This document shows, piece by piece, positions 1-64,000 of a DNA stretch of 64,000 bases. Origin of the DNA: Persicirhabdus sediminis. Lineage in GTDB: Bacteria > Verrucomicrobiota > Verrucomicrobiia > Verrucomicrobiales > Akkermansiaceae. A program made the translations under genes and the position numbers. Every line of letters starts with the position of its first letter. Position 1 is the stretch's first letter. The notes beneath the pieces are model-generated. The model did not search any database. It saw only the letters and a list, made by a program, of their open reading frames with translations, and had not been told where the DNA came from. The stretch spans positions 62,001 through 126,000 of the forward strand of contig NZ_JAENIM010000021.1 in assembly GCF_016595495.1 (NCBI RefSeq), given 5' to 3'.

Positions 1-3000
1 TCAACCTGTAGCATGCAGCTAGAACCAGCTGGAGCGCTACCGCCAGTGTAGCTCAGCACCGAGGAGCCAGCCACCGCGGTGATCGTGCCTCCTATGCAAG
101 TTGTGCTAGCCGCAGGCACCGCTGCAATTTCTACGCCCGCAGGCAGATTCAAAGTAAAGTCTAGCGAACTAGCTGCTACTGAGCTTAATGAATTATCAAT
201 TGATAGAGTCAATGTACTATTTTGACTGACTGATACTGATGTAGGACTATAGGCCATACTGAAGCCCGGAGCTGGATTCACCCGCAGTGAATCCGAAGAA
301 GTGCCACTATTCCCCAGGCTTGAAGTAAGGTCTCCAGAAGTATTAGAAAAAACACCAGCTACCTCAGCAACGACATCCACTGAGACGGTACCACTAGCTC
401 CAGCGCTCACGCTTCCCCCCGTATAACTAATCGTCCCAGTGCCAGCTACGGCGTTCAACGTCCCGCCCGTCAAGGTGGTCGATGCGTTAGGAGTTGCGGC
501 AATGACCATTCCAGCTGGCAAATTATTAGTGAAATCTAGCGCTGAAGCATCAGCCGTGCTGCCAGAGTTATCTACAGCAAAGGTCAAGGTGACGACTTCG
601 CCGATAATCACAGGGTCAGATGAAAAACTTTGGTCAAATCCAGGCGTAGGATTGATGTGCAAATTTGCGCTAGCCGTTCCGCTATTACCTGAGCTGGATG
701 TCAAATCACCCGTGGTATTCACAAAACTGCCCGCAGTTGAGGCAACGACATCTAGCTGGATTTGCCCACTGGCTCCAGCAGCTAGCGAGCCACCTGAGAA
801 ACTCCAATTATTGGCGCCAGCTAGCGCGGTCAAGGTGCCACCAGTTAGCGTCGTACTCGCATTCGCCGAGCTAGCTATTTGCATGCCTGCTGGCAGATAG
901 TTGGTAATAGCAATCGACGAAGCTGCTAGTGAGCTAGCTGAATTATCCACTGTCAGGGTTAGAGTAACCGGCTGTCCAACCACATGTGGGTCAGGTGACA
1001 GAGTCATACTTACTGTTGGAGCAGGTTCAATAGACAAACTCGCTGATGTCGACTCAGCCACAGTTAGCCCATTGGCTCTCAGGTCGCTACTGATAAATGC
1101 GTAATCACCTGCTGCAACTTCACTGGGAACTACGATAGAGACATCTATCTGGCAACTTTCGCCTCCAGCTAGAGAACCTCCCGTCATGGTGATAAAGTTG
1201 GTTCCAGCTAGCACTGAGCCACTGCCACAAATGTCATTTTCAGGCAGACCAACAGCCACGGTTCCAGCAATACCAGCGCTCAGATTTTCAGAAAAGGCGA
1301 TGCCATTCACTGATTGCACGGCGTCGTTGTTAGTTATGGTATAGCGAAGTGTCGCCGTGCCACCTACTACCGATGGGGCCAGAAATGATTTTTCAAAGCT
1401 AACATTTTGCACTGATAAAGTATCAGAGGCCGACGAGCCATATACAGCAAGGCCATCCAGCTCACCAGTTAGTTCACTGGTTGAACTAATGTATTCCCCA
1501 GCTGGGGCATCTACAGGAACCTGCAAATTGACACTGAAGGTAACGCTGCCGCCCGCGGCTATGGAGCCAGCAGTTAAAGTAAGCACATCAGCTCCGCTGA
1601 GTTGTGAACCATTGCCGGCAATATCATCAACAGGCAAGCCAACAGCTTCTAGGTCTGAGAGCGCAGCTCCTAGATCGTCAGTGAATGAGATATTAGTAAC
1701 CGCCTCAGTTTCACTGAGGTTTATTAATGTGTACTCTAATGTCACCATTCCTCCCGCGGCTACAGGATCGTTAGTGAATGATTTGCTCAGCTGGATCCAC
1801 TCGGAATTTAGTTCTAATCGACTGGCTGAACTTGGCACAATGATAGAGCTTCCATCTATAGTCGCAGTGAGGTTACTTGTTGAGCTGTTATAGCTGCCAT
1901 CACTAGCGGATTGAGGAATCAAAACCTCAAGGTCAAAGCTGCAACTCGTGCCAGCGGGCACGGACCCGCCAACCACAATAATGAAGCTTGGTCCATTAAC
2001 TGTCGACCCTGCGCCGCACGGTTCGGGAGGAAGAGATGTCGCCGCCAAACCGCTAATTACTGACGACAAACTATGAGTATAAACAATGTTAGTGGCGTCT
2101 TCAGTCCCTTGCGTATTGTCGATGGTATAACGTAGCGTGGCCGTTTCTCCAGGAATGAATGGTCCTCCAACAAATTCGTGGCTGAAGGTCAGCACCTCTA
2201 GCTTAAGCTCAGCGCTAGCAGCATCCGAAGTCACAGTTAGGCCAGCCACCTCTGCTGAGGGAGCCGATGTCGTTGAAGTATAGCTTCCGCCCGTAGCCGC
2301 AGCTGGAATGTTTAATTCGACAGAGAAAGTACATTCTTCACCTGGCTCAAGCGAACCTCCTGTAAAAGTTAGCGCTGTAGTTCCTGAAATCCTAGACTCA
2401 TTGCCACAAATATCATCAACAGGTAGTCCACTAGCAGATAAGCCAGCTATCACTGAGTTAAGATCGTCAGTAAATGAGATCCCTGTAGCTCCACTCGGAG
2501 CATCTACATCAAGGCGCAATGTATACTGTAAGGTGACTGTCCCTCCCGGCAAAGCACTTGATAGAAACTCTTTTCTCAATGTCACTCCCGGAACAACGGT
2601 CAAACTCGTTGACGCCGCTGCCCCAGTGTAAACGTCTCCTGAGCCAGTGCCACTCACCGCTGAAGAGCTGATTTCATACGTGCCGCCTTTTACATTTTGT
2701 GGCAATTGAAAACCAAAACTAAATGTGCAAGTTTCCCCAGCTGCTAGTGAGGCTCCGCTTACAATCAAAAGGTCATGGCCACCAACTTGTGAAACATTGG
2801 AATTGGATCCAGCGCCGCAAAAGCCAGCTAAAGGAAGCGAGCTGGGAGTGACACCAGATATAAACTCAGATAGATTCAAGGAAAACGAAATATCAGTCAG
2901 GGCAGCACCTCCATTAGGGTTTGTTAGCGAACATTCTAATGTCGTGCTCCCGCCAGATTCAATAGGGTCAGTAAGAAAATTAATTGATAGAATAGGAGCC

Positions 3001-4307
3001 CACTGCACAAATAGAGTATCGCTAGCTGCATTGCCAGCTACGCTATCCGAGCTAACAAGACTACTTGTACTGGCATAACTACCAGCCGTAGCCTCAGCAG
3101 GAACCAGCAAAGTAACAACAAAAGTCTCTGAAGCGCCAGGAGCTAGGCTGCCAGAACTCAGAGTGATTAGATCGCTCCCACTCAGCTGAGATCCATCACC
3201 ACAAACACCCGTAACAGGAAGACCAGTAGCTACCAAGCCTGTGAGCACCGCATCTAGGTCATCCGTAAAGGTGATATTATCAACTGTCTCCGAGCGGCTA
3301 TAGTTAGTGATTGTGTATTCCAGCTCAACAGTGCTTCCTGGAACTACTGGATCGTTAAGAAACTTCTTTTCGATCAGAAGATCTACTGGCTGTGTCAGTA
3401 TAGAAGTCGTAGCATAGGAAGCCGCTGACTGAATAAAAGCATCACAAAATAGATCATTTACGCCACGACCGTCAGCTACGATATCTATACTAAGGGTCAG
3501 CGTCTCTCCCGGTAGAAGTGCATTAATAATAGTATTTCCATTATGGCTATAACCATTAAAACTAAAGTCTATATGGTCTCCCCCAGCTTCAGCAGTAATA
3601 GCAGGTGTTTGTATGAACTGCTCATAAAGGGGATTCGATGCAGTACCAGCAGGAAAGTCATGCTCAATATTCGTAGGCTCAGCGACAACGAAACCAGCTG
3701 GCAGCTGTGTACTAAATGACAGGTTACTAATATCCCCCCCTCCAACAGGGTTACTAACCACATATTGAAGCGTCGTCCGCCCCCCTTTGAACACCGAGTC
3801 TGGCGAAAAAGCCATGCTGATGAGCGCTCGATTGACATCAACAACAAGATCATCTGTAGCGGTTCCTGAGTTACCAGCTGATGAAGTTAGATCGCCAGAT
3901 GTGATCGTATGAGTCCCTACCACCGAGCTAGTGACAAACACAGTCACATCAGCGGAGGAACTTGCGCCCATTCTTCCTCCCGTCACACTGATGGTATTTC
4001 CACCGCTAGCAGCTACTACGATGGCATCCGCTAAAGTCGTGCTCGCTACTGCTGGGCTGGCAATGCTAACATCAGCAGGCAGATTAATGGAGAAAGCGAC
4101 ATCAGTAACTGGAGTCCCATTCGTATTGTCAATGGTGTAGACTAACTTTGTTGCCCCTCCTGGACCAATCGTATTTGGCTGTAGAATTAAGCTAGGACTA
4201 ACATCCGCCTGAACAGCTAATCCTAGCAGGCAGAATATCCATAAGCTTATCAGAGTGGTCAGCCAGCGAGACTGTGACAAGTGGCTAGAAACGGGACGGT
4301 TTTTCAT
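1..4307 (-). CDS. Giant secreted DUF7933/DUF11-like repeat protein (3' end outside window)
   Basis: An open frame starts at ATG 4307 and runs off the left edge, giving at least 1435 codons. The N-terminus has a basic stretch and a hydrophobic core (LISLWIFCLLGLAVQA), which reads as a signal peptide. The rest is an array of Ser/Thr/Gly-rich beta-sandwich repeats. One type-A repeat lies near the N-terminus, six type-B repeats follow, and at least three type-A repeats lie at the left edge. Type B carries a C-G-x-G-S motif and a GGSLAAG-like strand; type A carries ASTTLTGGTL- and TSSxGNSGT-like strands. This resembles the DUF7933/DUF11 'conserved repeat' domains of bacterial surface proteins. The C-terminal anchor or sorting signal is not visible. 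It lies downstream of the PEP-CTERM gene but behind a hairpin, so it may have its own promoter. Frame and repeats are clear; the surface or adhesin role is inferred. Confidence 0.85.
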   Translation of the reverse strand, partial: MKNRPVSSHLSQSRWLTTLISLWIFCLLGLAVQADVSPSLILQPNTIGPGGATKLVYTIDNTNGTPVTDVAFSINLPADVSIASPAVASTTLADAIVVAASGGNTISVTGGRMGASSSADVTVFVTSSVVGTHTITSGDLTSSAGNSGTATDDLVVDVNRALISMAFSPDSVFKGGRTTLQYVVSNPVGGGDISNLSFSTQLPAGFVVAEPTNIEHDFPAGTASNPLYEQFIQTPAITAEAGGDHIDFSFNGYSHNGNTIINALLPGETLTLSIDIVADGRGVNDLFCDAFIQSAASYATTSILTQPVDLLIEKKFLNDPVVPGSTVELEYTITNYSRSETVDNITFTDDLDAVLTGLVATGLPVTGVCGDGSQLSGSDLITLSSGSLAPGASETFVVTLLVPAEATAGSYASTSSLVSSDSVAGNAASDTLFVQWAPILSINFLTDPIESGGSTTLECSLTNPNGGAALTDISFSLNLSEFISGVTPSSLPLAGFCGAGSNSNVSQVGGHDLLIVSGASLAAGETCTFSFGFQLPQNVKGGTYEISSSAVSGTGSGDVYTGAAASTSLTVVPGVTLRKEFLSSALPGGTVTLQYTLRLDVDAPSGATGISFTDDLNSVIAGLSASGLPVDDICGNESRISGTTALTFTGGSLEPGEECTFSVELNIPAAATGGSYTSTTSAPSAEVAGLTVTSDAASAELKLEVLTFSHEFVGGPFIPGETATLRYTIDNTQGTEDATNIVYTHSLSSVISGLAATSLPPEPCGAGSTVNGPSFIIVVGGSVPAGTSCSFDLEVLIPQSASDGSYNSSTSNLTATIDGSSIIVPSSASRLELNSEWIQLSKSFTNDPVAAGGMVTLEYTLINLSETEAVTNISFTDDLGAALSDLEAVGLPVDDIAGNGSQLSGADVLTLTAGSIAAGGSVTFSVNLQVPVDAPAGEYISSTSELTGELDGLAVYGSSASDTLSVQNVSFEKSFLAPSVVGGTATLRYTITNNDAVQSVNGIAFSENLSAGIAGTVAVGLPENDICGSGSVLAGTNFITMTGGSLAGGESCQIDVSIVVPSEVAAGDYAFISSDLRANGLTVAESTSASLSIEPAPTVSMTLSPDPHVVGQPVTLTLTVDNSASSLAASSIAITNYLPAGMQIASSANASTTLTGGTLTALAGANNWSFSGGSLAAGASGQIQLDVVASTAGSFVNTTGDLTSSSGNSGTASANLHINPTPGFDQSFSSDPVIIGEVVTLTFAVDNSGSTADASALDFTNNLPAGMVIAATPNASTTLTGGTLNAVAGTGTISYTGGSVSAGASGTVSVDVVAEVAGVFSNTSGDLTSSLGNSGTSSDSLRVNPAPGFSMAYSPTSVSVSQNSTLTLSIDNSLSSVAASSLDFTLNLPAGVEIAAVPAASTTCIGGTITAVAGSSVLSYTGGSAPAGSSCMLQV
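87..3203 (-). repeat. Degenerate coding repeats of 375-411 bp
   Basis: Equivalent codons of the C-G-x-G-S motif fall at about 1227, 1617, 2016, 2406, 2817 and 3201. The spacings are 390, 399, 390, 411 and 384 bp, all multiples of three. A second, related repeat type has equivalent positions at about 87, 462 and 837, exactly 375 bp (125 codons) apart. The copies are diverged in DNA but keep the protein pattern. One type-B copy (near 1617) has Ala in place of the Cys. Confidence 0.75.
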
Positions 4308-4437
4308 CAGGTATAGGGATAGGTTGAAACGTGAAAAAAAGAGCCTCAGCAAGGTCATCGACCTCGACATAAAACATCCAGCCTCGGCAGCTCGCTGGAC
4401 ATGATTTCTCAACCTCAGATGAGAAAAGATAAGAGAC

Positions 4438-4459
4438 GCAGGGAGCCATGGCTCCCTGC
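4438..4459 (-). terminator. Perfect 22-nt palindrome after the PEP-CTERM gene
   Basis: A fully self-complementary 22-nt sequence (arms GCAGGGAGC/GCTCCCTGC, centre CATG) starts about 18 nt past the stop of the PEP-CTERM gene on the minus strand. It is followed there by T/C-rich TCTCTTATCTTTTCTC. It is probably a terminator or attenuator between that gene and the giant repeat protein. Confidence 0.6.
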
Positions 4460-4476
4460 AGTTGAATCAAAATAAA

Positions 4477-5064
4477 TTAGCGACGACGGCGTATGGCCAA
4501 ACCAAAACCCCCAAGCGCTACTAGCACTGCAGCTGATGGTTCAGGTACAGGAGTCACGTCGGTACCAGCTACTCCAGAGAAAGCACCTGAGGAGTCAGAA
4601 ACTATAGTATTTTCCACAATTGTAGTAGCTTGATTCGGTAGGGCCGTATTGAATGTAAATGAACCTGATCCAGTAAAAATGTATTCATCGCCTTCTGAAA
4701 ATACCAAATCATCATCAAATGTAATAGTTAGTGTTTGAGTTCCTGGAGCAGACGTTCCAAACCCAATAGGCGCTGAACTATTATTATTTTGATACACCAC
4801 CCCTTCAGTCACATTTGTTAGGGAATAACTCCCCGTGAAACTAATATCATTAGTAGTAATCAATACACCCGGGCTAAAAGCCCCTGTAAAACTTAGTACT
4901 GCAGAACCACTAAACGAGCCGTCTGTTGTACTCCCTAGATCAGAACTGAAATCAAAGTTCACGGTATCGCCATCCCCCGCGTCTTCTAGGTTAATAATCA
5001 TAGCCGCTTGTGAGGCCGAAGCCACCGCGAGCATGCTTATCGCTGTTAATAATGTTTTTTTCAT
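4477..5064 (-). CDS. Small PEP-CTERM sorted surface protein
   Basis: This 195-residue protein has an N-terminal signal peptide (MKKTLLTAISMLAVASASQA). Its body is rich in Ser, Thr, Gly and Asp and has beta-strand character. The C-terminus is a classical PEP-CTERM tripartite signal: VPEPS, a hydrophobic segment (VLVALGGFGLA) and a basic tail (IRRRR). Proteins with this signal are processed by exosortase at the cell envelope in bacteria that make extracellular polysaccharide. The start lies 8 nt after the stop of the FG-GAP gene, so it is the last gene of a tight operon. The body matches no enzyme family I recognise. Confidence 0.9.
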   Translation of the reverse strand: MKKTLLTAISMLAVASASQAAMIINLEDAGDGDTVNFDFSSDLGSTTDGSFSGSAVLSFTGAFSPGVLITTNDISFTGSYSLTNVTEGVVYQNNNSSAPIGFGTSAPGTQTLTITFDDDLVFSEGDEYIFTGSGSFTFNTALPNQATTIVENTIVSDSSGAFSGVAGTDVTPVPEPSAAVLVALGGFGLAIRRRR

Positions 5065-5072
5065 ATTTTTCG

Positions 5073-8000
5073 TTATTGTTCTTTTTGAGGGGTTTGTTGG
5101 ATGTTCATTAGTTTTGAGCCAGCTGGGATCTGGTACTCAGAGCTTGTTCCATCAGGCCAGGTGACCTGCAGCAGGCCTCTTTCATGTCCACCCATGCCAA
5201 AGTGCAATGCCTTTGGGTGAGCTGATAGATAACCAGTGGTCGAGTGAACTTCTCGCCACACTTGGCTGCCGTCGGAAAATTTCATGATGGCAGTCGCGCC
5301 AATAGCATCACCACCATGGCGGTCGACTAACTTGATAGATGCCGAGCTACCTAACTTCGCGCCCATATCATTGCGCCACAGGCTTACCTCACCGTGATAC
5401 GGATTCACCGCCACATCGAGGTCGCCATCACCATCGTAATCAAAATAAACCGCAGAGCGTGAATTCCCAATAATGCCGAGGCCGCTAGCGTCGGTACCTT
5501 GTTGTAGACGCCCGCCATCATTCACAAAAAAGACATTCTGTTCGCTGCGTCCATGGGCAAAAGTGACTTCTTTTTTTTCCCCTCTAAGAGGCTCGGCGTA
5601 GAAAGGATTCTCTTCGGCGTAGATGTTAAAATCATTCATGCCATTGAGCACGTAGAGGTCATCGTCGCCGTCATGATCAAAATCAAAAAAATCAGCATCC
5701 CAAGACCAGCCAGTTGAAGCATATCCACGATCTACCAGCAGGCTGTTTGTTAGCTTTGGCAGGCCCGCTCCAGCTGAGCGGGTTGAGAGAAATAAATCAT
5801 TGGCCTCAACCACACGCATGTTGGCTAACTTTTCTGGGTTAAAAGATGCCGTCGTGCCCTCGTTAGGCAAAACGTACTTCTGGTCCTTATTCATCGTTAC
5901 GATGTTGGAGATGTAGAAATCTGGCAGTTCATCAGCATTCAAATCCGCAATACCTATGCCCATCGTATAGGAGGCTTTTCCCGTTCCCAACTGTTCGGTC
6001 ACGTCCACAAAGCCAAGGTGTCTGCCGTCTTTGATTCCCAAGTTGCGATAATATACGTTAGAGCCAAAATCATTCCCCGAGATCAAATCCTGCCAGCCAT
6101 CGCCATCGATATCCGAATGGCCAACCGCCTGCGTCCAGCCACAATCGCCAACTCCAACAGACTGGGTAACATTCTCGAACTGGAATCCACCAAGATTGCG
6201 GAATAGCTGGTTTTCTCCACCATTGCGATTATGCCTAGCTAGGGTTGGTAAATCACCTGATAGATAGTTTCCAAAATAGCCAATGTAGATATCTAGCAAG
6301 CCATCTTTATCATAGTCCAGCACCGTGCAAGGCCCAGCTACTTGTCCTTCTCCGCCAAGCTGAGCCAGCTGGCTTAAATCCTCAAACTTCCCGCTACCAT
6401 CATTACGATAGATTCGGTGTGAATCATTAACATAGGAAATAAACAAATCTTGATCCCCGTCATTATCAAAATCAACAAAGATTGGCTGGCGAACTTCACC
6501 ATAAGTTCCATCCTCACGTTTCCAGTCTATGCCAGCTTGCTGCGTTACCTCTTTGAATGTTCCGTCTTGCAGGTTTTGATAGAGTTTATTGCCAGCTCCG
6601 CTAAGAACCAAAAGGTCAGGCCAGCCATCACCATCGACATCCTCAGCGGCAATGCCACTACCACCAAAGGCTGGTGGAATGGTGATTTCCCCAACGCCAT
6701 TCCCCTTGTTGATATAGCTGCGCAGCTGGCGGGATAGCCAATCCGATGAACGATGCTGCATCGCTATGCCCACTAGATCAGTAACTTCTTTAAAATAGAC
6801 ACCCTCACTAGCAGGCTTCGCCTTCGCCCCCTGACTTGAATGTAATGTCAGCTCTGGTCTCTCAGCTGGAGAGCCCATCATTGCATGCTCCTGAATCAAA
6901 GATTGCAGATATTGCAGAGCCTCACCTAATCTATCAGAGGATAAATACTCATCTCCAGCTTGTTTGCTTTTTTCACCTGCCTGACGCCATAACAAAACAC
7001 CAAATTGAGCTACCCCCTCAGCGAGCAGCTCGGCTGCAAATGGGCTAACATCCAGCAGGATCTGTTTTTCATAATCACTGAGAACATATTTCAGATAAAG
7101 CCAATGCAGGCCACTATCACGAAATGCATCCATGTCATAAGCCTCTATTTCGATGCTCTTATCAGCTAACTTGGGAAAGAAACTAACATCTTCAAATTCA
7201 TTCACCTCAAAAGGAGTGAAGCTCTGCAACGCGCGATGCATGCTAGACTCACTTATCAATTCCTCACCATCACGTTCCGCTAGCTGCTGAGCCAGCAAAT
7301 AAAGATCGCCAGCAAACTGCACCATTGCCTGAGTATAATATGACCTCAACTGCTTTGCTTCAGCGCTGTCGCTAGGCCAACGGGCCTTGGCAAAATACAC
7401 CTGCAGGTTTCTCACAAACAGCTGATTATTAACAGCGTTGTAAGCCTGGTAGCTGGCTAACTTTTGCGCAATCACCTGCGGCAAAATATGTTCACCGCCT
7501 TGAGACAGCTCCTTCTCAGCTTGGTCTTCAGGTGTAGCAACTAAACCTAACTCCAACCAAGCCTCTCTGAGTATCTGTTCTGAGATCTCATTGCTATTTC
7601 GCTCTCTGGCTAACTGGTCAGCCTTCTGTAGAGCAGCTAGAGAATAATCATCCACGACTGACTTCAACCCCGCTACCATTGGCTCACTCAGATGAGTTAA
7701 TTTCTCACCACCAAATAACAACTGCTCTTGTTTAACTGCTAGAATAGCTCGCAGTGAATAGGCAATACTGCTATACTGACGACGATCTCGCCCACTCAGC
7801 TCAATTCTCTCACCATCAGCTAATTCAATCACACATGATCCTTCAAGCGATGGCTGGATCCTTGGCAATGCCCTCTTAGAGATCGCTTCTTCTATCAGTG
7901 AGTCCTCTGGATTCGAAGCATGAATAGATTGCCAGATACTTTTCGCTAGGGACTTCAGCAATTCGTTGTTAGCGAAGCGAGCATGGCAACTCAACGGTGT

Positions 8001-8195
8001 GCCAAACATGAAGTCCTGTAAACGACTCGCCGTAGCATAACATTTGGGATCGCTTTTCGCTTCCAAAGTCTGAATCTGCGACACGACTGAGTGCGCAGAA
8101 TCAGCTGAGTCCTGAGCCAGTAATACTGACGAAGGAATCAGTAACAGCGCCCCGCCAATTATTGACGGGACACTACTCTGTAGTTTGACTTTCAA
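5073..8195 (-). CDS. Secreted FG-GAP/VCBS and ASPIC/UnbV protein (CRTAC1-like)
   Basis: A 1040-residue protein. A signal peptide (IIGGALLLIPSSVLLAQ) is followed by about 420 residues of mostly helical sequence that I cannot assign. From about residue 470 to 930 lies a beta-propeller of FG-GAP repeats with seven calcium-binding-type loops, such as DVDGDGWPD, DFDNDGDQD, DYDKDGLLD, DFDHDGDDD and DYDGDGDLD. The C-terminal region (REVHSTTGYLSAHP...LHFGMGG...VTWPDG) is an ASPIC/UnbV domain. The architecture is common in secreted proteins of Planctomycetes and Verrucomicrobia; its function is unknown. The start is TTG, 3 nt after the stop of the S74 gene and in the same reading frame. The signal peptide right after the TTG argues for a separate start. 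Confidence 0.85.
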   Translation of the reverse strand: MKVKLQSSVPSIIGGALLLIPSSVLLAQDSADSAHSVVSQIQTLEAKSDPKCYATASRLQDFMFGTPLSCHARFANNELLKSLAKSIWQSIHASNPEDSLIEEAISKRALPRIQPSLEGSCVIELADGERIELSGRDRRQYSSIAYSLRAILAVKQEQLLFGGEKLTHLSEPMVAGLKSVVDDYSLAALQKADQLARERNSNEISEQILREAWLELGLVATPEDQAEKELSQGGEHILPQVIAQKLASYQAYNAVNNQLFVRNLQVYFAKARWPSDSAEAKQLRSYYTQAMVQFAGDLYLLAQQLAERDGEELISESSMHRALQSFTPFEVNEFEDVSFFPKLADKSIEIEAYDMDAFRDSGLHWLYLKYVLSDYEKQILLDVSPFAAELLAEGVAQFGVLLWRQAGEKSKQAGDEYLSSDRLGEALQYLQSLIQEHAMMGSPAERPELTLHSSQGAKAKPASEGVYFKEVTDLVGIAMQHRSSDWLSRQLRSYINKGNGVGEITIPPAFGGSGIAAEDVDGDGWPDLLVLSGAGNKLYQNLQDGTFKEVTQQAGIDWKREDGTYGEVRQPIFVDFDNDGDQDLFISYVNDSHRIYRNDGSGKFEDLSQLAQLGGEGQVAGPCTVLDYDKDGLLDIYIGYFGNYLSGDLPTLARHNRNGGENQLFRNLGGFQFENVTQSVGVGDCGWTQAVGHSDIDGDGWQDLISGNDFGSNVYYRNLGIKDGRHLGFVDVTEQLGTGKASYTMGIGIADLNADELPDFYISNIVTMNKDQKYVLPNEGTTASFNPEKLANMRVVEANDLFLSTRSAGAGLPKLTNSLLVDRGYASTGWSWDADFFDFDHDGDDDLYVLNGMNDFNIYAEENPFYAEPLRGEKKEVTFAHGRSEQNVFFVNDGGRLQQGTDASGLGIIGNSRSAVYFDYDGDGDLDVAVNPYHGEVSLWRNDMGAKLGSSASIKLVDRHGGDAIGATAIMKFSDGSQVWREVHSTTGYLSAHPKALHFGMGGHERGLLQVTWPDGTSSEYQIPAGSKLMNIQQTPQKEQ

Positions 8196-8198
8196 TGA

Positions 8199-9884
8199 TT
8201 AGTTAGCCTTGAGGGCTTCCACTTCTTTCATCAATGCTTGCAGTTGAGCTTCCATTCTGTCGCTCTTCTCTTTCAAAGCATCAATTTCAGCATCCTTTTC
8301 TTCAACTGTCTGATTAAGACCTTGAATCGCTGCTAGAGCGACGCCAGCCATATCACGGCTGCTAATTCTCGTATCAGAGTCACCCAAATCAAACTGGGCT
8401 TTAAAGCCCTGCGCCATAGGACCAATGTGACGCGCTTGACTACGGTCGTTCTTATAAGTCCACTCTGACACTGGCAGTTTAAGCACCTTTTCAAGTACTT
8501 CTTGCTGGTCCAGCTTCACAAAGTTAGTTTTTTGAGTCTCATCAGAAAGCTCAGTCAGAGCCTGACAGGTAATATTTCCTGTAAAAGTTGAACCACTGTA
8601 CTGCCCAAAGCTGAGCCTATCTCCGAGCAAAGCAGAAGAAATTGTTAGTGAGCCATCCGACTTTGACGTTAGACTCCATGTCTCAGCTGATGACTTCGCC
8701 GAGATCACAGCATTCTGACCAGCGCCAACAACCTCAGCAAGCACTGTAGCACTTCCAGTTCCTGAGTTAACTGCCGAAATTGTTGCTGTTCCATTGGATG
8801 AGTTTTCAGCTTTCACTGAAGCGCCGTTGGCATCTGTACTTTCAGCTAAAATACTTGCCACAGCGTTAGTTCTCCTAACATGAAGCGCTGCTTGCGGGGA
8901 GCTTGTACCCATACCTACATCGCCATCACCATGGATATCTATAGAGCTTTCTGGAGCACCAGGCCTAATTCGGAATGATAACTTTGATCCGTTAGTTACA
9001 TCACGGATGAAAAAGTTAGCTTCATTGCCGGCCATGTCCCATGTCTGCGAAGCAAAACCACTTGTACCATTCTGTTCTAACCGCAATGTTGGGGTATTAC
9101 CTGTGGCTGTATGCAGATCGACAATTGGTGTTGATGTTCCAAATCCTACATTGCCTCCTGACTTAACATAAAGAGCGTTATTGCCAGCTCCTTGAGCTAC
9201 GTAAAATGGTTTGGTGCCCGCATCTGAATCTTCGAAAGCCAAATAGTTGGCTCCACCGTTAGAACTATCATTCGCTACAATTCTCCAATCAGCCGAAGGA
9301 AAACTCGCAGAGGTACTGGTATCTTGAAAATGAATACGTAAATTGTTCTCCTTTAGTCGAATGGTATCAAAACCGAAACTTTCACCATTCACCGAATCAA
9401 AGCCTGCAGCTAAACTTCCTTGTATAATCGTATCATCAACATGGATGACATCGCGAGGCAGCATGCCGGAATCGTTATCAAAGCTACCTGTGTGAGCTAT
9501 AGGAAAGGAAACTGCTCCTCCAACTACTTTGAATGAGCCTGAGTAGTTAGCTGACGATCCGCTGTTAGCCTCACCAGCTCCACGCGACAACTGCTCGCCG
9601 GTATACACCACCAATGACCATGTATAATCGCCATCAGGCAGCACCTGATCTGATTGAGCGAGTACTTCAAGATTAATGGACTGGCCAGTTGTATAGGTAT
9701 TCACCAATGGGAAAATGGCTTCACCATCAACTGTGAGCGTTGCGCTCGACCATGTTTCATCAGTTGTCCAGCTAAGTAACTCACCATCATTGATGGTAGA
9801 TACCGTGGTTTCAGCGCACACGTTCCCAAAGCTCAGCAAAGCCACGGAACTAGCGCAAATCATCGATTTGCTAAATTTTTTCAT
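8199..9884 (-). CDS. Secreted tail-fibre-like protein with C-terminal S74 chaperone domain
   Basis: A 561-residue protein. A signal peptide (SMICASSVALLSFGNVCA) is followed by beta-rich sequence, then two segments of the VGFGTSTP/VGMGTSSP...LH type that are common before S74 domains. From about residue 443 comes a Peptidase_S74 intramolecular chaperone domain (SDETQK, SEWTYKND, RHIGPMAQGF). The last 45 residues are a heptad-rich coiled coil. In phage endosialidases and many bacterial surface proteins this domain drives trimerisation and can release itself by autocleavage. It is the first gene of the operon that continues with the FG-GAP and PEP-CTERM genes. A fibrous surface trimer is inferred; no phage genes are nearby. 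Confidence 0.85.
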   Translation of the reverse strand: MKKFSKSMICASSVALLSFGNVCAETTVSTINDGELLSWTTDETWSSATLTVDGEAIFPLVNTYTTGQSINLEVLAQSDQVLPDGDYTWSLVVYTGEQLSRGAGEANSGSSANYSGSFKVVGGAVSFPIAHTGSFDNDSGMLPRDVIHVDDTIIQGSLAAGFDSVNGESFGFDTIRLKENNLRIHFQDTSTSASFPSADWRIVANDSSNGGANYLAFEDSDAGTKPFYVAQGAGNNALYVKSGGNVGFGTSTPIVDLHTATGNTPTLRLEQNGTSGFASQTWDMAGNEANFFIRDVTNGSKLSFRIRPGAPESSIDIHGDGDVGMGTSSPQAALHVRRTNAVASILAESTDANGASVKAENSSNGTATISAVNSGTGSATVLAEVVGAGQNAVISAKSSAETWSLTSKSDGSLTISSALLGDRLSFGQYSGSTFTGNITCQALTELSDETQKTNFVKLDQQEVLEKVLKLPVSEWTYKNDRSQARHIGPMAQGFKAQFDLGDSDTRISSRDMAGVALAAIQGLNQTVEEKDAEIDALKEKSDRMEAQLQALMKEVEALKAN

Positions 9885-10187
9885 GATGTAGGGATATGTT
9901 CTTAGGGGAAGAGACTACCCAGTGATGAGTTAAACACTCGATTTAGTAAAGTGTTTTTCTATCTTCTAAAAAAAATCATCCCACAAAAACCTATCAGAAA
10001 AACACCCCCATTCCCCATTTCATAATCACTCAGGGCTTAAACACATTTTCAGCTAGGAATCAAAAAACATGACACACCCCCTAACTAACGATGATTAAAC
10101 AAATTAAATCACTAGATGTGGCTCCAGATTGACAGCAAACAACTATCTATCGACCACTATGACCAACAACTAGTCATAGCGAAGCAA
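9885..10187. other. Gap upstream of the S74 operon
   Basis: AT-rich sequence between the S74 gene and the trpS terminator; the S74 operon promoter must lie here. I see no convincing operator, RNA gene or small gene. Confidence 0.5.
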
Positions 10188-10217
10188 CAAAAAAGCCCAG
10201 CTGGAATCCAGCTAGGC
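10188..10217 (-). terminator. Rho-independent terminator of trpS
   Basis: On the minus strand an 11-bp stem (GCCTAGCTGGA/TCCAGCTGGGC, one T-G wobble pair) is followed by a run of T. Both arms are built from CCAGCTGG-like words typical of this window. Confidence 0.85.
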
Positions 10218-10250
10218 CTTTGACGAAAATGGTTAATTGATAGAATTAGT

Positions 10251-11216
10251 TTAGATCAATCCTACAGCTTTGCGCACGCGCTGGAGCACCACAGCGGCTT
10301 CCGCTCTCGCTTTCTCAGCGCCCTCAGCCAGCACACGATCAACATAGCTAGGGTCGGCGATAAGCTCGTCACGTTTCTCACGCATAGGAGCGAAGAACTC
10401 CCAATATGCCTCCCACAGGCGCCCTTTGAGATCGCCGTAACCGAAACCACCAGCGAGGAAATCAGCTTTCATTTGCTCAACGTCAGCCTCACTAGCAAAT
10501 AACTTGTAGAGATCGATGATGATAGATCCTTCAATTGGCTTTGGCTCTTCCACTGGAGTTGAGTCAGTCTTGATGCCCATGATGAGTTTACGCATCTTTT
10601 TCTTTGGCCCAAAGATTGGCAGTGTATTGCCATAGCTCTTGGACATTTTCTGGCCATCGAGCCCTGGGACAACCGCCGTATTTTCACGGATCTGCGACTC
10701 AGGCATAACCAACAGATCTTTTCCAAACTTGTCGTTAATCTTGCCAGCTAGATCGCGAGTCACCTCAACGTGCTGCTTTTGATCTTTACCTACAGGAACA
10801 ACGTTAGAGTCATAAAGAAGGATGTCTGCAGCCATCAATACTGGATAAGCAAACAAACCGTGGTTAGGTGAAAACCCTTTCGCGATTTTATCTTTATAAG
10901 AATGGCAGCGCTCTAGCAGTCCCATTGGGCAGACGGTGGATAAAATCCACGCCAACTCGTTAACCTCTGGCACATCGCTCTGACGGAAAAATGTAGCCTT
11001 CGCTGGATCGAGCCCGCAAGCAAGGAAATCAACTGCCATCTCTCGCACATTTTCACGCAGCTCGTCAGCGTTTTCCGAGGTATTCATGGCATGGTAGTTA
11101 GCGATGAAATAAAAGGCATCGCCCTCATCTTGCAATTTCACAGCTGGCTGCATGGCACCAAAATAATTACCCACATGTAATTTACCGCTTGGCTGAAGTC
11201 CGGTCAGAATTCTCAT
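10251..11216 (-). CDS. trpS: Tryptophan--tRNA ligase
   Basis: A 321-residue class I aminoacyl-tRNA synthetase that charges tRNA-Trp in the cytoplasm. The HIGH-type motif is at the N-terminus (PSGKLHVGNYFGAM), the KMSKS loop is present (GQKMSKSYGN), and VGKDQKQHVEVTRD is typical of TrpRS. Length matches bacterial TrpRS (about 320-340). It is monocistronic with its own terminator. I saw no T-box or leader peptide upstream. Confidence 0.97.
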   Translation of the reverse strand: MRILTGLQPSGKLHVGNYFGAMQPAVKLQDEGDAFYFIANYHAMNTSENADELRENVREMAVDFLACGLDPAKATFFRQSDVPEVNELAWILSTVCPMGLLERCHSYKDKIAKGFSPNHGLFAYPVLMAADILLYDSNVVPVGKDQKQHVEVTRDLAGKINDKFGKDLLVMPESQIRENTAVVPGLDGQKMSKSYGNTLPIFGPKKKMRKLIMGIKTDSTPVEEPKPIEGSIIIDLYKLFASEADVEQMKADFLAGGFGYGDLKGRLWEAYWEFFAPMREKRDELIADPSYVDRVLAEGAEKARAEAAVVLQRVRKAVGLI

Positions 11217-11542
11217 GGCTGGATGATGCGAATCTCCAGCTACTTGTCAAGGGTGCGCATGCCCATATGCACGCTAGAATTTGCAGCCACCACGCATTTC
11301 TCACCATCACCGTAATCTTTAGTCCAGATGGGGAAAATTTAGCCCAACAAACTAAATCGAACAAGCCACCCGCTCACCACAAGCGACGAGAGCGCCATAA
11401 CCCTTGATTTCCAAGCAACAACAAACAATCCCAGTTCCTCCCTAGCAGATGAATTTCACCAGTTACTCAGCAGAGATTTTTTACTCTTCACCTCAGCTGG
11501 TGATCGTGCCACATTGCGCGCGTTAATCACCTACTCCATCCC
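11217..11542. other. Divergent intergenic region between trpS and the DUF368 gene
   Basis: About 326 bp between divergent genes; both promoters should lie here. I see no strong palindrome, RNA gene or small gene with coding features. Confidence 0.5.
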
Positions 11543-12481
11543 TTGAACAAAGAGCACATTTTCACTTTCCTTAAAGGTTTCGCCATGGGCGCAGCCAATG
11601 TCATCCCAGGCGTATCAGGTGGCACTATCGCCTTCATCACTGGCATTTACGAGCGGCTCATCAATGCCCTAAAATCCATGGGGCCAACTGCCATCAAACT
11701 GCTATTCAAACGCGACATCAAAGCTTTTGCCGCTCATATAGACCTCTATTTCCTCATCTCCTTAGGTCTTGGCGTGATCTGTTCCGTATTCACTCTAGCA
11801 AAGGTTCTCAAAGTAGCTAACACCAGCCATCCAGTTTGGGTTTCTGCCTTCTTCTTTGGCCTCATCCTTGCATCCATTTTCTCCGTCGGACGTATGGTGA
11901 AAAATTGGGCCCCCAGACAAGTTCTCGCCTTAGTCATTGGTCTCAGTCTAGCAGTCACCTTGGTTTTAGTCGACCAAGCCCAACAGAACCGCGACCCGAT
12001 GTATCTAGCTATTTGTGGCATCGCAGCGATGTGCTCAATGATCATTCCCGGCATCTCTGGTTCATTCATCCTCCTTCTCATGGGTAACTACGAGCTCATC
12101 ATGTTAGAAAGCGTCAACATGCTTCGCCTCGGTGAATTTGGAGTCGCTCTACCTATTCTCATTCCCGTAGGCATCGGCGCAGTAGCTGGCCTAATCGCTC
12201 TATCACATATCCTCAGCTGGTTATTTAAAACTTACCACGATACCGCTGTCGCGCTGATTACAGGCTTTGTGGCTGGCTCTCTCGCCATCATCTGGCCGTG
12301 GAAGGAAGCTGGCAAAATTGAGCGATTTAACGGCAAAGAGAAGATTGTTAGCTGGAAGCACACACTACCAGACTTTTCTACTTCACACGACCTCATAGCA
12401 GCTGCTATTGTCATTGCTGGCATCGCCCTCATTGTTGTAACCGAGTACCTAGCAGCGAAGGGTAACAAGACCACAAACTAA
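11543..12481 (+). CDS. DUF368 integral membrane protein (PopT-like undecaprenyl-phosphate translocase)
   Basis: A 312-residue polytopic membrane protein with about eight to ten hydrophobic segments. It carries the family's N-terminal signature (KGFAMGAANVIPGVSGGT) and a second, internally repeated signature (MIIPGISGSFILLLMG). DUF368 members have been identified as flippases that recycle undecaprenyl phosphate for cell-wall and O-antigen synthesis. That role is assigned here by family only. The start is TTG at 11543; the next in-frame ATG (11585) would cut the first conserved helix, so TTG is preferred. The next gene starts about 45 bp downstream on the same strand. Confidence 0.85.
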   Translation: MNKEHIFTFLKGFAMGAANVIPGVSGGTIAFITGIYERLINALKSMGPTAIKLLFKRDIKAFAAHIDLYFLISLGLGVICSVFTLAKVLKVANTSHPVWVSAFFFGLILASIFSVGRMVKNWAPRQVLALVIGLSLAVTLVLVDQAQQNRDPMYLAICGIAAMCSMIIPGISGSFILLLMGNYELIMLESVNMLRLGEFGVALPILIPVGIGAVAGLIALSHILSWLFKTYHDTAVALITGFVAGSLAIIWPWKEAGKIERFNGKEKIVSWKHTLPDFSTSHDLIAAAIVIAGIALIVVTEYLAAKGNKTTN

Positions 12482-12527
12482 GATATCTGGTTGCATCAAA
12501 GCAACAACAGACTAACAATAATCCCCA

Positions 12528-13832
12528 ATGCAAACAAAGATCTCACTATCAAGCTTCATTATAACCTGCCTGATTTTGGTCGTCTCAGTCACCGTGGTCT
12601 GGTTTACCACGGGTGGGCACAAAGCTCATGATGTTTGGTTAGAACAAGTTCGCAATAGCAGCCCAGAAGCAATTCCAGCTCAACGGCCCGCCCCAGATCC
12701 GAACCAACTGGAGCCAGCGCAGATCAATGTTGAAGAGCGCCTTGGCGTGCTATTTCGCCAGTACCCGTCACTTACTACCCCGCCAGCTAACGATGCAAGC
12801 CGCCACTATCAAGTCTTAGCTGCGTGGTTTGACATCAATGATCGCCCTGCGCTTTCCAGCCAGTTTGCGCAAATGGAGCTCATGCTCGGTGACGACAGCA
12901 GATGGGATGCTAACGCCGCTCAGGCATTTCTTGCCGAACACCAACTTCTCAGCGTCAAAGTTCGCCAGCTAGGCCCGTTGCTAGATTTGCCCAAATCACT
13001 AACGGCTGATGACTACGCTAGCGGCAATACTAGCCGGTATCAAGATCAGCTGAATACCGCTAAAAGCTATATCATTTTCTGCAGGCTACATTTTGCTCTG
13101 CATGCCAAACTTGGCCAATTGGAAGAAGCGGCTGCATTCTACCAACTCGTTCATGAAGCTCGCAAAGTAGCCAAAGTAGGCATCGAAGGATCGTCCATTG
13201 GCGTCGCCATTTCAAATAAGCTCGATAGCCTAACTCAACAAGTCGCCCCCGAGCAGCCAAGCATCCTCACTATCCGTGAACGCTTCCCATTCCAGCTGCC
13301 CAGTTACAGCGAAATTCTCAGATACGAATTCCGTATCAACATGGAAACATTGTACTCATGGGCGCAGACCACACCAGATGGACGCCTCGTCATCAACAGC
13401 CCTGAGTTTCCCCGCGAGATCACGGTGATAGAGATTGAGTCGGCTTTCACGACGGCCTACACCTACTACGTTAGAGAGCTTGCTGAATACGAAGAAATCC
13501 ACGGCTATTCTCCGGACTTCCTCACACTGGCCAAGATTCAGAACAACTTTCAGGCACCTCTATCATCTCTTCAGCAAGAAATCATCGATCGTCATTTTAC
13601 CACTTTTGCTGGGCACGCAACCGGGCTCAACCGAGCGAAGTTAGTCCACTACATGCTCAATGCAGCTTTGGATATTGCCACTGCTGAAAATGCTGGACGC
13701 AAGTACACTGAGCCGCTGCCGATTAACTTTCAAACTCGCGAGCGCGTCAGCTGGAACGGCGACAGTAACTCGCTGCAGACCAAGCTTGGCATGGAAGAAA
13801 TCTCCATCGAGATTCCTTCCCGCAACAAGTAA
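12528..13832 (+). CDS. Membrane-anchored protein of unknown function
   Basis: A 434-residue protein with one N-terminal membrane segment (SFIITCLILVVSVTVVWF). It continues with a Pro-rich linker and a mainly helical domain presumably in the periplasm. I recognise no catalytic motif or family. Similar proteins of about 400-500 residues with a single N-terminal helix are common in Verrucomicrobia, often without a name. It follows the DUF368 gene on the same strand and may be co-transcribed. It converges with the GHL10 gene, ending only 9 nt away. Confidence 0.75.
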   Translation: MQTKISLSSFIITCLILVVSVTVVWFTTGGHKAHDVWLEQVRNSSPEAIPAQRPAPDPNQLEPAQINVEERLGVLFRQYPSLTTPPANDASRHYQVLAAWFDINDRPALSSQFAQMELMLGDDSRWDANAAQAFLAEHQLLSVKVRQLGPLLDLPKSLTADDYASGNTSRYQDQLNTAKSYIIFCRLHFALHAKLGQLEEAAAFYQLVHEARKVAKVGIEGSSIGVAISNKLDSLTQQVAPEQPSILTIRERFPFQLPSYSEILRYEFRINMETLYSWAQTTPDGRLVINSPEFPREITVIEIESAFTTAYTYYVRELAEYEEIHGYSPDFLTLAKIQNNFQAPLSSLQQEIIDRHFTTFAGHATGLNRAKLVHYMLNAALDIATAENAGRKYTEPLPINFQTRERVSWNGDSNSLQTKLGMEEISIEIPSRNK

Positions 13833-13841
13833 TGGTAAAAA

Positions 13842-15278
13842 CTAACGCTGAACTACAGCTTGGTCGCCTTCCGTACCGTAGCGGTCTACACCAACGATAG
13901 CTATCAGCTCAGGGCTACCTTTAATCGTCAGCTTGTTAGTTCCAGCTGGAACGACTTTGATAGCAACCCACTTGCCATTATAGCGAGCTTGCACACCATA
14001 TTTGGCTGCGCCTTTGACCGATCTCCAGCTCAGGCTAACATTACCTCCAGATCCTTTCGCACTAATACTTGGCGCATCTACCTTTTTCTTACTCAGCCAC
14101 GGCATTGGCGGTACCAGCGCTGGCGTAGTGTACATGTTTTTACTCAACTGGCTGGAAATTCCACCACGGTTCTCCATCAATGCTTTCACGCTCCAGTGGA
14201 TATGCCCAACATAATTTCTACCAATACTGCGTGAGTAGGAAACTTGATTCACAATCTCTGACGCCGGACGGCCAGGATCGGCGGTGCTATTAATCCTAGA
14301 TGTCGCTATCCCAGGCCACACCGGGCGTTTTCCTTGTTTGCGCCACCAATCTAGCAATAATGTATAACTTTGCTTCTTCGGCTGGATGCGCCAATACAAC
14401 TGAGGTGCTAGATAATCGCACCACGAGCTGGCTAACCATTTTCTTGAGTCAGCAGATAGATGTTCGTGAGCATCGATACCAGCTTCGATACCAGCTGGCA
14501 CACCAGGCTTCCAGATGCCAAACGGGCTAATTCCCACGCGCACCCATGGTTTGATCCCCTTGACGGTACGGTACATATCTTTGACGTAGTTATCGACGTA
14601 TCCACGACGCTTTGCCGGACTCAGTCCATCAGGAAATGGACGTGTCACTTGTCCATTTTTCACATCTGGATAGGGGTAAAAATAATCATCAATATGCACA
14701 CCATCGATATCGTAACGACGCACCACATCCGCAATCACATCTAACGCACGTTTCCGCACCGCTGATTTAGACGGATCTAACCACACATATTGTTTGTACC
14801 TTTTTGTCAGGCTTGGTGATGTTTTGGTAATGTGATTGCTAGATGCTCTATGGCTGACGTTGCACAGAGCGCGGAACGGATTGAACCACGCATGAACTTC
14901 AATACCGCGGGCGTGCGCCTGTTGGATGGCATACGCTAAAGGGTCATAACCTGGGTCTTTACCCATCGTTCCCGTTAGCCACTGACTCCATGGTTCAAGC
15001 CTAGATCTATAAAGCGCATCGGCATTGGGGCGGACTTGCAGGATGATGGCATTCATTTTCATCGCCGCCATTTTATCTAGAATGCGGCGCATTTCAGCCT
15101 GCTGAGCAGACGCGCTCAAACCGGCTTTGCTAGGCCAATCGATATTATGTACCGTAGCTACCCAAGCTGCGCGAAACTCTTTCGGCATCAGCGGGGCCTT
15201 TTCCCGAGAAGGTTTATAAGTCTGGCCGATGGCAGATGTCATCAGCGCCAATATGAGGATGAAAATTCTAGGAGTCAT
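13842..15278 (-). CDS. Secreted GHL10 (DUF187) glycoside hydrolase-like protein
   Basis: A 478-residue protein with a signal peptide (MTPRIFILILALMTSAIGQ). Residues about 34-340 form a GHL10/DUF187 TIM barrel, with FRAAWVATVHNIDWPS, MNAIILQVRPNADALY, GIEVHAWFNPFRA and YDIDGVHIDDYFYPYP as landmarks. The YDIDGVHIDDY strand carries the likely catalytic acidic residues. The C-terminal about 80 residues are fibronectin-III-like. Relatives (YngK family) are thought to act on envelope or extracellular polysaccharides; the substrate is not known. It appears to be a single-gene unit. Confidence 0.88.
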   Translation of the reverse strand: MTPRIFILILALMTSAIGQTYKPSREKAPLMPKEFRAAWVATVHNIDWPSKAGLSASAQQAEMRRILDKMAAMKMNAIILQVRPNADALYRSRLEPWSQWLTGTMGKDPGYDPLAYAIQQAHARGIEVHAWFNPFRALCNVSHRASSNHITKTSPSLTKRYKQYVWLDPSKSAVRKRALDVIADVVRRYDIDGVHIDDYFYPYPDVKNGQVTRPFPDGLSPAKRRGYVDNYVKDMYRTVKGIKPWVRVGISPFGIWKPGVPAGIEAGIDAHEHLSADSRKWLASSWCDYLAPQLYWRIQPKKQSYTLLLDWWRKQGKRPVWPGIATSRINSTADPGRPASEIVNQVSYSRSIGRNYVGHIHWSVKALMENRGGISSQLSKNMYTTPALVPPMPWLSKKKVDAPSISAKGSGGNVSLSWRSVKGAAKYGVQARYNGKWVAIKVVPAGTNKLTIKGSPELIAIVGVDRYGTEGDQAVVQR

Positions 15279-15390
15279 AATCTATGTATGGGTAGATAGT
15301 AGCTAGCGGAATTCAGCGCGCAGCGGTCTAGCAAAGGTATAAACCACATCCCACGGCTTGGCTAGTAGCTAGCTAGAAAAATGCTCATTT

Positions 15391-17241
15391 TCACAAATTC
15401 CCCATCATGCGCTTAACCAAGCGATAGCCCTCCACATCGGGAGCCTGTGAGATAGCTGTAAAGTACTCGTTGATGCGATGGTAGCCACGTTTGCATAAAT
15501 AATCACAGGTCTGCTCGAGTTGTTTACCATCGACCTGTGGGTCATTTGATAGAATTAGAGCGTGAGTACGCATGCAAGCACAGCTCATAGCGAACAGCTC
15601 GGTGGCAATGTCCACTAGTCTTCCTAGCCTCAGCTGATCACGCTCTAACTTCGGCCCTTTAATCACCATGGAATGAAATAGCGCCCTAGCGAGACGACGG
15701 CTCAAGTGGTTGATCTTTTTCAAATGTCCAGCTAGCAAGGCTGACATCGATTCGGGCACATCCGCACCACGAGGCAACCATCTAGCGGGATACCACTGGG
15801 CATAATGCAATCCAGCTTTCGCTGCCGCCGAAAGTCTATCAGCGATGCCCAAGCGCGTATCAATCGCCTTGGCGCCGCGACGCAAATGAGGGTCTAACGC
15901 CTCACGGGCGATGAACAATTTCATAATCTCACTAGATCCCTCAAAGATAGTATTGATGCGACAATCGCGGAACATGCGCTCGATGGGATCTGCCGATTCA
16001 CCACGAGCACGCAACGAATCCGCTGTTTCATAACCTCGTCCACCACGGATCTGCATCGCCATGTCAATATCACTCCACGCCGCTTCCGTGCCCCACAGTT
16101 TGGCCATCGCCGCCTCAATGCGGATGTCCGCTTTTTTATTCTCATCCACTAGGGAAGAAACATAATAGACCATAGACTCAGTAGCTAACAAATCAGCTGA
16201 AATATCAGCCAGCTTGCTAGCAATCGCAGCATGCCGGCCAATTTGCTGTCCCCACTGGACGCGCTCATGACTCCAGCGCAGGGTAATTTCCTGAGCTCTA
16301 CGCATCAGGCCTATACAGGCGGCTGGCAATGTTAGTCTCCCCGTGTTCAGGGTGGTCAGCGCCACTTTTAACCCCTTGCCTACTTTATAAACCACATCAT
16401 CCAACGGCACTTTGACATCGTGAAACCTAACTACCCCATTATACAAAGCTTTGAGCCCCATGAAATGGCAGCGAGTCACGATTTCGACTCCGTCAGCTTC
16501 GACATCTACTAGAAATGCCGTCGTTGCATGAGGTTTCGCCTCTGAAGGCGTCTTTGCCATGACGATGATGTATCGAGATTTCAGTAGATTGGTGCACCAG
16601 ACTTTTTCGCCGTTGAGAAGGAAATGGGATCCATCCTCGCTCAGTTCGGCTGTAGTTAGCATACCAGCTGGATCTGAGCCTACGCCACTTTCGGTGAGGG
16701 CAAATGCCGACACCCCTCCAGCTGCGCAGTGCGGCAGGTATTTTTCTTTTTGCGCCTCCGTGCCAAAAACTAACAACGGCTGAGGAACACCAATAGACTG
16801 GTGAGCGGAAAGCAATGCAGCTAGGTTTCCGCAATGGCTGCCAAGCAGCATGGCTGTTCTAGAGTAGTTGGTTTGCGACAATCCCAGCCCGCCATATTTT
16901 TGCGGAATTTTGATACCAAAACATCCCATCTCAGCTAGCTGAGCAAATACCTCATCGGGGATTTCCCCTTCTCTATCAATCGCGTCAGGATCGACTTCGT
17001 CATTAAGGTAACATTCTAATCGGCCAATAAAATCATTGCCCAGCTCGGCATCATCATGACTCTGAACACAATGAGCTAACATCGGTGAAAATTTGGGAAC
17101 ACCCATAAACAAGCTAGCGGCAAAACCACTGACAGCTCGTGTATCACGGCTATCTTCAGCCATTTCTAACGCCGCGCGCTGGCCTTCATTCATCGTTGAG
17201 GTATCGATGATGCCATGTTCTTGTTGTTCATTTTGCTTCAT
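15391..17241 (-). CDS. Acyl-CoA dehydrogenase, long (VLCAD/FadE-type) form
   Basis: A 616-residue FAD-dependent acyl-CoA dehydrogenase for the first step of beta-oxidation. Landmarks are the substrate/FAD loop (FALTESGVGSDPAG), NGEKVWCTN, and the C-terminal catalytic region (INTIFEGSSEIMKLFIAREA). It is about 200 residues longer than short and medium-chain enzymes, like VLCAD and other long forms with a C-terminal extension. I chose ATG 17241 because an AAGGAGG ribosome site lies 6 nt upstream and the stop of the upstream gene falls just before it. A longer frame from 17322 would overlap that gene by 80 bp. Last gene of the operon. Confidence 0.93.
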   Translation of the reverse strand: MKQNEQQEHGIIDTSTMNEGQRAALEMAEDSRDTRAVSGFAASLFMGVPKFSPMLAHCVQSHDDAELGNDFIGRLECYLNDEVDPDAIDREGEIPDEVFAQLAEMGCFGIKIPQKYGGLGLSQTNYSRTAMLLGSHCGNLAALLSAHQSIGVPQPLLVFGTEAQKEKYLPHCAAGGVSAFALTESGVGSDPAGMLTTAELSEDGSHFLLNGEKVWCTNLLKSRYIIVMAKTPSEAKPHATTAFLVDVEADGVEIVTRCHFMGLKALYNGVVRFHDVKVPLDDVVYKVGKGLKVALTTLNTGRLTLPAACIGLMRRAQEITLRWSHERVQWGQQIGRHAAIASKLADISADLLATESMVYYVSSLVDENKKADIRIEAAMAKLWGTEAAWSDIDMAMQIRGGRGYETADSLRARGESADPIERMFRDCRINTIFEGSSEIMKLFIAREALDPHLRRGAKAIDTRLGIADRLSAAAKAGLHYAQWYPARWLPRGADVPESMSALLAGHLKKINHLSRRLARALFHSMVIKGPKLERDQLRLGRLVDIATELFAMSCACMRTHALILSNDPQVDGKQLEQTCDYLCKRGYHRINEYFTAISQAPDVEGYRLVKRMMGNL

Positions 17242-17242
17242 A

Positions 17243-19231
17243 TCATTCCTCCTTATAAAACTTCTCATCGGCCCAAGCAAAATCATCAGATGCTCGCAGT
17301 GGCCCGCCACGGAATGGCGCATAACCAGTTCCCATCACCATGGCAAAATCCAACACACTCGCCGAGCTCACCACTCCTTGAGCCAGACACAACGCGGCTT
17401 CCTCACTCATTTTTCTAGCTAACTGCTCAGCTAGATCTTTTGGAGCCTGCTGCGGTTTCACTTGGCCTACTAGCTGCGGGTTCACGCCCACTTTCTTTTT
17501 CCCTTTATACAGGTAAAACCCACAGCCAGATTTCTGCCCGAGCATATTCATTTCTAGCAACTGCTGCAGCAGTTCGGGCATTTGCATGCGCTCTGGATAT
17601 GCCTCCACCAGAGTATTGGCCACATATTGTCCCACATCAATGCCCACAACATCCATCAAATGAATTGGCCCCATAGGCATACCATAATCTAGCATTACGC
17701 GGTCCAGCGTTTCTATATCCACACCGCGCTCGTACCAATGAGCCGCTTCCAACATGTAGGGCATGAGAATGCGGTTGACCAAAAATCCAGGTGAATCTTT
17801 AACCACCACAGGCAGCTTGCCGATAGATTGAACAAACTTCACCGCGGTAGCTACGCTGACCTCATCGGTCTGCTCGGTAACAACAACCTCTACCAGTTTC
17901 ATCATAGGCACGGGATTAAAAAAATGCAGCCCTAGCAGGCGTTCTGGCCGGTGAACCACATCAGCTAGTTGGTGAATCGGCAGCGCCGAAGTATTACTAG
18001 CCAGCACCGTTTCTGGGCCAGACCTTTCACTCAGGTCAGCAAAAATTTTCCTCTTCAACTCTAAATTCTCTGTGGCGGCCTCAATTACCAGCCCACAGCG
18101 CTGCAAACTAACCGGCTCACTCATGGGCTGGATTCTATCCATTCCAGCTTGCATCTGCCACTTACTAACAACACGCTTCTTCAGCGCTTGTTTGTAGGTT
18201 TTACTAATTCCCGCCATGCCAGAAGCCAGTGCTTCATTATTAACATCCTGCAGCAATACACTTTTGCCACGAGTACTCAACCAATAAGAAATGCCACTGC
18301 CCATAACACCTGCGCCAATCACTGCTGTCCTCTCAACCATGCGCGCACGATGATCATTTGGTTTCAGCTTGCGCGCCGCCTCATTTGAAAAGAAGAGCTC
18401 TGTGAGCCTGCGAGTCTCTGGACGCTGCAGCAAGCTAACAAAGGCTTTCCTCTCCATCGCCAGACTCTGACGACTGGAAACGTTAGGCGCTTTCACTAGA
18501 AGTTTGATAGACTCCTTGAGCGCTGGGTAATGGCCGCGAGATTTGGCCATCATCATAGACTTCGCCTTACTACCTATCAGCATGGCGCTAAGCGGGTTAT
18601 TTGTCAGCCAGTGGTTTTTGCGTTGAGGTTTCTTTTTGGCCATGAAACTCAAGCTGTATTGGAATAGGTTCTCTGCCGCGCATACCTCATCGACCAGCCC
18701 TTTAGCCTTCGCCGCCTTGCTTTTGAGCAACTTTCCAGCCAGTACTAACTGCAGCGCCTGAGGTAGGCCAATCAACTTAGGTAGACGCGTTGAGCCACCC
18801 CACGCAGGCACAATGCCTAGCAATGTTTCAGGTAAACCAATGCGTGTGCATGAGGCATCGGATGCGATGCGCCAGTCGCAAGCGAGAGCAATTTCACAGC
18901 CGCCACCAGCGCAGGCACCATGAATGGCAGCCACGGTTGGAATCTTTAAATTTTCAATGCGCTGAAAAACATTCTGTCCCATTTGCAGCAGCACTAACAA
19001 CTCCTGTTCAGATGCTCCAGCTAGGGTTTTAATATCGGCGCCCGCGATGAAGATTTTCTCTTTTGCTGATCGGATCAACAATCCTCTAACCAGAGGATCA
19101 GATTCTATCGCCGATACATGCACCTCTAACTCTTGCAGTACCGCGCCATCAAATAAGTTCGCCGAAGCTCCCGGTCGGTCAAAACTGAGCACCGCGATTT
19201 CTCCTATGTTACTGCGTTGAATGTATTTCAT
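17243..19231 (-). CDS. FadB/FadJ-like enoyl-CoA hydratase / 3-hydroxyacyl-CoA dehydrogenase
   Basis: A 662-residue fusion that carries out the hydration and NAD-dependent oxidation steps of beta-oxidation. The crotonase half (residues 1-280) has the oxyanion-hole regions IAGADIK and HGACAGGGCEIALACD and the E-containing GLPETLLGIVPAWGG. The dehydrogenase half has a Rossmann motif (VIGAGVMGSGIS), GLHFFNPVPMMKLVEVV and VKDSPGFLVNRI. It is shorter than E. coli FadB (729), mostly in linkers. It lies 3 nt after the thiolase gene, its expected partner in the trifunctional complex. Confidence 0.94.
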   Translation of the reverse strand: MKYIQRSNIGEIAVLSFDRPGASANLFDGAVLQELEVHVSAIESDPLVRGLLIRSAKEKIFIAGADIKTLAGASEQELLVLLQMGQNVFQRIENLKIPTVAAIHGACAGGGCEIALACDWRIASDASCTRIGLPETLLGIVPAWGGSTRLPKLIGLPQALQLVLAGKLLKSKAAKAKGLVDEVCAAENLFQYSLSFMAKKKPQRKNHWLTNNPLSAMLIGSKAKSMMMAKSRGHYPALKESIKLLVKAPNVSSRQSLAMERKAFVSLLQRPETRRLTELFFSNEAARKLKPNDHRARMVERTAVIGAGVMGSGISYWLSTRGKSVLLQDVNNEALASGMAGISKTYKQALKKRVVSKWQMQAGMDRIQPMSEPVSLQRCGLVIEAATENLELKRKIFADLSERSGPETVLASNTSALPIHQLADVVHRPERLLGLHFFNPVPMMKLVEVVVTEQTDEVSVATAVKFVQSIGKLPVVVKDSPGFLVNRILMPYMLEAAHWYERGVDIETLDRVMLDYGMPMGPIHLMDVVGIDVGQYVANTLVEAYPERMQMPELLQQLLEMNMLGQKSGCGFYLYKGKKKVGVNPQLVGQVKPQQAPKDLAEQLARKMSEEAALCLAQGVVSSASVLDFAMVMGTGYAPFRGGPLRASDDFAWADEKFYKEE
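17248..17254 (-). promoter_or_regulatory. Strong Shine-Dalgarno site embedded in the end of the FadB/FadJ-like gene
   Basis: AAGGAGG lies inside the last codons of the upstream gene (reading frame ...AAG GAG GAA TGA) and 6 nt before ATG 17241. It fixes the acyl-CoA dehydrogenase start and suggests translational coupling. Strong sites like this are rare in the window. Confidence 0.8.
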
Positions 19232-19234
19232 AAT

Positions 19235-20509
19235 TCACTCCATTTTTTCTAACCAAAGAGCCGCACCCTGCCCGCCACCAATGCACAATGAGACCAATGC
19301 TTTTTGTCCGCCACCTTGGTGCATGGTATGCATCGCCGTTAGGACTAACCTAGCACCAGTTGCGCCGACTGGGTGCCCTAGGGCGATGGCGCCGCCGTGT
19401 GGGTTTAACTTATGCTCAGGAATCTCACCTAAGGCCTGATCGCAGCCAGCATGCTGAGCTGCTGATGGTTCCTTCAATGCCTGCAAACATGCGAGCACTT
19501 GGCCGGCAAACGCCTCGTTAATCTCCACGGTATCGGCATCTTGTAGCCGCAGACCTGATAGATGTTGCGCTTTATGGATCGCGTGAACGGGGCCCAGCCC
19601 CATGCGTTTAGGGTCGCAGCCTGCATAAGCGTATGCTCGCAGCTGTGCGATGGGAGAGATGCCGTACCACTTCTCCAGCTCGTGAGCCTTTTGTTCGCTA
19701 GCGACTAACAATGCCACAGCGCCATCGGTAATTTGCGACGAGTTACCAGCAGTCACGGATCCTGTTTTACGGTCAAAAACCGGCTTTAACTTGGCCAATT
19801 TATCGATGGATGAATCTCCCCGTATGCCATTGTCACGGTCCACCACATGGCCATTGATAAAAAATGGTGTCACTTCGTCTGCTAGAAATTTTCCAGCTCC
19901 CGCAGCCTTGAGCTGTGAGTTCACGGCAAACTCGTCCTGCATTTGCCTAGTGATGCCAAACTCTCTAGCTAGCACTTCAGCCGTCTCGCCCATATTCAGT
20001 CCACTTACTGGATCAGTGAGGCCTAACTTCAAACCTATCAGCGGGGAAAAATCAGCTGGTCTGAAATTCATCGCAGCCGAGAATTTTTGACCTAACGATC
20101 GCGCCTTAGCGAGCTGCATAAATTTGCCGATAGCTGACTGCCGATACAGCCACGGCACCTGGCTCATACTATCAACCCCGCCGACTACATACAAACTACC
20201 GCGACCAGCGGCGATGCGCTCGGCGGCGGTCGTGATAGCCTCCAGCCCCGATGCGCAATTGCGGTTCACCGTCATGGCTGGAACGTGCTTGGGAATACCT
20301 GCGCGCAGCGCGATAACACGAGCAATGTTAGCCGCATCTACCGGCTGACAAACACAGCCCATAATCACTTCGTCAATCTCAGCTGGATCGATGCCAGTGC
20401 GGGCTAACAAAGCCGCCACAACTTCGCGGCCAAGGTCAACGGCGCTGAGATTAGCAAAATCAGTGCCCATACGGATGAACGGGCTTCTTATGGCTGCTAG
20501 AATTTGCAT
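19235..20509 (-). CDS. Acetyl-CoA acyltransferase (3-ketoacyl-CoA thiolase, FadA/FadI-type)
   Basis: A 424-residue thiolase for the last, thiolytic step of beta-oxidation. The acyl-accepting Cys is at residue 85 (NRNCASGLEA), the His of the GGAIALGHPVGATGAR motif is present, and the C-terminal active Cys sits in LCIGGGQG. Length fits the FadI/FadA range. It sits between the ligase and FadB/FadJ-like genes with gaps of 6 and 3 nt, a conserved beta-oxidation pairing. Confidence 0.95.
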   Translation of the reverse strand: MQILAAIRSPFIRMGTDFANLSAVDLGREVVAALLARTGIDPAEIDEVIMGCVCQPVDAANIARVIALRAGIPKHVPAMTVNRNCASGLEAITTAAERIAAGRGSLYVVGGVDSMSQVPWLYRQSAIGKFMQLAKARSLGQKFSAAMNFRPADFSPLIGLKLGLTDPVSGLNMGETAEVLAREFGITRQMQDEFAVNSQLKAAGAGKFLADEVTPFFINGHVVDRDNGIRGDSSIDKLAKLKPVFDRKTGSVTAGNSSQITDGAVALLVASEQKAHELEKWYGISPIAQLRAYAYAGCDPKRMGLGPVHAIHKAQHLSGLRLQDADTVEINEAFAGQVLACLQALKEPSAAQHAGCDQALGEIPEHKLNPHGGAIALGHPVGATGARLVLTAMHTMHQGGGQKALVSLCIGGGQGAALWLEKME

Positions 20510-20515
20510 GGCAGT

Positions 20516-21973
20516 TTAGGGTTCATTTTGCGGTCTGTTATCAACAACTTTTTTCTCTTTCAGCTCCACGCCGACGCCCTGCATTTTACGCAGCGTTTCC
20601 CAGTCATGGAACTTCACTTCATTTGGGCTCAAGTCGGTTTCCTCTTTGAGTCTCTTGCGAATTCTAGTAGCCAGCTGTTCTTTGTTATCACTGATAGCTA
20701 CGGCGTGGATGACGATTTCATCGAGGTCTAATGGATCATCATTGAGCTTGCGCAGCTCCATCTGCCAGGCGCCTAGCCCATCGGTATCATCGAGGATATT
20801 TTCTAGCTGATTGAAATCTATCAATGTGCCTTTGAGCTTATCAATTTTCATGCTCTTGATGTCGGAAACACGAGAAATTCTCCCAACCAGCCGTGGGCAT
20901 GTTCGCCCGCAGTGTGGGCATTTTCCATAATGCAGCCCTTCCTCTATCAGGTCACCAGTACGGTAGCGCAGCACCACCGATCCACGGCTCTGCAGCGCTG
21001 TATAAACAATCTCGCCGCCATGGCCTTCAGGTACTCGCTCGCCAGTGTCAGGATCGATGATCTCAATGAAACCCAAATCTGGATAGGTATGAAAACCAGT
21101 GGTCTTGCCACCGAGCGGCGGCGGGCATTCCGCCCAGGCCATCTTGGCTTCGGTAAAGGCGTAGGTTGAGATGATTTCCACATCTGGCGCGCCCAGGTCC
21201 GTGCAGAATTCATGCAGCTTGCGGCGCATGCCAATAGGCACTTTCTCACCACCTAACACCACCTGTTTGAGATGATCCCAGCTGCGCCCCTGTTCAAGGG
21301 CTTGCTGCAGCAAGTGATAGAGAAATGTGGGCATCGCAATCAACAAGTCTGGATTGATTTTAGAAATGCTTTCCACGTTACCTAACGACCCCATCACCTT
21401 GCCGCCACCTGTTGATAGAGCGAACACACCAGCAGCGGTGGACGCATAGTGGGCCTGCCAAAATGCGAGATGGGGAGCGAATGGGAAAGCATTCACCGCG
21501 CGGTAGTCGCGCTGGGTGTTACAAATAGCCATCAAACGACGGCCAGATTCCTCTAGCAAATGAATATCTTCCGCGGTGTATAAAAAGGGCACGGGAGCCG
21601 CTGAGCGGCCAGTTGTACTGGTCATGAAAATCGGCCTCAGCTCACGCTCCAACAATTTCTTTGCTTGGCTGGGGCCATTGCGCAGGATCATTTTCCATGT
21701 CGACGCCTGCTTGCGCAGAACTTCTTCATCTGGGATCAATACAAAGTCTTTAGGATCTATCAAATCAGCCTTGGATGTGAATGGCAGACGCTGCAGGTCA
21801 GCGGTCGTCCTAATAGAGTTAGGGTCAATATCTTCACGAGCAAACAGCGCTCGATAGAACTTAGAAAATGGCGCTACACGATCGCGAATGAGCGAGCGCA
21901 ATAGCTGGTTTTGCATCAACTGAGTTTCCATAGGCAGAGCGTTAGCCCACCAATTTTTTCTTAAGCTTTTCAT
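20516..21973 (-). CDS. PaaK-like (phenylacetate-CoA ligase family) acyl-CoA ligase
   Basis: A 485-residue adenylate-forming enzyme of the PaaK branch rather than the FadD branch. It has the PaaK-type N-terminus (FSKFYRALF...LPFTSKADL), the nucleotide loop TSTTGRSAAPVPF, an ISTYAFTEAK region, and the hinge YRTGDLIEE followed by a C-terminal lid. A CPHCGRTCPR motif with Cys pairs is typical of PaaK relatives. It would activate a fatty or aromatic acid to its CoA thioester for the downstream enzymes. Its start overlaps the stop of the patatin gene by 4 nt, so translation is coupled. The true substrate cannot be read from the sequence. Confidence 0.88.
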   Translation of the reverse strand: MKSLRKNWWANALPMETQLMQNQLLRSLIRDRVAPFSKFYRALFAREDIDPNSIRTTADLQRLPFTSKADLIDPKDFVLIPDEEVLRKQASTWKMILRNGPSQAKKLLERELRPIFMTSTTGRSAAPVPFLYTAEDIHLLEESGRRLMAICNTQRDYRAVNAFPFAPHLAFWQAHYASTAAGVFALSTGGGKVMGSLGNVESISKINPDLLIAMPTFLYHLLQQALEQGRSWDHLKQVVLGGEKVPIGMRRKLHEFCTDLGAPDVEIISTYAFTEAKMAWAECPPPLGGKTTGFHTYPDLGFIEIIDPDTGERVPEGHGGEIVYTALQSRGSVVLRYRTGDLIEEGLHYGKCPHCGRTCPRLVGRISRVSDIKSMKIDKLKGTLIDFNQLENILDDTDGLGAWQMELRKLNDDPLDLDEIVIHAVAISDNKEQLATRIRKRLKEETDLSPNEVKFHDWETLRKMQGVGVELKEKKVVDNRPQNEP

Positions 21974-23016
21974 GCGGCACCTCGTTTCACATGGTTTTCT
22001 ATCAACTCAGAAATCTTAGGCATCTGAGCCAGAGCCATTTTTCGGCCCATCTCAATAAATTGTTCGGCGTGAGCGAAGTCGTACCACTGGCTTGGCTGGC
22101 CGGCATAACAATCCACCACCACGTCAGCCTTTTTGGTAGATTCGTGAGCCATGCGAATTTGCGCAATCTGCAATGACCGGCTCATCACATCTAATCGATG
22201 GCCTTTTCCCACCGGATTGATACGCCCACACCACTCTAGCATTTTTCCCTCAAAGCGGCTGCAAATTCCCTCGCTATGATAAGCGGTCTCGCCTCGCAGA
22301 GCTGCGTCGTGGAGTTCGTTGTAATCAGGAAATGCAGTCGAGGCGATGACGTAGTCTACCTCGGTAAATTCGTGCAGCGCATCCACTGGTAGCGGCTCCA
22401 CCACGCCACCGTCTATCAGGCTTCTATCATCCACCGTCACGGGCGTGACAATGCCAGGAATCGCACAGCTGGCGTGCACCGCATTGGCTACGATGCCTTG
22501 GTTAAAAACTACCCGCTCGTAGCTTTCTAGATCTGCGGCTACGATCAATAACTGCTTTTTCAGCTGGCTAAATGTCACCGCCCCAATGCTCTCCATCAGG
22601 TGGTCACGTGCTTTTTCTCCCTTAAAAAAACCACGGGTGAAGGGGAAATCAAAATCGGCAATTTTGCGTAATGCATGGGCGTCTTTCATTTCATCCGCCA
22701 GCTGATGGAGTTTTTGTCCATCCCAGCCAGCTGCCCACAGCGCGGCAATATAACTGCCCATGCTCGTTCCCGCCACCGCCGTCACGGGCACGCCTTGCTC
22801 TTCTAGCACCTGAATCACCCCGAGATGAGACAGCCCCTTGGCGCCGCCAGATGATAGCGCGAGACCAAACTTCACCTCATGCCAGCCAGCTGGCTTTTTC
22901 GCAGGGGCATGCGGCGGCGCGGGCTTGGCGGCAGCGTGTTGACGTGAGCCATCACCAGCTGATGGGTTTACCGCTGGTTGAGCTGCTTGTTTGTGGGGAT
23001 TGGCGGGATGGTGCAT
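21970..23016 (-). CDS. Patatin-like phospholipase / acyl hydrolase (RssA-type)
   Basis: A 348-residue serine hydrolase with a Ser-Asp dyad. The oxyanion loop is SSGGAKGLSHLG, the nucleophile elbow GTSMG places Ser at about residue 85, and the Asp is in IDGGVVEPLP (about residue 202). The first 43 residues are low-complexity and rich in Pro, Ala and His, with no signal peptide, so a cytoplasmic protein is likely. The start is ATG 23016 because AGGAG lies 9 nt upstream; an upstream in-frame start at 23112 lacks this. It is the first gene of the operon and would release acyl chains for the ligase. Confidence 0.9.
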   Translation of the reverse strand: MHHPANPHKQAAQPAVNPSAGDGSRQHAAAKPAPPHAPAKKPAGWHEVKFGLALSSGGAKGLSHLGVIQVLEEQGVPVTAVAGTSMGSYIAALWAAGWDGQKLHQLADEMKDAHALRKIADFDFPFTRGFFKGEKARDHLMESIGAVTFSQLKKQLLIVAADLESYERVVFNQGIVANAVHASCAIPGIVTPVTVDDRSLIDGGVVEPLPVDALHEFTEVDYVIASTAFPDYNELHDAALRGETAYHSEGICSRFEGKMLEWCGRINPVGKGHRLDVMSRSLQIAQIRMAHESTKKADVVVDCYAGQPSQWYDFAHAEQFIEMGRKMALAQMPKISELIENHVKRGAA

Positions 23017-23422
23017 GATCAAACACTCCTCTCTAATGATTGGAAAATGATACGCTCTAATTTCATCCTGCAAGATACCACAGTTTTTAGGCAAGTGCCA
23101 CACCTTGACCACCGCTTATTCTTTTACGGTCAATAGATAAAGCTCCTCACCCAACAAACTCAAGTTCTCTAATCACTCGCATATCAAGGATGTTACCGAT
23201 TGCAAATCCAGCGGAGCCAGCCAGCTAGAAATTTGTCAAATGATAGAACATTTCGTTATGAATTCGCTAGATCTCAGCCAGCTAGCTAGAATTTCTCTCT
23301 GAGCCGCTACTTTCCGTCGATGAATAGGCCACAGCTCTTAGCTAGAGGAAATGCAGCAAGCTAGCCGACTCCTTGATGATTATGCGCTTGCAAGACCTGA
23401 ACAAACCATCATACAGACGTTT
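23017..23422. other. Divergent gap between patatin operon and PEP-CTERM protease
   Basis: About 400 bp that must hold promoters for both directions. It is dense in CCAGCCAGCTAG-type words (23215-23227, 23277-23292). No clear palindromic operator or RNA gene was found. Confidence 0.5.
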
Positions 23423-24331
23423 ATGAAGAATTGGCTGGCAGCTCCTCTCACACTCCTGGCATTGGTTTCTCCGCTTAGTGCGGTGGTGATTCGCGATGAT
23501 GTTTTTACCAACAATGGCGGGCAGCTAGATCCATCTGTGGATCATGTGGATGCGGGCTACAGCCAGCATAGTAGTTTCGCCCAACAGGATGTTTTCAAAG
23601 CGTGTTTGCAGTGGGGTGATGGCGTCAGCGCCAATAGCAGCTCGGGCACCTGGCTAGGCAATGCTAATGGCTCCAGCTACATTCTCATCGCAGGTCATTC
23701 TAGTAAGTCAGCCAATGGCTTCGTCTCCACTGGTTTTGAATATACCGACTGGCAAGGTCAAACGACCACACTCAGCTCAGCGAGCGTGACTCACTGGCGC
23801 AATGATGTCGCCGACATCGCCATTTTACAAATCGACCAGCCCATCGTGATTCTAGATGCGGTGAATCCTATCTTTTACGATGGCGACCAAGAGGCAGGCA
23901 AAGTTGTCACCTGGATAGGTACTGGATTTCGCGGCACCGGGCTGGCGGGGCAAGATTTTGACAATTTCGGCTCTGGCCGCGCGGCGGGCCAAAATATCAT
24001 CGATGGCGCGATGACCGCCACCACTTTTGAGTTTGACTTCGACTCGGCTGCTCATACCAGCCTGCAGCTGGAAGCTCACCAAGCCAGTGGTGATAGTGGT
24101 GCCGCTGGCTGGATTCAGGTCAATGGCCAGTGGATGATCGCCGGGCTGGTTTCTGAAAGTGAGTACCCTGAAGTTTACCAAGCTAACAACATCATGGTGC
24201 GTACGTCTGGCACTCTAGACTGGATCACTAGCACCTATAGCGGCGCATTTACCGCCGTGCCCGAGCCTAGCTCCGCAATCTACGCAGCTCTGGCGGCTTT
24301 AGTCTTTGTTAGCCAGAGAAGACGCAGCTAA
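23423..24331 (+). CDS. PEP-CTERM trypsin-like serine protease
   Basis: About 302 residues with a signal peptide (MKNWLAAPLTLLALVSPLSA). A chymotrypsin-fold triad can be placed: His in LIAGHSSK, Asp in NDVADIAILQID, and Ser in ASGDSGAAGW. The C-terminus is a PEP-CTERM signal (VPEPSSAIYAALAALVFVSQRRRS). It is therefore probably an exported protease tethered by or processed through exosortase. ATG 23423 is chosen because the signal peptide begins there; an in-frame ATG at 23351 would add 24 non-hydrophobic residues. It converges with the NusG-like gene, 17 nt away. Confidence 0.87.
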   Translation: MKNWLAAPLTLLALVSPLSAVVIRDDVFTNNGGQLDPSVDHVDAGYSQHSSFAQQDVFKACLQWGDGVSANSSSGTWLGNANGSSYILIAGHSSKSANGFVSTGFEYTDWQGQTTTLSSASVTHWRNDVADIAILQIDQPIVILDAVNPIFYDGDQEAGKVVTWIGTGFRGTGLAGQDFDNFGSGRAAGQNIIDGAMTATTFEFDFDSAAHTSLQLEAHQASGDSGAAGWIQVNGQWMIAGLVSESEYPEVYQANNIMVRTSGTLDWITSTYSGAFTAVPEPSSAIYAALAALVFVSQRRRS

Positions 24332-24348
24332 CAAGTCCGCCAGCCAGC

Positions 24349-24891
24349 TTATTGGCCATCGCCAGATTCATCAATTTCCTGCTGGAGAATGAGAGAAAAG
24401 AGGTCGACGTCGACAACTTGCCTAGACCCTAACATCTCAATTAACATTCTCACTCTATCATTGCCGCCGAGCAGCTCGACCACTTCACCTTGCATACCTT
24501 CTAATGGCCCGTAGGCGACTTCTACTTCATCGCCAATCTCGATGCTCGGCTTGAGCACCACGGTTTCCCCCTCTTCCAGCTGGCTCTGCAGCGCGTGGAT
24601 GAATTCCTCGTTGATCGTGGGCATGAAATCACCAAATTTCACGATGGTGAGCACGCCATAGGCATACCGCACAGCTCGCTCCATTTTCTGGCGGTCGAAC
24701 TTGGCAAATAGATAGCCGGGAAACATCGCTTCCAGCCACCAAATTTTGCCGCGTTTGGTCGCCTTGCGGTATTTCAGCCGCGGGCAAATGACCTCCACAC
24801 CATCCAGCTGGCGGAGCTGTCCTGCGGCGATGTGCTCGCGCTTTGGTTGACAGCGCACACAATACCAAGCCAGCTGGGGTTGCTCATTCAT
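24349..24891 (-). CDS. NusG/RfaH-like transcription elongation factor
   Basis: A 180-residue protein with an N-terminal NGN domain (WYCVRCQPKREHIAAGQL, then MFPGYLFAKFD) and a C-terminal KOW-type region (IGDEVEVAYGPLEGMQGEV). Housekeeping nusG normally sits with secE and rplK; this copy does not, so it is a specialised paralogue of the RfaH/LoaP kind that lets RNA polymerase read through long, often surface-polysaccharide operons. Its start overlaps the stop of the GbsR-like gene (ATGA). The target operon is unknown. Confidence 0.88.
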   Translation of the reverse strand: MNEQPQLAWYCVRCQPKREHIAAGQLRQLDGVEVICPRLKYRKATKRGKIWWLEAMFPGYLFAKFDRQKMERAVRYAYGVLTIVKFGDFMPTINEEFIHALQSQLEEGETVVLKPSIEIGDEVEVAYGPLEGMQGEVVELLGGNDRVRMLIEMLGSRQVVDVDLFSLILQQEIDESGDGQ

Positions 24892-25394
24892 GATTTTGTT
24901 CCGAGAAATTTCTGCAGCAGTGGCAATACCATCTGCACGCGCTTAGACCAACGTTCTAGGCGCTCGACGCGCTCTAATAAGAACTCTTTTTCCTCGCCAG
25001 CTGGCAGGGCATCAACGTCGCCTTCTAGCGCTTTCAGCTTGCGTGAGCCACTCTCCATATGCGGACGAATCTCCTCTTTAATAAACCCACCAACCAAGCG
25101 CTTGAGCTCGACGTCAGCTTTGTAATACGTCTTGCGGTCGCCGGGTTTATTCTCCTCTAGCACGGCGCCCAGAGTGCGCAGCATCTTGATGCCTTGGCTC
25201 GCTGAACCTTTGCTAATTTCTAGCCGCTGGACCATTTCATCCATCGCTAAGGGCTCGCGGCTGGAATAGAGCAGGCCGTACATTTCTCCTACAGATTTTG
25301 GTAAACCTAGCAATTTAGCGCCATCGCTAAAATAACTGACCATCTGTTTCTCTAGGGATAGGATCTCATCCGATGCTTCACTGCCCATGCTCAT
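24888..25394 (-). CDS. GbsR/MarR-type winged-helix regulator
   Basis: About 168 residues with a winged-helix domain of the GbsR branch (GEMYGLLYSSREPLAMDEM, then LEISKGSASQGIKMLRTLGAV and the wing GDRKTYYKAD). A C-terminal helical region is probably for dimerisation. The start is ATG 25394 or 25388; a TTG at 25430 would add 12 residues but lies within an inverted repeat. It is translationally coupled to the NusG-like gene, suggesting one switch that controls initiation and elongation. A long inverted repeat lies 20 nt upstream. Confidence 0.85.
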   Translation of the reverse strand: MSMGSEASDEILSLEKQMVSYFSDGAKLLGLPKSVGEMYGLLYSSREPLAMDEMVQRLEISKGSASQGIKMLRTLGAVLEENKPGDRKTYYKADVELKRLVGGFIKEEIRPHMESGSRKLKALEGDVDALPAGEEKEFLLERVERLERWSKRVQMVLPLLQKFLGTKS

Positions 25395-25413
25395 GACGAT
25401 GATAATGACGTAA

Positions 25414-25453
25414 AAATGCGCAGAGTTCAATTATTTTTGAACTTTGCGCATTT
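25414..25453 (-). terminator. 17-bp inverted repeat: terminator of the 1721-residue protein, or operator of the GbsR-like gene
   Basis: The arms AAATGCGCAAAGTTCAA and TTGAACTCTGCGCATTT match at 16 of 17 positions with a 6-nt loop. On the minus strand the second arm runs into TTTTTA, so it fits a rho-independent terminator about 75 nt past the stop of the large gene. It also lies 20 nt before the likely GbsR start, where an autoregulatory operator would be expected. Confidence 0.7.
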
Positions 25454-25527
25454 CCCCAAATCCATTAGCCATCACCTCAGCCGCTGGAAACCATTCCAGC
25501 TGGCTGAAGTGCGGCGTTTCAGCTTTT

Positions 25528-28500
25528 CTATTCTGCGCTTACGCGAATGAATATTTTCTCTTTACCTTTTTCCAATGGGTAATTTTTCACCCCATCAATC
25601 ACCTCAGGCGTTTGCTTATAGCTGGACCAATTGACCAGATCTTCTGAGGTTTCCACCTTGTATTCCATCTTGTCGCGCATGCCGTGAGCCACGCTAAATG
25701 AACCGTCTTTGCCGCCTTGGATCGTTGGTTTCTTGCCCATGAAAGCGTAGAAATCAAAGGAGACATCTGCCGGAACTGGCTGCAGAGCCTGCGCACTCAG
25801 CACCTTGATCGTATCGCTCGAAGTTAGCTCGTGAGCCTTCCATCCTTCGTAGTTATTTGGCAGCAAGTAAGCCCCAGCCCAAACTCCAAATGGATGTCTG
25901 CCTTCGTAGACTTGATTCACCTCAAGTCTGAGCAGATTGACGCCGACGACATCAATATCGATGTGCTCAGCCATGTCGGCCTGGCCAGCTGGAGCCCCCT
26001 GATAGATCAGCTTGCCATCACCGTAAACCTTGAATTCCAACAAGGTTGATTGCGGGTTATCAAAATTTGTATAACAGAAAGTGTCAGACACAAAGCGCAG
26101 GTAATTACCTTTGAGGTTAAATTCCAAGACACTCGGCGTATGGAAACCAAATCCTTTTTCATAAACCCAGTTGCCCATTACAATCGGACTAACATTATTA
26201 TTCAGGGCATCCACCCCAAGCTTCTGCCAGCCATTTTGAGAGCTTACCAAAGGCATGTCTGATAGGAAGACCGCAGCATCAGGGAAGCCAACTAACTGAA
26301 GTGGCTCTTGCAGCTCAAGATCACCAAAAGTAACTGAGCTGTAATTGCCAAATCCTGGACCCTGAGCTAGCTGCAGCGAATCGATGTAGAGCTCTTTACC
26401 ACTCTTAATCTGCAACTCGATAGAATTGCCGCCTTCCTTGAGCTGACACCAAATGTAACGATCTTTGTAGCGGCTAACTGGACTCGTTAGGCTATCTTTA
26501 GTCCCTAGAGCCACACCTGAATCTTGTTGGTTAATGCGGCCTGATACAGTGACTGATTGCCCCACTAGATCAAACTCACCCGCATCTGCGCCAGCACCAT
26601 TGACCACTAAGTTAACGTTACGCGACGGGCTAGAATCAGTTGAATAATAAGGAATGTTCAGCAGGTACTGACCACTACTTGGCACTTCTACATTCCACAC
26701 AATGTATGCTGAGTTATTTTTTGGGAAATAAGCACACTGGTTAGTAGTCGCATTCTCCAGATAGAGTTTGTCCACCTTATCGGCAGCATCAGCCAATGTC
26801 ACTACTTCACCTCGCATAATGAAGGCTTCACTAGCTGGGTACAGGCGACGTACTGATTCATAGATCTCATTTTCGTCGCTAGCCGCAGAGCTCTCTATGC
26901 TGGCTAGCTGATTCAAATTCGCACCTGGCGGCATAACCTTGACGCGAGCTACATCGTAATCAGATAGACCTTCCTTGTTAGTCACCTTGAGGTGGAAGGT
27001 GAAAGTTGTAGGTTCACTAACTACGGGAGCGGTGAAATTCGCAATGCTCTGTTTAGCTCTGGTAAGGCTAACGGACGGACCATGCTCGGTTTTCACCTCC
27101 CACTGGTAGCTGATTTCACTGCCATTTGGATCATCCGAGCCCGTGCCATCAAGATAGACAGTGGAGCCGCTAGCCACAATCTGGTGGCCTGCTGTCACCG
27201 CATATGGATAGTGGTCAACAGCGACATTAGATTCCTCAAAGTAGACTAACATCACGAGATCAGAAGCATTACCATTGGTATCCGTGGCCGTCACCGTCAG
27301 CACGTTAGGTCCAGGGAAATGCTTAGCTACATCATTGCTAACTTTATAGACATAAGAATTGCCATCAAAGTATCCAGGGAAGCCAATAGACTTGCTCAGG
27401 TGAACGGTATCGCCATCTGGCTCCTCCACATCAAACTCGATGCGCAGCGTTTCCCCCGCTTTGGCACGGAAGATGTTTTTGAAGCCGCCCGGACCTTCTC
27501 CTGGTTTGGTCATGGTGATTTTTGGCGCTGAGTTTGCTAGAATACTCAGCTGCATGACTTTTTCGGAAACGCGTCCGTGTTGGTCAGTGGCGCGCAGGGT
27601 GATTTCATGAGCCCCCACGAGATGCTCTTCAGCCACCACCGTATACACGCCGCCAAAGCCGCGTGCATTTTCAATAACACGACCAACCTGACCTGACATG
27701 CTGATTTCCATCGGCGACACAAAATCTGTCTGCACCGCAATTGGCACGGTTAGCTGCTGGCCTACAACAATGCTATGCTGTTCTGGCACCGTGCGCAGCT
27801 CAGGAGCTGGTCCTAAGTTAGAAACTTGCAGATCAAAATAGATCGTCGTTTGCCCCACACTTCCCTGGCCTTTGATCGCCAGCTGATAGTTGCCGATGTC
27901 TGAAGACTTCGGTGTCCAGCGGATGTAATAATCGTGATCTCCATGGCTGTCTGGCTGACGCACTAATGTCGCGCCAGATGGTAAGTTACTACAAGAGACA
28001 ACAACATCGCCATCGCGACCTTCTGCTCGCAGGATGTGCAGATTATAAGACTGACCTACTCCAATATGTGAAGGACCACGAGCAAGTAGCACTGGGCGCT
28101 TCAGGTCCCCCTTCCAGCTAGGCTGGTTAGAGCGGCGCTGAGTGACTACTTGGAAAAAGTCAGCTACTTCTTGGCCGTATTCACTTAGGATATCAGTATA
28201 GACACCTGAGTACTCATTGGGATCAAAACCGCTAGATACCATGCCGGTATTGTTACAGTAGCTACAACCGTCGCCGCCGCAGTATCCGCAGGTGACTTGG
28301 CTGCCTGAGCCGCTAGCAAGCTCCGTTCCCAACATTGCTTTCCAAATCAGATAGGATGTATACTCCACATAAGACTGTATGTCTTGTGGGTCATCCTTAT
28401 CCATCAAACCATAACGGTATTGAATGTGCGCCCACTCTCTGTAAGCGGAATCCTTTTTTCCATTCACATAGGTCGGGTAATTTTTCGCTAAATTAGCCAG

Positions 28501-30693
28501 TCTATATTTCTCTAGCAACAATCTGTTAAAGGATGCCATGCCACTCGCTTGGCCAGTGTACCAGCAAGCAGACCAGAAGCGTCCGACGCCGTCGTCATAA
28601 TCACGTGTGGGCGCGAGAGCTGAATGTGTCTCCCACCATCCGTAACGCAATCTGCGGTACTGAGCGGTGCGGGTAGCATCGCCAGAGATATCTTTTTTGG
28701 CACTAATCACACCGTGCAGCAGCAGCACGTCGTCCATAGAACTATTAGGAGCAAAATCCCAATAGCCATTTTTTGTCCATGGCGCATCAGTCCATTCTCC
28801 ACCTACCCACGTAGGGAGTTGGTATTCATATGCCTGGATCTTATTCCAGCCGTCTTGCGCGTACTGAGCCATCGCCAGTGAGTCATAGTCCCAGCCAGAA
28901 CTGGAATTTTTTAGAGGCGAATAGAGAGAGTTAAACAAGGATGATGTTTGTGCCACCATGCCCGGTGTTGTGCCCTTTGTTAGCAATTCGCGGATTGGCT
29001 CCTGTGAATAAGCTGGCGGGATAAAATGAGGCATCCACTCCTTCCAGTTGAGCATGTTTTTGCTGATAAACTCTACCGATCTGTTGTAGTCGTGGTAGTC
29101 AAAATGAATGTCCTCGATGGTTGCCGTTTCATGGCCCGTCCACGCTGGCCAGAAATCTCCGCCCTTATTCAATGGCGGATTGTTGCTTCCTGGAGCTGTG
29201 CCTAACGGCCCTGACTGCAAGAATGGCTCATCCATGGTCATAAATGGCCCAGGGTGATTGTAGCGTAGAAATTCGTAAACTTTCTCACCTGCTTCTGCAT
29301 CACCGAGCGCGCCTGCAAATTTTTTGGTACTAGAAACCACACGCGCTGGAGCAAATGACTCACCAAACATCACTAGGTCTTTGCCACTATCAGTATGGCA
29401 AGCGCCACACTTCTCCAGATAGATGGCTTCCCCCTCAGCTAGACGTTCTGGGGAAAAGGCATCAGGCGCGAGGTAACTAACATCGCGTTTGCCTGTTTCC
29501 TTATATGGCAGCTCAAAGTAGTGAGGTAACTTTGCATTTTTGCGCTTCCAGAAATGATCTTGAGGCTCCAACAGCTCTTTCTTTCCATTAGCCTGATTGA
29601 CCATGTAGATTGGCAAGTTGCGGTATTTGGCAAACAACTCAGCATTCATCTTTTCACCAAATGGATTCACAGCTACCGGCATGGAACACTCACTCGCATA
29701 TTCAAGATGCAGTTCAGAGCCGGTATCAAACTCTAACGAACCATCAAGAGCGATAGAGCCATACTGATTCTGCCAATCAAGGTTGAATGACTCATAGAGT
29801 TCGAATTGATACAAATTTCCGCGATATGTGTCCTTGGTATTTTCACAAGGTTTATCTACCAGAATGCGAACGTAGCGAGTTTGCTTAGGAGTAAAATTAC
29901 GATCAGTAATTTCCAACACATTGCCAGTCACCACATCGAGGTCAATCCAGTCGCTATCTTTGCTCAAGCTTGGATTAGACTTGGTACTGTATTGCAGGCG
30001 GTAGTTGTAGAAGACCTTCCCCGAGCCCACCTCGTAAGGGCTGGTCATCCTCATCACCCAGCGCGAAACTGTATACACATCTTGTAAGTCCACCATCAGG
30101 GTGTGGCTATCACGGTAGAAATCATGCCAGTTAGTCTTAGGATTACCATCGGTGATGCGATCTGGCCCTTTCCCACTAACGTAATTGGCTGCCGTAGCTG
30201 GCTTATTGAGCGCGACGTTAGAAGCCGAGCGAAGAGTATGAGGCACAATAGACAAGACACTATTTTCTAGCTGAACGGTTCCACCTGGTCCAATGCCTAG
30301 GCGCCCCGCTTTGAGTGTAGAATTCTCTACTTTAATAGTATTGCCTGATGCTCCTGACGATGAACTCACCCACAGCAAATCATTGACTTGAAGTTGAGCT
30401 TGTTGGCTTAAGTTAAGTTGGTTATCACTTCCAGCCAAACCAACATAACAGGGGCCGTTAATGTTAATCTGGTCACCATTGACCACAACAGTCTCCGCCT
30501 CGCTGCCAATATTTTGGCCTAGAGTGAATCCGTTCTGATAATCGTTGATAGCAGTAATTTCAGTAGTGCCAGCTCTCAAGATTGAGGCTGATGCTAAGAC
30601 TAACATTGCCGCGGATGTTAGGAGGGTTTCACGTGTTTGTCTCCGTGAGATCTTCATTTGTTTTGTGCTTGTGAGTGTCGTTTTCTCCTTCAC
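25528..30693 (-). CDS. Giant secreted mosaic protein with discoidin, cytochrome-c-like, Ig/PKD and NPCBM-like regions
   Basis: A 1721-residue protein. A signal peptide ends near LVLASASILRA. Then come a beta-helix-like start, an F5/8 type C (discoidin) domain (about 150-300; SNVALNKPATA, ITDGNPKTNW), and a unique region with a haem-binding-type CxxCH (EKCGACHTDSGK, about 428). A double CxxCxGxG-like knuckle (CGYCGGDGCSYCNNTG) lies at about 805. Residues about 880-1250 are cadherin/PKD/Ig-like repeats. Further on are a carbohydrate-binding-like region and an NPCBM-like domain near 1480-1630 (GNWVYEKGFGFHTPS). The start is GTG 30693 or ATG 30657. No family fits the whole protein. A c-type cytochrome enzyme or a polysaccharide-binding protein are both possible. 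Confidence 0.8.
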   Translation of the reverse strand: MKEKTTLTSTKQMKISRRQTRETLLTSAAMLVLASASILRAGTTEITAINDYQNGFTLGQNIGSEAETVVVNGDQININGPCYVGLAGSDNQLNLSQQAQLQVNDLLWVSSSSGASGNTIKVENSTLKAGRLGIGPGGTVQLENSVLSIVPHTLRSASNVALNKPATAANYVSGKGPDRITDGNPKTNWHDFYRDSHTLMVDLQDVYTVSRWVMRMTSPYEVGSGKVFYNYRLQYSTKSNPSLSKDSDWIDLDVVTGNVLEITDRNFTPKQTRYVRILVDKPCENTKDTYRGNLYQFELYESFNLDWQNQYGSIALDGSLEFDTGSELHLEYASECSMPVAVNPFGEKMNAELFAKYRNLPIYMVNQANGKKELLEPQDHFWKRKNAKLPHYFELPYKETGKRDVSYLAPDAFSPERLAEGEAIYLEKCGACHTDSGKDLVMFGESFAPARVVSSTKKFAGALGDAEAGEKVYEFLRYNHPGPFMTMDEPFLQSGPLGTAPGSNNPPLNKGGDFWPAWTGHETATIEDIHFDYHDYNRSVEFISKNMLNWKEWMPHFIPPAYSQEPIRELLTKGTTPGMVAQTSSLFNSLYSPLKNSSSGWDYDSLAMAQYAQDGWNKIQAYEYQLPTWVGGEWTDAPWTKNGYWDFAPNSSMDDVLLLHGVISAKKDISGDATRTAQYRRLRYGWWETHSALAPTRDYDDGVGRFWSACWYTGQASGMASFNRLLLEKYRLANLAKNYPTYVNGKKDSAYREWAHIQYRYGLMDKDDPQDIQSYVEYTSYLIWKAMLGTELASGSGSQVTCGYCGGDGCSYCNNTGMVSSGFDPNEYSGVYTDILSEYGQEVADFFQVVTQRRSNQPSWKGDLKRPVLLARGPSHIGVGQSYNLHILRAEGRDGDVVVSCSNLPSGATLVRQPDSHGDHDYYIRWTPKSSDIGNYQLAIKGQGSVGQTTIYFDLQVSNLGPAPELRTVPEQHSIVVGQQLTVPIAVQTDFVSPMEISMSGQVGRVIENARGFGGVYTVVAEEHLVGAHEITLRATDQHGRVSEKVMQLSILANSAPKITMTKPGEGPGGFKNIFRAKAGETLRIEFDVEEPDGDTVHLSKSIGFPGYFDGNSYVYKVSNDVAKHFPGPNVLTVTATDTNGNASDLVMLVYFEESNVAVDHYPYAVTAGHQIVASGSTVYLDGTGSDDPNGSEISYQWEVKTEHGPSVSLTRAKQSIANFTAPVVSEPTTFTFHLKVTNKEGLSDYDVARVKVMPPGANLNQLASIESSAASDENEIYESVRRLYPASEAFIMRGEVVTLADAADKVDKLYLENATTNQCAYFPKNNSAYIVWNVEVPSSGQYLLNIPYYSTDSSPSRNVNLVVNGAGADAGEFDLVGQSVTVSGRINQQDSGVALGTKDSLTSPVSRYKDRYIWCQLKEGGNSIELQIKSGKELYIDSLQLAQGPGFGNYSSVTFGDLELQEPLQLVGFPDAAVFLSDMPLVSSQNGWQKLGVDALNNNVSPIVMGNWVYEKGFGFHTPSVLEFNLKGNYLRFVSDTFCYTNFDNPQSTLLEFKVYGDGKLIYQGAPAGQADMAEHIDIDVVGVNLLRLEVNQVYEGRHPFGVWAGAYLLPNNYEGWKAHELTSSDTIKVLSAQALQPVPADVSFDFYAFMGKKPTIQGGKDGSFSVAHGMRDKMEYKVETSEDLVNWSSYKQTPEVIDGVKNYPLEKGKEKIFIRVSAE

Positions 30694-31082
30694 TGGCTGG
30701 GTTATTTTCCGATGAAGAGGCGATGAGCTGACGGTAAAAAATTGAACTCCGAAACACGCACAAATGATATGAAGTCTATCAGGAATACATGAGGGTTATT
30801 TCGTTATTCAAAAGTTAACCAGCTAACATCCATATTGTGATATTTCATTTCGGGGTCAACACAGTCACATTAATCAAGCGTTTGGACTCAATCTAGCTAG
30901 CTGATTTAAAACACTCAGACAGATCTACAAACCATGTGTGTAATAATCGAAATTGCTAGAACATGAAATCACACATCCATATGTATCGATGTGACAGAAT
31001 TACCATTTTGCAGCGTATAGACCACCTGAAATCTGGCTCCCCTCACTGTTACTAAACCGATACAAATCAATGTGTAAGAGAC
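30694..31082. other. Upstream region of the 1721-residue protein
   Basis: AT-rich gap. TCACA (30969-30973) and TGTGA (30990-30994) form a weak inverted pair that could be a regulator site. No gene or stable RNA seen. Confidence 0.35.
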
Positions 31083-31108
31083 AAAAAAAATGAGCTCATT
31101 GAGCTCAT
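31083..31108 (-). terminator. Second (distal) terminator of the small secreted protein gene
   Basis: On the minus strand ATGAGCT/AGCTCAT forms a 7-bp stem with a 5-nt loop, followed by eight T. It follows another terminator about 50 bp before it. Confidence 0.7.
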
Positions 31109-31148
31109 CATCATGCTGGGCCTGATGACCCATTTTCCAGCTAGCTAG

Positions 31149-31174
31149 AAAAAAATGCTCCCGAATTCAGGAGC
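31149..31174 (-). terminator. Proximal terminator of the small secreted protein gene
   Basis: On the minus strand GCTCC/GGAGC with an 8-nt loop is followed by ATTTTTTT, a few nt after the stop at 31181. Confidence 0.75.
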
Positions 31175-31180
31175 CGAAAA

Positions 31181-31384
31181 CTAGCGAGAAGCGCTTTGCA
31201 GGTCTTCACCTGCAGGGCTCATTTTACCCTCGATCACAGCACCGCTGAGATCTCCTTTGAGAGGTAGCGATCCTTTACCCAATCTCGGGTATGTCTGGTA
31301 ATCAACCTCATGCATGTATGACGCTCCAAGCCAGAGCGACAGTACCAACGCACTTCCAATGATGAATAGACGAACTTTTTGCAT
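31181..31384 (-). CDS. Small secreted or membrane-anchored protein, unknown
   Basis: A 67-residue protein with a hydrophobic N-terminus (LFIIGSALVLSLWLGASY) that reads as a signal peptide or anchor, followed by about 40 polar residues with no recognised motif. Two terminators directly downstream support a real transcript. The function is not known. Confidence 0.6.
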   Translation of the reverse strand: MQKVRLFIIGSALVLSLWLGASYMHEVDYQTYPRLGKGSLPLKGDLSGAVIEGKMSPAGEDLQSASR

Positions 31385-31585
31385 GAAAAAATCAGATTGT
31401 TTTGCCTCCGCAACGCACAGAAGATGAAAGCATTATAATCTTTATAGTTAAGTTCTGTAAAGCACTTTAACTTATGATCATAACTCCTGCATCACGCGTC
31501 AACGCGCCGAAGGCTTGTCACGATTCAGCTAAAGGATCAAGACATTTATCCTCAAGCCAATGTTCAATAGAAAACTCCAGCAGCC

Positions 31586-31804
31586 CTAGCTTTGCTCAGA
31601 TGTCGTCTGAATATCTTGCAGTGCGGCGATAAAATCAGCCAAAATATCCGCCGGCACCATGATGGTATCGCGGTTGCCCGAGACATCTTCCGTGATCTTG
31701 ACCACCTTACCTCGGGCATTCTGTTTCAGATCTAAATAAAATGTCTTACGATCTGCCAGAATCTTCTCTGTATGCAACAACTCGCTGTTTCTTCTATCGC
31801 TCAC
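31586..31804 (-). CDS. PUR-domain (DUF3276) nucleic-acid-binding protein
   Basis: A 72-residue protein matching the compact bacterial PUR domain related to Pur-alpha (LHTEKILADRKTFYLDLKQN, then GKVVKITEDVSGNRDTIMVP). Members bind single-stranded DNA or RNA; the family is typical of Bacteroidetes, Planctomycetes, Verrucomicrobia and spirochaetes. The start is GTG 31804. It stands alone, without a clear operon. Confidence 0.88.
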   Translation of the reverse strand: MSDRRNSELLHTEKILADRKTFYLDLKQNARGKVVKITEDVSGNRDTIMVPADILADFIAALQDIQTTSEQS

Positions 31805-31945
31805 GGTAAAATCTATGTTGTAAATCTAGCTTCCTACGAAGCTGGAACTTTGCCAATATCTGGACTCATCTAATCGAAGTCAAGTAAAAGCGCTTGTTTT
31901 CATTTCAGCTAGACAAACACGATTAGATCCTGCACTAACTAAGCC

Positions 31946-32380
31946 ATGTCCAATTCTAACGACACCAGCAAACAAAAGCACAACCCTGCGGTGCAAGCCC
32001 TCATGTGGATTGGCTGGCTTGGAGTTATCTACATGACAATCATGTATCAACTCTTTCTGATTTCCGATGAGATAGAAGTTAACACCTTCGACCCTCTGAT
32101 AGAACCGGTCTCTCTCGGCTGCCTAATCATCCCTCTATTGCTACTCATCGTGACGAGGTTTTCTCTTCTACCAAAACTATCTAATGCATGGATTCAGCTG
32201 CTCGTTTTTCTTCCCTGCATGTTTGGTCTAACATTCATCTCTTTACTCGGCATCTTTATAGGGTCCAGCCACAAATTGCTCTTTGACCTCAGCCAGTTGC
32301 TTCTGCTCATCCTCTTCATCCCCTACTGGATTCGGGCGAAAAAGAAATCCAGCCAGCCACCATCACTTCCAGCTGGCTAA
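31946..32380 (+). CDS. Four-helix membrane protein, unknown
   Basis: A 144-residue protein with four hydrophobic segments, starting with MWIGWLGVIYMTIMYQLFLI, and a basic C-terminal tail (RAKKKSS). The even number of helices fits a small inner-membrane protein with both ends in the cytoplasm. I recognise no family. The final codons form one arm of a 7-bp stem (32351-32378). Confidence 0.65.
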   Translation: MSNSNDTSKQKHNPAVQALMWIGWLGVIYMTIMYQLFLISDEIEVNTFDPLIEPVSLGCLIIPLLLLIVTRFSLLPKLSNAWIQLLVFLPCMFGLTFISLLGIFIGSSHKLLFDLSQLLLLILFIPYWIRAKKKSSQPPSLPAG

Positions 32381-32528
32381 AATAAGTCTCCGCTGAGGAA
32401 TTTCTCCTCCGCCACCAGCTGCAAAGATGCGCTCAACTCACCGCTGGCTGACGCTTGAACATTTTTTAGAGATCATCTCCAATTTAGCATTCTCAAATTG
32501 GGGTAAATCAGCCTAGTCTGCCCGAGCC

Positions 32529-35500
32529 ATGGCAGACAACTTTGTACACCTACACGTTCACACATCATTCAGCACGCTGGACTCCACCGTGCGCGTCAAA
32601 GACGTCGTCGCCCGAGCCAAAGAACTCGGCATGCCAGCCCTCGCCATGACCGACCACGGCAACGTCTTTGGAGCCGTCGATTTCTTCATGGCCTGCCAGT
32701 CAGCAGGCATCAAACCCATCCTCGGCTGCGAGATGTACCTAGCGCCGGAATCCCATACGCACCTCAAAGAAGTGCCGCACCGAATGGATTCCACCCATCT
32801 CACTTTGTTAGCTAAAAATGAAACTGGCTGGCACAACCTAATCAAGCTGATTTCCATCGCCAACCTAGATGGCGTTTTCCGCGATGAACCGCGCATCGAC
32901 CGCGAGCTGCTAGCTGAATACAACGAGGGGATCATCTGCCTCAGTGGTGACATCGACGGGCCGATTAACGAATGGCTGCTGCAAAACAACCCAGACCGCG
33001 CGCTGCAGGAGGCAAAGCTTCTGCACTCTATCTTCGGTCAGGAAGATTTCTATATCGAGCTCAACAACCACGGGCTAGAGAAAAATGAGCAATCCATAGC
33101 TGGACTGGCTGATATTGCCAAACAGCTAGCCTGTAAAGTGGTGGTCACTAACGACGTCCATTTCCTCCACGAAGAAGACCACGAAGCTCACGACGTTCTA
33201 CTCTGCATTGGCCAAGGCAGACTACTGATTGACGAAAACCGCAAGCGCTACCCTAACGAGGTTTATTTCAAAACTAACGAGCAAATGCGCGAACTCTTTG
33301 CCGAGTTCCCCGAAGCCTGTGACGCCACCTTAGAGATTGCTGAGAAATGTGACGTCGACCTACACCTCGATCCTACCAGCTCAGAGAAATACCCGCAGTT
33401 CGATTCACCAGACGGCTCACCGCGTGATGAATACTTCCGCCGCGTGTGTTTTGAAGGCATGGTAGAGCGCTACGGCAAAGAAAAAGCCGGCTGCGACGAA
33501 TACGTCCAACGCCTCGAGTACGAGATGAAAATTATCATCGACCTCGGCTTCGCCTCCTACTTCTTGATCACCGCTGACTTTATTAACTGGGGGCGCGATC
33601 AAGACATTCCTGTTGGACCAGGTCGTGGATCCGCGGCGGGCTCGTTAGTCGCCTACGCCATGGGCATCACCGACATTTGCCCAATGCGCTTTGGCCTACT
33701 CTTCGAACGATTCCTCAACCCGGAGCGTGTCAGTCCACCCGATGTGGATATTGATTTCTGTCAGACTCGCCGACCTGAGGTAATCGATTACGTGCGCCAG
33801 AAATACGGCGAGCGTTGTGTTGCTCACATTATCACCTACGGTACTCTGGGCGCCAAATCCGTGCTGCGTGATGTAGCCCGCGTCATGGGTGTTAGCTACG
33901 GCGAGGCAGACATGTTAGCTAAGCAAATTGAAGCCAAACCTGGCATCAAGCTACAGTCAGAATACGACGACAAAGAAGAACTACGCGACATCATCTCCAA
34001 CAGCTCAACCTTCAAAGACCTGTGGAACTTCGCCATCAAGCTGGAAGGTCTCAACCGTAACACCGGTGTGCACGCCGCTGGTGTGGTTATCGGTGATAGA
34101 AACCTCGATGAACACGTCGCCCTAACACGAGCAAAAGAAGGTGAAGTTGTCACCCAGTGTGACATGGGAGCCATCACCGAAGTAGGGCTGTTGAAAATGG
34201 ATTTCCTCGGCTTGAAAAACCTTACCGTGATTCAAGACGCCGTGCAGTACATTCTGCCAGACTTCCCTGACTTCGATATCCGCTACGTCCCGCTAGATGA
34301 TAAACCTACCCTAGCACTACTCAACCGCGGTGAAACCATGGGTGTGTTTCAGCTGGAATCCGGCGGCATGGTGGAAACCTGCCGCAAATATGGCATTGAT
34401 AAAATCGAGGACGTGATCGATTTGTTAGCCGTTTATCGTCCGGGAGCCATGCAATACATCGATGAGATGATTGCAGTGAAAAAAGGCATCAAAGAAGTCG
34501 AGTACGAGCACCCACTGCTAGAAACCATCTGTGGCGACACCTACGGCGTCATGATCTATCAGGAGCAGGTGCAGAACGCGGCGAAAGTGCTCGCTGGCTA
34601 CACCCTCGGTGGTGCGGATATTCTGCGCCGAGCGATGGGTAAAAAGAAACAGTCTGAGATGGACAAGCAGCGCAAAACATTTGTTGCTGGCGCCAAGGAG
34701 ACTAACGACATCGATGCTAAAAATGCCAACTTGATTTTCGATAAAATCGCTGGCTTTGCGGGTTATGGTTTCAACAAATCTCACTCAGCATGTTACGGCC
34801 ACATCTCCTACTGGACCGCCTATCTCAAAGCTAACCACCCGGTTGAGTTCCTCTGCGGCCTGCTATCTAACGAGCTTAACAATACCGAGAAAATTGCCAT
34901 TTTCATCAACGAGGCACTGCGCATGGGCATCGAAATTCTACCGCCTGACTTGAACAAATCAGAGGTTCGCTTCTGCCCAGAAGTTACCCCATCCGGCATC
35001 AAAGCTATCCGCTACGGGCTAGCAGCCATCAAGAACGTGGGTGAAGGCGCCATGACTATTGCGGTGAAAGACCGCAAAGAGAATGGCAAGTTCGAGTCAT
35101 TAGATGAACTCTCCAACAGACTTGATTCCAAAGCAGTTAACAAGCGGATTCTAGAAAACCTCATCAAAGCTGGTGCCCTAGACTGGACCGGCGAAACTCG
35201 CGCTGGCATGTTCAACCGCATCGAACTTGTCATTGCTTCAGCTAGCTCCGCGCAACGCGATAGAGCTCAGGGCCAAGTCTCATTGTTTGATACCATGGAC
35301 TTTGCCAGCAGCGCTCCTACGCCAGAGGCTAACCAAGAATTTGTCCCTGAGTGGACCAAAGACGAACGGCTAGAAACTGAAAAAGAGCTGCTAGGATGTT
35401 ACACCTCTGGTCATCCGCTAGATGAATACAGAGATTTGCTAGGCTCAGACAGATTCTCACCACTCGGCAACATCGACGACCTCGACATCTCCGATAGAAA

Positions 35501-35996
35501 AAAACGCTACACCATGGCTGGCATGCTCAGGCTGGTGGAGCACAAAACGACCAAGGCGGGTAAAAAGTTTGGAGTCATGCACCTAGAAGATTTCTCAGGA
35601 ACCTGCGAAGTCGTTAGCTGGAGCGAAAGCTATCTACCCGCCCTCGAGGAAGGATTGCTAGAAACTGGCAATATCATCACCGTGCGCGCTCAGGTTCAGG
35701 AAGATTTCCGCGACCCAGAAAAACGTCGTGTCAGTGGATCGCAAATCAAGCTGCTCAAGAATCGTAAAAAAGCTACCAAAAAAGGCGACTTCGAACTAAC
35801 CATCTGGGCATCTCGCACCAGCGTCGACGAGCTCACAGAGATCCGCGATACGCTAGCCAAATACCCAGGCAAAACGCCCGTCGTCATTACCTTGCAAAAA
35901 GGAACTGGCGAGCGCGCCATCCTTCAGGTGTCTGAGAAATACAAGGTCAACGTCTGCCCAGAGATCATCAAAGACCTCCACCAATGGAGAATCTAA
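32529..35996 (+). CDS. dnaE: DNA polymerase III alpha subunit
   Basis: A 1155-residue replicative polymerase of the DnaE1 type. The N-terminal PHP domain has FVHLHVHTSFSTLDS and MTDHGNVFG. The catalytic Asp pair is in PPDVDIDF (about 405 and 407) and the third Asp is in LLKMDFLG (about 557), very near the E. coli positions 401, 403 and 555. Then follow the fingers, a helix-hairpin-helix region and an OB fold (YTMAGMLRLVEHK). Length equals the typical bacterial enzyme. Confidence 0.98.
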   Translation: MADNFVHLHVHTSFSTLDSTVRVKDVVARAKELGMPALAMTDHGNVFGAVDFFMACQSAGIKPILGCEMYLAPESHTHLKEVPHRMDSTHLTLLAKNETGWHNLIKLISIANLDGVFRDEPRIDRELLAEYNEGIICLSGDIDGPINEWLLQNNPDRALQEAKLLHSIFGQEDFYIELNNHGLEKNEQSIAGLADIAKQLACKVVVTNDVHFLHEEDHEAHDVLLCIGQGRLLIDENRKRYPNEVYFKTNEQMRELFAEFPEACDATLEIAEKCDVDLHLDPTSSEKYPQFDSPDGSPRDEYFRRVCFEGMVERYGKEKAGCDEYVQRLEYEMKIIIDLGFASYFLITADFINWGRDQDIPVGPGRGSAAGSLVAYAMGITDICPMRFGLLFERFLNPERVSPPDVDIDFCQTRRPEVIDYVRQKYGERCVAHIITYGTLGAKSVLRDVARVMGVSYGEADMLAKQIEAKPGIKLQSEYDDKEELRDIISNSSTFKDLWNFAIKLEGLNRNTGVHAAGVVIGDRNLDEHVALTRAKEGEVVTQCDMGAITEVGLLKMDFLGLKNLTVIQDAVQYILPDFPDFDIRYVPLDDKPTLALLNRGETMGVFQLESGGMVETCRKYGIDKIEDVIDLLAVYRPGAMQYIDEMIAVKKGIKEVEYEHPLLETICGDTYGVMIYQEQVQNAAKVLAGYTLGGADILRRAMGKKKQSEMDKQRKTFVAGAKETNDIDAKNANLIFDKIAGFAGYGFNKSHSACYGHISYWTAYLKANHPVEFLCGLLSNELNNTEKIAIFINEALRMGIEILPPDLNKSEVRFCPEVTPSGIKAIRYGLAAIKNVGEGAMTIAVKDRKENGKFESLDELSNRLDSKAVNKRILENLIKAGALDWTGETRAGMFNRIELVIASASSAQRDRAQGQVSLFDTMDFASSAPTPEANQEFVPEWTKDERLETEKELLGCYTSGHPLDEYRDLLGSDRFSPLGNIDDLDISDRKKRYTMAGMLRLVEHKTTKAGKKFGVMHLEDFSGTCEVVSWSESYLPALEEGLLETGNIITVRAQVQEDFRDPEKRRVSGSQIKLLKNRKKATKKGDFELTIWASRTSVDELTEIRDTLAKYPGKTPVVITLQKGTGERAILQVSEKYKVNVCPEIIKDLHQWRI

Positions 35997-36015
35997 GCTG
36001 GCGCTGCCGCCAGCT
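35996..36015. terminator. Hairpin between convergent dnaE and isomerase genes
   Basis: AGCTGGCG and CGCCAGCT form a perfect 8-bp stem with a 4-nt loop. It begins at the last base of the dnaE stop codon. No T-tract follows, so termination strength is uncertain; it could work in both directions. Confidence 0.5.
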
Positions 36016-36024
36016 AGATCCTAA

Positions 36025-36960
36025 CTAGACTCTCTCACAGTGATCTGGAAAACTCGTTTTCCAGACCTTGAGGCATTGCTCTATTTCTTCGGTTTCACGT
36101 GTTGGGCTCAACTCCCAAACCAGTGGTTTTTCCGGGCTGACGTATTGCATCAAGTTAGGAAAATCCATCTCCCCGGTTAGCGGCACGCGGTGGTCGCGAT
36201 GAGGCCAGTAGACATCGTGCACGTGGCAGCCTATCAGATATGGCTGCATCTTTTTGAGCCATTGTTCATGATTGAGCAAACCTAGATTATGCTTCAGCTG
36301 AACGTGGCCAAAATCGTGCCAATAGCCAACCCAAGGGTTGTCCTTAAAATGCTCCTGCAGTTTGATCATTTCCTCCTCTGAGGGAACGTCTTCATAACGG
36401 CTGCGGCTCTCTACAGCCAGAGGCACACCCACCTCTTTGGCTTTCTCACTCAGCTCTTCTAGCGCTTCTATCGCCCGCTGATAGTACAGTGGTGAGAGTT
36501 TTTCACGCTTCTTCACAAAGGCTAACTTATGTTTGGTATACTCTGGATCTAGCTGGCTACCTTCACGCACCATCGACGTTAGCTTCTTTGTCCACTTCTT
36601 GCTAGGCATCGGCACAGAGCCCATGTGCATGACGATGTACTTAGCTTCGAACTCGCCAGCCAGCTCGAGTGTTTTCAATGTCATCTCCATCGCCCGCTGG
36701 CGCTCAAACCCGCGGTGTGAGGTAAACTCGTATGCATCCGGCGCATCTATCATCACCTCAACTGGTGAAGGAAAATAGTTATGCACCCCAGAGCATTTGA
36801 ACTTACCAGCCTGATAGGCTTTACGAATCCCAGGCAACTTGGCAATCGTCATGCCGTGGCTGAGCTCGACGTACTCCACGCCAAGCTGGGTAATTTCATC
36901 TATCATCTGCTCGCCATCACTGTGACGCGCATTGTTCCAGCAGCTAGAAAAACTCAACAT
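36025..36960 (-). CDS. Sugar phosphate isomerase/epimerase-like TIM barrel protein
   Basis: A 311-residue protein of the xylose-isomerase-like TIM barrel superfamily (AP endonuclease 2 clan). Visible are an N-terminal strand (MLSFSSCWNNARH), VEYVELSHG, YIVMHMGSVP, VPLAVESRSR, WVGYWHDFGHVQL and GCHVHDVYWPHRDHRVP. His, Glu and Asp residues in these strands are the expected metal ligands. The substrate is unknown; a sugar or inositol derivative is likely. It lies about 20 nt after the L,D-transpeptidase gene and is probably co-transcribed. Confidence 0.85.
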   Translation of the reverse strand: MLSFSSCWNNARHSDGEQMIDEITQLGVEYVELSHGMTIAKLPGIRKAYQAGKFKCSGVHNYFPSPVEVMIDAPDAYEFTSHRGFERQRAMEMTLKTLELAGEFEAKYIVMHMGSVPMPSKKWTKKLTSMVREGSQLDPEYTKHKLAFVKKREKLSPLYYQRAIEALEELSEKAKEVGVPLAVESRSRYEDVPSEEEMIKLQEHFKDNPWVGYWHDFGHVQLKHNLGLLNHEQWLKKMQPYLIGCHVHDVYWPHRDHRVPLTGEMDFPNLMQYVSPEKPLVWELSPTRETEEIEQCLKVWKTSFPDHCERV

Positions 36961-36980
36961 ACTAACAAACTAATTTATGG

Positions 36981-37712
36981 TTATGGCAACTTCCAGCTAG
37001 TCTTGAGACGCTGGTACTCAGCCTTTGGCAAAAGCACAAACACAGGGTTTTTGCTAGGGTCTACCTTAGAAATCATTTCTTTAAGTTTATCTTCGCGCAT
37101 AGAGGTGCAGCCGTGCGTGGCGCGTCCACCATTGTCGCGCCAGATGTGGAAGAAAATCGCGCTGCCGCCTCCTGGCGTTGCCTTTTTCCCGTGATCCGCA
37201 GCATTGTGAGCCACAAATAACTTTAAGCTATGCGCGTGGTCACCTTGTCGCATTTGCTGCTTTTTCTCCCATGCTGTTTTGGGTTCGTGTTCTATCACCA
37301 AATGGCGATTATAGTATGGTGAGTTAGAATCTTCTACCCACAGGTCGCGAGTGGTAATTTGTCGGTAACTCAAAGCACGGTTTTTTTTAATCTGCGGCGC
37401 ATATCCATAAGCTCCTCCAATCCAGAAAACACCAGCTGGCGCCTTCGCATCTCCCTCTTTTTTCATCGCTGAGCCCTTGGCTAAAGGATGTAAACCACGA
37501 CCCCAAACCATGCCATTTTTCCCTAAACGGCCAGGCCAACTTTTCATAACGGGTTTCCAGTTCGAGCCAGATTTCTCATACATAGCCAGCTGCACATGGC
37601 TAGAGCCCCAATCGTCAGCCACACCTAACACGACCTGCTTACATGAACGCGGCAGCTCAAAGGCCGCTATGGGCATCAGGCTGAGTAGGGAAATCAATAT
37701 GAACTTTAACAT
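36981..37712 (-). CDS. L,D-transpeptidase family (YkuD) protein
   Basis: A 243-residue exported protein. The start at 37712 begins a signal peptide (MLKFILISLLSLMPIAAF); an in-frame start at 37733 adds seven residues. The catalytic segment RATHGCTSMRE has the His/Cys pair of YkuD enzymes, which form 3-3 cross-links or attach proteins to peptidoglycan. Earlier strands (GVFWIGGAYGYAP, NRHLVIEHEP, HSLKLFVAHNAADHG) fit the family. The Thr-His-Gly-Cys-Thr-Ser order differs slightly from the usual SHGC[IV]R, typical of a divergent (ErfK-distant) branch. Confidence 0.87.
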   Translation of the reverse strand: MLKFILISLLSLMPIAAFELPRSCKQVVLGVADDWGSSHVQLAMYEKSGSNWKPVMKSWPGRLGKNGMVWGRGLHPLAKGSAMKKEGDAKAPAGVFWIGGAYGYAPQIKKNRALSYRQITTRDLWVEDSNSPYYNRHLVIEHEPKTAWEKKQQMRQGDHAHSLKLFVAHNAADHGKKATPGGGSAIFFHIWRDNGGRATHGCTSMREDKLKEMISKVDPSKNPVFVLLPKAEYQRLKTSWKLP

Positions 37713-38077
37713 ACCAGCAATGTAGCGACACAAGTCATGCTGTCTACTGCGGAGTTTTGCCGACCACTAACTTTTCCCTAGTGCTTGGTCACGCCATGCG
37801 AGCTTATTCATTACAATTTACGCCACCCACACTACACACTAACGACATATTCATAGCCTGATTGCAATTCGACAGTTTCACTAGTGACGCAAAAAATCAG
37901 CATCTCAATTAACACATGATATTCTATCCACCATTCTCAAAAAGGCTAACTAATACGATTTCATACGCTTAACCGAACCTACCCAAACAGTCGTACATGA
38001 TCATGTCACACTTGAATTTGACAGACAGCTTTTTGAACACTGAAATCTATCAATAGATAGAAAACCCACTCTTTGTT
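37713..38077. other. Divergent region with several short palindromes
   Basis: Between the L,D-transpeptidase and PEP-CTERM genes. It holds TCACTAGTGA (37878-37887), the 12-bp palindrome ACATGATCATGT (37995-38006) and, just before the ATG, TCTATC/GATAGA arms (about 38045-38060). These may be operators or a start-site hairpin. No gene was found. Confidence 0.45.
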
Positions 38078-38860
38078 ATGAAAATAAAAACACTAACAAT
38101 ATCATCAATGTTCTGCCTGCTGGTCCCGTGCTCCGCAGCCACTTCTGTATATGCTAACTTCCTGGGCGCATCAGGAACAGACTCATCTATCAGCAACGGT
38201 AATATCGGTGGCAATAATTGGAATAACATCCAGTTCAATGCAGGCACCGCGCAGAACCTCAACGCTAGCTATCTTAGTGATGCTAACGGCAACGCAACGA
38301 ACTATACTTTTGCAGCCACCTTCTACGGCGGCGTATCCATGAATGCCCAAGGTGGAGTCAATGTTTCTACTGACGATTCCATGAACTGGTATCACGATGC
38401 CAATGGCATCGACTCATCTATCAACACGGGGAACCGCATCGATAACGGCTCAATCACTGGCTTGAATGCTGGCGATACCTTCGCCACCTATAGCTTAGGC
38501 GGCTTTCAGACCACGGATACCGTCACGCTTACTTTTGTTTGCTCACGTGATGGTGGTTATATTGATCCTAACACAGGAACAACACGCTATACAGGCATCC
38601 TCGTTGACGGCCAAGACATGGGGTATTTCGGCGCAGGAAGTGATATTGGAGGCAATACAAATCAAGAGTTCACCATCACACTAACAGGGAAAACAGAATA
38701 CGACATCGACTTCTTGTTACCTAGTGATTCAGGAAACTGGGGACCATTGGGCAATGCATTCAAACTCGACGTGGTACCAATTCCAGAACCATCTACCTCA
38801 GCAACAATGATGCTAGGGTTGAGCGCGCTACTACTCAGACGCCGTGTGAACCGTCGCTAG
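38078..38860 (+). CDS. PEP-CTERM surface protein
   Basis: A 260-residue protein with a signal peptide (MKIKTLTISSMFCLLVPCSA). Its beta-rich body includes TNYTFAATFYGG and DTVTLTFVCSRDGGYID. The PEP-CTERM tail is IPEPSTSA, a hydrophobic segment and RRRVNRR. It is monocistronic, with palindromes upstream and a bidirectional terminator after it. The body resembles other Verrucomicrobial PEP-CTERM proteins with no known function. Confidence 0.88.
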   Translation: MKIKTLTISSMFCLLVPCSAATSVYANFLGASGTDSSISNGNIGGNNWNNIQFNAGTAQNLNASYLSDANGNATNYTFAATFYGGVSMNAQGGVNVSTDDSMNWYHDANGIDSSINTGNRIDNGSITGLNAGDTFATYSLGGFQTTDTVTLTFVCSRDGGYIDPNTGTTRYTGILVDGQDMGYFGAGSDIGGNTNQEFTITLTGKTEYDIDFLLPSDSGNWGPLGNAFKLDVVPIPEPSTSATMMLGLSALLLRRRVNRR

Positions 38861-38886
38861 AGAAATCTACATTCCTAGCTACTATC

Positions 38887-38929
38887 AAAAAAACAAGGTC
38901 AGGCGCATGGACATCCATCACCTGACCTT
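38887..38929. terminator. Bidirectional terminator between PEP-CTERM gene and aroB
   Basis: A 9-bp perfect stem (AAGGTCAGG/CCTGACCTT). The minus-strand side ends in TTGTTTTTTT, making a strong aroB terminator; the plus side is followed by CTTATTG. Confidence 0.85.
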
Positions 38930-38965
38930 CTTATTGTTCGATTCTATCGAGCTGAAATATATAGC

Positions 38966-40042
38966 CTAACGAAGTGCTTCAATCGCCTCGCGAATATCTT
39001 CGATTGTCACTTTTTTAGAAACCTCAGCAGCGCCTAACTTAGTCAACAATACGAAGTTGATCTCACCGCCACTAAATTTTTTATCGCGCTGAAGTTTGGC
39101 CACGATCGTTTCGCTATCAATACTATCAGCTAGCTTGAGCGGTAGCTGGAATTGCTCTAGCAAATCAATAATTTTCTGGCTGTCAGCAGCTGGGAATCCA
39201 TTGATTTTTTCAGACAGTCTGAGCGCAGCAATGGTACCTAAAGAAATGGCTTCGCCGTGAAGCATCTCGCCGTAAGGTACAGAGGCTTCGATGCCGTGCC
39301 CGATGGTGTGACCAAAGTTAAGCAAAGCACGAGTGCCCGCGGTTTCACGTTCATCTTCTTCTACCACGCGCGCCTTAATCGCAAGGTTACGGGCTAACAA
39401 ATCTGGCTCAACGTACTTGGCAGCGGGATCCAACTGGCTGAGGTCTACAACCATCTTAGCGTCACGAATGGCAGCATGTTTGATCGCCTCAGCAAAGCCC
39501 TCGCGGTATTCACGACCAGCTAAAGTCTGCAGTGTGAGCGGATCAACAATCACCATTTTCGGCTGATGGAAGGCGCCTATCAGGTTTTTTCCTTCCGCTG
39601 CATTCACGCCAGTTTTGCCTCCGGCTGAACTATCAACCTGCGAAACAATCGTCGTTGGAATTTGCACAAATGGAATGCCTCGGTAGAAAATAGCCGCTAC
39701 AAAGCCAGCTAGATCACCAACCACACCGCCACCCAGGGCGACAACAAATGACGCTCTATCATGGCCTTGCTGAATCAGCTCGCTGCACAAGCCAGAGACT
39801 TGAGTCATCGACTTGCTGGCCTCGCCAGCTGGCACCACATGTACGCTTGGCTCATAGCCAGCTGCGCGCAGCGATTTCTCGACGCGGTCGGCATACAGCG
39901 GTGCTACGTTGCTATCAGAAATGATTGCGCACTTTTTCTTCAACCCCAGCTGGGATATCAGCTCGCCAGTTTGATCGAGCAGTCCGTCTTCGACTAAAAT
40001 ATCGTATGAACGATCCGCTAAGTCTACGTGTACAGTTGGCAT
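38966..40042 (-). CDS. aroB: 3-Dehydroquinate synthase
   Basis: A 358-residue NAD- and zinc-dependent enzyme for the second step of the shikimate pathway. The signature GGGVVGDLAGFVAAIFYRG and VDSSAGGKTGVN are present. The metal-ligand region is YREGFAEAIKHAAI, and LLNFGHTIGHGIEA adds the His pair. Length is normal. It is the last gene of the thiE-pfkB-aroB operon, 18 nt after the kinase, with a terminator downstream. Confidence 0.97.
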   Translation of the reverse strand: MPTVHVDLADRSYDILVEDGLLDQTGELISQLGLKKKCAIISDSNVAPLYADRVEKSLRAAGYEPSVHVVPAGEASKSMTQVSGLCSELIQQGHDRASFVVALGGGVVGDLAGFVAAIFYRGIPFVQIPTTIVSQVDSSAGGKTGVNAAEGKNLIGAFHQPKMVIVDPLTLQTLAGREYREGFAEAIKHAAIRDAKMVVDLSQLDPAAKYVEPDLLARNLAIKARVVEEDERETAGTRALLNFGHTIGHGIEASVPYGEMLHGEAISLGTIAALRLSEKINGFPAADSQKIIDLLEQFQLPLKLADSIDSETIVAKLQRDKKFSGGEINFVLLTKLGAAEVSKKVTIEDIREAIEALR

Positions 40043-40060
40043 GATAGATTTCGTTAGTAA

Positions 40061-40978
40061 TTACTCCCAGTGGGAAATGTTTTTGAGTTTTTCGAGGCGG
40101 TCATTGATGTCTTCGCTACTGCAGCCTTGTAGTTTCTGCGTAGAAAATGCCTCACAGGTGAAGCTAGCTAGAACGCTGCCGCGGATCGCACCATCGCGAA
40201 TATCGGCAAAGCTATATTCATTATGATCTAGTGAATCAAGCCAGCCAGCTAGACCGCCGAGGAATGAATCTCCAGCGCCTGTTGGATCTGCCAGCTGACG
40301 CAGTGGCCAAGCTGGGAAAGTGAAAAATTGACCGTCTGGACCAAACAAATACGCACCAAACTCACCCAACTTGATGATGACAAATTTTGGACCTTTCGCT
40401 AATAATTTCTCGCCAGCTTCGATCAAGTTAGATGTCGCCACAAACTCACGAGCTTCTGATTCATTAATCACGAGCAGGTCGATGCGTTGCATCACTTCGT
40501 TGAGCCTTTCGTTAGCAATGGCAATCCATAGATCCATCGTATCCGCCACCACAAACTTATTTGCGCTCACACATTGGTCGAGCATCTGGATCTGGTTGTC
40601 TGGAGACATGTTAGCCAATACCACTACATCTGCATCCGCCAGCTCAGCTGGAATTTTAACCTGCCAGCTCTCTAGCACGTTGAGCCCCACGCTGTGTGTG
40701 GTACGCTCATTCATGTTCTCGTGGTACTCACCTGTCCATGTGAATGACTCGTCTTCTGAGCGCTCCACACCAGCCAGAGTCACACCGTGGCTCTCTAGCA
40801 TATCGAGATGCTCTTGTGGATAGTCGCGGCCAATGATTCCAACAAGATCAACCGATGACGTCATGTAGCTAGCTGATAGAGCGGCGTAGGCCGCTGAGCC
40901 ACCAAGAAGTTGCTCTCCCTTAGCGTCTGGAGTGATAACGTTATCGATTGCGATAGTTCCGCCGATGATGATAGACAT
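40061..40978 (-). CDS. PfkB-family carbohydrate/nucleoside kinase
   Basis: A 305-residue ribokinase-like kinase. It starts at ATG 40978 (MSIIIGGTIAIDNVITP), the usual strand-1 position; a longer frame from 41029 adds 17 unlikely residues. The family's second signature, DPTGAGDSFLGGLAGW, contains the catalytic Asp, and LLGGSAAYAALSA fits the first. Substrate is not readable; adenosine kinase-like and sugar kinases share these motifs. It sits between thiE and aroB, which does not itself explain its role. Confidence 0.88.
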   Translation of the reverse strand: MSIIIGGTIAIDNVITPDAKGEQLLGGSAAYAALSASYMTSSVDLVGIIGRDYPQEHLDMLESHGVTLAGVERSEDESFTWTGEYHENMNERTTHSVGLNVLESWQVKIPAELADADVVVLANMSPDNQIQMLDQCVSANKFVVADTMDLWIAIANERLNEVMQRIDLLVINESEAREFVATSNLIEAGEKLLAKGPKFVIIKLGEFGAYLFGPDGQFFTFPAWPLRQLADPTGAGDSFLGGLAGWLDSLDHNEYSFADIRDGAIRGSVLASFTCEAFSTQKLQGCSSEDINDRLEKLKNISHWE

Positions 40979-41047
40979 GATGATTGATGGTAAATTTTCT
41001 GCTGCCGCTGGGTGCGCGCGAGCATGCATGGGTTTCCCCCGAATGAC

Positions 41048-41704
41048 CTAAGAATTCAAGTCTTTTAGTTGATCTACACAGGCTCGTGTAGTGCCGACCA
41101 CATCCTCAGCGGTAAGCAAGGCAGAGACTATGACCACGCGGCGAGCGCCAGCGTCAATCACTTCAGCTAGGTTAGATGGCACGATGCCACCGATACAAAA
41201 TACGGGAATCTCAGCGCCTACACTCTGCTGCACACCAACGATATTTTCCATGCCAATGCCTGGTCGTCCTTTTTTTGTTGGCGTAGGGAATAGTGGCCCA
41301 AAGCCGATGTAATCAAATCCCTCAGCCAGTGCTCCAGCTGCTTGCTCAGGAGAATGAGTCGAACGTCCAACAATCATCTCGCCTCCAACAATTTCTCTCA
41401 CTGCTGCTAGAGTGCCATCATCTTGACCAATGTGCACACCGTCAGCTGAGACCTGTTTGGCAATGTCAGCAAAATCATTAACAATAAATGGCACTCCTGC
41501 CTGACGACAAACAGATCCTACCAGCTGGCTGAATTTTAGAATCTTATCTAGCTCGCAGCCTTTGGCGCGCAGCTGGATCACGCCAGCGCCACCGTCGATA
41601 AGTTGTTGGGTTCTCAACTCCAACGAATCTTCATTGACGTATCCCAAATCCACAATGCCATACAATGTGGCCGCCGCTAACTTCTCTCTGACTGTCTGAC
41701 TCAT
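41048..41704 (-). CDS. thiE: Thiamine-phosphate synthase
   Basis: A 218-residue TIM barrel enzyme joining the pyrimidine and thiazole halves of thiamine. Motifs are IQLRAKG, FIVNDFADIAKQVSADGVHIG, GRSTHSPEQA and YIGFGPLFPTPTKKGR. ATG 41704 is chosen because the family starts near here; a frame from 41821 would add 39 unlike residues. First gene of the thiE-pfkB-aroB operon. I saw no TPP riboswitch upstream. Confidence 0.95.
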   Translation of the reverse strand: MSQTVREKLAAATLYGIVDLGYVNEDSLELRTQQLIDGGAGVIQLRAKGCELDKILKFSQLVGSVCRQAGVPFIVNDFADIAKQVSADGVHIGQDDGTLAAVREIVGGEMIVGRSTHSPEQAAGALAEGFDYIGFGPLFPTPTKKGRPGIGMENIVGVQQSVGAEIPVFCIGGIVPSNLAEVIDAGARRVVIVSALLTAEDVVGTTRACVDQLKDLNS

Positions 41705-41928
41705 AATGCTGATTTTTCTTACCCACTTTGTGAAAGAGAGGCGCCAAAGAAGCAAACCAAATCCCTCGTGATTAGACATTCGCCAGCTGACTCGAATTAG
41801 GAATCTGGAAAAAACACTCACTGATTAGGACAGTTTTACCAAGAAGATTGGTCTCCAACTCATTAGCCACTTGACCAATTGCCCTCCTATGGGTCTTATG
41901 CCCGCGTCATTCACTCACTTTTCAGCAC

Positions 41929-44241
41929 ATGCTCAAAGGACAACTTAGATACACAATGCAATGTTTGGCTGCTCTGGCAGCTCTGACCCTGACCTTGTTA
42001 GCCGCGATTCCGGCTAGCGCGCAGGATTTTGAAGGAAAAACGATCTCACAAGTGCAGATCCGCTACAGCGGGCCACGCACTGTGGACGAAGCTCGTATAC
42101 GCAACTACATGAGTGTGCGCGCTGGAGAAAAATACGATGCTACCAAACTCGACGACGACATCCGTAGCCTCTACGAAAGTGGCCTAATCGATAATATCTT
42201 ATTCTTCGCTGAGCCTCAGGGTGAGAAGGTTAAGGTGATCGCCGAAGTTGTTACTCGCCCAGCTCTAGCGGGTGTTGGTTTCACCGGCAACGAAATCTTT
42301 AGCGACAAGAAGTTAGCTAAAGTTTCCAAGCTTAAGCCAGGTGGACCTCTTAGTGATACGCAGATTTTAGAAGCGCGTAACAACATCGAGAAACAATACC
42401 ACGGCTACGGTTTCCCTGACGTTATCGTTAGCCACCGCATGCAGCCAGTGAATGACAGCGGCCGTGCTGACCTCATCTTTATCATCGACGAAGGCGCCAA
42501 GAACAAGGTGCACAAAATCACCTTCGAAGGTAACAACTCATACGATAACAATACTCTTCGTAAGGAAATGAAAACCAAACAACAGTCATGGCTTTCATTC
42601 CTAACTAAGGCAGGTCAAATCGACACCACCTTGCTAGACGAAGACGTTGACCGCGTTCTCGACTTCTACCGCAACCGCGGCTACCTGCGCGCCAAGTCTG
42701 ACGGCTTCCGCCGTGAGCCAGCTAAAGACGATATGGTTAACCTCGTTATGGCTATCCAAGAAGGCCCGCGCTACAAGGTCAATGGTGTTGGGTTTGGTAA
42801 AACTTCCGTCTTCAAGGCTGAAGACCTCATGAAGGTGCTCACTCTCAATGCTGGCAACGCCTACTCAGCTGAGAAAATGCGCCGAGACATCACCACCATC
42901 CGTAGTTACTACGGTTCTCGTGGATACGCTGACGCCACCGTCACTCCTGACCTGCGCGACGCCGGTCCATCTCAGGTGAACATCACCTACCGCATCACTG
43001 AAGGCAAGCCCGTCAAAGTAGGTCGCGTCACCATCGAAGGTAACGACAAAACTCAAGACCGCGTGATCCGCCGCGAACTTCCTCTCAAGCCAGGTGATAA
43101 CTTCAATACCGTGGAAGTAGAAACCGCCCGCGCTCGTCTGCGCAACATGAACTACTTCAACGACGTTCAAGTTAGCAATGACCCTAGCAGCCAAAAAGGT
43201 TACCGTGACATCAACATCCTCGTTGACGAAAAAGAGACAGGCCAAATCAGCTTCGGTCTCGGTTTCAGCTCAGTCGACTCTATCGTAGGTTACATTAACC
43301 TCGAGCAGACTAACTTCGATATCACTAACCCATGGGGATTCACCGGTGCTGGTCAGCGATTCTCTACCAAAATTCAAATCGGTTCTGAGCGTACTGACTT
43401 CGACCTCTCATTGGTTGAGCCATGGTTCCTCGGTCGCCGCCTCGCGCTGGGTACCACACTCTTCTACCACGACTCTCGTTACTTCTCAGATGTTTACGAG
43501 CAATCTAACTTTGGTGGTGAAGTCTTCCTGCGTCACAAAGTCACTGAGCGCTCAAGCCTCAAGACATCTATCCGTATTGAGAAATTCGACGTGCAAGTTG
43601 AAAGCGATACTCCAGATGATTCACAATTCTGGCTAGACGACGGCGACTACCTGCGCAACTCACTCAACATCGAGTGGACACTCGATACTCGTGACAGCAA
43701 CCAACTCACCCGTAAAGGTCACCGCGTTAGGTTAGGAGCCTACTACGCTGGCCTTGGTGGCGACGTAGAAAACTACGGCCTCTCTATCAGAGGTGAAAAA
43801 TACTGGAACCTCTACGGTGACAGTATCCTCGAGCTCCGCGGTGCGATTGAAACTGTAGAGAGCGACGACCGCGTTCCAGTCTTCGACCGTAAGTTCCTCG
43901 GTGGCCAGCGCAACCTGCGTGGTTTCGAGTACCGCGACGTCGGTCCACGTGACGAAGCTACTGGCGAAGTTCTCGGCGGCAGCGGTTCAGCATTTATTCA
44001 GGTAGAATACACCATCCCGCTCATCGACAGCGTGCGTGCAGCTATCTTCTACGATGCCGGTCTTGTTTCCTCAGACGCCTACTCATTTGACGGTGACGTC
44101 TTCAGTGATGTTGGTCTGGGTCTGCGCCTGCGCCTACCATTCGGTCCACTCGCGGTTGACTACGCCATCCCAGTTCAGTCACCAGATTCAGAAGCTGACA
44201 AAGGTGGCCAATTCAACTTCTACCTCGATTACAACTTCTAA
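41929..44241 (+). CDS. bamA: Outer membrane protein assembly factor BamA
   Basis: A 770-residue Omp85 protein that inserts beta-barrel proteins in the outer membrane. A signal peptide (ALTLTLLAAIPASAQ) is followed by five POTRA domains to about residue 420, then the 16-stranded barrel. The barrel contains the conserved FLGGQRNLRGFEYRDVGP loop (VRGF/Y equivalent is LRGF), and the C-terminus ends in Phe (YLDYNF), the beta-signal. It shows the cell is Gram-negative. Monocistronic here, with a strong terminator. Confidence 0.97.
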   Translation: MLKGQLRYTMQCLAALAALTLTLLAAIPASAQDFEGKTISQVQIRYSGPRTVDEARIRNYMSVRAGEKYDATKLDDDIRSLYESGLIDNILFFAEPQGEKVKVIAEVVTRPALAGVGFTGNEIFSDKKLAKVSKLKPGGPLSDTQILEARNNIEKQYHGYGFPDVIVSHRMQPVNDSGRADLIFIIDEGAKNKVHKITFEGNNSYDNNTLRKEMKTKQQSWLSFLTKAGQIDTTLLDEDVDRVLDFYRNRGYLRAKSDGFRREPAKDDMVNLVMAIQEGPRYKVNGVGFGKTSVFKAEDLMKVLTLNAGNAYSAEKMRRDITTIRSYYGSRGYADATVTPDLRDAGPSQVNITYRITEGKPVKVGRVTIEGNDKTQDRVIRRELPLKPGDNFNTVEVETARARLRNMNYFNDVQVSNDPSSQKGYRDINILVDEKETGQISFGLGFSSVDSIVGYINLEQTNFDITNPWGFTGAGQRFSTKIQIGSERTDFDLSLVEPWFLGRRLALGTTLFYHDSRYFSDVYEQSNFGGEVFLRHKVTERSSLKTSIRIEKFDVQVESDTPDDSQFWLDDGDYLRNSLNIEWTLDTRDSNQLTRKGHRVRLGAYYAGLGGDVENYGLSIRGEKYWNLYGDSILELRGAIETVESDDRVPVFDRKFLGGQRNLRGFEYRDVGPRDEATGEVLGGSGSAFIQVEYTIPLIDSVRAAIFYDAGLVSSDAYSFDGDVFSDVGLGLRLRLPFGPLAVDYAIPVQSPDSEADKGGQFNFYLDYNF

Positions 44242-44268
44242 TCGATAGAACCGAATCATCATTCACCA

Positions 44269-44302
44269 AAAACGCCACTCGCATGCGAGTGGCGTTTTTT
44301 TG
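44269..44302 (+). terminator. Strong bamA terminator
   Basis: A perfect palindrome (AACGCCACTCGCA/TGCGAGTGGCGTT) is followed by a run of T, about 30 nt after the bamA stop. Confidence 0.93.
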
Positions 44303-44470
44303 TACCTCAGAACTTCCTCTAGCTAGAGAGGGATGGTTTCGATGAGTAGCGGTACATGCTCCCACGAGGGCTAGATCTAATGGCTGGCCCAGCTAACGAG
44401 AGCGAGGTCCTCAGCTAGTTACTTTTCTTCAACCTCCAAAAGGTGATTTAAGACTTCAAAGATAACAAAT

Positions 44471-44503
44471 AGGGGGGACCAACAAATATAGTTAGCCCCC
44501 CCT
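44471..44503 (-). terminator. Hairpin after the sulfatase gene
   Basis: On the minus strand seven G pair with seven C (AGGGGGG/CCCCCCT arms), followed by TATTTG. The T-tract is weak, so termination is probable but not certain. Confidence 0.6.
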
Positions 44504-44522
44504 GTCTATGAGAATTAATAAA

Positions 44523-45965
44523 TTACCCTTTGCCTTTTTTCCCTTTGCTCTTTGGCTCAGCACTTATGAAATCGCCAGTTCCTGGATGCGACTTAAGCGT
44601 TTTCAACATCGCTTCGACACGCTCGGGCATTTGTTTCGCTAGATTATTGCGTTCGCCAATGTCTTCAGCGGTATTGTATAATTCAATCACAACACCTTGT
44701 TTGCCACGGCGATAGATCAGCTTGTATTCCCCACGCTGCATACCTACTGCGGACACGTGTCCAGAACCGTGACCAATTGGAAACATCCATACAAAATCTT
44801 GCGTATCGGCAAGCTCACCTGAACCACTGAGCACTGGCAAAATACTACGACCGTCAACGTGCTGCTCAGGCATGGCTGGGAGCTTAGCTACATCCAAGAC
44901 TGTTGGATAGATATCTGTATTGATAGTAGCGGTCTCTATCACCTTGCCACCTTTGAACATCGGTGAGTTCACAATAAACGGCACGCGAACACCACCATCG
45001 TAAATCCATCCTTTGCCTCCGCGGTATGGGTAGCTGCAAGCTGGAAGGTGATCAGGCCAGCCCTTCGTTCCTTTTGAATTTGGTCTCGTTGATAGACCTC
45101 CTTGATCTGCTGTGAAAATAATCAGAGTATTATCACGTATTTCAAGCCGATCGAGAGTATCAACCAAGCGCCCAACACTATCATCTACTGATTTGAGAAG
45201 ACCTGCGAAAACCGCGTTGCTCTGGCTGTTACTAACGACAATTTCCCCTCCTCCATCAACTTGCTCTACTCTATAATCGTGCGCATCACGGAATTCCTCT
45301 GGCACCTTACTTTGAAAATGTTGGAGGTATTCTTCCTTTGCTTGCAGCCTAGTATGCACGCCGTAGTATGATAGATATACCAAGAATGGCTCATCTTTGT
45401 TAGCCTCAATAAATTCAATGCAGTGATCAGTTAGTACATCAGGTAAGAAGCTTCCCTCAGGGCAATCCTCTAATCCTGGATACGCTCCTTTTGACTTGCG
45501 CCCGCCTTCATGAAAAGGCCAGAAATATTGCCCTGGCTGACCGTTGCTACCACCTCCAATGTTGATGTCGAATCCATATTTAGTCACCTCATCAGGTCCA
45601 CTCATATGCCACTTGCCTGCAAAAAGTGTCTTGTAACCAGCATCCTGCAGCACCTTCGGCCAGATGATATTGCCTGCGGGAATTTTCCCCGGAATACCAG
45701 TCACTCCTAAACGAGCCGGAAATTTACCAGAAACCATTGCCGAACGGCTGGGACCACACACAGGGTGGCTTGAGTAGGCATTCTCAAAGCGTAATCCATC
45801 AGCGGCTAGCTGATCAATGTTAGGAGTTTCATGAAATGTGCTCCCATAACAGCCTAGGTCCATACGACCCAAATCATCCACCAACAAGAAAACAATGTTA
45901 GGACGTTCAGCTGCGGACAAGCTGCCAGCTAGGCAGGTGATAATGGTTAATAACTTTTTCATCAT
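44523..45965 (-). CDS. Secreted sulfatase (formylglycine-dependent)
   Basis: A 480-residue exported sulfatase with a signal peptide (MMKKLLTIITCLAGSLSA). The N-terminal metal site is NIVFLLVDDLG. The CxPSR motif (VCGPSRSAM, Cys at about 70) is a Cys-type formylglycine site. IFTADQGG and GKWHMSG are further active-site segments. Such enzymes desulfate algal and host glycans. The basic C-terminus (KSKGKKGKG) is unusual. It is divergent from a GH2 glycosidase, which suggests joint work on a sulfated, galactose-type polysaccharide. The sulfate position it attacks cannot be deduced. Confidence 0.94.
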   Translation of the reverse strand: MMKKLLTIITCLAGSLSAAERPNIVFLLVDDLGRMDLGCYGSTFHETPNIDQLAADGLRFENAYSSHPVCGPSRSAMVSGKFPARLGVTGIPGKIPAGNIIWPKVLQDAGYKTLFAGKWHMSGPDEVTKYGFDINIGGGSNGQPGQYFWPFHEGGRKSKGAYPGLEDCPEGSFLPDVLTDHCIEFIEANKDEPFLVYLSYYGVHTRLQAKEEYLQHFQSKVPEEFRDAHDYRVEQVDGGGEIVVSNSQSNAVFAGLLKSVDDSVGRLVDTLDRLEIRDNTLIIFTADQGGLSTRPNSKGTKGWPDHLPACSYPYRGGKGWIYDGGVRVPFIVNSPMFKGGKVIETATINTDIYPTVLDVAKLPAMPEQHVDGRSILPVLSGSGELADTQDFVWMFPIGHGSGHVSAVGMQRGEYKLIYRRGKQGVVIELYNTAEDIGERNNLAKQMPERVEAMLKTLKSHPGTGDFISAEPKSKGKKGKG

Positions 45966-46036
45966 TTAAAATCTTCGATTCACTATTGTTGATACTTGTA
46001 CGTAGCAATATTCATAAACCTTTTTCCATAAAAATG

Positions 46037-46050
46037 TTTCACATGTGAAA
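46037..46050. promoter_or_regulatory. Palindrome between divergent sulfatase and GH2 genes
   Basis: TTTCACATGTGAAA is a perfect 14-bp palindrome, 72 bp from the sulfatase start and about 180 bp from the GH2 start. It has the form of a dimeric regulator site and could control both genes. Confidence 0.45.
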
Positions 46051-46228
46051 ACGATTATCAAAACAGCCACCCAAACCCCTTAACAACTAATAATAAACAC
46101 ATTAACAACAGCAAGATACTCGTACAGCTATCATGATATTTACCAAAATAAGCAACATTTTACCATTTTACTGACATCATGATTTTTTATGTATAAATAG
46201 CCATACCAATAGAAGTTAGCACACACCT

Positions 46229-48787
46229 ATGAACAATACCTTAGCAATAGAAAAAATCGCCCACATTGGTCGGACCAACTGGCCCGGTATCATTACGGCT
46301 ATCGCCATTCTAATCATCTCCTTAGCTTCCCAACTACAAGCAACTCCATTGCGCACGGAATCTAACTTCGATGATGGTTGGAGCTTCGCCAGATTTGGCA
46401 AGATGCCCGGAGGCGAAGTACTAGCTGAACCCAAAGGCATTGAGAAAAATGAGTTCAATACCAATGACTGGCGAGCGGTAAAGATCCCACATGACTGGGC
46501 CATTGAAGGACCATTTGATGCCAAGCTAGCTAACGAAACAGGCAAACTCCCATACGCTGGCATAGGCTGGTATAAAAAAGATTTCACCATGCCTGCAGAG
46601 GCAAAAGATCAACGCCACTTCATCCATTTCGATGGAGCAATGAGCCACGCTCAGGTCTATGTAAATGGCAGCAAAGTGGGCGAATGGGTATTCGGATACA
46701 ATGCATTCCGCTTTGAAATGACTGACCAGCTCAACTACGGCGGCAGCAACACCGTCGCAGTTAGACTAGACAACCCCGATCAGTCATCACGCTGGTATCC
46801 GGGAGCTGGTATCTACCGACACATCACCCTAATCAGCACCCAGCCAGTTCACCTTACACAATGGTCTACCTTCATACGCAATAAAGAGGTGAACCAAAAT
46901 GAAGCCACCATGCAGTTAAGCTCACAGGTGGTAAATCAGAGCGAAACCAGCGCTAACACCTCATTAGAATATCAAGTTCTGTTCGACGGCAAAGTCGTTC
47001 AAGACGGTAAACTGGCCAGTCAATCCATCGCCGCTGGTAAATCCGCCAGCTTTGAAACACAGATCCAGCTGGCGAAACCACAGCTATGGAGTCCTGAAAA
47101 ACCATCACTCTATCAACTTCGCGTAACTGTAAAATCAGCCGATGTGGCAGTGGATCAGAAAGATTTCACCTTTGGCGTTAGAGATGCCAAATTCACCGTT
47201 AAAGATGGCTTTCACCTCAATGGCCAGCGCGTGCAACTCAATGGTGTCTGTATGCACCACGACCTTGGGCCATTAGGCGCAGCTACTAATCGAGCAGCAA
47301 TCGCTAGGCAAATACGCCTGCTCAAAGAAATGGGTAGCAATGCCATCCGCTTCAGCCACAACCCACCTAGCAAAGACTACCTAGAACTCTGCGATGAGAT
47401 GGGCATGTTAGCTATCGATGAGTCATTTGACTGTTGGAGAAAAGGCAAAAAGCGTAACGACTACGGCAAACATTTCGACGAGTGGCACGAGCGTGATATT
47501 CGTGCTTGGGTTCGCCGCGACCGCAACCATCCATGTATTATCGCATGGAGTACCGGCAACGAAATTCTCGAATTCAAAACTGGCGGCGAAGGTATTGAAA
47601 TTAGCAATCGCCTTACAGAAATCGTTAGATCCGAAGATGACACTCGCCCTGTCACTAATGGAGTTAGTCGCTGGCAAGCCGTAGAAAACGGCATGGGAGC
47701 TACCCTCGAAGTCTTTGGTATCAACTACCATCACGTCAAATATGACATCGGCCTAAAAGCCTTCCCCGACACCCCCTTCTACGCCAGTGAAACCTCATCC
47801 ACATTCAGTTCGCGTGGCGTCTACACATTCCCTCCTAACGTAAAAAACAAAAAAGCCGGTCTCACTAAAGACTTCCATGTTAGTTCCTACGACTACAGCG
47901 CGCCACACTGGGGCGCTCCCGTTGACCAAGTCTTCCTACGTCTCGATAAATACCCTAGCTTTGCAGGTGAATTTGTGTGGACTGGCTTCGACTACATTGG
48001 CGAACCTACGCCATTCAACAAGGACCCAACAAATGCGCTCAACTTCGATACCGAGAAGGAAAAAGACGCCTATCGTGAATTCATGAAACAGAGCGGTGGC
48101 GCTCCATCTCGCTCATCATACTTTGGCATTATCGACCTCTGCGGGTTCCCGAAAGATAGATTCTACCTCTACCGCAGCCGCTGGATGCCTAATGAGCCAA
48201 CACTACACATTTTACCTCATTGGACATGGCCTGATAGAGTAGGAAAAGAAACCCCTATTCACGTCTATACCAATGCTGACGAGGTCGAGCTGTTTGTCAA
48301 CGGCGAGTCCAAAGGCAGACAAAAACGCCAGCCATCTAGCTATCGTCTTGTTTGGAATGATGTGGCCTATCAGCCAGGTGAAGTTTACGCCATCGCTTAT
48401 AAAGATGGCCAAGAGTGGCAGCGGTGCACGGTCAAAACCGCCAGCGACGCAAGCAAGATTGAACTCTCAAGTGACCGCAAATCAATCGCTGCAGACGGCT
48501 ACGACCTCGCATTCATCACCGTCTCTATCAAAGATAAATCTGGCATCACCGTGCCGCGCAGCATGAATGAGGTAAACTTCTCTATCGAAGGTGATGGAGA
48601 AATTGTTGCTGTGGGTAATGGCGACCAAACTAGCCATGAGCCATTTCAAGCTAGCAAACGCAAAGCATTTAATGGTCTGTGCCTCGCTATCGTTAGAATC
48701 AACAAAGGAGCTACCAAGCCAATCACTCTGAAAGCGACTAGCTCTGGACTACAGGCAGCTGAAATCACTATCAGCCCGTCTAAATAA
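46229..48787 (+). CDS. Glycoside hydrolase family 2 (beta-galactosidase-like)
   Basis: An 852-residue protein with an N-terminal hydrophobic export segment (AIAILIISLASQLQA). The GH2 jelly-roll domain follows (DWRAVKIPHDWAIEGPF), then the Ig-like domain and the TIM barrel. The acid/base Glu lies in IIAWSTGNEILE (about residue 444) and the likely nucleophile Glu in FYASETSS (about 520). The C-terminal part has an extra beta-sandwich domain. Most related enzymes are exo-beta-galactosidases, but beta-glucuronidase or mannosidase activity is possible. Partner of the divergent sulfatase. Confidence 0.93.
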   Translation: MNNTLAIEKIAHIGRTNWPGIITAIAILIISLASQLQATPLRTESNFDDGWSFARFGKMPGGEVLAEPKGIEKNEFNTNDWRAVKIPHDWAIEGPFDAKLANETGKLPYAGIGWYKKDFTMPAEAKDQRHFIHFDGAMSHAQVYVNGSKVGEWVFGYNAFRFEMTDQLNYGGSNTVAVRLDNPDQSSRWYPGAGIYRHITLISTQPVHLTQWSTFIRNKEVNQNEATMQLSSQVVNQSETSANTSLEYQVLFDGKVVQDGKLASQSIAAGKSASFETQIQLAKPQLWSPEKPSLYQLRVTVKSADVAVDQKDFTFGVRDAKFTVKDGFHLNGQRVQLNGVCMHHDLGPLGAATNRAAIARQIRLLKEMGSNAIRFSHNPPSKDYLELCDEMGMLAIDESFDCWRKGKKRNDYGKHFDEWHERDIRAWVRRDRNHPCIIAWSTGNEILEFKTGGEGIEISNRLTEIVRSEDDTRPVTNGVSRWQAVENGMGATLEVFGINYHHVKYDIGLKAFPDTPFYASETSSTFSSRGVYTFPPNVKNKKAGLTKDFHVSSYDYSAPHWGAPVDQVFLRLDKYPSFAGEFVWTGFDYIGEPTPFNKDPTNALNFDTEKEKDAYREFMKQSGGAPSRSSYFGIIDLCGFPKDRFYLYRSRWMPNEPTLHILPHWTWPDRVGKETPIHVYTNADEVELFVNGESKGRQKRQPSSYRLVWNDVAYQPGEVYAIAYKDGQEWQRCTVKTASDASKIELSSDRKSIAADGYDLAFITVSIKDKSGITVPRSMNEVNFSIEGDGEIVAVGNGDQTSHEPFQASKRKAFNGLCLAIVRINKGATKPITLKATSSGLQAAEITISPSK

Positions 48788-48808
48788 TTCCTTTCAAATA
48801 GAATACCA

Positions 48809-48845
48809 ACGCTCCGTGCTGCACTTCAGTACGGAGCGTTTTTTG
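48809..48845 (+). terminator. GH2 terminator
   Basis: A 10-bp stem (AACGCTCCGT/ACGGAGCGTT) with a 12-nt loop is followed by TTTTTG, about 20 nt after the stop. Confidence 0.9.
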
Positions 48846-48923
48846 TTACTTCATCCTCCCGCTAGCTAGTATTGATATAATCAATACTGCGAAAAAAACT
48901 ATCAATTACCACCCCGGTGAAAT

Positions 48924-49787
48924 GTGAGGCACGGTGTAGGCATGACACTCATGCCCTACATCATGATCACCGCAGCCGTGATGTTTCTCATCGAACGTCT
49001 CTGGCCAGCCAATGCTCTCCCTAAAGTTCCTAACTGGTGGCCCAGAGTTCTTTTACTGAATCTAGTGCAAGCCGCTGTTGTCTGGCTAGCAGGAGTTAGC
49101 TGGGACCAATGGATGCGCCCGCTGGCACTCTTATCTAGCCACCAACTTGCACTCTGGCAGCAGGTGTTGATTGGTTACCTCACCATTACCTTTGTTTATT
49201 ATTTCTGGCACCGGCTGCGCCATGAATCGAAGTTTTTCTGGCGCCTCTGCCATCAACTGCACCACTCACCACGGCGCATGGAAATCCTCATGTCCTTCTA
49301 CAAGCACCCCGTAGAAATTACCATCAACGGGATTCTGAGTTCAGCCATCATGTTCCCTCTGCTAGGCCTATCACCTCAAGCGGCTGTACTCACCAGCCTA
49401 GCAACAGGCATCGCCGAACTCTTCTATCACTGGAACATCAAAACCCCACGCTGGTTCGGCTATCTATTCCAGCGCCCAGAGTCCCACCGCGTCCATCATC
49501 AATACCTCCACCATACGCAGAACTACTCTGACATCCCTCTTTGGGACATGCTCTTTGGCACATTCAAAAACCCTAGCAAAAAGGTAACTCAATGCGGTTT
49601 TGACGACTGGCGTGAAGATAGATTTGACGACATGTTAGCTGGTCGCGATGTGCACGCAGCTGGAAGCAAACAACTCTCACCCATGCACCTGCTCCCCAGC
49701 TGCATTGGCTGCTCGAAACGTTGGGCCTGCTGGCAATCACGCCAGCTACAGCACCCGGATTCAAATTCTAACTCATCAGAATCATGA
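48924..49787 (+). CDS. Sterol desaturase / fatty acid hydroxylase superfamily protein
   Basis: A 287-residue membrane di-iron enzyme. The His boxes are WHRLRHE, LCHQLHHS and HRVHHQYLHH, and four to five hydrophobic segments surround them. The family hydroxylates or desaturates lipids. The start is GTG 48924 or ATG 48942; neither has a strong ribosome site. Its stop overlaps the next gene's ATG (ATGA), so three genes are coupled. The C-terminus after the last His box is unusually Cys-rich and polar (CIGCSKRWACW). Confidence 0.85.
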   Translation: MRHGVGMTLMPYIMITAAVMFLIERLWPANALPKVPNWWPRVLLLNLVQAAVVWLAGVSWDQWMRPLALLSSHQLALWQQVLIGYLTITFVYYFWHRLRHESKFFWRLCHQLHHSPRRMEILMSFYKHPVEITINGILSSAIMFPLLGLSPQAAVLTSLATGIAELFYHWNIKTPRWFGYLFQRPESHRVHHQYLHHTQNYSDIPLWDMLFGTFKNPSKKVTQCGFDDWREDRFDDMLAGRDVHAAGSKQLSPMHLLPSCIGCSKRWACWQSRQLQHPDSNSNSSES

Positions 49788-50269
49788 AGCTCATCACTCG
49801 TCAGAATCTACTCGCTCTATCAATCCTACCGCTAGCCAGCTTGGCCATGCTCGGAGAAATCATCCAGCTGCCGAAACTCAAAGCGCTCGGGCTTGCGAGC
49901 GGCATCGCCCCATTCACCAAAGTCTTTTGTACAGCTAACGACCAAGCCACAGGTGAAAGCTATGAAAGCTTCAACCTGCAATTCCAAATCCACTATACCA
50001 CTGCCGACCAGCTAGATCACACACTCACCCTAAGCCCAACAGAGTCTGAAAAAATCCATGGCCCTTACAACCGCCGCAATGTCTATGGTGCCACACTCGC
50101 CTATGCGCCAGCCATGACGGCGGCGCAGCGCGATCAGTTTATCCACTACGCACTTGTCCATCCTGGCCAGCTGGCACGTGAGTTAGACATTCCAGCTAAC
50201 GCAAAAATCAACGCGGTAACGATAACTAGCCACGACAACGAAAAATCATGGAAGTATAGCAACTTCTAA
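49784..50269 (+). CDS. Exported or anchored protein of unknown function
   Basis: A 161-residue protein with an N-terminal hydrophobic segment (LLALSILPLASLAML). The body includes FNLQFQIHYTTADQL and FIHYALVHPGQLAREL. No family recognised. It overlaps the hydroxylase gene by 4 nt and precedes the HTTM/DCC gene by 13 nt, so it is part of the same operon and may assist them. Confidence 0.75.
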   Translation: MKLITRQNLLALSILPLASLAMLGEIIQLPKLKALGLASGIAPFTKVFCTANDQATGESYESFNLQFQIHYTTADQLDHTLTLSPTESEKIHGPYNRRNVYGATLAYAPAMTAAQRDQFIHYALVHPGQLARELDIPANAKINAVTITSHDNEKSWKYSNF

Positions 50270-50282
50270 CTCTCCAGCCGCC

Positions 50283-51554
50283 ATGTCCGTACTCACCCAA
50301 AAAGCTCGCTACAGCGAACGCCAATTCACCACCTTTCGCATCCTCCTCGGCGTTTACCTCATCATTCATTTTCTCGCTCTCGTTCCCTATGCAGCCGAAC
50401 TTTTCAGCGACAGCGGGATTCTATCAGACCTCACATTAAACCCATTCTCAGCTAGCTGGCCTAACCCACTATTTTGCTGGCGATCACCTGCAGCAGCCAG
50501 CTCGCTGATTATCATTGCCGCTCTAGCAGCGGTAAAACTTAGCTGTGGATGGCATCGCAAACTCAGCGCGGTCATCCTCATATTCATCTGGTCGTGTCTA
50601 TTCACCGCCAATCCATTCATTGCCAACCCAAGCCTCGGGTACATCGGCTTATTATTAGCTCTAACTTTATGCATTCCAGCTGGCGAAAAAATCACCCCGT
50701 CGGCGAAATCCAGCTGGTACATGCCAGCGATGGTACCATGGGTAGCTTGGGCGATGATGGCTATCGGTTACAGTTTTTCTGGCTGGCTGAAACTCTCCAG
50801 CCCGAGCTGGCTTAGCGGCGACGCGCTCGCCCAAGTCTTAGAAAACCCACTCGCTCGCCCTAATACTCTGCGCTCGCTTCTTCTATCACTACCTGCTGAA
50901 ATTCTAAAACTAGCCACATGGCTCACCCTAGCAGCTGAGATCTTATTCCTACCGCTTTGTTTAAGTAAAAAATCACGTCCATGGATTTGGCTAACAATGA
51001 CGCTAATGCACATTGGCATTGTGTTTGTTATCGACTTCGCCGACCTTAGCTGCGGCATGTTATTGCTTCACCTATTCACATTTCAGACATCTTGGCTGCC
51101 CGCTCGCAAGCCAGTTGGTGACGCACGCCACATACTCTTCATTGATGGCGAATGCCTATTCTGCCAAGGCAGTGGGAAATTCCTCACAAAGTTAGACAGG
51201 CAAGCAGTCCTTCACTTTGCCCCACTACAGGGAGAAACTGCTAGCCAGTTACTCAATGATGAGCAACGGCAGCTAGTTGATGCTAACAACCATGCCAGCG
51301 GCGCCGCCATATTGATAGAAAATGCCCAGCTGAATGGTGATGACACCTCCGCCCGCACTTGGTCTGGCCATCTCGCCGTGCTGCGCTCACTCTATCTAGT
51401 TGGCAGTTTGCCCTCCTTAGTCTGGCTGCTGCACTACCTACCAGCCAGCTGGCTCAGCGCCGTCTACCGAGCCATTGCCCGCCAGCGCTATCGATTTGGT
51501 AGAAACCAGGCGTGTTCATTAGACCGATCCGCCAGCGACCGCTACTTGCCGTGA
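50283..51554 (+). CDS. HTTM domain fused to DCC thiol-oxidoreductase-like (DUF393) domain
   Basis: A 423-residue protein. Residues 1-270 form a multi-pass HTTM region (horizontally transferred transmembrane domain, related to vitamin K-dependent carboxylase). Residues from about 280 form a DUF393 DCC domain with FIDGECLFCQG, a DGxCxxC motif that resembles a thioredoxin-like active site. The C-terminal AIARQRYRFGR is also typical of DCC proteins. The fusion is known in bacteria but unassigned; a membrane redox role is an inference. Third gene of the hydroxylase operon. Confidence 0.85.
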   Translation: MSVLTQKARYSERQFTTFRILLGVYLIIHFLALVPYAAELFSDSGILSDLTLNPFSASWPNPLFCWRSPAAASSLIIIAALAAVKLSCGWHRKLSAVILIFIWSCLFTANPFIANPSLGYIGLLLALTLCIPAGEKITPSAKSSWYMPAMVPWVAWAMMAIGYSFSGWLKLSSPSWLSGDALAQVLENPLARPNTLRSLLLSLPAEILKLATWLTLAAEILFLPLCLSKKSRPWIWLTMTLMHIGIVFVIDFADLSCGMLLLHLFTFQTSWLPARKPVGDARHILFIDGECLFCQGSGKFLTKLDRQAVLHFAPLQGETASQLLNDEQRQLVDANNHASGAAILIENAQLNGDDTSARTWSGHLAVLRSLYLVGSLPSLVWLLHYLPASWLSAVYRAIARQRYRFGRNQACSLDRSASDRYLP

Positions 51555-51652
51555 TTCCAGCTGACGCGATTAAACGGGGAAAATCACAAATCTCACGCAT
51601 ACATCGCTAAAAAGTCATTGGATTTTGCCAAAAGCTGCGCCATATACACCAC

Positions 51653-53482
51653 ATGCCTGAGCACAAACCAGAGCGGAAGAAGCGCAAACTCAATCTAAAA
51701 CAAGCCTTTGGGCTTTATAGTTACTTGGGTAAATACAAGATGATCTTCATTCCGTCATGTATCGCCTTGTTTCTTACAGCTGGGCTCGCGCTGGCATTTC
51801 CGTATTTTCTTACCCAACTGGTAGGTGATCCTATGGACGCAGCTCGCAGCGGTAATATCGATGCGGAGAAAATTGCTAGCAACATCGACCGCGTTGTCAT
51901 CATGCTTTTGGGCACACTAGCACTGCAGGCGTTCATCTCCTACTGGCGAGTTAGAGGTTTTATCAAAGTCAGCGAAAGCGCGCTCAACGACATCCGTCAG
52001 GCGCTATTTGGCCACATGGTTCGCCTGCCCATGCCGTACTTTTTGGAAAAACGTCCCGGTGAAGTTAGTAGCCGCTACGCCGCAGACCTTGGAGTCTTGC
52101 GCGATACCCTACTCACCACTGTGCCACAGTGCGCACGCACCTCAGTCACTCTAATTGGCGGCATTGTTTTCATCTTCATCGCCTCACCTAAACTGGCTAC
52201 CATCATGATCACCACCATGCCCGTGGTCATCCTCATGGTCGCTATCTTTGGCCGCAAAATCCGCAAATTCTCACGCGATGCCCAAGACACTCTAGCTGAT
52301 AGTAACATCGTCGTGGAAGAAAGCATTCAGGGCATCTCAGACGTCAAAGCATTCACTAACGAAGACTACGAAGAAGATCGCTACCGCAGCACACTAAGCA
52401 AGGTGCTAGATGTCACCCTGCGTGGCGCAAAAGCTCGTGCCTCATTCATCAGCTTTATCATTTTTGTCCTGCTAGGCACCATCGCCGGTGTAGCTTGGGT
52501 AGGCGCTCACATGCTTGCTAGAGGAGAAATTTCAGGTGAAAACTTTGCCATGTTTGTGCTCTTCTCCATCTTCGTAGGCGCGTCTCTGAGCTCGTTTCCT
52601 GAGATCATCAGCCAGCTACAAAAAACCGCTGGTGCCACCGAGCGCATTCAAGAAATCCTTGGTGAAACCTTGGAAGAAGAGCCTAGCTCAGGAAGACCAC
52701 AGCTGCTAGATAGCGGCGAAGTGGAGCTGCGCAATGTTGGCTTCCACTACCCGTCACGCGCCGATGTTCGAGTGCTCAATGATGTTTCATTCATTGCCAA
52801 GCCAGGTGAGCGCATTGCTCTGGTTGGGCCTAGTGGCGCTGGTAAATCGACTGTCTTTTCATTGCTCTTAGGATTCTATCAGGCGCAGCAAGGTGACATT
52901 TTCTTCGACGGCAAAAGCTTCAAAGACCTCTCACTAGCGGACACTCGTAGCTCTATGGGTTTGGTGCCACAGGAAGTACTATTATTTGGCGGCTCCATCC
53001 TTGAGAACATTGGCTACGGGCGCCCCGGCGCTAGCAAAGAGGAAATCATCACCGCTGCCAAACAAGCTAACGCGCACGAGTTCATTGCCAATTTCCCTGA
53101 AGCTTATGAAACCACCGTGGGCCCACGTGGCATCAAGCTCTCTGGCGGTCAGCGCCAGCGCATTGCTATCGCTAGAGCGATTCTAGCCAATCCTAAAATC
53201 CTCCTGCTAGATGAAGCAACCAGCGCGCTGGATACGGCTAGCGAGAAGCTGGTACAAGAAGCGCTCAGCCACCTGATGCACGGTCGTACCTCACTGATCA
53301 TTGCTCACCGACTGAGCACTGTGCGCGACGCCGACCGTATCCTTGTACTGCAGAATGGCCACATTGTGGAAAGCGGCACTCACGACGAGTTGATGCTCAG
53401 AGATGGCGCCTATCGCATTCTGGTAGAAACTCAGCTAGAAAGCACGAGCACGCTTGCCGATAGCCAGCCAGCTGAGGTATAG
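51653..53482 (+). CDS. ABC exporter, permease-ATPase fusion (MsbA/BmrA-type)
   Basis: A 609-residue type IV ABC half-transporter. Six membrane segments span about residues 30-320, and the ATPase domain follows. The Walker A is GPSGAGKST, the signature LSGGQRQR, Walker B ILLLDEATSALD and the H-loop IIAHRLS. It works as a homodimer. The substrate could be lipid A, another lipid or a drug; MsbA itself cannot be proven. The following gene starts 7 nt downstream. Confidence 0.93.
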   Translation: MPEHKPERKKRKLNLKQAFGLYSYLGKYKMIFIPSCIALFLTAGLALAFPYFLTQLVGDPMDAARSGNIDAEKIASNIDRVVIMLLGTLALQAFISYWRVRGFIKVSESALNDIRQALFGHMVRLPMPYFLEKRPGEVSSRYAADLGVLRDTLLTTVPQCARTSVTLIGGIVFIFIASPKLATIMITTMPVVILMVAIFGRKIRKFSRDAQDTLADSNIVVEESIQGISDVKAFTNEDYEEDRYRSTLSKVLDVTLRGAKARASFISFIIFVLLGTIAGVAWVGAHMLARGEISGENFAMFVLFSIFVGASLSSFPEIISQLQKTAGATERIQEILGETLEEEPSSGRPQLLDSGEVELRNVGFHYPSRADVRVLNDVSFIAKPGERIALVGPSGAGKSTVFSLLLGFYQAQQGDIFFDGKSFKDLSLADTRSSMGLVPQEVLLFGGSILENIGYGRPGASKEEIITAAKQANAHEFIANFPEAYETTVGPRGIKLSGGQRQRIAIARAILANPKILLLDEATSALDTASEKLVQEALSHLMHGRTSLIIAHRLSTVRDADRILVLQNGHIVESGTHDELMLRDGAYRILVETQLESTSTLADSQPAEV

Positions 53483-53489
53483 CTTATCC

Positions 53490-53900
53490 ATGAGATTGAT
53501 TGATAGAATTCCTGGCTACAGTGATAAGTGCATGCGCAAGCATGGTAAATCAGCTTATTACATATCACTTCTATTACCTCTCTTAGGCATTGCGACATTC
53601 TGTATCATCTTCCTACCTCCTTTGAAACAGGCCGATCAATTGCTCTCAGATGAATCAACACGATATGAAGCTCAGCTAGAGATGGTAGATTTGGCCAAAT
53701 CACGGCCACTTTCCGAGAAAGAGGCTGCTGAACTCAAAGCTGGCCTAACAATAGCTCAGGCCTCTGGCAAGTTCATCCTAGAGCTTCTTCCAATATTCTG
53801 CACCTTTGTTATAGCTATATTTATCAGCTTCCTTGCAGCATGCTCGTTACAAGCGAAAATCAACAGCTTGCTAGAGCGGCTCGATGAGGTTAAAGATTGA
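53490..53900 (+). CDS. Small two-helix membrane protein, unknown
   Basis: About 136 residues with two hydrophobic segments (YYISLLLPLLGIATFCIIFL and FVIAIFISFLAAC), separated by a charged helical stretch. ATG 53490 is chosen because it avoids overlap with the ABC exporter; an in-frame start at 53454 overlaps by 29 bp. No family recognised. It lies between the exporter and the formylglycine-enzyme-like gene, gap 3 nt. Confidence 0.65.
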   Translation: MRLIDRIPGYSDKCMRKHGKSAYYISLLLPLLGIATFCIIFLPPLKQADQLLSDESTRYEAQLEMVDLAKSRPLSEKEAAELKAGLTIAQASGKFILELLPIFCTFVIAIFISFLAACSLQAKINSLLERLDEVKD

Positions 53901-53903
53901 GAG

Positions 53904-54716
53904 ATGAAGTCTCCCACATTACTTCTTTCTCTCATTCTATCAGCTGGACTAAGTGCAGCTGAGAATCCCTTGCTTATCCAGCTAGATCAAGCAGCTGTGC
54001 AGCTGAGTTTTCAAAAAATCCCCGCGGCTACATTTGAAATGGGCAGCCAGCTCGACGAGCTTGAGCGCCAACCAGACGAGCTAGCTCATCGCGTGACTAT
54101 CAGCGCGGATTATTATCTAGCTACTCATGAGCTGACACAGAGCCAGTGGTTCAAGCTGATGGGAACCACGCCGCAGCAGCAGTTTGAGAAATATAACAAA
54201 CGCTGGCCACTGCGAGGCACCGGCGACCAGCACCCGATGTATTTGATCAGCTGGGACGAATGCCAAGAGCTGTGCAAAAAACTTAACCAGCTGGCGGCTG
54301 CGCAACTTCCAGCTGGCTATCAATTCACTCTACCAACAGAAGCTCAGTGGGAGTACGCCGCCAAATCCGGCACGCCTAACTTCTCGCTAGAAATACTTGC
54401 CGAGCTGGCGTGGTTTCGTACCACGAGCAAAAAACAAGTCCATCCGGTAGCCAGCAAAAAACCTAACTTGCATGGTTTATTCGACATGCACGGCAATGTC
54501 TCCGAGTGGTGTTTGGACTGGTACGCCGAGTATCCAGCTGAACCGGTTATTGATCCAGCTGGCCCCGCCAGCGGTGACCGTCGAGTTTGCCGCGGTGGCA
54601 GCTGGTTTGGCAAATGGCAAAATACCCGCCCATCACGCCGCTTCCACGACCCACAGGACCAAGGATTCAGCTCAATGGGCGTGAGGCTGTGCCTGAGCAA
54701 GGCTGGTCAAGAATAA
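53904..54716 (+). CDS. Exported formylglycine-generating-enzyme-fold (SUMF1-like) protein lacking one catalytic Cys
   Basis: A 270-residue protein with a signal peptide (LLLSLILSAGLSAA) and the SUMF1/FGE fold: FEMGSQLDE, LPTEAQWEYAAK, MHGNVSEWCLDWYAEY and RVCRGGSW. In true formylglycine-generating enzymes two nearby Cys follow the GGSW region. Here that segment (GGSWFGKWQNTRPSRRF) has none; only Cys229 before it remains. It is therefore probably a non-canonical SUMF1-like protein, not the maturase of the sulfatase at 44523. Confidence 0.85.
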   Translation: MKSPTLLLSLILSAGLSAAENPLLIQLDQAAVQLSFQKIPAATFEMGSQLDELERQPDELAHRVTISADYYLATHELTQSQWFKLMGTTPQQQFEKYNKRWPLRGTGDQHPMYLISWDECQELCKKLNQLAAAQLPAGYQFTLPTEAQWEYAAKSGTPNFSLEILAELAWFRTTSKKQVHPVASKKPNLHGLFDMHGNVSEWCLDWYAEYPAEPVIDPAGPASGDRRVCRGGSWFGKWQNTRPSRRFHDPQDQGFSSMGVRLCLSKAGQE

Positions 54717-54738
54717 ATAGTTAGGAAAACTCAGCTAG

Positions 54739-55959
54739 CTAGATGCGGTCGATGAACCAATAAAGACCAATGAGGGCGATGCTGGCTGATAGGCCGTCGC
54801 GCAGGTAGTGGAACCAATCGAATTTTCTGAACCAGCCGATGGCTAACAATACGGCAAAGATGATGAATACTTGAGCCAATTCAACACCGATGTTTGCGGC
54901 TAACAAAGGCATAATGATATTACCACCAGAGCCGAGCTTCTCGCCGAGAGCACCAGCAAAGCCGGCACCGTGAATGAGCCCGAAGGTGAAGATCACGCCG
55001 AGGCGGAATTTTGATAACTTCTTCAGCCAGAAATTCTCAACGGCCACAAAGGCAATGCTCAGGGCAATCAATGGTTCGATGATAGATCCAGGTAGGTTGA
55101 TGAAACCGAGCACTGATAGAGCTAGGGTGACGGAATGAGCTAGGGTAAACATCAAGCTCTGAGTGAGCAGCGGGCGCCAAGTGAGCGAGAGCAGCACCAT
55201 GGCGAGGATGAACAGAACGTGGTCAAGCCCCTCTGGCAGGACGTGCTCAAAACCTAAAATCACAAAGCTAACAAACGAGCTGGTTTTGCTAGGCACAATT
55301 GACTCTACCACTTCAGTCTCTTCAGCTGGCTGGCCATCTTCACCTTTTGCCGCAGTAGCGGGCTTGCTCACAACCCGCATCAGCTCTAACGACCCACCGG
55401 GTTTGATATATTCGTAGGCTTCGATTTCACCGTGAATATCGTGCATGGCAACGAGGTATTTGGGATGTTTGCCCTCGTTGATTTTCATCACTAAAGTTCC
55501 CGTTGGCAGTTCCCCATCTACTAAAATTCTGAAGTAGGCGTATCCACCTAGCAACTCGGGGAAATTAGGCGGATCAAAATCAAAATCTGGGTAGCTGGCG
55601 GTCCAATCTAACTTGGTCACTTTATCTCCCTGATGAACTTGCCATTCGATGCATTCACGCAGGTATTTCTCAGCCCCTTCGCGCAGCTCGGCCCATTTTT
55701 CTGGGCTTTGTTCGGCTAACCATTCGCGTGTTGGTTGTGGTGCGTCGACATCGAGTCGCTGAGCTTCGGTGGCATAACCAACATCATAGAGCACCTCAGC
55801 GCGCCAGCTTTTGCCGTCGTGGGTAAAGTCGACGTAGATTTGCTCAACAAGATGTGCGCTCAGGCCAAGAAGGGTGAGCCACCAAATGAAAAAAATGCGC
55901 AATGAGAAATTCACGTGCGCGTTATACGACAGCTTCGCTGATAGACAAGCTGAAAGCAT
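54739..55959 (-). CDS. HupE/UreJ-2 family membrane protein
   Basis: A 406-residue protein. An exported N-terminal domain of about 230 residues is beta-rich. It is followed by a C-terminal polytopic HupE/UreJ domain (LGFEHVLPEGLDHVLFILAM, MFTLAHSVTLAL, GLIHGAGFAGAL). His residues in GxxHVL/DHVLF and LAHS are typical of nickel or other metal transport. No hydrogenase or urease genes lie nearby, so the metal is unknown. The start could be ATG 55959 or GTG 55914. Confidence 0.83.
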   Translation of the reverse strand: MLSACLSAKLSYNAHVNFSLRIFFIWWLTLLGLSAHLVEQIYVDFTHDGKSWRAEVLYDVGYATEAQRLDVDAPQPTREWLAEQSPEKWAELREGAEKYLRECIEWQVHQGDKVTKLDWTASYPDFDFDPPNFPELLGGYAYFRILVDGELPTGTLVMKINEGKHPKYLVAMHDIHGEIEAYEYIKPGGSLELMRVVSKPATAAKGEDGQPAEETEVVESIVPSKTSSFVSFVILGFEHVLPEGLDHVLFILAMVLLSLTWRPLLTQSLMFTLAHSVTLALSVLGFINLPGSIIEPLIALSIAFVAVENFWLKKLSKFRLGVIFTFGLIHGAGFAGALGEKLGSGGNIIMPLLAANIGVELAQVFIIFAVLLAIGWFRKFDWFHYLRDGLSASIALIGLYWFIDRI

Positions 55960-55991
55960 GCCATGTAGTCGCTTGCCCCCACTAACAATCG

Positions 55992-57323
55992 CTATCTAAA
56001 CTGGGTGCTAAGCTTTTGCGGTTCGTAAAATTTCACAACTAATCCGCTGCGCCTGTACGCTTGGGCAATCTCTTTTTCCAGCTGGTCGAAACTACGCCCC
56101 AACAAGAGCTCGTCGATAGCAGTTTGGCCAGTTTTCCCCTCGTGCAATCCTTTGAGGAATGAGTTTAGAGATTCGCGTGTGCCGCCTCTATCAAGGTGGA
56201 TGAAGTAGTTGGTTAATAACAATCCAAAGGCGTAGTTAGCTCTAGCATTTTGGCCTGAGAACTGGCCGTAGGACATGGTCATGAACCACTCTAAGTTAGG
56301 CATGTGTACTTCCTTCACTAGATGTTGGTCATACTGTGAGCCCACATTGGCGTGCCGGCCACCTAAGGTAATGTAGCGCATGAGGTTTTTCTGATGCGAT
56401 GTATTGAGGTGGAATTTGCCGCTCTCGTAGCGGGTGCCAGCCACGTACTCGGCGATGCCTTCGGAAAACCAGCCACGCGAACCTTGCGCAAAATAAACTG
56501 GCTCAGTGAGCTGGTGGGTGAGCTCGTGCATGAGGATGTAGTTCGTTTTTTCGTGGTCGACGCGATAGCTGCCACCTAACTTTCTCACCCCAAGGTTATG
56601 GATAGGCACAACAACGTGGTCTTTTTCTGGATCATAAAATCCACCAACACCTGAGCGGCCACCTAGCTGCATGAATGAATGGTTAGACTCAACTAACAAC
56701 ACCTTGAAATAGCCGCCGCGCGTGTGAGCCTTGAGCATGCCTAGCGGCATTTTATTAACGTAGTCGTATGTGGCTTCGAAGATTCTAGCCAGCTTTGACA
56801 TGGCTGAGCTACCGAGCTTGGCGTCGCACTGGAATTCAAAGTGTGGGCTGCGGTAGACGTAGAAGTCGTTTTTACTATCTTCCTTGATCACTTGGATCGT
56901 TTGCCGCGGGCTCGCGTATGCTTCTGTGGGCCACGGCGAGCTGAAATCTGCGCGGTAGTATCGGTGATCGTTAGATACTTTCTTCGACATGCCAGCTAGC
57001 GCATCTGGTGAGGGCTGATTTTTCGCTGCAGGAGCCGTGGTTTTTTTCTGGCTAGAACTGCTTGAGGCGGTGGGTTTACTGCTCCCCATGCCCATGACGT
57101 ATGCCTGGTCGCCGAGTGATAGTCGGCTAAACTCGACGGCAAAAAGTTTGCCGTCACTGGTGCGTTTGAGAACCACTTTATTTCCCTGCTGGCGCACGTA
57201 TTCGGCTTCCATAGAGGTGCCGGCTTTGACGTCACGCCACTCACGCGCACTAGCCGAGCAGGCAAAAGCGGCGATCAGCAAGCAGACTTGGGTGATTCGA
57301 TTAAGTGTTTTTTTACTTCGCAC
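55992..57323 (-). CDS. SHD1-domain zinc metallopeptidase-like protein (copy 1)
   Basis: A 443-residue exported protein (signal CLLIAAFACSASA, GTG start at 57323). Residues about 28-80 form an SHD1-like domain (WRDVKAGTSMEAEYV...VEFSRLSLGDQAYV), a short beta fold found in many Planctomycetes and Verrucomicrobia secreted proteins. A Ser/Pro-rich linker leads to a peptidase domain with HELTHQL and a third-ligand GIAEYV, the gluzincin zinc site. It is a diverged tandem duplicate of the gene at 57342 and lies 18 nt after it. The protein substrate is unknown. Confidence 0.82.
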   Translation of the reverse strand: MRSKKTLNRITQVCLLIAAFACSASAREWRDVKAGTSMEAEYVRQQGNKVVLKRTSDGKLFAVEFSRLSLGDQAYVMGMGSSKPTASSSSSQKKTTAPAAKNQPSPDALAGMSKKVSNDHRYYRADFSSPWPTEAYASPRQTIQVIKEDSKNDFYVYRSPHFEFQCDAKLGSSAMSKLARIFEATYDYVNKMPLGMLKAHTRGGYFKVLLVESNHSFMQLGGRSGVGGFYDPEKDHVVVPIHNLGVRKLGGSYRVDHEKTNYILMHELTHQLTEPVYFAQGSRGWFSEGIAEYVAGTRYESGKFHLNTSHQKNLMRYITLGGRHANVGSQYDQHLVKEVHMPNLEWFMTMSYGQFSGQNARANYAFGLLLTNYFIHLDRGGTRESLNSFLKGLHEGKTGQTAIDELLLGRSFDQLEKEIAQAYRRSGLVVKFYEPQKLSTQFR

Positions 57324-57341
57324 ACTATTTATCTGCCTTAG

Positions 57342-58577
57342 CTAGCGCGCGCCGTCAAAGTGAATCTTCACGCCACGTGACTTCCAGGCCTTGGCAATTT
57401 GCTCCTGGAGCTGCTCGTAGGTGCGTCCCATGAGCAGAGCGTCAATGGCTTCCTGACCTTTTTTGCCATCCTGCAGCGCCTTGAGAAAATGATTTAAGGC
57501 GACGCGCTCGCCATCACCATCCATGTGGAAAAAGTAGTAGGTCAGCAGCAATCCACAGCCGTAGTTGCGGTTGGCGTCGGCGGTGAAGCTCGAGTAGGGC
57601 ATGAGCATGAAATCTTGCACGGCAGCCATGCGGATTTCATCACCCAGCGCACGGCCACCATTTTTATCTCTGCCATAGGCGGTGACGTAGTCTTTCACCG
57701 CGCTGATCTGTTGTTTGGTAGAATAAATGCCCGAGCGGAATGGGGTGACGCCGACATATTCAGCTAGACCCTCGGTAAACCATCCTCGCGCACCTTCGGA
57801 GTAGTATTTTCTATCCGTGAGCTGATGGGCAATTTCATGCGGCAGGGTTTTGTTGGAGTGGTCGCGGTCGCGCATGTAGCGGCTGCCTACTTTTTTCACG
57901 CCTAAGCTGGTAAGTGGCACCATGATCAAATCTCCACGTGACATATAAACACCTGCAGATTCTGGCGGAGCGCCGTTAGAAACGTAGGTGCCGTGATGTT
58001 CAAATAACAAAATCTTGAAATGCTCACCTTCGAGATGTGGTTTGCGCATGCCTAATGGCAGCAATTTGACATACTCATAGGTGGCCTCAAACAAGCGAGC
58101 AAAGCTGCCCACGACGCTCTGGCTGAGCTGCACGTCGCAGATGTATTCGTAATGCGCGCTGCGGTAGACGTATTTTTTCTCTGTGTCATCTTCGGAGACA
58201 ACTTGCACATCTACTTGGGCGGCTACTTTCACCTGTGACGGCCAGTCGGCGGTGTAGCTGGTAAACTTCGTGGCGTCAGCTTCGCGGCTACGCCGGCTAG
58301 AAGACGTGTCGACATCGCTGTCGCTGCCGGGGTCTAGCTCGTTTTCTGTTTTATCCGCCATGCGCTGGCTGACGTAGCTACGATCAGCCTCGCTGAGTTT
58401 TGCCAATGATAGGCTGAATGATTTGCCATCGCTCTGCCGCTGGATCTTGACCTGCTCACCATCGCTAGAAACATACTCTGCCTCAACTTTGCGCCCGGTC
58501 TCGGCGTCCGTCCATTCACGCCCGCTGGCTGGCAGCAAGATGGCAAGGCTGCTCAAAATCATTATCAATGGCTTCAT
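57342..58577 (-). CDS. SHD1-domain zinc metallopeptidase-like protein (copy 2)
   Basis: A 411-residue exported protein from ATG 58577 (MKPLIMILSSLAILLPAS). It has the same layout as copy 1: SHD1 domain (WTDAETGRKVEAEYV...LAKLSEADRSYV), Ser/Arg/Asp linker, then HEIAHQLTDR and GLAEYV, with a C-terminal ALLMGRTYEQLQEQIAKAW that matches the LLLGRSFDQLEKEIAQAY of copy 1. Both zinc motifs are intact, so both copies may be active. An upstream in-frame start at 58613 would add 12 residues before the signal peptide. Confidence 0.82.
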   Translation of the reverse strand: MKPLIMILSSLAILLPASGREWTDAETGRKVEAEYVSSDGEQVKIQRQSDGKSFSLSLAKLSEADRSYVSQRMADKTENELDPGSDSDVDTSSSRRSREADATKFTSYTADWPSQVKVAAQVDVQVVSEDDTEKKYVYRSAHYEYICDVQLSQSVVGSFARLFEATYEYVKLLPLGMRKPHLEGEHFKILLFEHHGTYVSNGAPPESAGVYMSRGDLIMVPLTSLGVKKVGSRYMRDRDHSNKTLPHEIAHQLTDRKYYSEGARGWFTEGLAEYVGVTPFRSGIYSTKQQISAVKDYVTAYGRDKNGGRALGDEIRMAAVQDFMLMPYSSFTADANRNYGCGLLLTYYFFHMDGDGERVALNHFLKALQDGKKGQEAIDALLMGRTYEQLQEQIAKAWKSRGVKIHFDGAR

Positions 58578-58842
58578 TGTGCAAAAGCTAACAACAAGCC
58601 AGCTAGCCGACAAGCAAACTGTGAATGCAATTTCACCTAACGCTGATGATTTTAGCCGAACCGATTACAGAAAATCGTCCGTGAATCAACCAGATGTCTG
58701 AAACACACCTAAGTCATTCTAAGTTAGCAAAATGAAACCCCAGCGCTCTATCAACGACAATCGTTTGACACTTCACTACTTGGTAACGTGCTGATGCTGA
58801 CTGCGTCTGGGCTTATGTAATCAACAAAAACTAACTCCATAT

Positions 58843-59082
58843 ATGTCTACCCCATCAAAACTACCTCTCATTATTTCCGATAACCTCGACACCGACGCCA
58901 CATTTGTAGGCCGCGAGCTCAATGGCAGAGAGATGCTAGTTTTCAAAATCACCAGAGCAAGTGGCTCATGGTTACTCGTAAAGCCAACGGCATTCAGCGC
59001 TGACCAAGGCGAACAATGGATCCACCCAAATAGCATGGACTGGGCCTGGAACCTGTACAAAGAGGTGCAGCACGCCGCCTAA
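58843..59082 (+). CDS. Small soluble protein, tandem paralogue A, unassigned family
   Basis: A 79-residue acidic protein without a signal peptide. It shares RASGSWLLVKP and EQWIHPNSMDWAW with paralogue B at 59522, giving a conserved core of about 65 residues. I do not recognise the family. Trp and His residues (EQWIHP) dominate the conserved block, which could be a ligand or nucleic-acid site. A candidate structured RNA follows. Confidence 0.75.
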   Translation: MSTPSKLPLIISDNLDTDATFVGRELNGREMLVFKITRASGSWLLVKPTAFSADQGEQWIHPNSMDWAWNLYKEVQHAA

Positions 59083-59521
59083 AATTTCTTTTCACCACTG
59101 CCAGCTGAGTCGATTTCTAGAAAATCACTAGGCTGGCAACTATACCATTTCATCTAGTGCCGCCGGCTAATAAGTGGACGCTGCGCCCATTCATAGCGGA
59201 TGGCCCCCAATACCCCCTCATCGTATCCCCCAGCGCAATAACTCCTTGCAGCTAGACTAGGTACTAGATGAAATGACCCTTTTTTTTATTTCACCCAGCC
59301 GTTTTGGCTGCCCTTTAGCTAAGCCATTCGCTCATAGCTTAGTGATCTAGTTAATTTTTCATATTGCCCAGTTTCTCCCGCTGGCTGGCTATTTTTCCGC
59401 TGGAATAAGTAAGCTGGCACATATGATTTAGCCTTTGTTCACAATTAAAACAAATTTTGTGTAACACGCTTAAAATAAACGCGTTTAGGTAAATGAACAC
59501 GGAAACAATCGTTTAAAAATC
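59083..59521. other. Gap with candidate structured RNA
   Basis: 439 bp between the two paralogous small genes. It holds the RNA candidate at 59145-59287; the part after it is rich in CCAGC/GCTGG words and then AT-rich, and probably carries the promoter of paralogue B. Confidence 0.6.
59145..59287 (+). ncRNA. Candidate structured RNA or extended terminator
   Basis: A perfect 13-bp inverted repeat (CATTTCATCTAGT at 59146-59158, ACTAGATGAAATG at 59263-59275) encloses about 104 nt. Inside, CGCTG can pair with CAGCG and CCATTC with GGATGG (G-T allowed), giving nested stems. The closing arm is followed by eight T (59280-59287). It fits an intergenic RNA ending in a terminator, or a large 3' structure on the upstream small gene. 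It does not match SRP, 6S, tmRNA or RNase P that I can recall. Confidence 0.45.
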
Positions 59522-59785
59522 ATGAACAATCCACAACTACCTCCCGTTCTCGCTGAGAACCTAAACCCACAGACACAATTTTTTGGCAGCAGCCTCGATT
59601 CCGACGAACAAATGGTCTTCAACATCCTAAGAGCCAGCGGATCATGGTTGCTAATCAAACCATTTTCAGAGCGCGGTGACCGCAGCGAACAATGGATCCA
59701 CCCATTAAGCATGAACTGGAAATGGTCTTTATTCCAAAAACAAGAAGCTCAGCAAATTGACGCTGTAGCGATCACCGCGGCATAA
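59522..59785 (+). CDS. Small soluble protein, tandem paralogue B, unassigned family
   Basis: An 87-residue protein sharing RASGSWLLIKP and EQWIHPLSMNWKW with paralogue A. The DNA of the two EQWIHP blocks is also near identical (18-nt exact match), so the duplication is fairly recent or the segment is constrained. B has a longer C-terminus (QQIDAVAITAA). No family recognised and no signal peptide. Confidence 0.75.
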   Translation: MNNPQLPPVLAENLNPQTQFFGSSLDSDEQMVFNILRASGSWLLIKPFSERGDRSEQWIHPLSMNWKWSLFQKQEAQQIDAVAITAA

Positions 59786-59968
59786 ACAATCCCCTCCGCT
59801 AAACGACACACAACTAAAGTTGTCCTTATTGACGAGTCCCCTAGGCACGCCCCCGTCTGTCAATCACTGCCAGCTAGCTCCCCTATTAGAAACAAGTTTT
59901 CCCGCTGATTTTTTCAGCCCCCCGCGCACTTATCAAATTGCTTCATCTTGCCGAAGCCTGACCGCCGA
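59786..59968. other. Gap before the 13-bp tandem repeat
   Basis: No gene or clear regulatory site seen; CCAGC words increase toward the repeat. Confidence 0.45.
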
Positions 59969-59976
59969 TTTTCCAG

Positions 59977-60132
59977 CCAGCCTTTCCAGCCAGCCTTTCC
60001 AGCCAGCCTTTCCAGCCAGCCTTTCCAGCCAGCCTTTCCAGCCAGCCTTTCCAGCCAGCCTTTCCAGCCAGCCTTTCCAGCCAGCCTTTCCAGCCAGCCT
60101 TTCCAGCCAGCCTTTCCAGCCAGCCTTTCCAG
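59977..60132. repeat. 12 perfect copies of a 13-bp tandem repeat
   Basis: The unit CCAGCCTTTCCAG is repeated exactly 12 times with no mismatches, between a partial copy (TTTTCCAG) and CCAGCTAG. Because 13 is not a multiple of three, all frames stay open for 39 bp periods; the resulting Phe/Pro/Ser-rich peptide is probably not a gene. There are no spacers, so it is not a CRISPR. Confidence 0.95.
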
Positions 60133-60209
60133 CCAGCTAGCCGCTGCGTCCCTATGAGGTCATGACCATTTTCCCATCAGCCATTGGCTGATAAATCCAC
60201 CCGCAGAAC

Positions 60210-60246
60210 AAAAATTTGGCCCTTTTCGCGCAGAGCGAAAAGGGCC
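60210..60246 (-). terminator. Terminator of the YebC-family gene
   Basis: On the minus strand GGCCCTTTTCGC/GCGAAAAGGGCC forms a 12-bp stem with a short loop, followed by AAATTTTTG. Confidence 0.88.
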
Positions 60247-60290
60247 AATGAAAAAATCATTTGCTAGAGATTAGCAAATCAGCCGGTGAA

Positions 60291-61001
60291 TTAGGCCATA
60301 TTAGTGAAGACCGTTTGCACGTCTTCATCTTCTTCTACTTTGCCGATGAACTCGTCGATTTCCTCGCGCTGTTCGTCGGTAAACTCAGCTGGAGTATTGG
60401 CAATGCGCTCCAGCTTGGCTTCTTTGATCTCCACCTTCATGTCTTCCAGTGTTTTGCACAGGTTGTTGAAGCTTGTGTACTCACCTACCACTAGCACCAC
60501 GCCTTCTTCTTCCTCCAGCTCTTCGAGGCCAGCGTCGATCAGCTCGAGCTCGATTTCCTCTAGGTCCATGTCGTCCTTGAGGTCAAATTCAATCACAGCC
60601 TTGCGTGAGAACATGAAATCAAACGCGCCGCTCTGCTGCAGCTGGCCGCCAGATTTGTTAATCACCATGCGCACATTGGCAAAAGTACGTGTATTGTTAT
60701 CTGTAGCGCACTCGATCCACAGCAGCACACCGTGTGGGCCCTTGGCTTCGTAGTTCACCTCAGCGAAGTTTGCGGCATCTTTAGCTGTCGCGCGCTTGAT
60801 CGCTTTCTCAATGTTATCCTTAGGCATGTTCTGAGCCTTGGCATTCATGATCGCGGTGCGCAGACGAGTATTAGACTCAGGGTCTGAGCCCCCCTCTTTA
60901 GCTGCCATGGTGATCACTTTTCCTAGCTTAGGATAAAGATTAGACATCATGCCCCAACGCTTCAGTTTCGATGCTTTCCGGTATTCAAATGCTCTGCCCA
61001 T
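60291..61001 (-). CDS. yebC: YebC/PmpR/TACO1-family regulator
   Basis: A 236-residue cytoplasmic protein of the YebC family. It has KLGKVITMAAKEGGSDPESN, NTRLRTAIMNAKAQNMPKDNI, and YEAKGPHGVLLWIECATDN, which define the three-domain fold. YebC proteins were described as transcription regulators and more recently as ribosome-associated factors that help translate proline stretches. The N-terminus (MGRAFEYRKASKLKRWG) is the YeeN-like variant rather than the AGHSKW type. Confidence 0.93.
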   Translation of the reverse strand: MGRAFEYRKASKLKRWGMMSNLYPKLGKVITMAAKEGGSDPESNTRLRTAIMNAKAQNMPKDNIEKAIKRATAKDAANFAEVNYEAKGPHGVLLWIECATDNNTRTFANVRMVINKSGGQLQQSGAFDFMFSRKAVIEFDLKDDMDLEEIELELIDAGLEELEEEEGVVLVVGEYTSFNNLCKTLEDMKVEIKEAKLERIANTPAEFTDEQREEIDEFIGKVEEDEDVQTVFTNMA

Positions 61002-61145
61002 TTTCGTCTAGTTGTAAAAATTGTCCCCGCCAAATGCAGCGGGACTGAGAAGGTAGTGGGAATCTAGCCAGCACTCAAGAGCGGACATTAATAAAACATC
61101 TCATGTTTCACCGACTCAAAAAACATTTCTAAAAATCGCTATTTA

Positions 61146-61161
61146 TGGCACGCAGGTTGCT
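61146..61161 (+). promoter_or_regulatory. Sigma-54 promoter of the ammonium transporter gene
   Basis: TGGCACGCAGGTTGCT matches the -24/-12 consensus (TGGCAC-N5-TTGCT) exactly, with GG at 61147-61148 and GC at 61159-61160, spaced as required. A start near 61172 gives a leader of about 105 nt. It lies in the gap upstream of amt, on the right strand. Confidence 0.88.
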
Positions 61162-61206
61162 GCATGAAAATTATTCATGGTTCGCCCATTCTAAAATTGC
61201 AGAGGA

Positions 61207-61232
61207 ACGAACGACTGGCTAGACCCGTTCGT
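61207..61232 (+). other. Leader hairpin upstream of amt
   Basis: ACGAACG and CGTTCGT form a 7-bp stem with a 12-nt loop inside the predicted amt leader, followed by CATCCTGTGACATC. It could affect translation; no known riboswitch is evident. Confidence 0.4.
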
Positions 61233-61277
61233 GTCATCCTGTGACATCACTAATAACACTACAACACATAAATTATT

Positions 61278-62606
61278 ATGACATCCAAGAACAAAACTGG
61301 CTGGCTGAGTCTAGCGGTTTCCTCCCTCCTGGCCCTACCAGCCATGGCTGAAGAAGCAGCCGCTGATGCAGCAACAACGGCCCTTAATGGCGCTGATACA
61401 GCGTGGATCATCGTCGCCTCTGCGCTGGTCTTAATGATGACTCTACCTGGTCTGGCCCTGTTCTACGGTGGTCTGGTTCGCTCGAAAAACGTTCTTAGTA
61501 TCTTGGTGCAATGTTTTGCCATCACCGCAATCATGTCACTACTCTGGGTCGCCTTTGGATATTCATTTGCCTCTACATCAAGCGGCAGCGAGTTCCTCAA
61601 CGGCTTCATTGGTAATGCCGACAAACTTTTCCTCAAGGGCATCACCGTAGACTCGATGTCAGGCACAATCCCTGAATCACTCTTTGTGATGTTCCAGATG
61701 ACCTTTGCCATCATCACCCCTGCACTCATCGTGGGTGCCTTTGCCGAGCGCATGAAATTCAGCGCTGTGCTTATCTTCTCTACCATTTGGTTCATCATTT
61801 CCTACATCCCAGTCTGGCACATGGCCTGGGGTGGTGGCTGGTTCCACGCTATGGGCGCTATCGACTTCGCCGGCGGAACTGTGGTTCACATCAACGCCGC
61901 CGTAGCTGGTCTCGTTGCCTGTTTATTCATCGGCAAGCGTAAAGGTTTTGGTACTTCTCCAATGCACCCGCACAGCGTGCCAATGGTACTTACTGGTGCT
62001 GGCCTCCTCTGGGTTGGCTGGTTTGGATTTAATGCCGGCAGTGCGCTGGCAGCTGACGGTTCAGCCGCGATGGCGATGCTGGTGACCCACGTTGCCACTG
62101 CTACAGCCGTTGTGACTTGGATGATCGTTGAATGGATCGTTGACGGCAAGCCAACTGCGGTTGGTGTCGCCACTGGTGCAGTAGCTGGCCTCGTTGCTAT
62201 CACTCCTGCAGCTGGAGACGTTGGACCAATGGGCGCTATGGGCCTTGGCCTCATCTCCGGTGTGGTCTGCTTCTTCTTTGCCACTCGTCTCAAGCACATC
62301 TTCAAATACGATGACTCACTGGACGTCTTTGGTGTTCACGGTGCAGGTGCCATCGTTGGTGCGATCTTCGCCGGTGTTTTCTGCTTCGAGGAATTCGGCG
62401 GATCTGGCGGCAATCTCGAGAGCATGGGCGCACAGGTTTGGGCGCAGACAGCGTCTGTTCTCATCACCATCGCTTGGTCTGGTGTAGCCACTATCATCGG
62501 CCTCGTGATCGCCAAAGTTTGCTGCGGCGGACTGCGTGTCGACGACAAAACTGAGATCGAAGGTCTCGACTACGCCGAACACGGTGAGACTTCCTACAGC
62601 GACTAA
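61278..62606 (+). CDS. amt: Ammonium transporter (Amt family)
   Basis: A 442-residue inner-membrane channel. A cleavable signal (SSLLALPAMA) is followed by about 11 membrane segments. The pore motifs are GGTVVHINAAVAGLVACL, MGLGLISGVVCFF and DVFGVHGAGAIVGAIFAGVF, with the central His pair. It imports ammonium when nitrogen is scarce. It has a sigma-54 promoter and a strong terminator, but no adjacent glnB/glnK PII gene, which commonly accompanies amt. Confidence 0.96.
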   Translation: MTSKNKTGWLSLAVSSLLALPAMAEEAAADAATTALNGADTAWIIVASALVLMMTLPGLALFYGGLVRSKNVLSILVQCFAITAIMSLLWVAFGYSFASTSSGSEFLNGFIGNADKLFLKGITVDSMSGTIPESLFVMFQMTFAIITPALIVGAFAERMKFSAVLIFSTIWFIISYIPVWHMAWGGGWFHAMGAIDFAGGTVVHINAAVAGLVACLFIGKRKGFGTSPMHPHSVPMVLTGAGLLWVGWFGFNAGSALAADGSAAMAMLVTHVATATAVVTWMIVEWIVDGKPTAVGVATGAVAGLVAITPAAGDVGPMGAMGLGLISGVVCFFFATRLKHIFKYDDSLDVFGVHGAGAIVGAIFAGVFCFEEFGGSGGNLESMGAQVWAQTASVLITIAWSGVATIIGLVIAKVCCGGLRVDDKTEIEGLDYAEHGETSYSD

Positions 62607-62642
62607 TTTGTATCCGTAGCTAATCTCCCCTTACAAAAAAAC

Positions 62643-62681
62643 AACTGCCTCGTGGTCATCTGACCGCGGGGCAGTTTTTTT
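62643..62681 (+). terminator. amt terminator
   Basis: AACTGCC/GGCAGTT with an inner GGTCA/TGACC stem, followed by a run of T, about 40 nt after the stop. Confidence 0.9.
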
Positions 62682-63135
62682 GTGCCTAAAAACCAGCCAA
62701 TAGCAATGGATGCTCCACGGGCGGGTTATACAACGACATCTGTCGCAATATACACCAATTCAAAAACTTTTATTCGTGAAATAAATAATCGGTTTAGTTG
62801 ACGACAAAAAGACGACTTAACCAACCCCTTTGAAATCGTTAGAACCAGCTAGGCAACACGCCAAGAAAAACGGCTGAAAACACCCATCAAAAACACCCCC
62901 AACCCTCTAAAATAAAACAAATTAACCCATTCAAACAAAGGTCAATCAACTACAAAAATATACAGGGCGAACAACTGAGGCATGATATAAAAAACCGGAT
63001 ATTGCGCACCCTAAGCAGACCAAACAAAAAAAACTAAAACCAGCTAGACTCACGATTAAAAATGATAATTTGCTGCAAAATGAAGTTGTATTTTTACGTT
63101 AACAAAAGAAAACAAAAATATCACCACGGAAAATC
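62682..63135. other. Upstream region of the GH115 gene
   Basis: About 450 AT-rich bp that should carry the GH115 promoter. No gene or strong palindrome seen. Confidence 0.45.
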
Positions 63136-64000
63136 ATGGCCAAACTTAATTCATTCTCATTACCCGTTCTTCTGGGTATCGTTCTAACCAACCTGCCCTT
63201 GACTCCGCATGCCAGCGGCCAAGAGGCTAATCCAGCTGGCACTCAAGCAAACTTCCAGATTGTTCAGAGCAACAAAAGTGTTCCCATTATTTTTGACCAA
63301 AAGGCAGCTGACGTCATCGAGATCAGCGCAAATGCCTTAGCCAAGGATATTGAACTCATCACTGGCACAAAGCCGATTGTTACCAACAAGCTGAAGTCAG
63401 ATTCTAAAACTGCCATCATCGTTGGTACGCTGGGGAACTCAGTAGCCATCGACCAGCTCGTTAAGTCCGGTAAGATTTCTAAAGATGGCATCGCCGGCAA
63501 ATGGGAAAGCTTTCTCATTCAGACCGTAGACAGCCCAGCAGCTGGCATCGACAAAGCACTAGTCATCGCAGGTAGTGACTCACGCGGCACCGCCTTTGGT
63601 GTGTTTGAGCTCTCCAAGCGCTTGGGTGTATCACCATGGGTATGGTGGGCTGATGTAAATCCAGCCAAACAAGACGAACTGCAAATCGCGCTTGATGATG
63701 TCGTCATGGGTCCTCCTTCTGTGAAATTCCGCGGCATCTTCCTCAACGACGAAGACTGGGCGCTGAAACCATGGGCAGCTAAAAACATAGATACCGACGT
63801 CAAGGATATCGGCCCAAAGACCTATGCTCAAATCTTCGAGCTGATGCTCAGACTCAAGGCCAACTACATCTGGCCAGCCATGCACCCATGCACCAAGGCG
63901 TTTTTCTATTACCCTGAAAACGTAAAAGTAGCTGAGCAATACAACATCGTGCTCGGATCTAGCCACTGTGAGCCAATGCTGCGCAACAACGTGGATGAGT
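63136..64000 (+). CDS. GH115 family alpha-glucuronidase-like protein (3' end outside window)
   Basis: An open frame from ATG 63136 to the right edge, 288 codons visible. A signal peptide (LPVLLGIVLTNLPLTPHASG) precedes a GH115-type N-terminal domain. Hallmarks are RGIFLNDEDWALKPWAA, IGPKTYAQIFELMLRLKAN, YIWPAMHPCTKAFFYYPEN and VLGSSHCEPMLRNNV. GH115 enzymes remove glucuronic or methylglucuronic acid side chains from xylan; full proteins are 800-1000 residues, so most of it, including the catalytic region, is outside the window. Confidence 0.9.
   Translation, partial: MAKLNSFSLPVLLGIVLTNLPLTPHASGQEANPAGTQANFQIVQSNKSVPIIFDQKAADVIEISANALAKDIELITGTKPIVTNKLKSDSKTAIIVGTLGNSVAIDQLVKSGKISKDGIAGKWESFLIQTVDSPAAGIDKALVIAGSDSRGTAFGVFELSKRLGVSPWVWWADVNPAKQDELQIALDDVVMGPPSVKFRGIFLNDEDWALKPWAAKNIDTDVKDIGPKTYAQIFELMLRLKANYIWPAMHPCTKAFFYYPENVKVAEQYNIVLGSSHCEPMLRNNVDE

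Follow-up and report, generated by a model that had tools for sequence, protein, structure and literature searches.

A four-copy family of probably exported proteins joining a predicted c-type haem site to carbohydrate-binding-type domains in Persicirhabdus sediminis

In the window, the 64,000-nucleotide stretch of Persicirhabdus sediminis DNA analyzed here, we found a gene for a large mosaic protein in which a predicted cytochrome-c-type haem site, a Trp-rich domain and a Cys cluster lie between carbohydrate-binding-type domains, and which has three further full-length paralogs in the same genome. The CxxCH motif is well supported as a genuine haem site by its conservation in all four copies and by weak, consistent profile matches. 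Tentatively, and with a confidence falling a little short of probable, we read the window protein as an exported mono-haem c-type cytochrome that would be anchored to polysaccharide and pass electrons. As such it would represent an undescribed type of exported cytochrome-CBM protein, present in four copies, and its Trp-rich domain together with the conserved haem block makes a compact target for structural work.

Reading frame and domain mosaic

The open reading frame lies on the minus strand and runs from a GTG at 30693 to a stop at 25528 (1721 codons), the plus strand across 25528-30693 being packed with stops. An ATG at 30657, which corresponds to residue 13, is favored by the paralog alignment and would give a product of 1709 aa: since two paralogs start opposite this codon (MNLPRG.. 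and MKISRG..), the product is probably of this length and carries a signal peptide. By eye, this segment probably constitutes a Sec signal peptide, and no cell-wall or membrane anchor was recognized in the window protein. The features, with residues numbered from the GTG, are:

25528..30693, minus strand: whole frame, 1721 codons from GTG; putative exported mono-haem cytochrome mosaic with three full-length paralogs
30571..30657, minus strand: likelier ATG start and predicted Sec signal peptide, residues 13-41 (MKISRRQTRETLLTSAAMLVLASASILRA), from the sequence and the aligned paralog starts
29851..30195, minus strand: discoidin (F5/8 type C) domain, residues 167-281 (PF00754, E 3.5e-12, over cut-off)
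29134..29532, minus strand: predicted cytochrome-c-type domain, residues 388-520 (PF13442 in 4/4 copies, below cut-off; conservation)
29395..29409, minus strand: CGACH, predicted haem-attachment motif, residues 429-433 (CxxCH invariant in 4/4 copies)
28294..29133, minus strand: Trp-rich domain of unknown fold, residues 521-800 (invariant residues; Pfam, NCBIfam and PDB gave no notable match)
28243..28290, minus strand: Cys cluster CGYCGGDGCSYCNNTG, residues 802-817, CX2CX4CX2C (four Cys invariant)
26929..28116, minus strand: Ig/He_PIG-type repeats and K319L-like PKD, residues 860-1255 (PF22352; the rest by paralog alignment)
26374..26856, minus strand: CBM35-like beta-sandwich (weak), residues 1280-1440 (PF16990; CBM35-type structures)
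25864..26271, minus strand: NPCBM/NEW2 carbohydrate-binding-type domain, residues 1475-1610 (PF08305, E 1.1e-20, over cut-off)
25531..25776, minus strand: C-terminal module (..E.S.DL..W...LF.RV), residues 1640-1721 (recurs in other exported-type proteins of the genome)

The mosaic described in the original prediction is borne out: the F5/8-C, PKD and NPCBM domains score over their Pfam cut-offs (the K319L-like PKD at residues 1169-1253, PF22352, with E 9.8e-12), the short motifs lie where it had placed them, and domains of polysaccharide-binding type flank the core. To these parts we add one that it had not named, a weak CBM35-like match at residues 1328-1368 (PF16990, E 0.003, below cut-off), within the stretch 1280-1440 that CBM35-type structures match at E 0.04-0.5. 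A search of a defence library returned no match. The C-terminal module (..E.SSDL..W....F.RV; about 60-90 residues) closes all four paralogs and, from a reading of their tails, at least seven other large frames (L066-L081); possibly it is a common export or sorting end.

The haem site

The CxxCH motif is invariant in the four copies (CGACH, CGACH, CALCH and CATCH), and arises in 37 of 20,000 residue shuffles of the window protein. A cytochrome-c-type helix, which matches PDB cytochromes over about 25 residues, ends in this motif, and residues 417-459 match PF13442 with 19-24 bits against a cut-off of 27 (E 4e-5 to 1e-3), a match that recurs in all four copies. The proposal that CGACH is a cytochrome-c-like site is thus sustained by the 4/4 conservation and the consistency of these weak matches. 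The genome also encodes ResB, a component of System II for haem-c attachment; where System II is present, an exported CxxCH protein can be expected to bear haem c.

Similarity to cytochromes stops soon after the motif. M485 and M487 are not conserved, being Q and F in paralogs, so that the usual class-I His-Met site is not evident. The four-copy alignment nonetheless leaves M442, H480, H530, H556 and M719 as invariant candidates for the distal ligand, which speaks against the possibility, raised in the original prediction, that CGACH lies in a fold devoid of an axial ligand. AlphaFold, run on the window sequence alone, gave models of pLDDT 32 for residues 377-864 and 44 for residues 395-530, neither of them usable and no axial ligand being located; the better of the two had moderately confident helices only at about 415-429 and 466-479, and Foldseek with this 395-530 model (pLDDT 44) found no match.

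The Trp-rich domain and the Cys cluster

The Trp-rich stretch that follows (521-800) found no match of note in Pfam, NCBIfam or the PDB, and includes the invariant residues H530, H556, C710 and M719 along with many invariant tryptophans; over residues 380-870, 13 of the 18 tryptophans are invariant among the four copies. PDB and Pfam profiles of the core recovered nothing beyond the cytochrome helix: matches to an NRPS domain, a phospholipase and a ribosomal protein (E 0.08-0.7) were judged to be due to chance, and a ccoP match at 713-865, which spans the Cys cluster, was taken as a CxxC effect.

The CX2CX4CX2C cluster is invariant in all four copies, which disposes of the possibility that the Cys knuckle would prove unconserved in homologs. 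It did not arise in any of 20,000 residue shuffles of the window protein. The three paralogs bear a second cluster just before the shared one (eight Cys), where the window copy has one (four Cys), and the window cluster aligns to the second half of their double cluster (L031:14434-14544, L032:10646-10765); as this alignment reads, the single and double forms reflect a loss or gain inside the family. The description of the knuckle as DnaJ-like did not hold. One half of the DnaJ zinc finger (CXXCXGXG, PF00684) is resembled in the CxxCxGxG spacing and glycines, but the window cluster lacks the long linker between pairs, there is no J domain and the protein is probably exported. PF00684 misses the cluster, its sole hit (E 0.29) falling on the CxxCH of one paralog. 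In an exported protein, such a cluster may be a zinc site, a set of disulphides or an iron site.

Four copies with a conserved haem block

Beside the window gene, the genome, 4.17 Mb in 47 contigs and 97% complete, holds three paralogs: one on G000:C42 (2214 codons) and two in tandem on G000:C39 (1944 and 1950 codons), these lengths being measured from stop to stop. All four copies share the order cytochrome block, Trp-rich domain, Cys cluster, Ig/PKD repeats, low-similarity CBM35-like stretch, NPCBM and C-terminal module; ahead of the cytochrome block lies F5/8-C in three copies and NPCBM in one, so that Pfam finds carbohydrate-binding-type domains in every copy. No recognizable operon surrounds the paralog genes.

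Whole-length identity between the window copy and the three paralogs is 35-36%, and it is very unevenly distributed. The invariance of CxxCH and of the Cys cluster in paralogs so dissimilar elsewhere weighs more heavily against chance than the shuffling does. Residues 388-520 form the best conserved block of the family (67-70%), with conservation highest at 401-520 and peaking at 82% at 441-480; identity falls to 29-35% across the Trp-rich domain (521-800), stands at 44-47% for the Ig/PKD part and is lowest, at 19-30%, for the N-terminal and CBM35/NPCBM parts. Between the tandem copies, the cytochrome block shows a dN of 0.066 at a dS of about 1.6, as against a dN of 0.38 for the N-terminal and NPCBM parts. 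Constraint is strongest on the haem block and weakest on the binding domains, and this contrast therefore favors the interpretation of the four copies as one redox core with varying targets.

The original prediction had called for a search for the same domain order in other genomes. Within this genome, the order recurs from the CxxCH domain onward in the three paralogs, whereas the sampled genomes held no relative of the core. Profiles of the core were run against genomes of the family (260), order (387), class (384) and phylum (388; 387 largely the same), samples that overlap, and found none; the hits obtained share the cytochrome helix or Ig repeats only, and the frames read around several of them code for unrelated proteins. 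Two pattern scans of GTDB r220 with four short peptides, a pattern scan of IMG/VR and a tblastn search of plasmids likewise recovered no relative of the core. Other phyla were covered by the pattern scans alone and may contain relatives. None of the libraries consulted describes this core.

Comparison with known cytochrome-CBM proteins

Large exported redox proteins linked to polysaccharide breakdown are likewise seen in Cbp2D and Cbp2E of Cellvibrio japonicus and in TERTU_2913 and TERTU_3803 of Teredinibacter turnerae, with their X158, X183 and X132 domains (PMC8981238, PMC10916295). Cbp2D and TERTU_2913 carry c-type cytochrome domains, Cbp2D adding a CBM, FN3 and a further CxxCH domain. The window protein shares with Cbp2D the combination of a cytochrome c domain with carbohydrate-binding domains and export, the last judged by eye. 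It differs in that X183 is small and His-Met ligated, whereas the window family has a single CxxCH followed by a 280-residue Trp-rich domain and CX2CX4CX2C, and in having F5/8-C and NPCBM where the Cbp2D type has CBM2. Neither X132 (DUF1587) nor a YceI-like domain of the Cbp2D type was matched in Pfam, and the libraries used contain no model named X183.

The PSCyt/PSD proteins of Verrucomicrobia, in which a cytochrome c domain is joined to NPCBM or F5/8-C (PMC5615132), share this combination with the window family and belong to the same phylum group; PSCyt/PSD models gave no match, whether the whole window protein (E up to 1) or the four cores (E up to 10) were searched. With the CcoP/cbb3-type mono-haem domain (PF13442), the helix and CxxCH align over about 25-45 residues, but the likeness ends about 10-27 residues past the motif, and in the window family no Met is conserved where the ligand usually lies. 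By the features tested, the window protein belongs to neither the Cbp2D/E nor the PSCyt-CBM proteins, though these two are the nearest models for how it might function.

Proposed function and alternatives

In the favored reading as an electron-passing cytochrome, the chain would cross the membrane unfolded via the Sec route, as is established for c-type cytochromes, whereupon C429 and C432 would receive one haem c through System II (ResB/CcsA), with H433 as the proximal ligand. The distal ligand would be H480, M442, H530 or H556, or the site might be open. The Trp-rich domain may be the surface where the haem meets a partner or substrate, the Cys cluster a structural clamp of zinc or disulphide type, and the flanking beta domains would hold the protein on a glycan. 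The haem could then carry electrons between the cell's redox chain, or an oxidizable substrate, and an extracellular oxidative enzyme, for example the LPMO-chitinase that this genome encodes. The four copies may each serve different glycans, because the flanking binding domains diverged far more than the core.

X183, the c-type domain of Cbp2D, serves as a reductant for LPMOs in vitro (PMC8981238), and growth on insoluble cellulose requires Cbp2D/E, for which a direct polymer-cutting role has been proposed (PMC12542752). A caution against the favored reading comes from Teredinibacter, whose X183 domains failed to reduce their LPMO (PMC10916295). More generally, the electron source of bacterial LPMOs and the role of large exported cytochrome-CBM proteins are open questions (PMC8981238, PMC12542752). 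In P. sediminis a link to LPMOs is testable, because one AA10 LPMO gene, the sole one detected, accompanies the four copies in the genome; it adjoins none of the four cytochrome genes. That gene (G000:C39:18251-21730; L082:4252-7731, minus) is a 1160-codon frame for a secreted AA10 LPMO with a mature N-terminal His, three Calx-beta stretches, a CBM2-like domain and a GH18 chitinase domain, all on a single chain.

The original prediction had suggested a haem-dependent surface enzyme. Its haem site stands; "enzyme" and "surface" are not borne out, an electron carrier being at least as likely and no anchor having been recognized. The strongest alternative to a carrier, though rather unlikely, is still a redox enzyme, in which the Trp-rich domain would work together with an open-sided or unusually ligated haem c, and possibly with a metal bound in the Cys cluster, to oxidize a sugar, a phenol or peroxide directly. 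A parallel is the polymer-cutting role proposed for Cbp2D/E (PMC12542752), and the enzyme reading is favored by the variable M485 and M487 in place of a conserved Met at the usual distance after CxxCH, the invariant His of the Trp-rich domain with the 13/18 invariant Trp of 380-870, and the presence beside the haem of a conserved domain larger than a simple carrier needs; the protein nonetheless matches no catalytic family and has no second haem motif. More boldly, and improbably, the core might be a new redox enzyme that oxidizes polysaccharide outside the cytoplasm using haem c and perhaps a Cys-cluster metal (rubredoxin-like iron is conceivable), the copies differing in their glycan.

We consider it quite improbable that the family consists of structural or adhesive matrix proteins whose CxxCH domain no longer binds haem and whose Cys pairs form disulphides: beta-sandwich, adhesion-type domains do make up most of the length, and export into oxidizing surroundings favors disulphides, but CxxCH and its surroundings are conserved better than any other part (82% at 441-480), which is not how a decaying site would look. 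That the window protein is a divergent PSCyt/PSD protein of planctomycete type is very unlikely, for despite the shared phylum group, the pairing of one cytochrome c domain with CBMs (PMC5615132) and the occurrence of PSCyt1 in two other genes of the genome, no PSCyt or PSD model matches, which already makes it unlikely by profile.

Genomic setting

The window gene, for which we prefer the role of an electron-passing cytochrome, is solitary: directly downstream lie overlapping HTH regulator-like and NusG-like antiterminator genes (24349-25430, minus), and upstream a small PUR-alpha-like gene and dnaE. The PUR-alpha-like ORF (31589-31807, minus; PF04845, E 8e-10) was too short for the ORF list. 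At 23351-24331 (plus) is a gene for a 326-aa exported-type protein with an SGDSGAAG motif, perhaps trypsin-like, that had no Pfam match. Elsewhere in the window, neighboring genes at 5073-9884 (minus) code for a 1040-aa FG-GAP/ASPIC-UnbV protein and for a second protein, which has a Peptidase_S74 (endosialidase chaperone) domain and weakly matches ricin-B.

Follow-up and report, generated by a model that had tools for sequence, protein, structure and literature searches.

Gene content of the peptidase locus

The window, by which we mean the whole 64-kb stretch of DNA analyzed, contains two intact, neighboring ORFs on the minus strand, here called PepB and PepA, which are separated by 18 bp and followed head to tail on the same strand, after a gap of 32 bp, by a HupE/UreJ-2 gene. 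The genes and their main features are as follows.

57342..58577, minus strand: PepB, 411 amino acids, with signal peptide, SHD1 domain and predicted gluzincin-type zinc peptidase domain; the slower-evolving copy
58359..58526, minus strand: SHD1 domain of PepB, residues 18-73 (Pfam PF03983, 24.3 bits; fold match to 2hbp)
57825..57839, minus strand: zinc motif HEIAH at residues 247-251 of PepB (H247, E248 and H251 invariant in the alignment)
57771..57773, minus strand: Glu269 within WFTEG of PepB, proposed as the third ligand of the zinc (alignments)
55992..57323, minus strand: PepA, 443 amino acids, the second copy, with the architecture of PepB; fast-evolving
57093..57254, minus strand: SHD1 domain of PepA, residues 24-77 (PF03983, 22.4 bits, slightly below the cut-off)
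56514..56528, minus strand: zinc motif HELTH at residues 266-270 of PepA (read from the sequence and its alignment to PepB)
56460..56462, minus strand: Glu288 within WFSEG of PepA, proposed as the third ligand of the zinc (sequence, alignment with PepB, homologs)
54739..55959, minus strand: HupE/UreJ-2 protein with an N-terminal Ang-1-like domain (anglerase-like), 32 bp downstream of PepA (PF13795; Ang-1 fold match)
55852..55854, minus strand: His after the signal peptide of the HupE/UreJ-2 protein (invariant in 19/19; cleavage site judged by eye)

PepB is taken to start at the ATG at 58577, the mechanical ORF beginning at TTG 58613. A sequence-only reading of this DNA had described two diverged copies, each with a secretion signal, and both points were borne out: PepA and PepB share 39% identity across 419 aligned columns (E = 2e-97), so that their likeness is not due to chance, and the N terminus of each reads as a Sec signal peptide when judged by eye. 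PepB, PepA and the anglerase-like HupE/UreJ-2 gene probably form one transcript; a search of the minus strand upstream of PepB gave no sigma-70-like promoter. A perfect 13-bp tandem repeat (59970-60137; 12.9 copies of the unit TTTCCAGCCAGCC) lies in the interval that separates the peptidase pair from a YebC/TACO1-like gene. Elsewhere in the window, positions 3-4412 of the minus strand, open at the window end, encode a repetitive surface-type protein of more than 1,470 amino acids, with short antisense frames on the plus strand.

N-terminal SHD1 domain

The N-terminal domain of both proteins had been described as SHD1-like. The Pfam model PF03983 scores PepB above its cut-off of 23.7 bits and PepA slightly below it, a profile built from 21 relatives matches the solved SHD1 domain of SLA1 (PDB model 2hbp) with an E-value of 2.2e-4, and Foldseek places the PepB model on 2hbp at 1.5 Å over 57 columns. 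Sequence score and SH3-like fold together confirm SHD1 membership for PepB and PepA, and the domain is matched at E ≤ 0.01 in 32 of 54 relatives. In yeast, the SHD1 domain of Sla1 binds a short peptide motif; in PepA and PepB, the module would most likely bind a peptide or a partner in the envelope.

Not all family members depend on SHD1: it is replaced by another N-terminal region in L128, L138 (judged by a longer frame and the query range in the alignment) and L150, and the peptidase of L154 is too short to hold it. In two of these Rubritalea-type relatives (L128, 1889-3541; L150, 5317-6912), a region of ~200 residues stands in place of SHD1, and HupE then follows on the same strand. The source genome carries a second tandem SHD1 pair on contig C42 (L035, 1999-4926, minus strand), whose near-identical products of 443 and 455 amino acids resemble, by eye, an α/β hydrolase in their remainder; Pfam gave SHD1 only.

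Passages of PMC5906684 describe secreted bacterial proteins with zincin-like peptidases that carry SH3-fold domains, SHD1 being among the companions. Like these fusions, PepA and PepB combine a secreted SH3-like module with a zincin-like peptidase, but the domains fused to zincins in those passages are chromo-like and classical SH3, and SHD1 is named there solely as a companion domain.

Predicted fold and zinc site

A metal-free AlphaFold2 model of PepB, built from 54 sequences, reached a mean pLDDT of 89.1. With VIA-align, residues ~133-404 of the model matched the M9 collagenases best (Z = 16.2, rmsd = 3.0 Å, 221 aligned), followed by M30 lugdulysin (Z = 12.1) and then M1 aminopeptidases (Z of ~10-11). 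This ranking places the HExxH motif within a predicted gluzincin peptidase fold, so that the concern attached to the sequence-only reading, an HExxH lying outside any peptidase fold, does not apply to the PepB model. The motif itself is intact in both copies, as had been proposed (HELTH in PepA, HEIAH in PepB), and with a downstream Glu it gives the arrangement of gluzincins (clan MA). Residues H247, E248, H251 and E269 (PepB numbering) are invariant over the 54 alignment rows, and HExxH is intact in 40 of 43 homologs.

The third zinc ligand had been assigned to the Glu of G[IL]AEYV, which is probably four residues too late; most likely, on the evidence of alignments, it is the Glu of WF[ST]EG. 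In an HMM alignment to the M1 peptidase 6a8z of Deinococcus, whose match is weak (E = 0.15), the residue of 6a8z opposite the EG Glu is Glu and the one opposite the AEY Glu is Thr. Among homologs with an intact HExxH, the EG Glu is kept in 40/40 and the AEY Glu in 38/40, being missing in two.

The M9 collagenases (Vibrio VhaC, Clostridium ColG/ColH) have the same HExxH gluzincin layout and are the best fold match to PepB, but identity is ~15%, SHD1 replaces the collagenase N-terminal part, and the likeness does not imply collagen cleavage. M30 lugdulysin and the M1 aminopeptidases have the gluzincin core in common with PepB, with HExxH...W.sEG.A aligned to 6a8z, but their fold match is weaker than that of M9, and PepB lacks the M1 N-terminal domain. 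A plain sequence search gave no solved relative at a firm E-value, and no peptidase family in Pfam or NCBIfam scored above its cut-off. The M9 collagenase family (PF01752) gave 13 bits for PepA against a cut-off of 26, and the DUF1570 family (PF07607), to which the sequence-only reading had looked, gave 16.3 bits for PepB against 22; each was matched at E ≤ 0.01 in 5 of 54 relatives, and the proteins fall outside both. Flagellinolysin (NF033876) was set aside as well, its 22.3 and 21.2 bits against the NCBIfam cut-off of 205 reflecting the shared zinc core alone. With every named peptidase family below its sequence cut-off, PepA and PepB represent a branch not described in these libraries.

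Duplication and rapid divergence of PepA

PepA and PepB look like the products of a recent duplication in which one copy is changing fast. A careful tree of 62 rows joins them in one clade (support 98/88), with branches of 1.82 for PepA and 0.55 for PepB; the sister grouping depends on leaving extreme rows out, the 62 rows being a 101-row set minus 39 (extreme branches, inactive copies and near-duplicates) picked after the 101-row tree had been seen. That larger tree, made by a quick method and containing many long branches, sets PepA apart from PepB, and a 43-row tree left their relation unresolved. Of the 20 columns that are invariant in the 52 other rows, 19 are retained in PepA; of the 69 columns conserved at 90%, PepA keeps 55 and PepB 67, the median fraction for the others being 0.971.

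The two genes are not conserved as neighbors in the genomes searched, an outcome that the sequence-only reading had named as one that would refute it: the 195 genomes searched in the family, in which the source genome alone covers the genus, hold no recognizable PepA ortholog elsewhere. Beyond the PepA locus, the closest sequences there share 38-42% of their residues with PepA, no more than PepB does, and PepB ranks as the best match of PepA. When PepA by itself served as the query, a scan of named genomes found nothing.

Single copies are usual among the genomes searched. Close-set copies occur elsewhere (three in G014/L081, two in L082, a convergent arrangement in L103, copies 2.6 kb apart in L130, two in G040 and close-set matches in G116 and G184); tandem copies have arisen separately, sometimes with a dead site, and some close-set copies are old paralogs, such as L103_7114, which groups with L056, L057 and L059 in the 62-row tree. 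The active site has been lost in 3 of 43 homologs (L043_6512, L069_8081 and L074_6618). Of these three genes (L043, 6512-7777; L069, 8081-9688; L074, 6618-8045), two adjoin an intact copy and one adjoins HupE.

An anglerase-like gene downstream

PepA and PepB are peptidases of a known kind, and the less expected part is the repeated placement of such genes beside a metal-capture gene. The membrane domain of the downstream HupE/UreJ-2 protein scores 130.7 bits with PF13795 (cut-off 24.5), and the model of the protein has a pLDDT of 86.6. Its N-terminal part matches PDB model 9gce (Z = 10.7, rmsd = 4.2, 150 aligned), in which a HupE/UreJ-2 protein's Ang-1 domain is seen with copper bound (PMC12537917). 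With cleavage judged by eye, a His directly after the small-x-small site is invariant in 19/19 HupE sequences, and the mature protein is predicted to begin with this His in a β-sandwich Ang domain, as in an anglerase; three His of the membrane part are also invariant (19/19).

Proteins combining Ang-1 and HupE/UreJ-2 were named anglerases in 2025, in a paper whose passages propose metal capture for the permease and report that Ang-1 binds copper and nickel in vitro and that DUF6702, a related N-terminal-His protein, neighbors M1 peptidases (PMC12537917). The downstream gene shares with those anglerases, 9gce included, the PF13795 domain, an Ang-1-like fold and the invariant His after the signal peptide; its product would be an anglerase-like protein that captures copper or nickel. 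The same passages place Ang-1 mainly in Pseudomonadota, make no mention of Verrucomicrobia and name as neighbors DUF4198, indigoidine A-like and PfkB, not peptidases, whereas the present gene belongs to Verrucomicrobiales and stands beside a gluzincin.

Adjacency of peptidase and HupE across genomes

Among 80 loci, kept from 158 relatives found by an alignment search, HupE lies directly beside the peptidase in 18, with 13 convergent and 5 codirectional arrangements; the codirectional loci (L118, L128, L138, L150 and L154), Rubritalea relatives among them, have the gene order of the window. By our own count among the matches listed, read from the places given and with different E-value limits for peptidase and HupE, the two are adjacent in 17 of 30 same-family genomes that have both genes. 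Both are present in G000, 006, 008, 009, 011, 012, 013, 014, 018, 021, 023, 024, 025, 031, 033, 034, 035, 149, 155, 162, 172, 175, 187, 197, 200, 206, 217, 220, 232 and 246, and they adjoin in G000, 006, 008, 009, 012, 014, 018, 021, 024, 025, 034, 149, 162, 172, 197, 200 and 232. The locus and genome counts overlap, many loci being the same contigs. In G043, from another family, HupE adjoins an inactive peptidase copy.

By ORF calling, HupE is the commonest 3' neighbor of the peptidase (16 of 74 usable loci). Peptidases of the HupE set have a median identity of 47.8% and a lowest value of 38.7%, as measured in 15 adjacent loci (the other three of the 18, L081, L109 and L118, have no usable full-length peptidase). 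A predicted oxidoreductase (13/74) and an RlmN-like gene (11/74), both named by eye, also recur at the 3' side within related groups; these were rejected as conserved partners, since the peptidases there are 64-93% identical, against the 47.8% median of the HupE set, and their recurrence is ordinary shared descent. A candidate HExxH gene in L224 proved to be a mechanical frame with no recognizable protein. L060 and the genomes of one genus-level group (g3) have a single peptidase, and many show no HupE among the matches listed, which suggests that the peptidase works without an anglerase there. A limited literature search found no mention of a peptidase-anglerase link. Taken as gene order, the adjacency is suggestive of functional coupling between the peptidase and the anglerase-like gene.

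Proposed function and alternative explanations

We propose, with a probability of roughly 0.65, that PepA and PepB are exported gluzincin endopeptidases that arose by tandem duplication in the lineage of the source genome and are probably cotranscribed with the anglerase-like gene. From sequence and model, we infer that both are secreted and catalytic: a cleaved Sec signal would take them out of the cytoplasm, and the catalytic domain would cut an extracytoplasmic protein by means of a Glu-activated water on a zinc whose ligands would come from HExxH and the WF[ST]EG Glu. After the duplication, PepA would have evolved about three times faster than PepB with its active site kept, and this speaks for a new substrate or setting and against decay.

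That two intact active sites might reflect either different substrates or a two-part system was suggested from the sequence, and only the former part stands: the data support an altered substrate or altered regulation for PepA, which is the faster copy. An obligate pair, acting as a heteromer or as sequential cutters, would accord with the intact sites and with genes 18 bp apart on one strand, but we consider it highly improbable: PepA and PepB are each other's closest kin, their duplication is specific to the source genome's lineage, single copies are the rule, and the 195 family genomes hold no PepA ortholog elsewhere. Nor is the pair supported as a conserved two-part system. PepA could instead be a redundant duplicate heading for loss, its long branch (1.82) and its retention of just 55 of 69 conserved columns being signs of relaxed constraint, as in relatives whose extra copies have lost the active site (3/43); the intact 443-codon frame, the full zinc site and the 19 of 20 invariant columns make such a fate unlikely.

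A wider alternative, which we regard as rather unlikely, is that the peptidase and the anglerase work together as a single module for metal acquisition, in which the peptidase frees copper or nickel from extracytoplasmic proteins or peptides and Ang-1 passes the metal to the HupE/UreJ-2 permease. Direct adjacency in 18/80 loci and, among the matches listed, in 17/30 same-family genomes, its persistence down to peptidases of 38.7% identity and through changes in HupE orientation, and the in vitro metal binding of Ang-1 together with the M1 peptidase neighbors of DUF6702 (in passages of PMC12537917) all favor a module. Yet 62 of the 80 loci have a peptidase without a neighboring HupE; among the matches listed from 239 genomes, the peptidase occurs in at least 150 and HupE in at least 106, at different thresholds; the g3 genomes have the peptidase, many without a HupE match among those listed; convergent genes cannot share one transcript; and outside the order, HupE/UreJ-2 lies beside the peptidase in 0 of the 14 loci read.

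Our preferred reading remains that of exported gluzincins duplicated in one lineage. We further speculate, although we think it rather improbable, that SHD1-gluzincin and anglerase permease constitute a cut-and-capture module of Verrucomicrobiales whose peptidase was doubled here so that a broader set of metal-bearing substrates could be cut. If this were true, a secreted peptidase would free a transition metal from an extracytoplasmic protein and feed it to an anglerase permease. The peptidase stays beside the anglerase gene across the order while other neighbors change and the permease gene flips, which makes it a candidate anglerase partner, and it would represent a gluzincin group new to description, with a predicted collagenase-like fold, that is common in Verrucomicrobiales.
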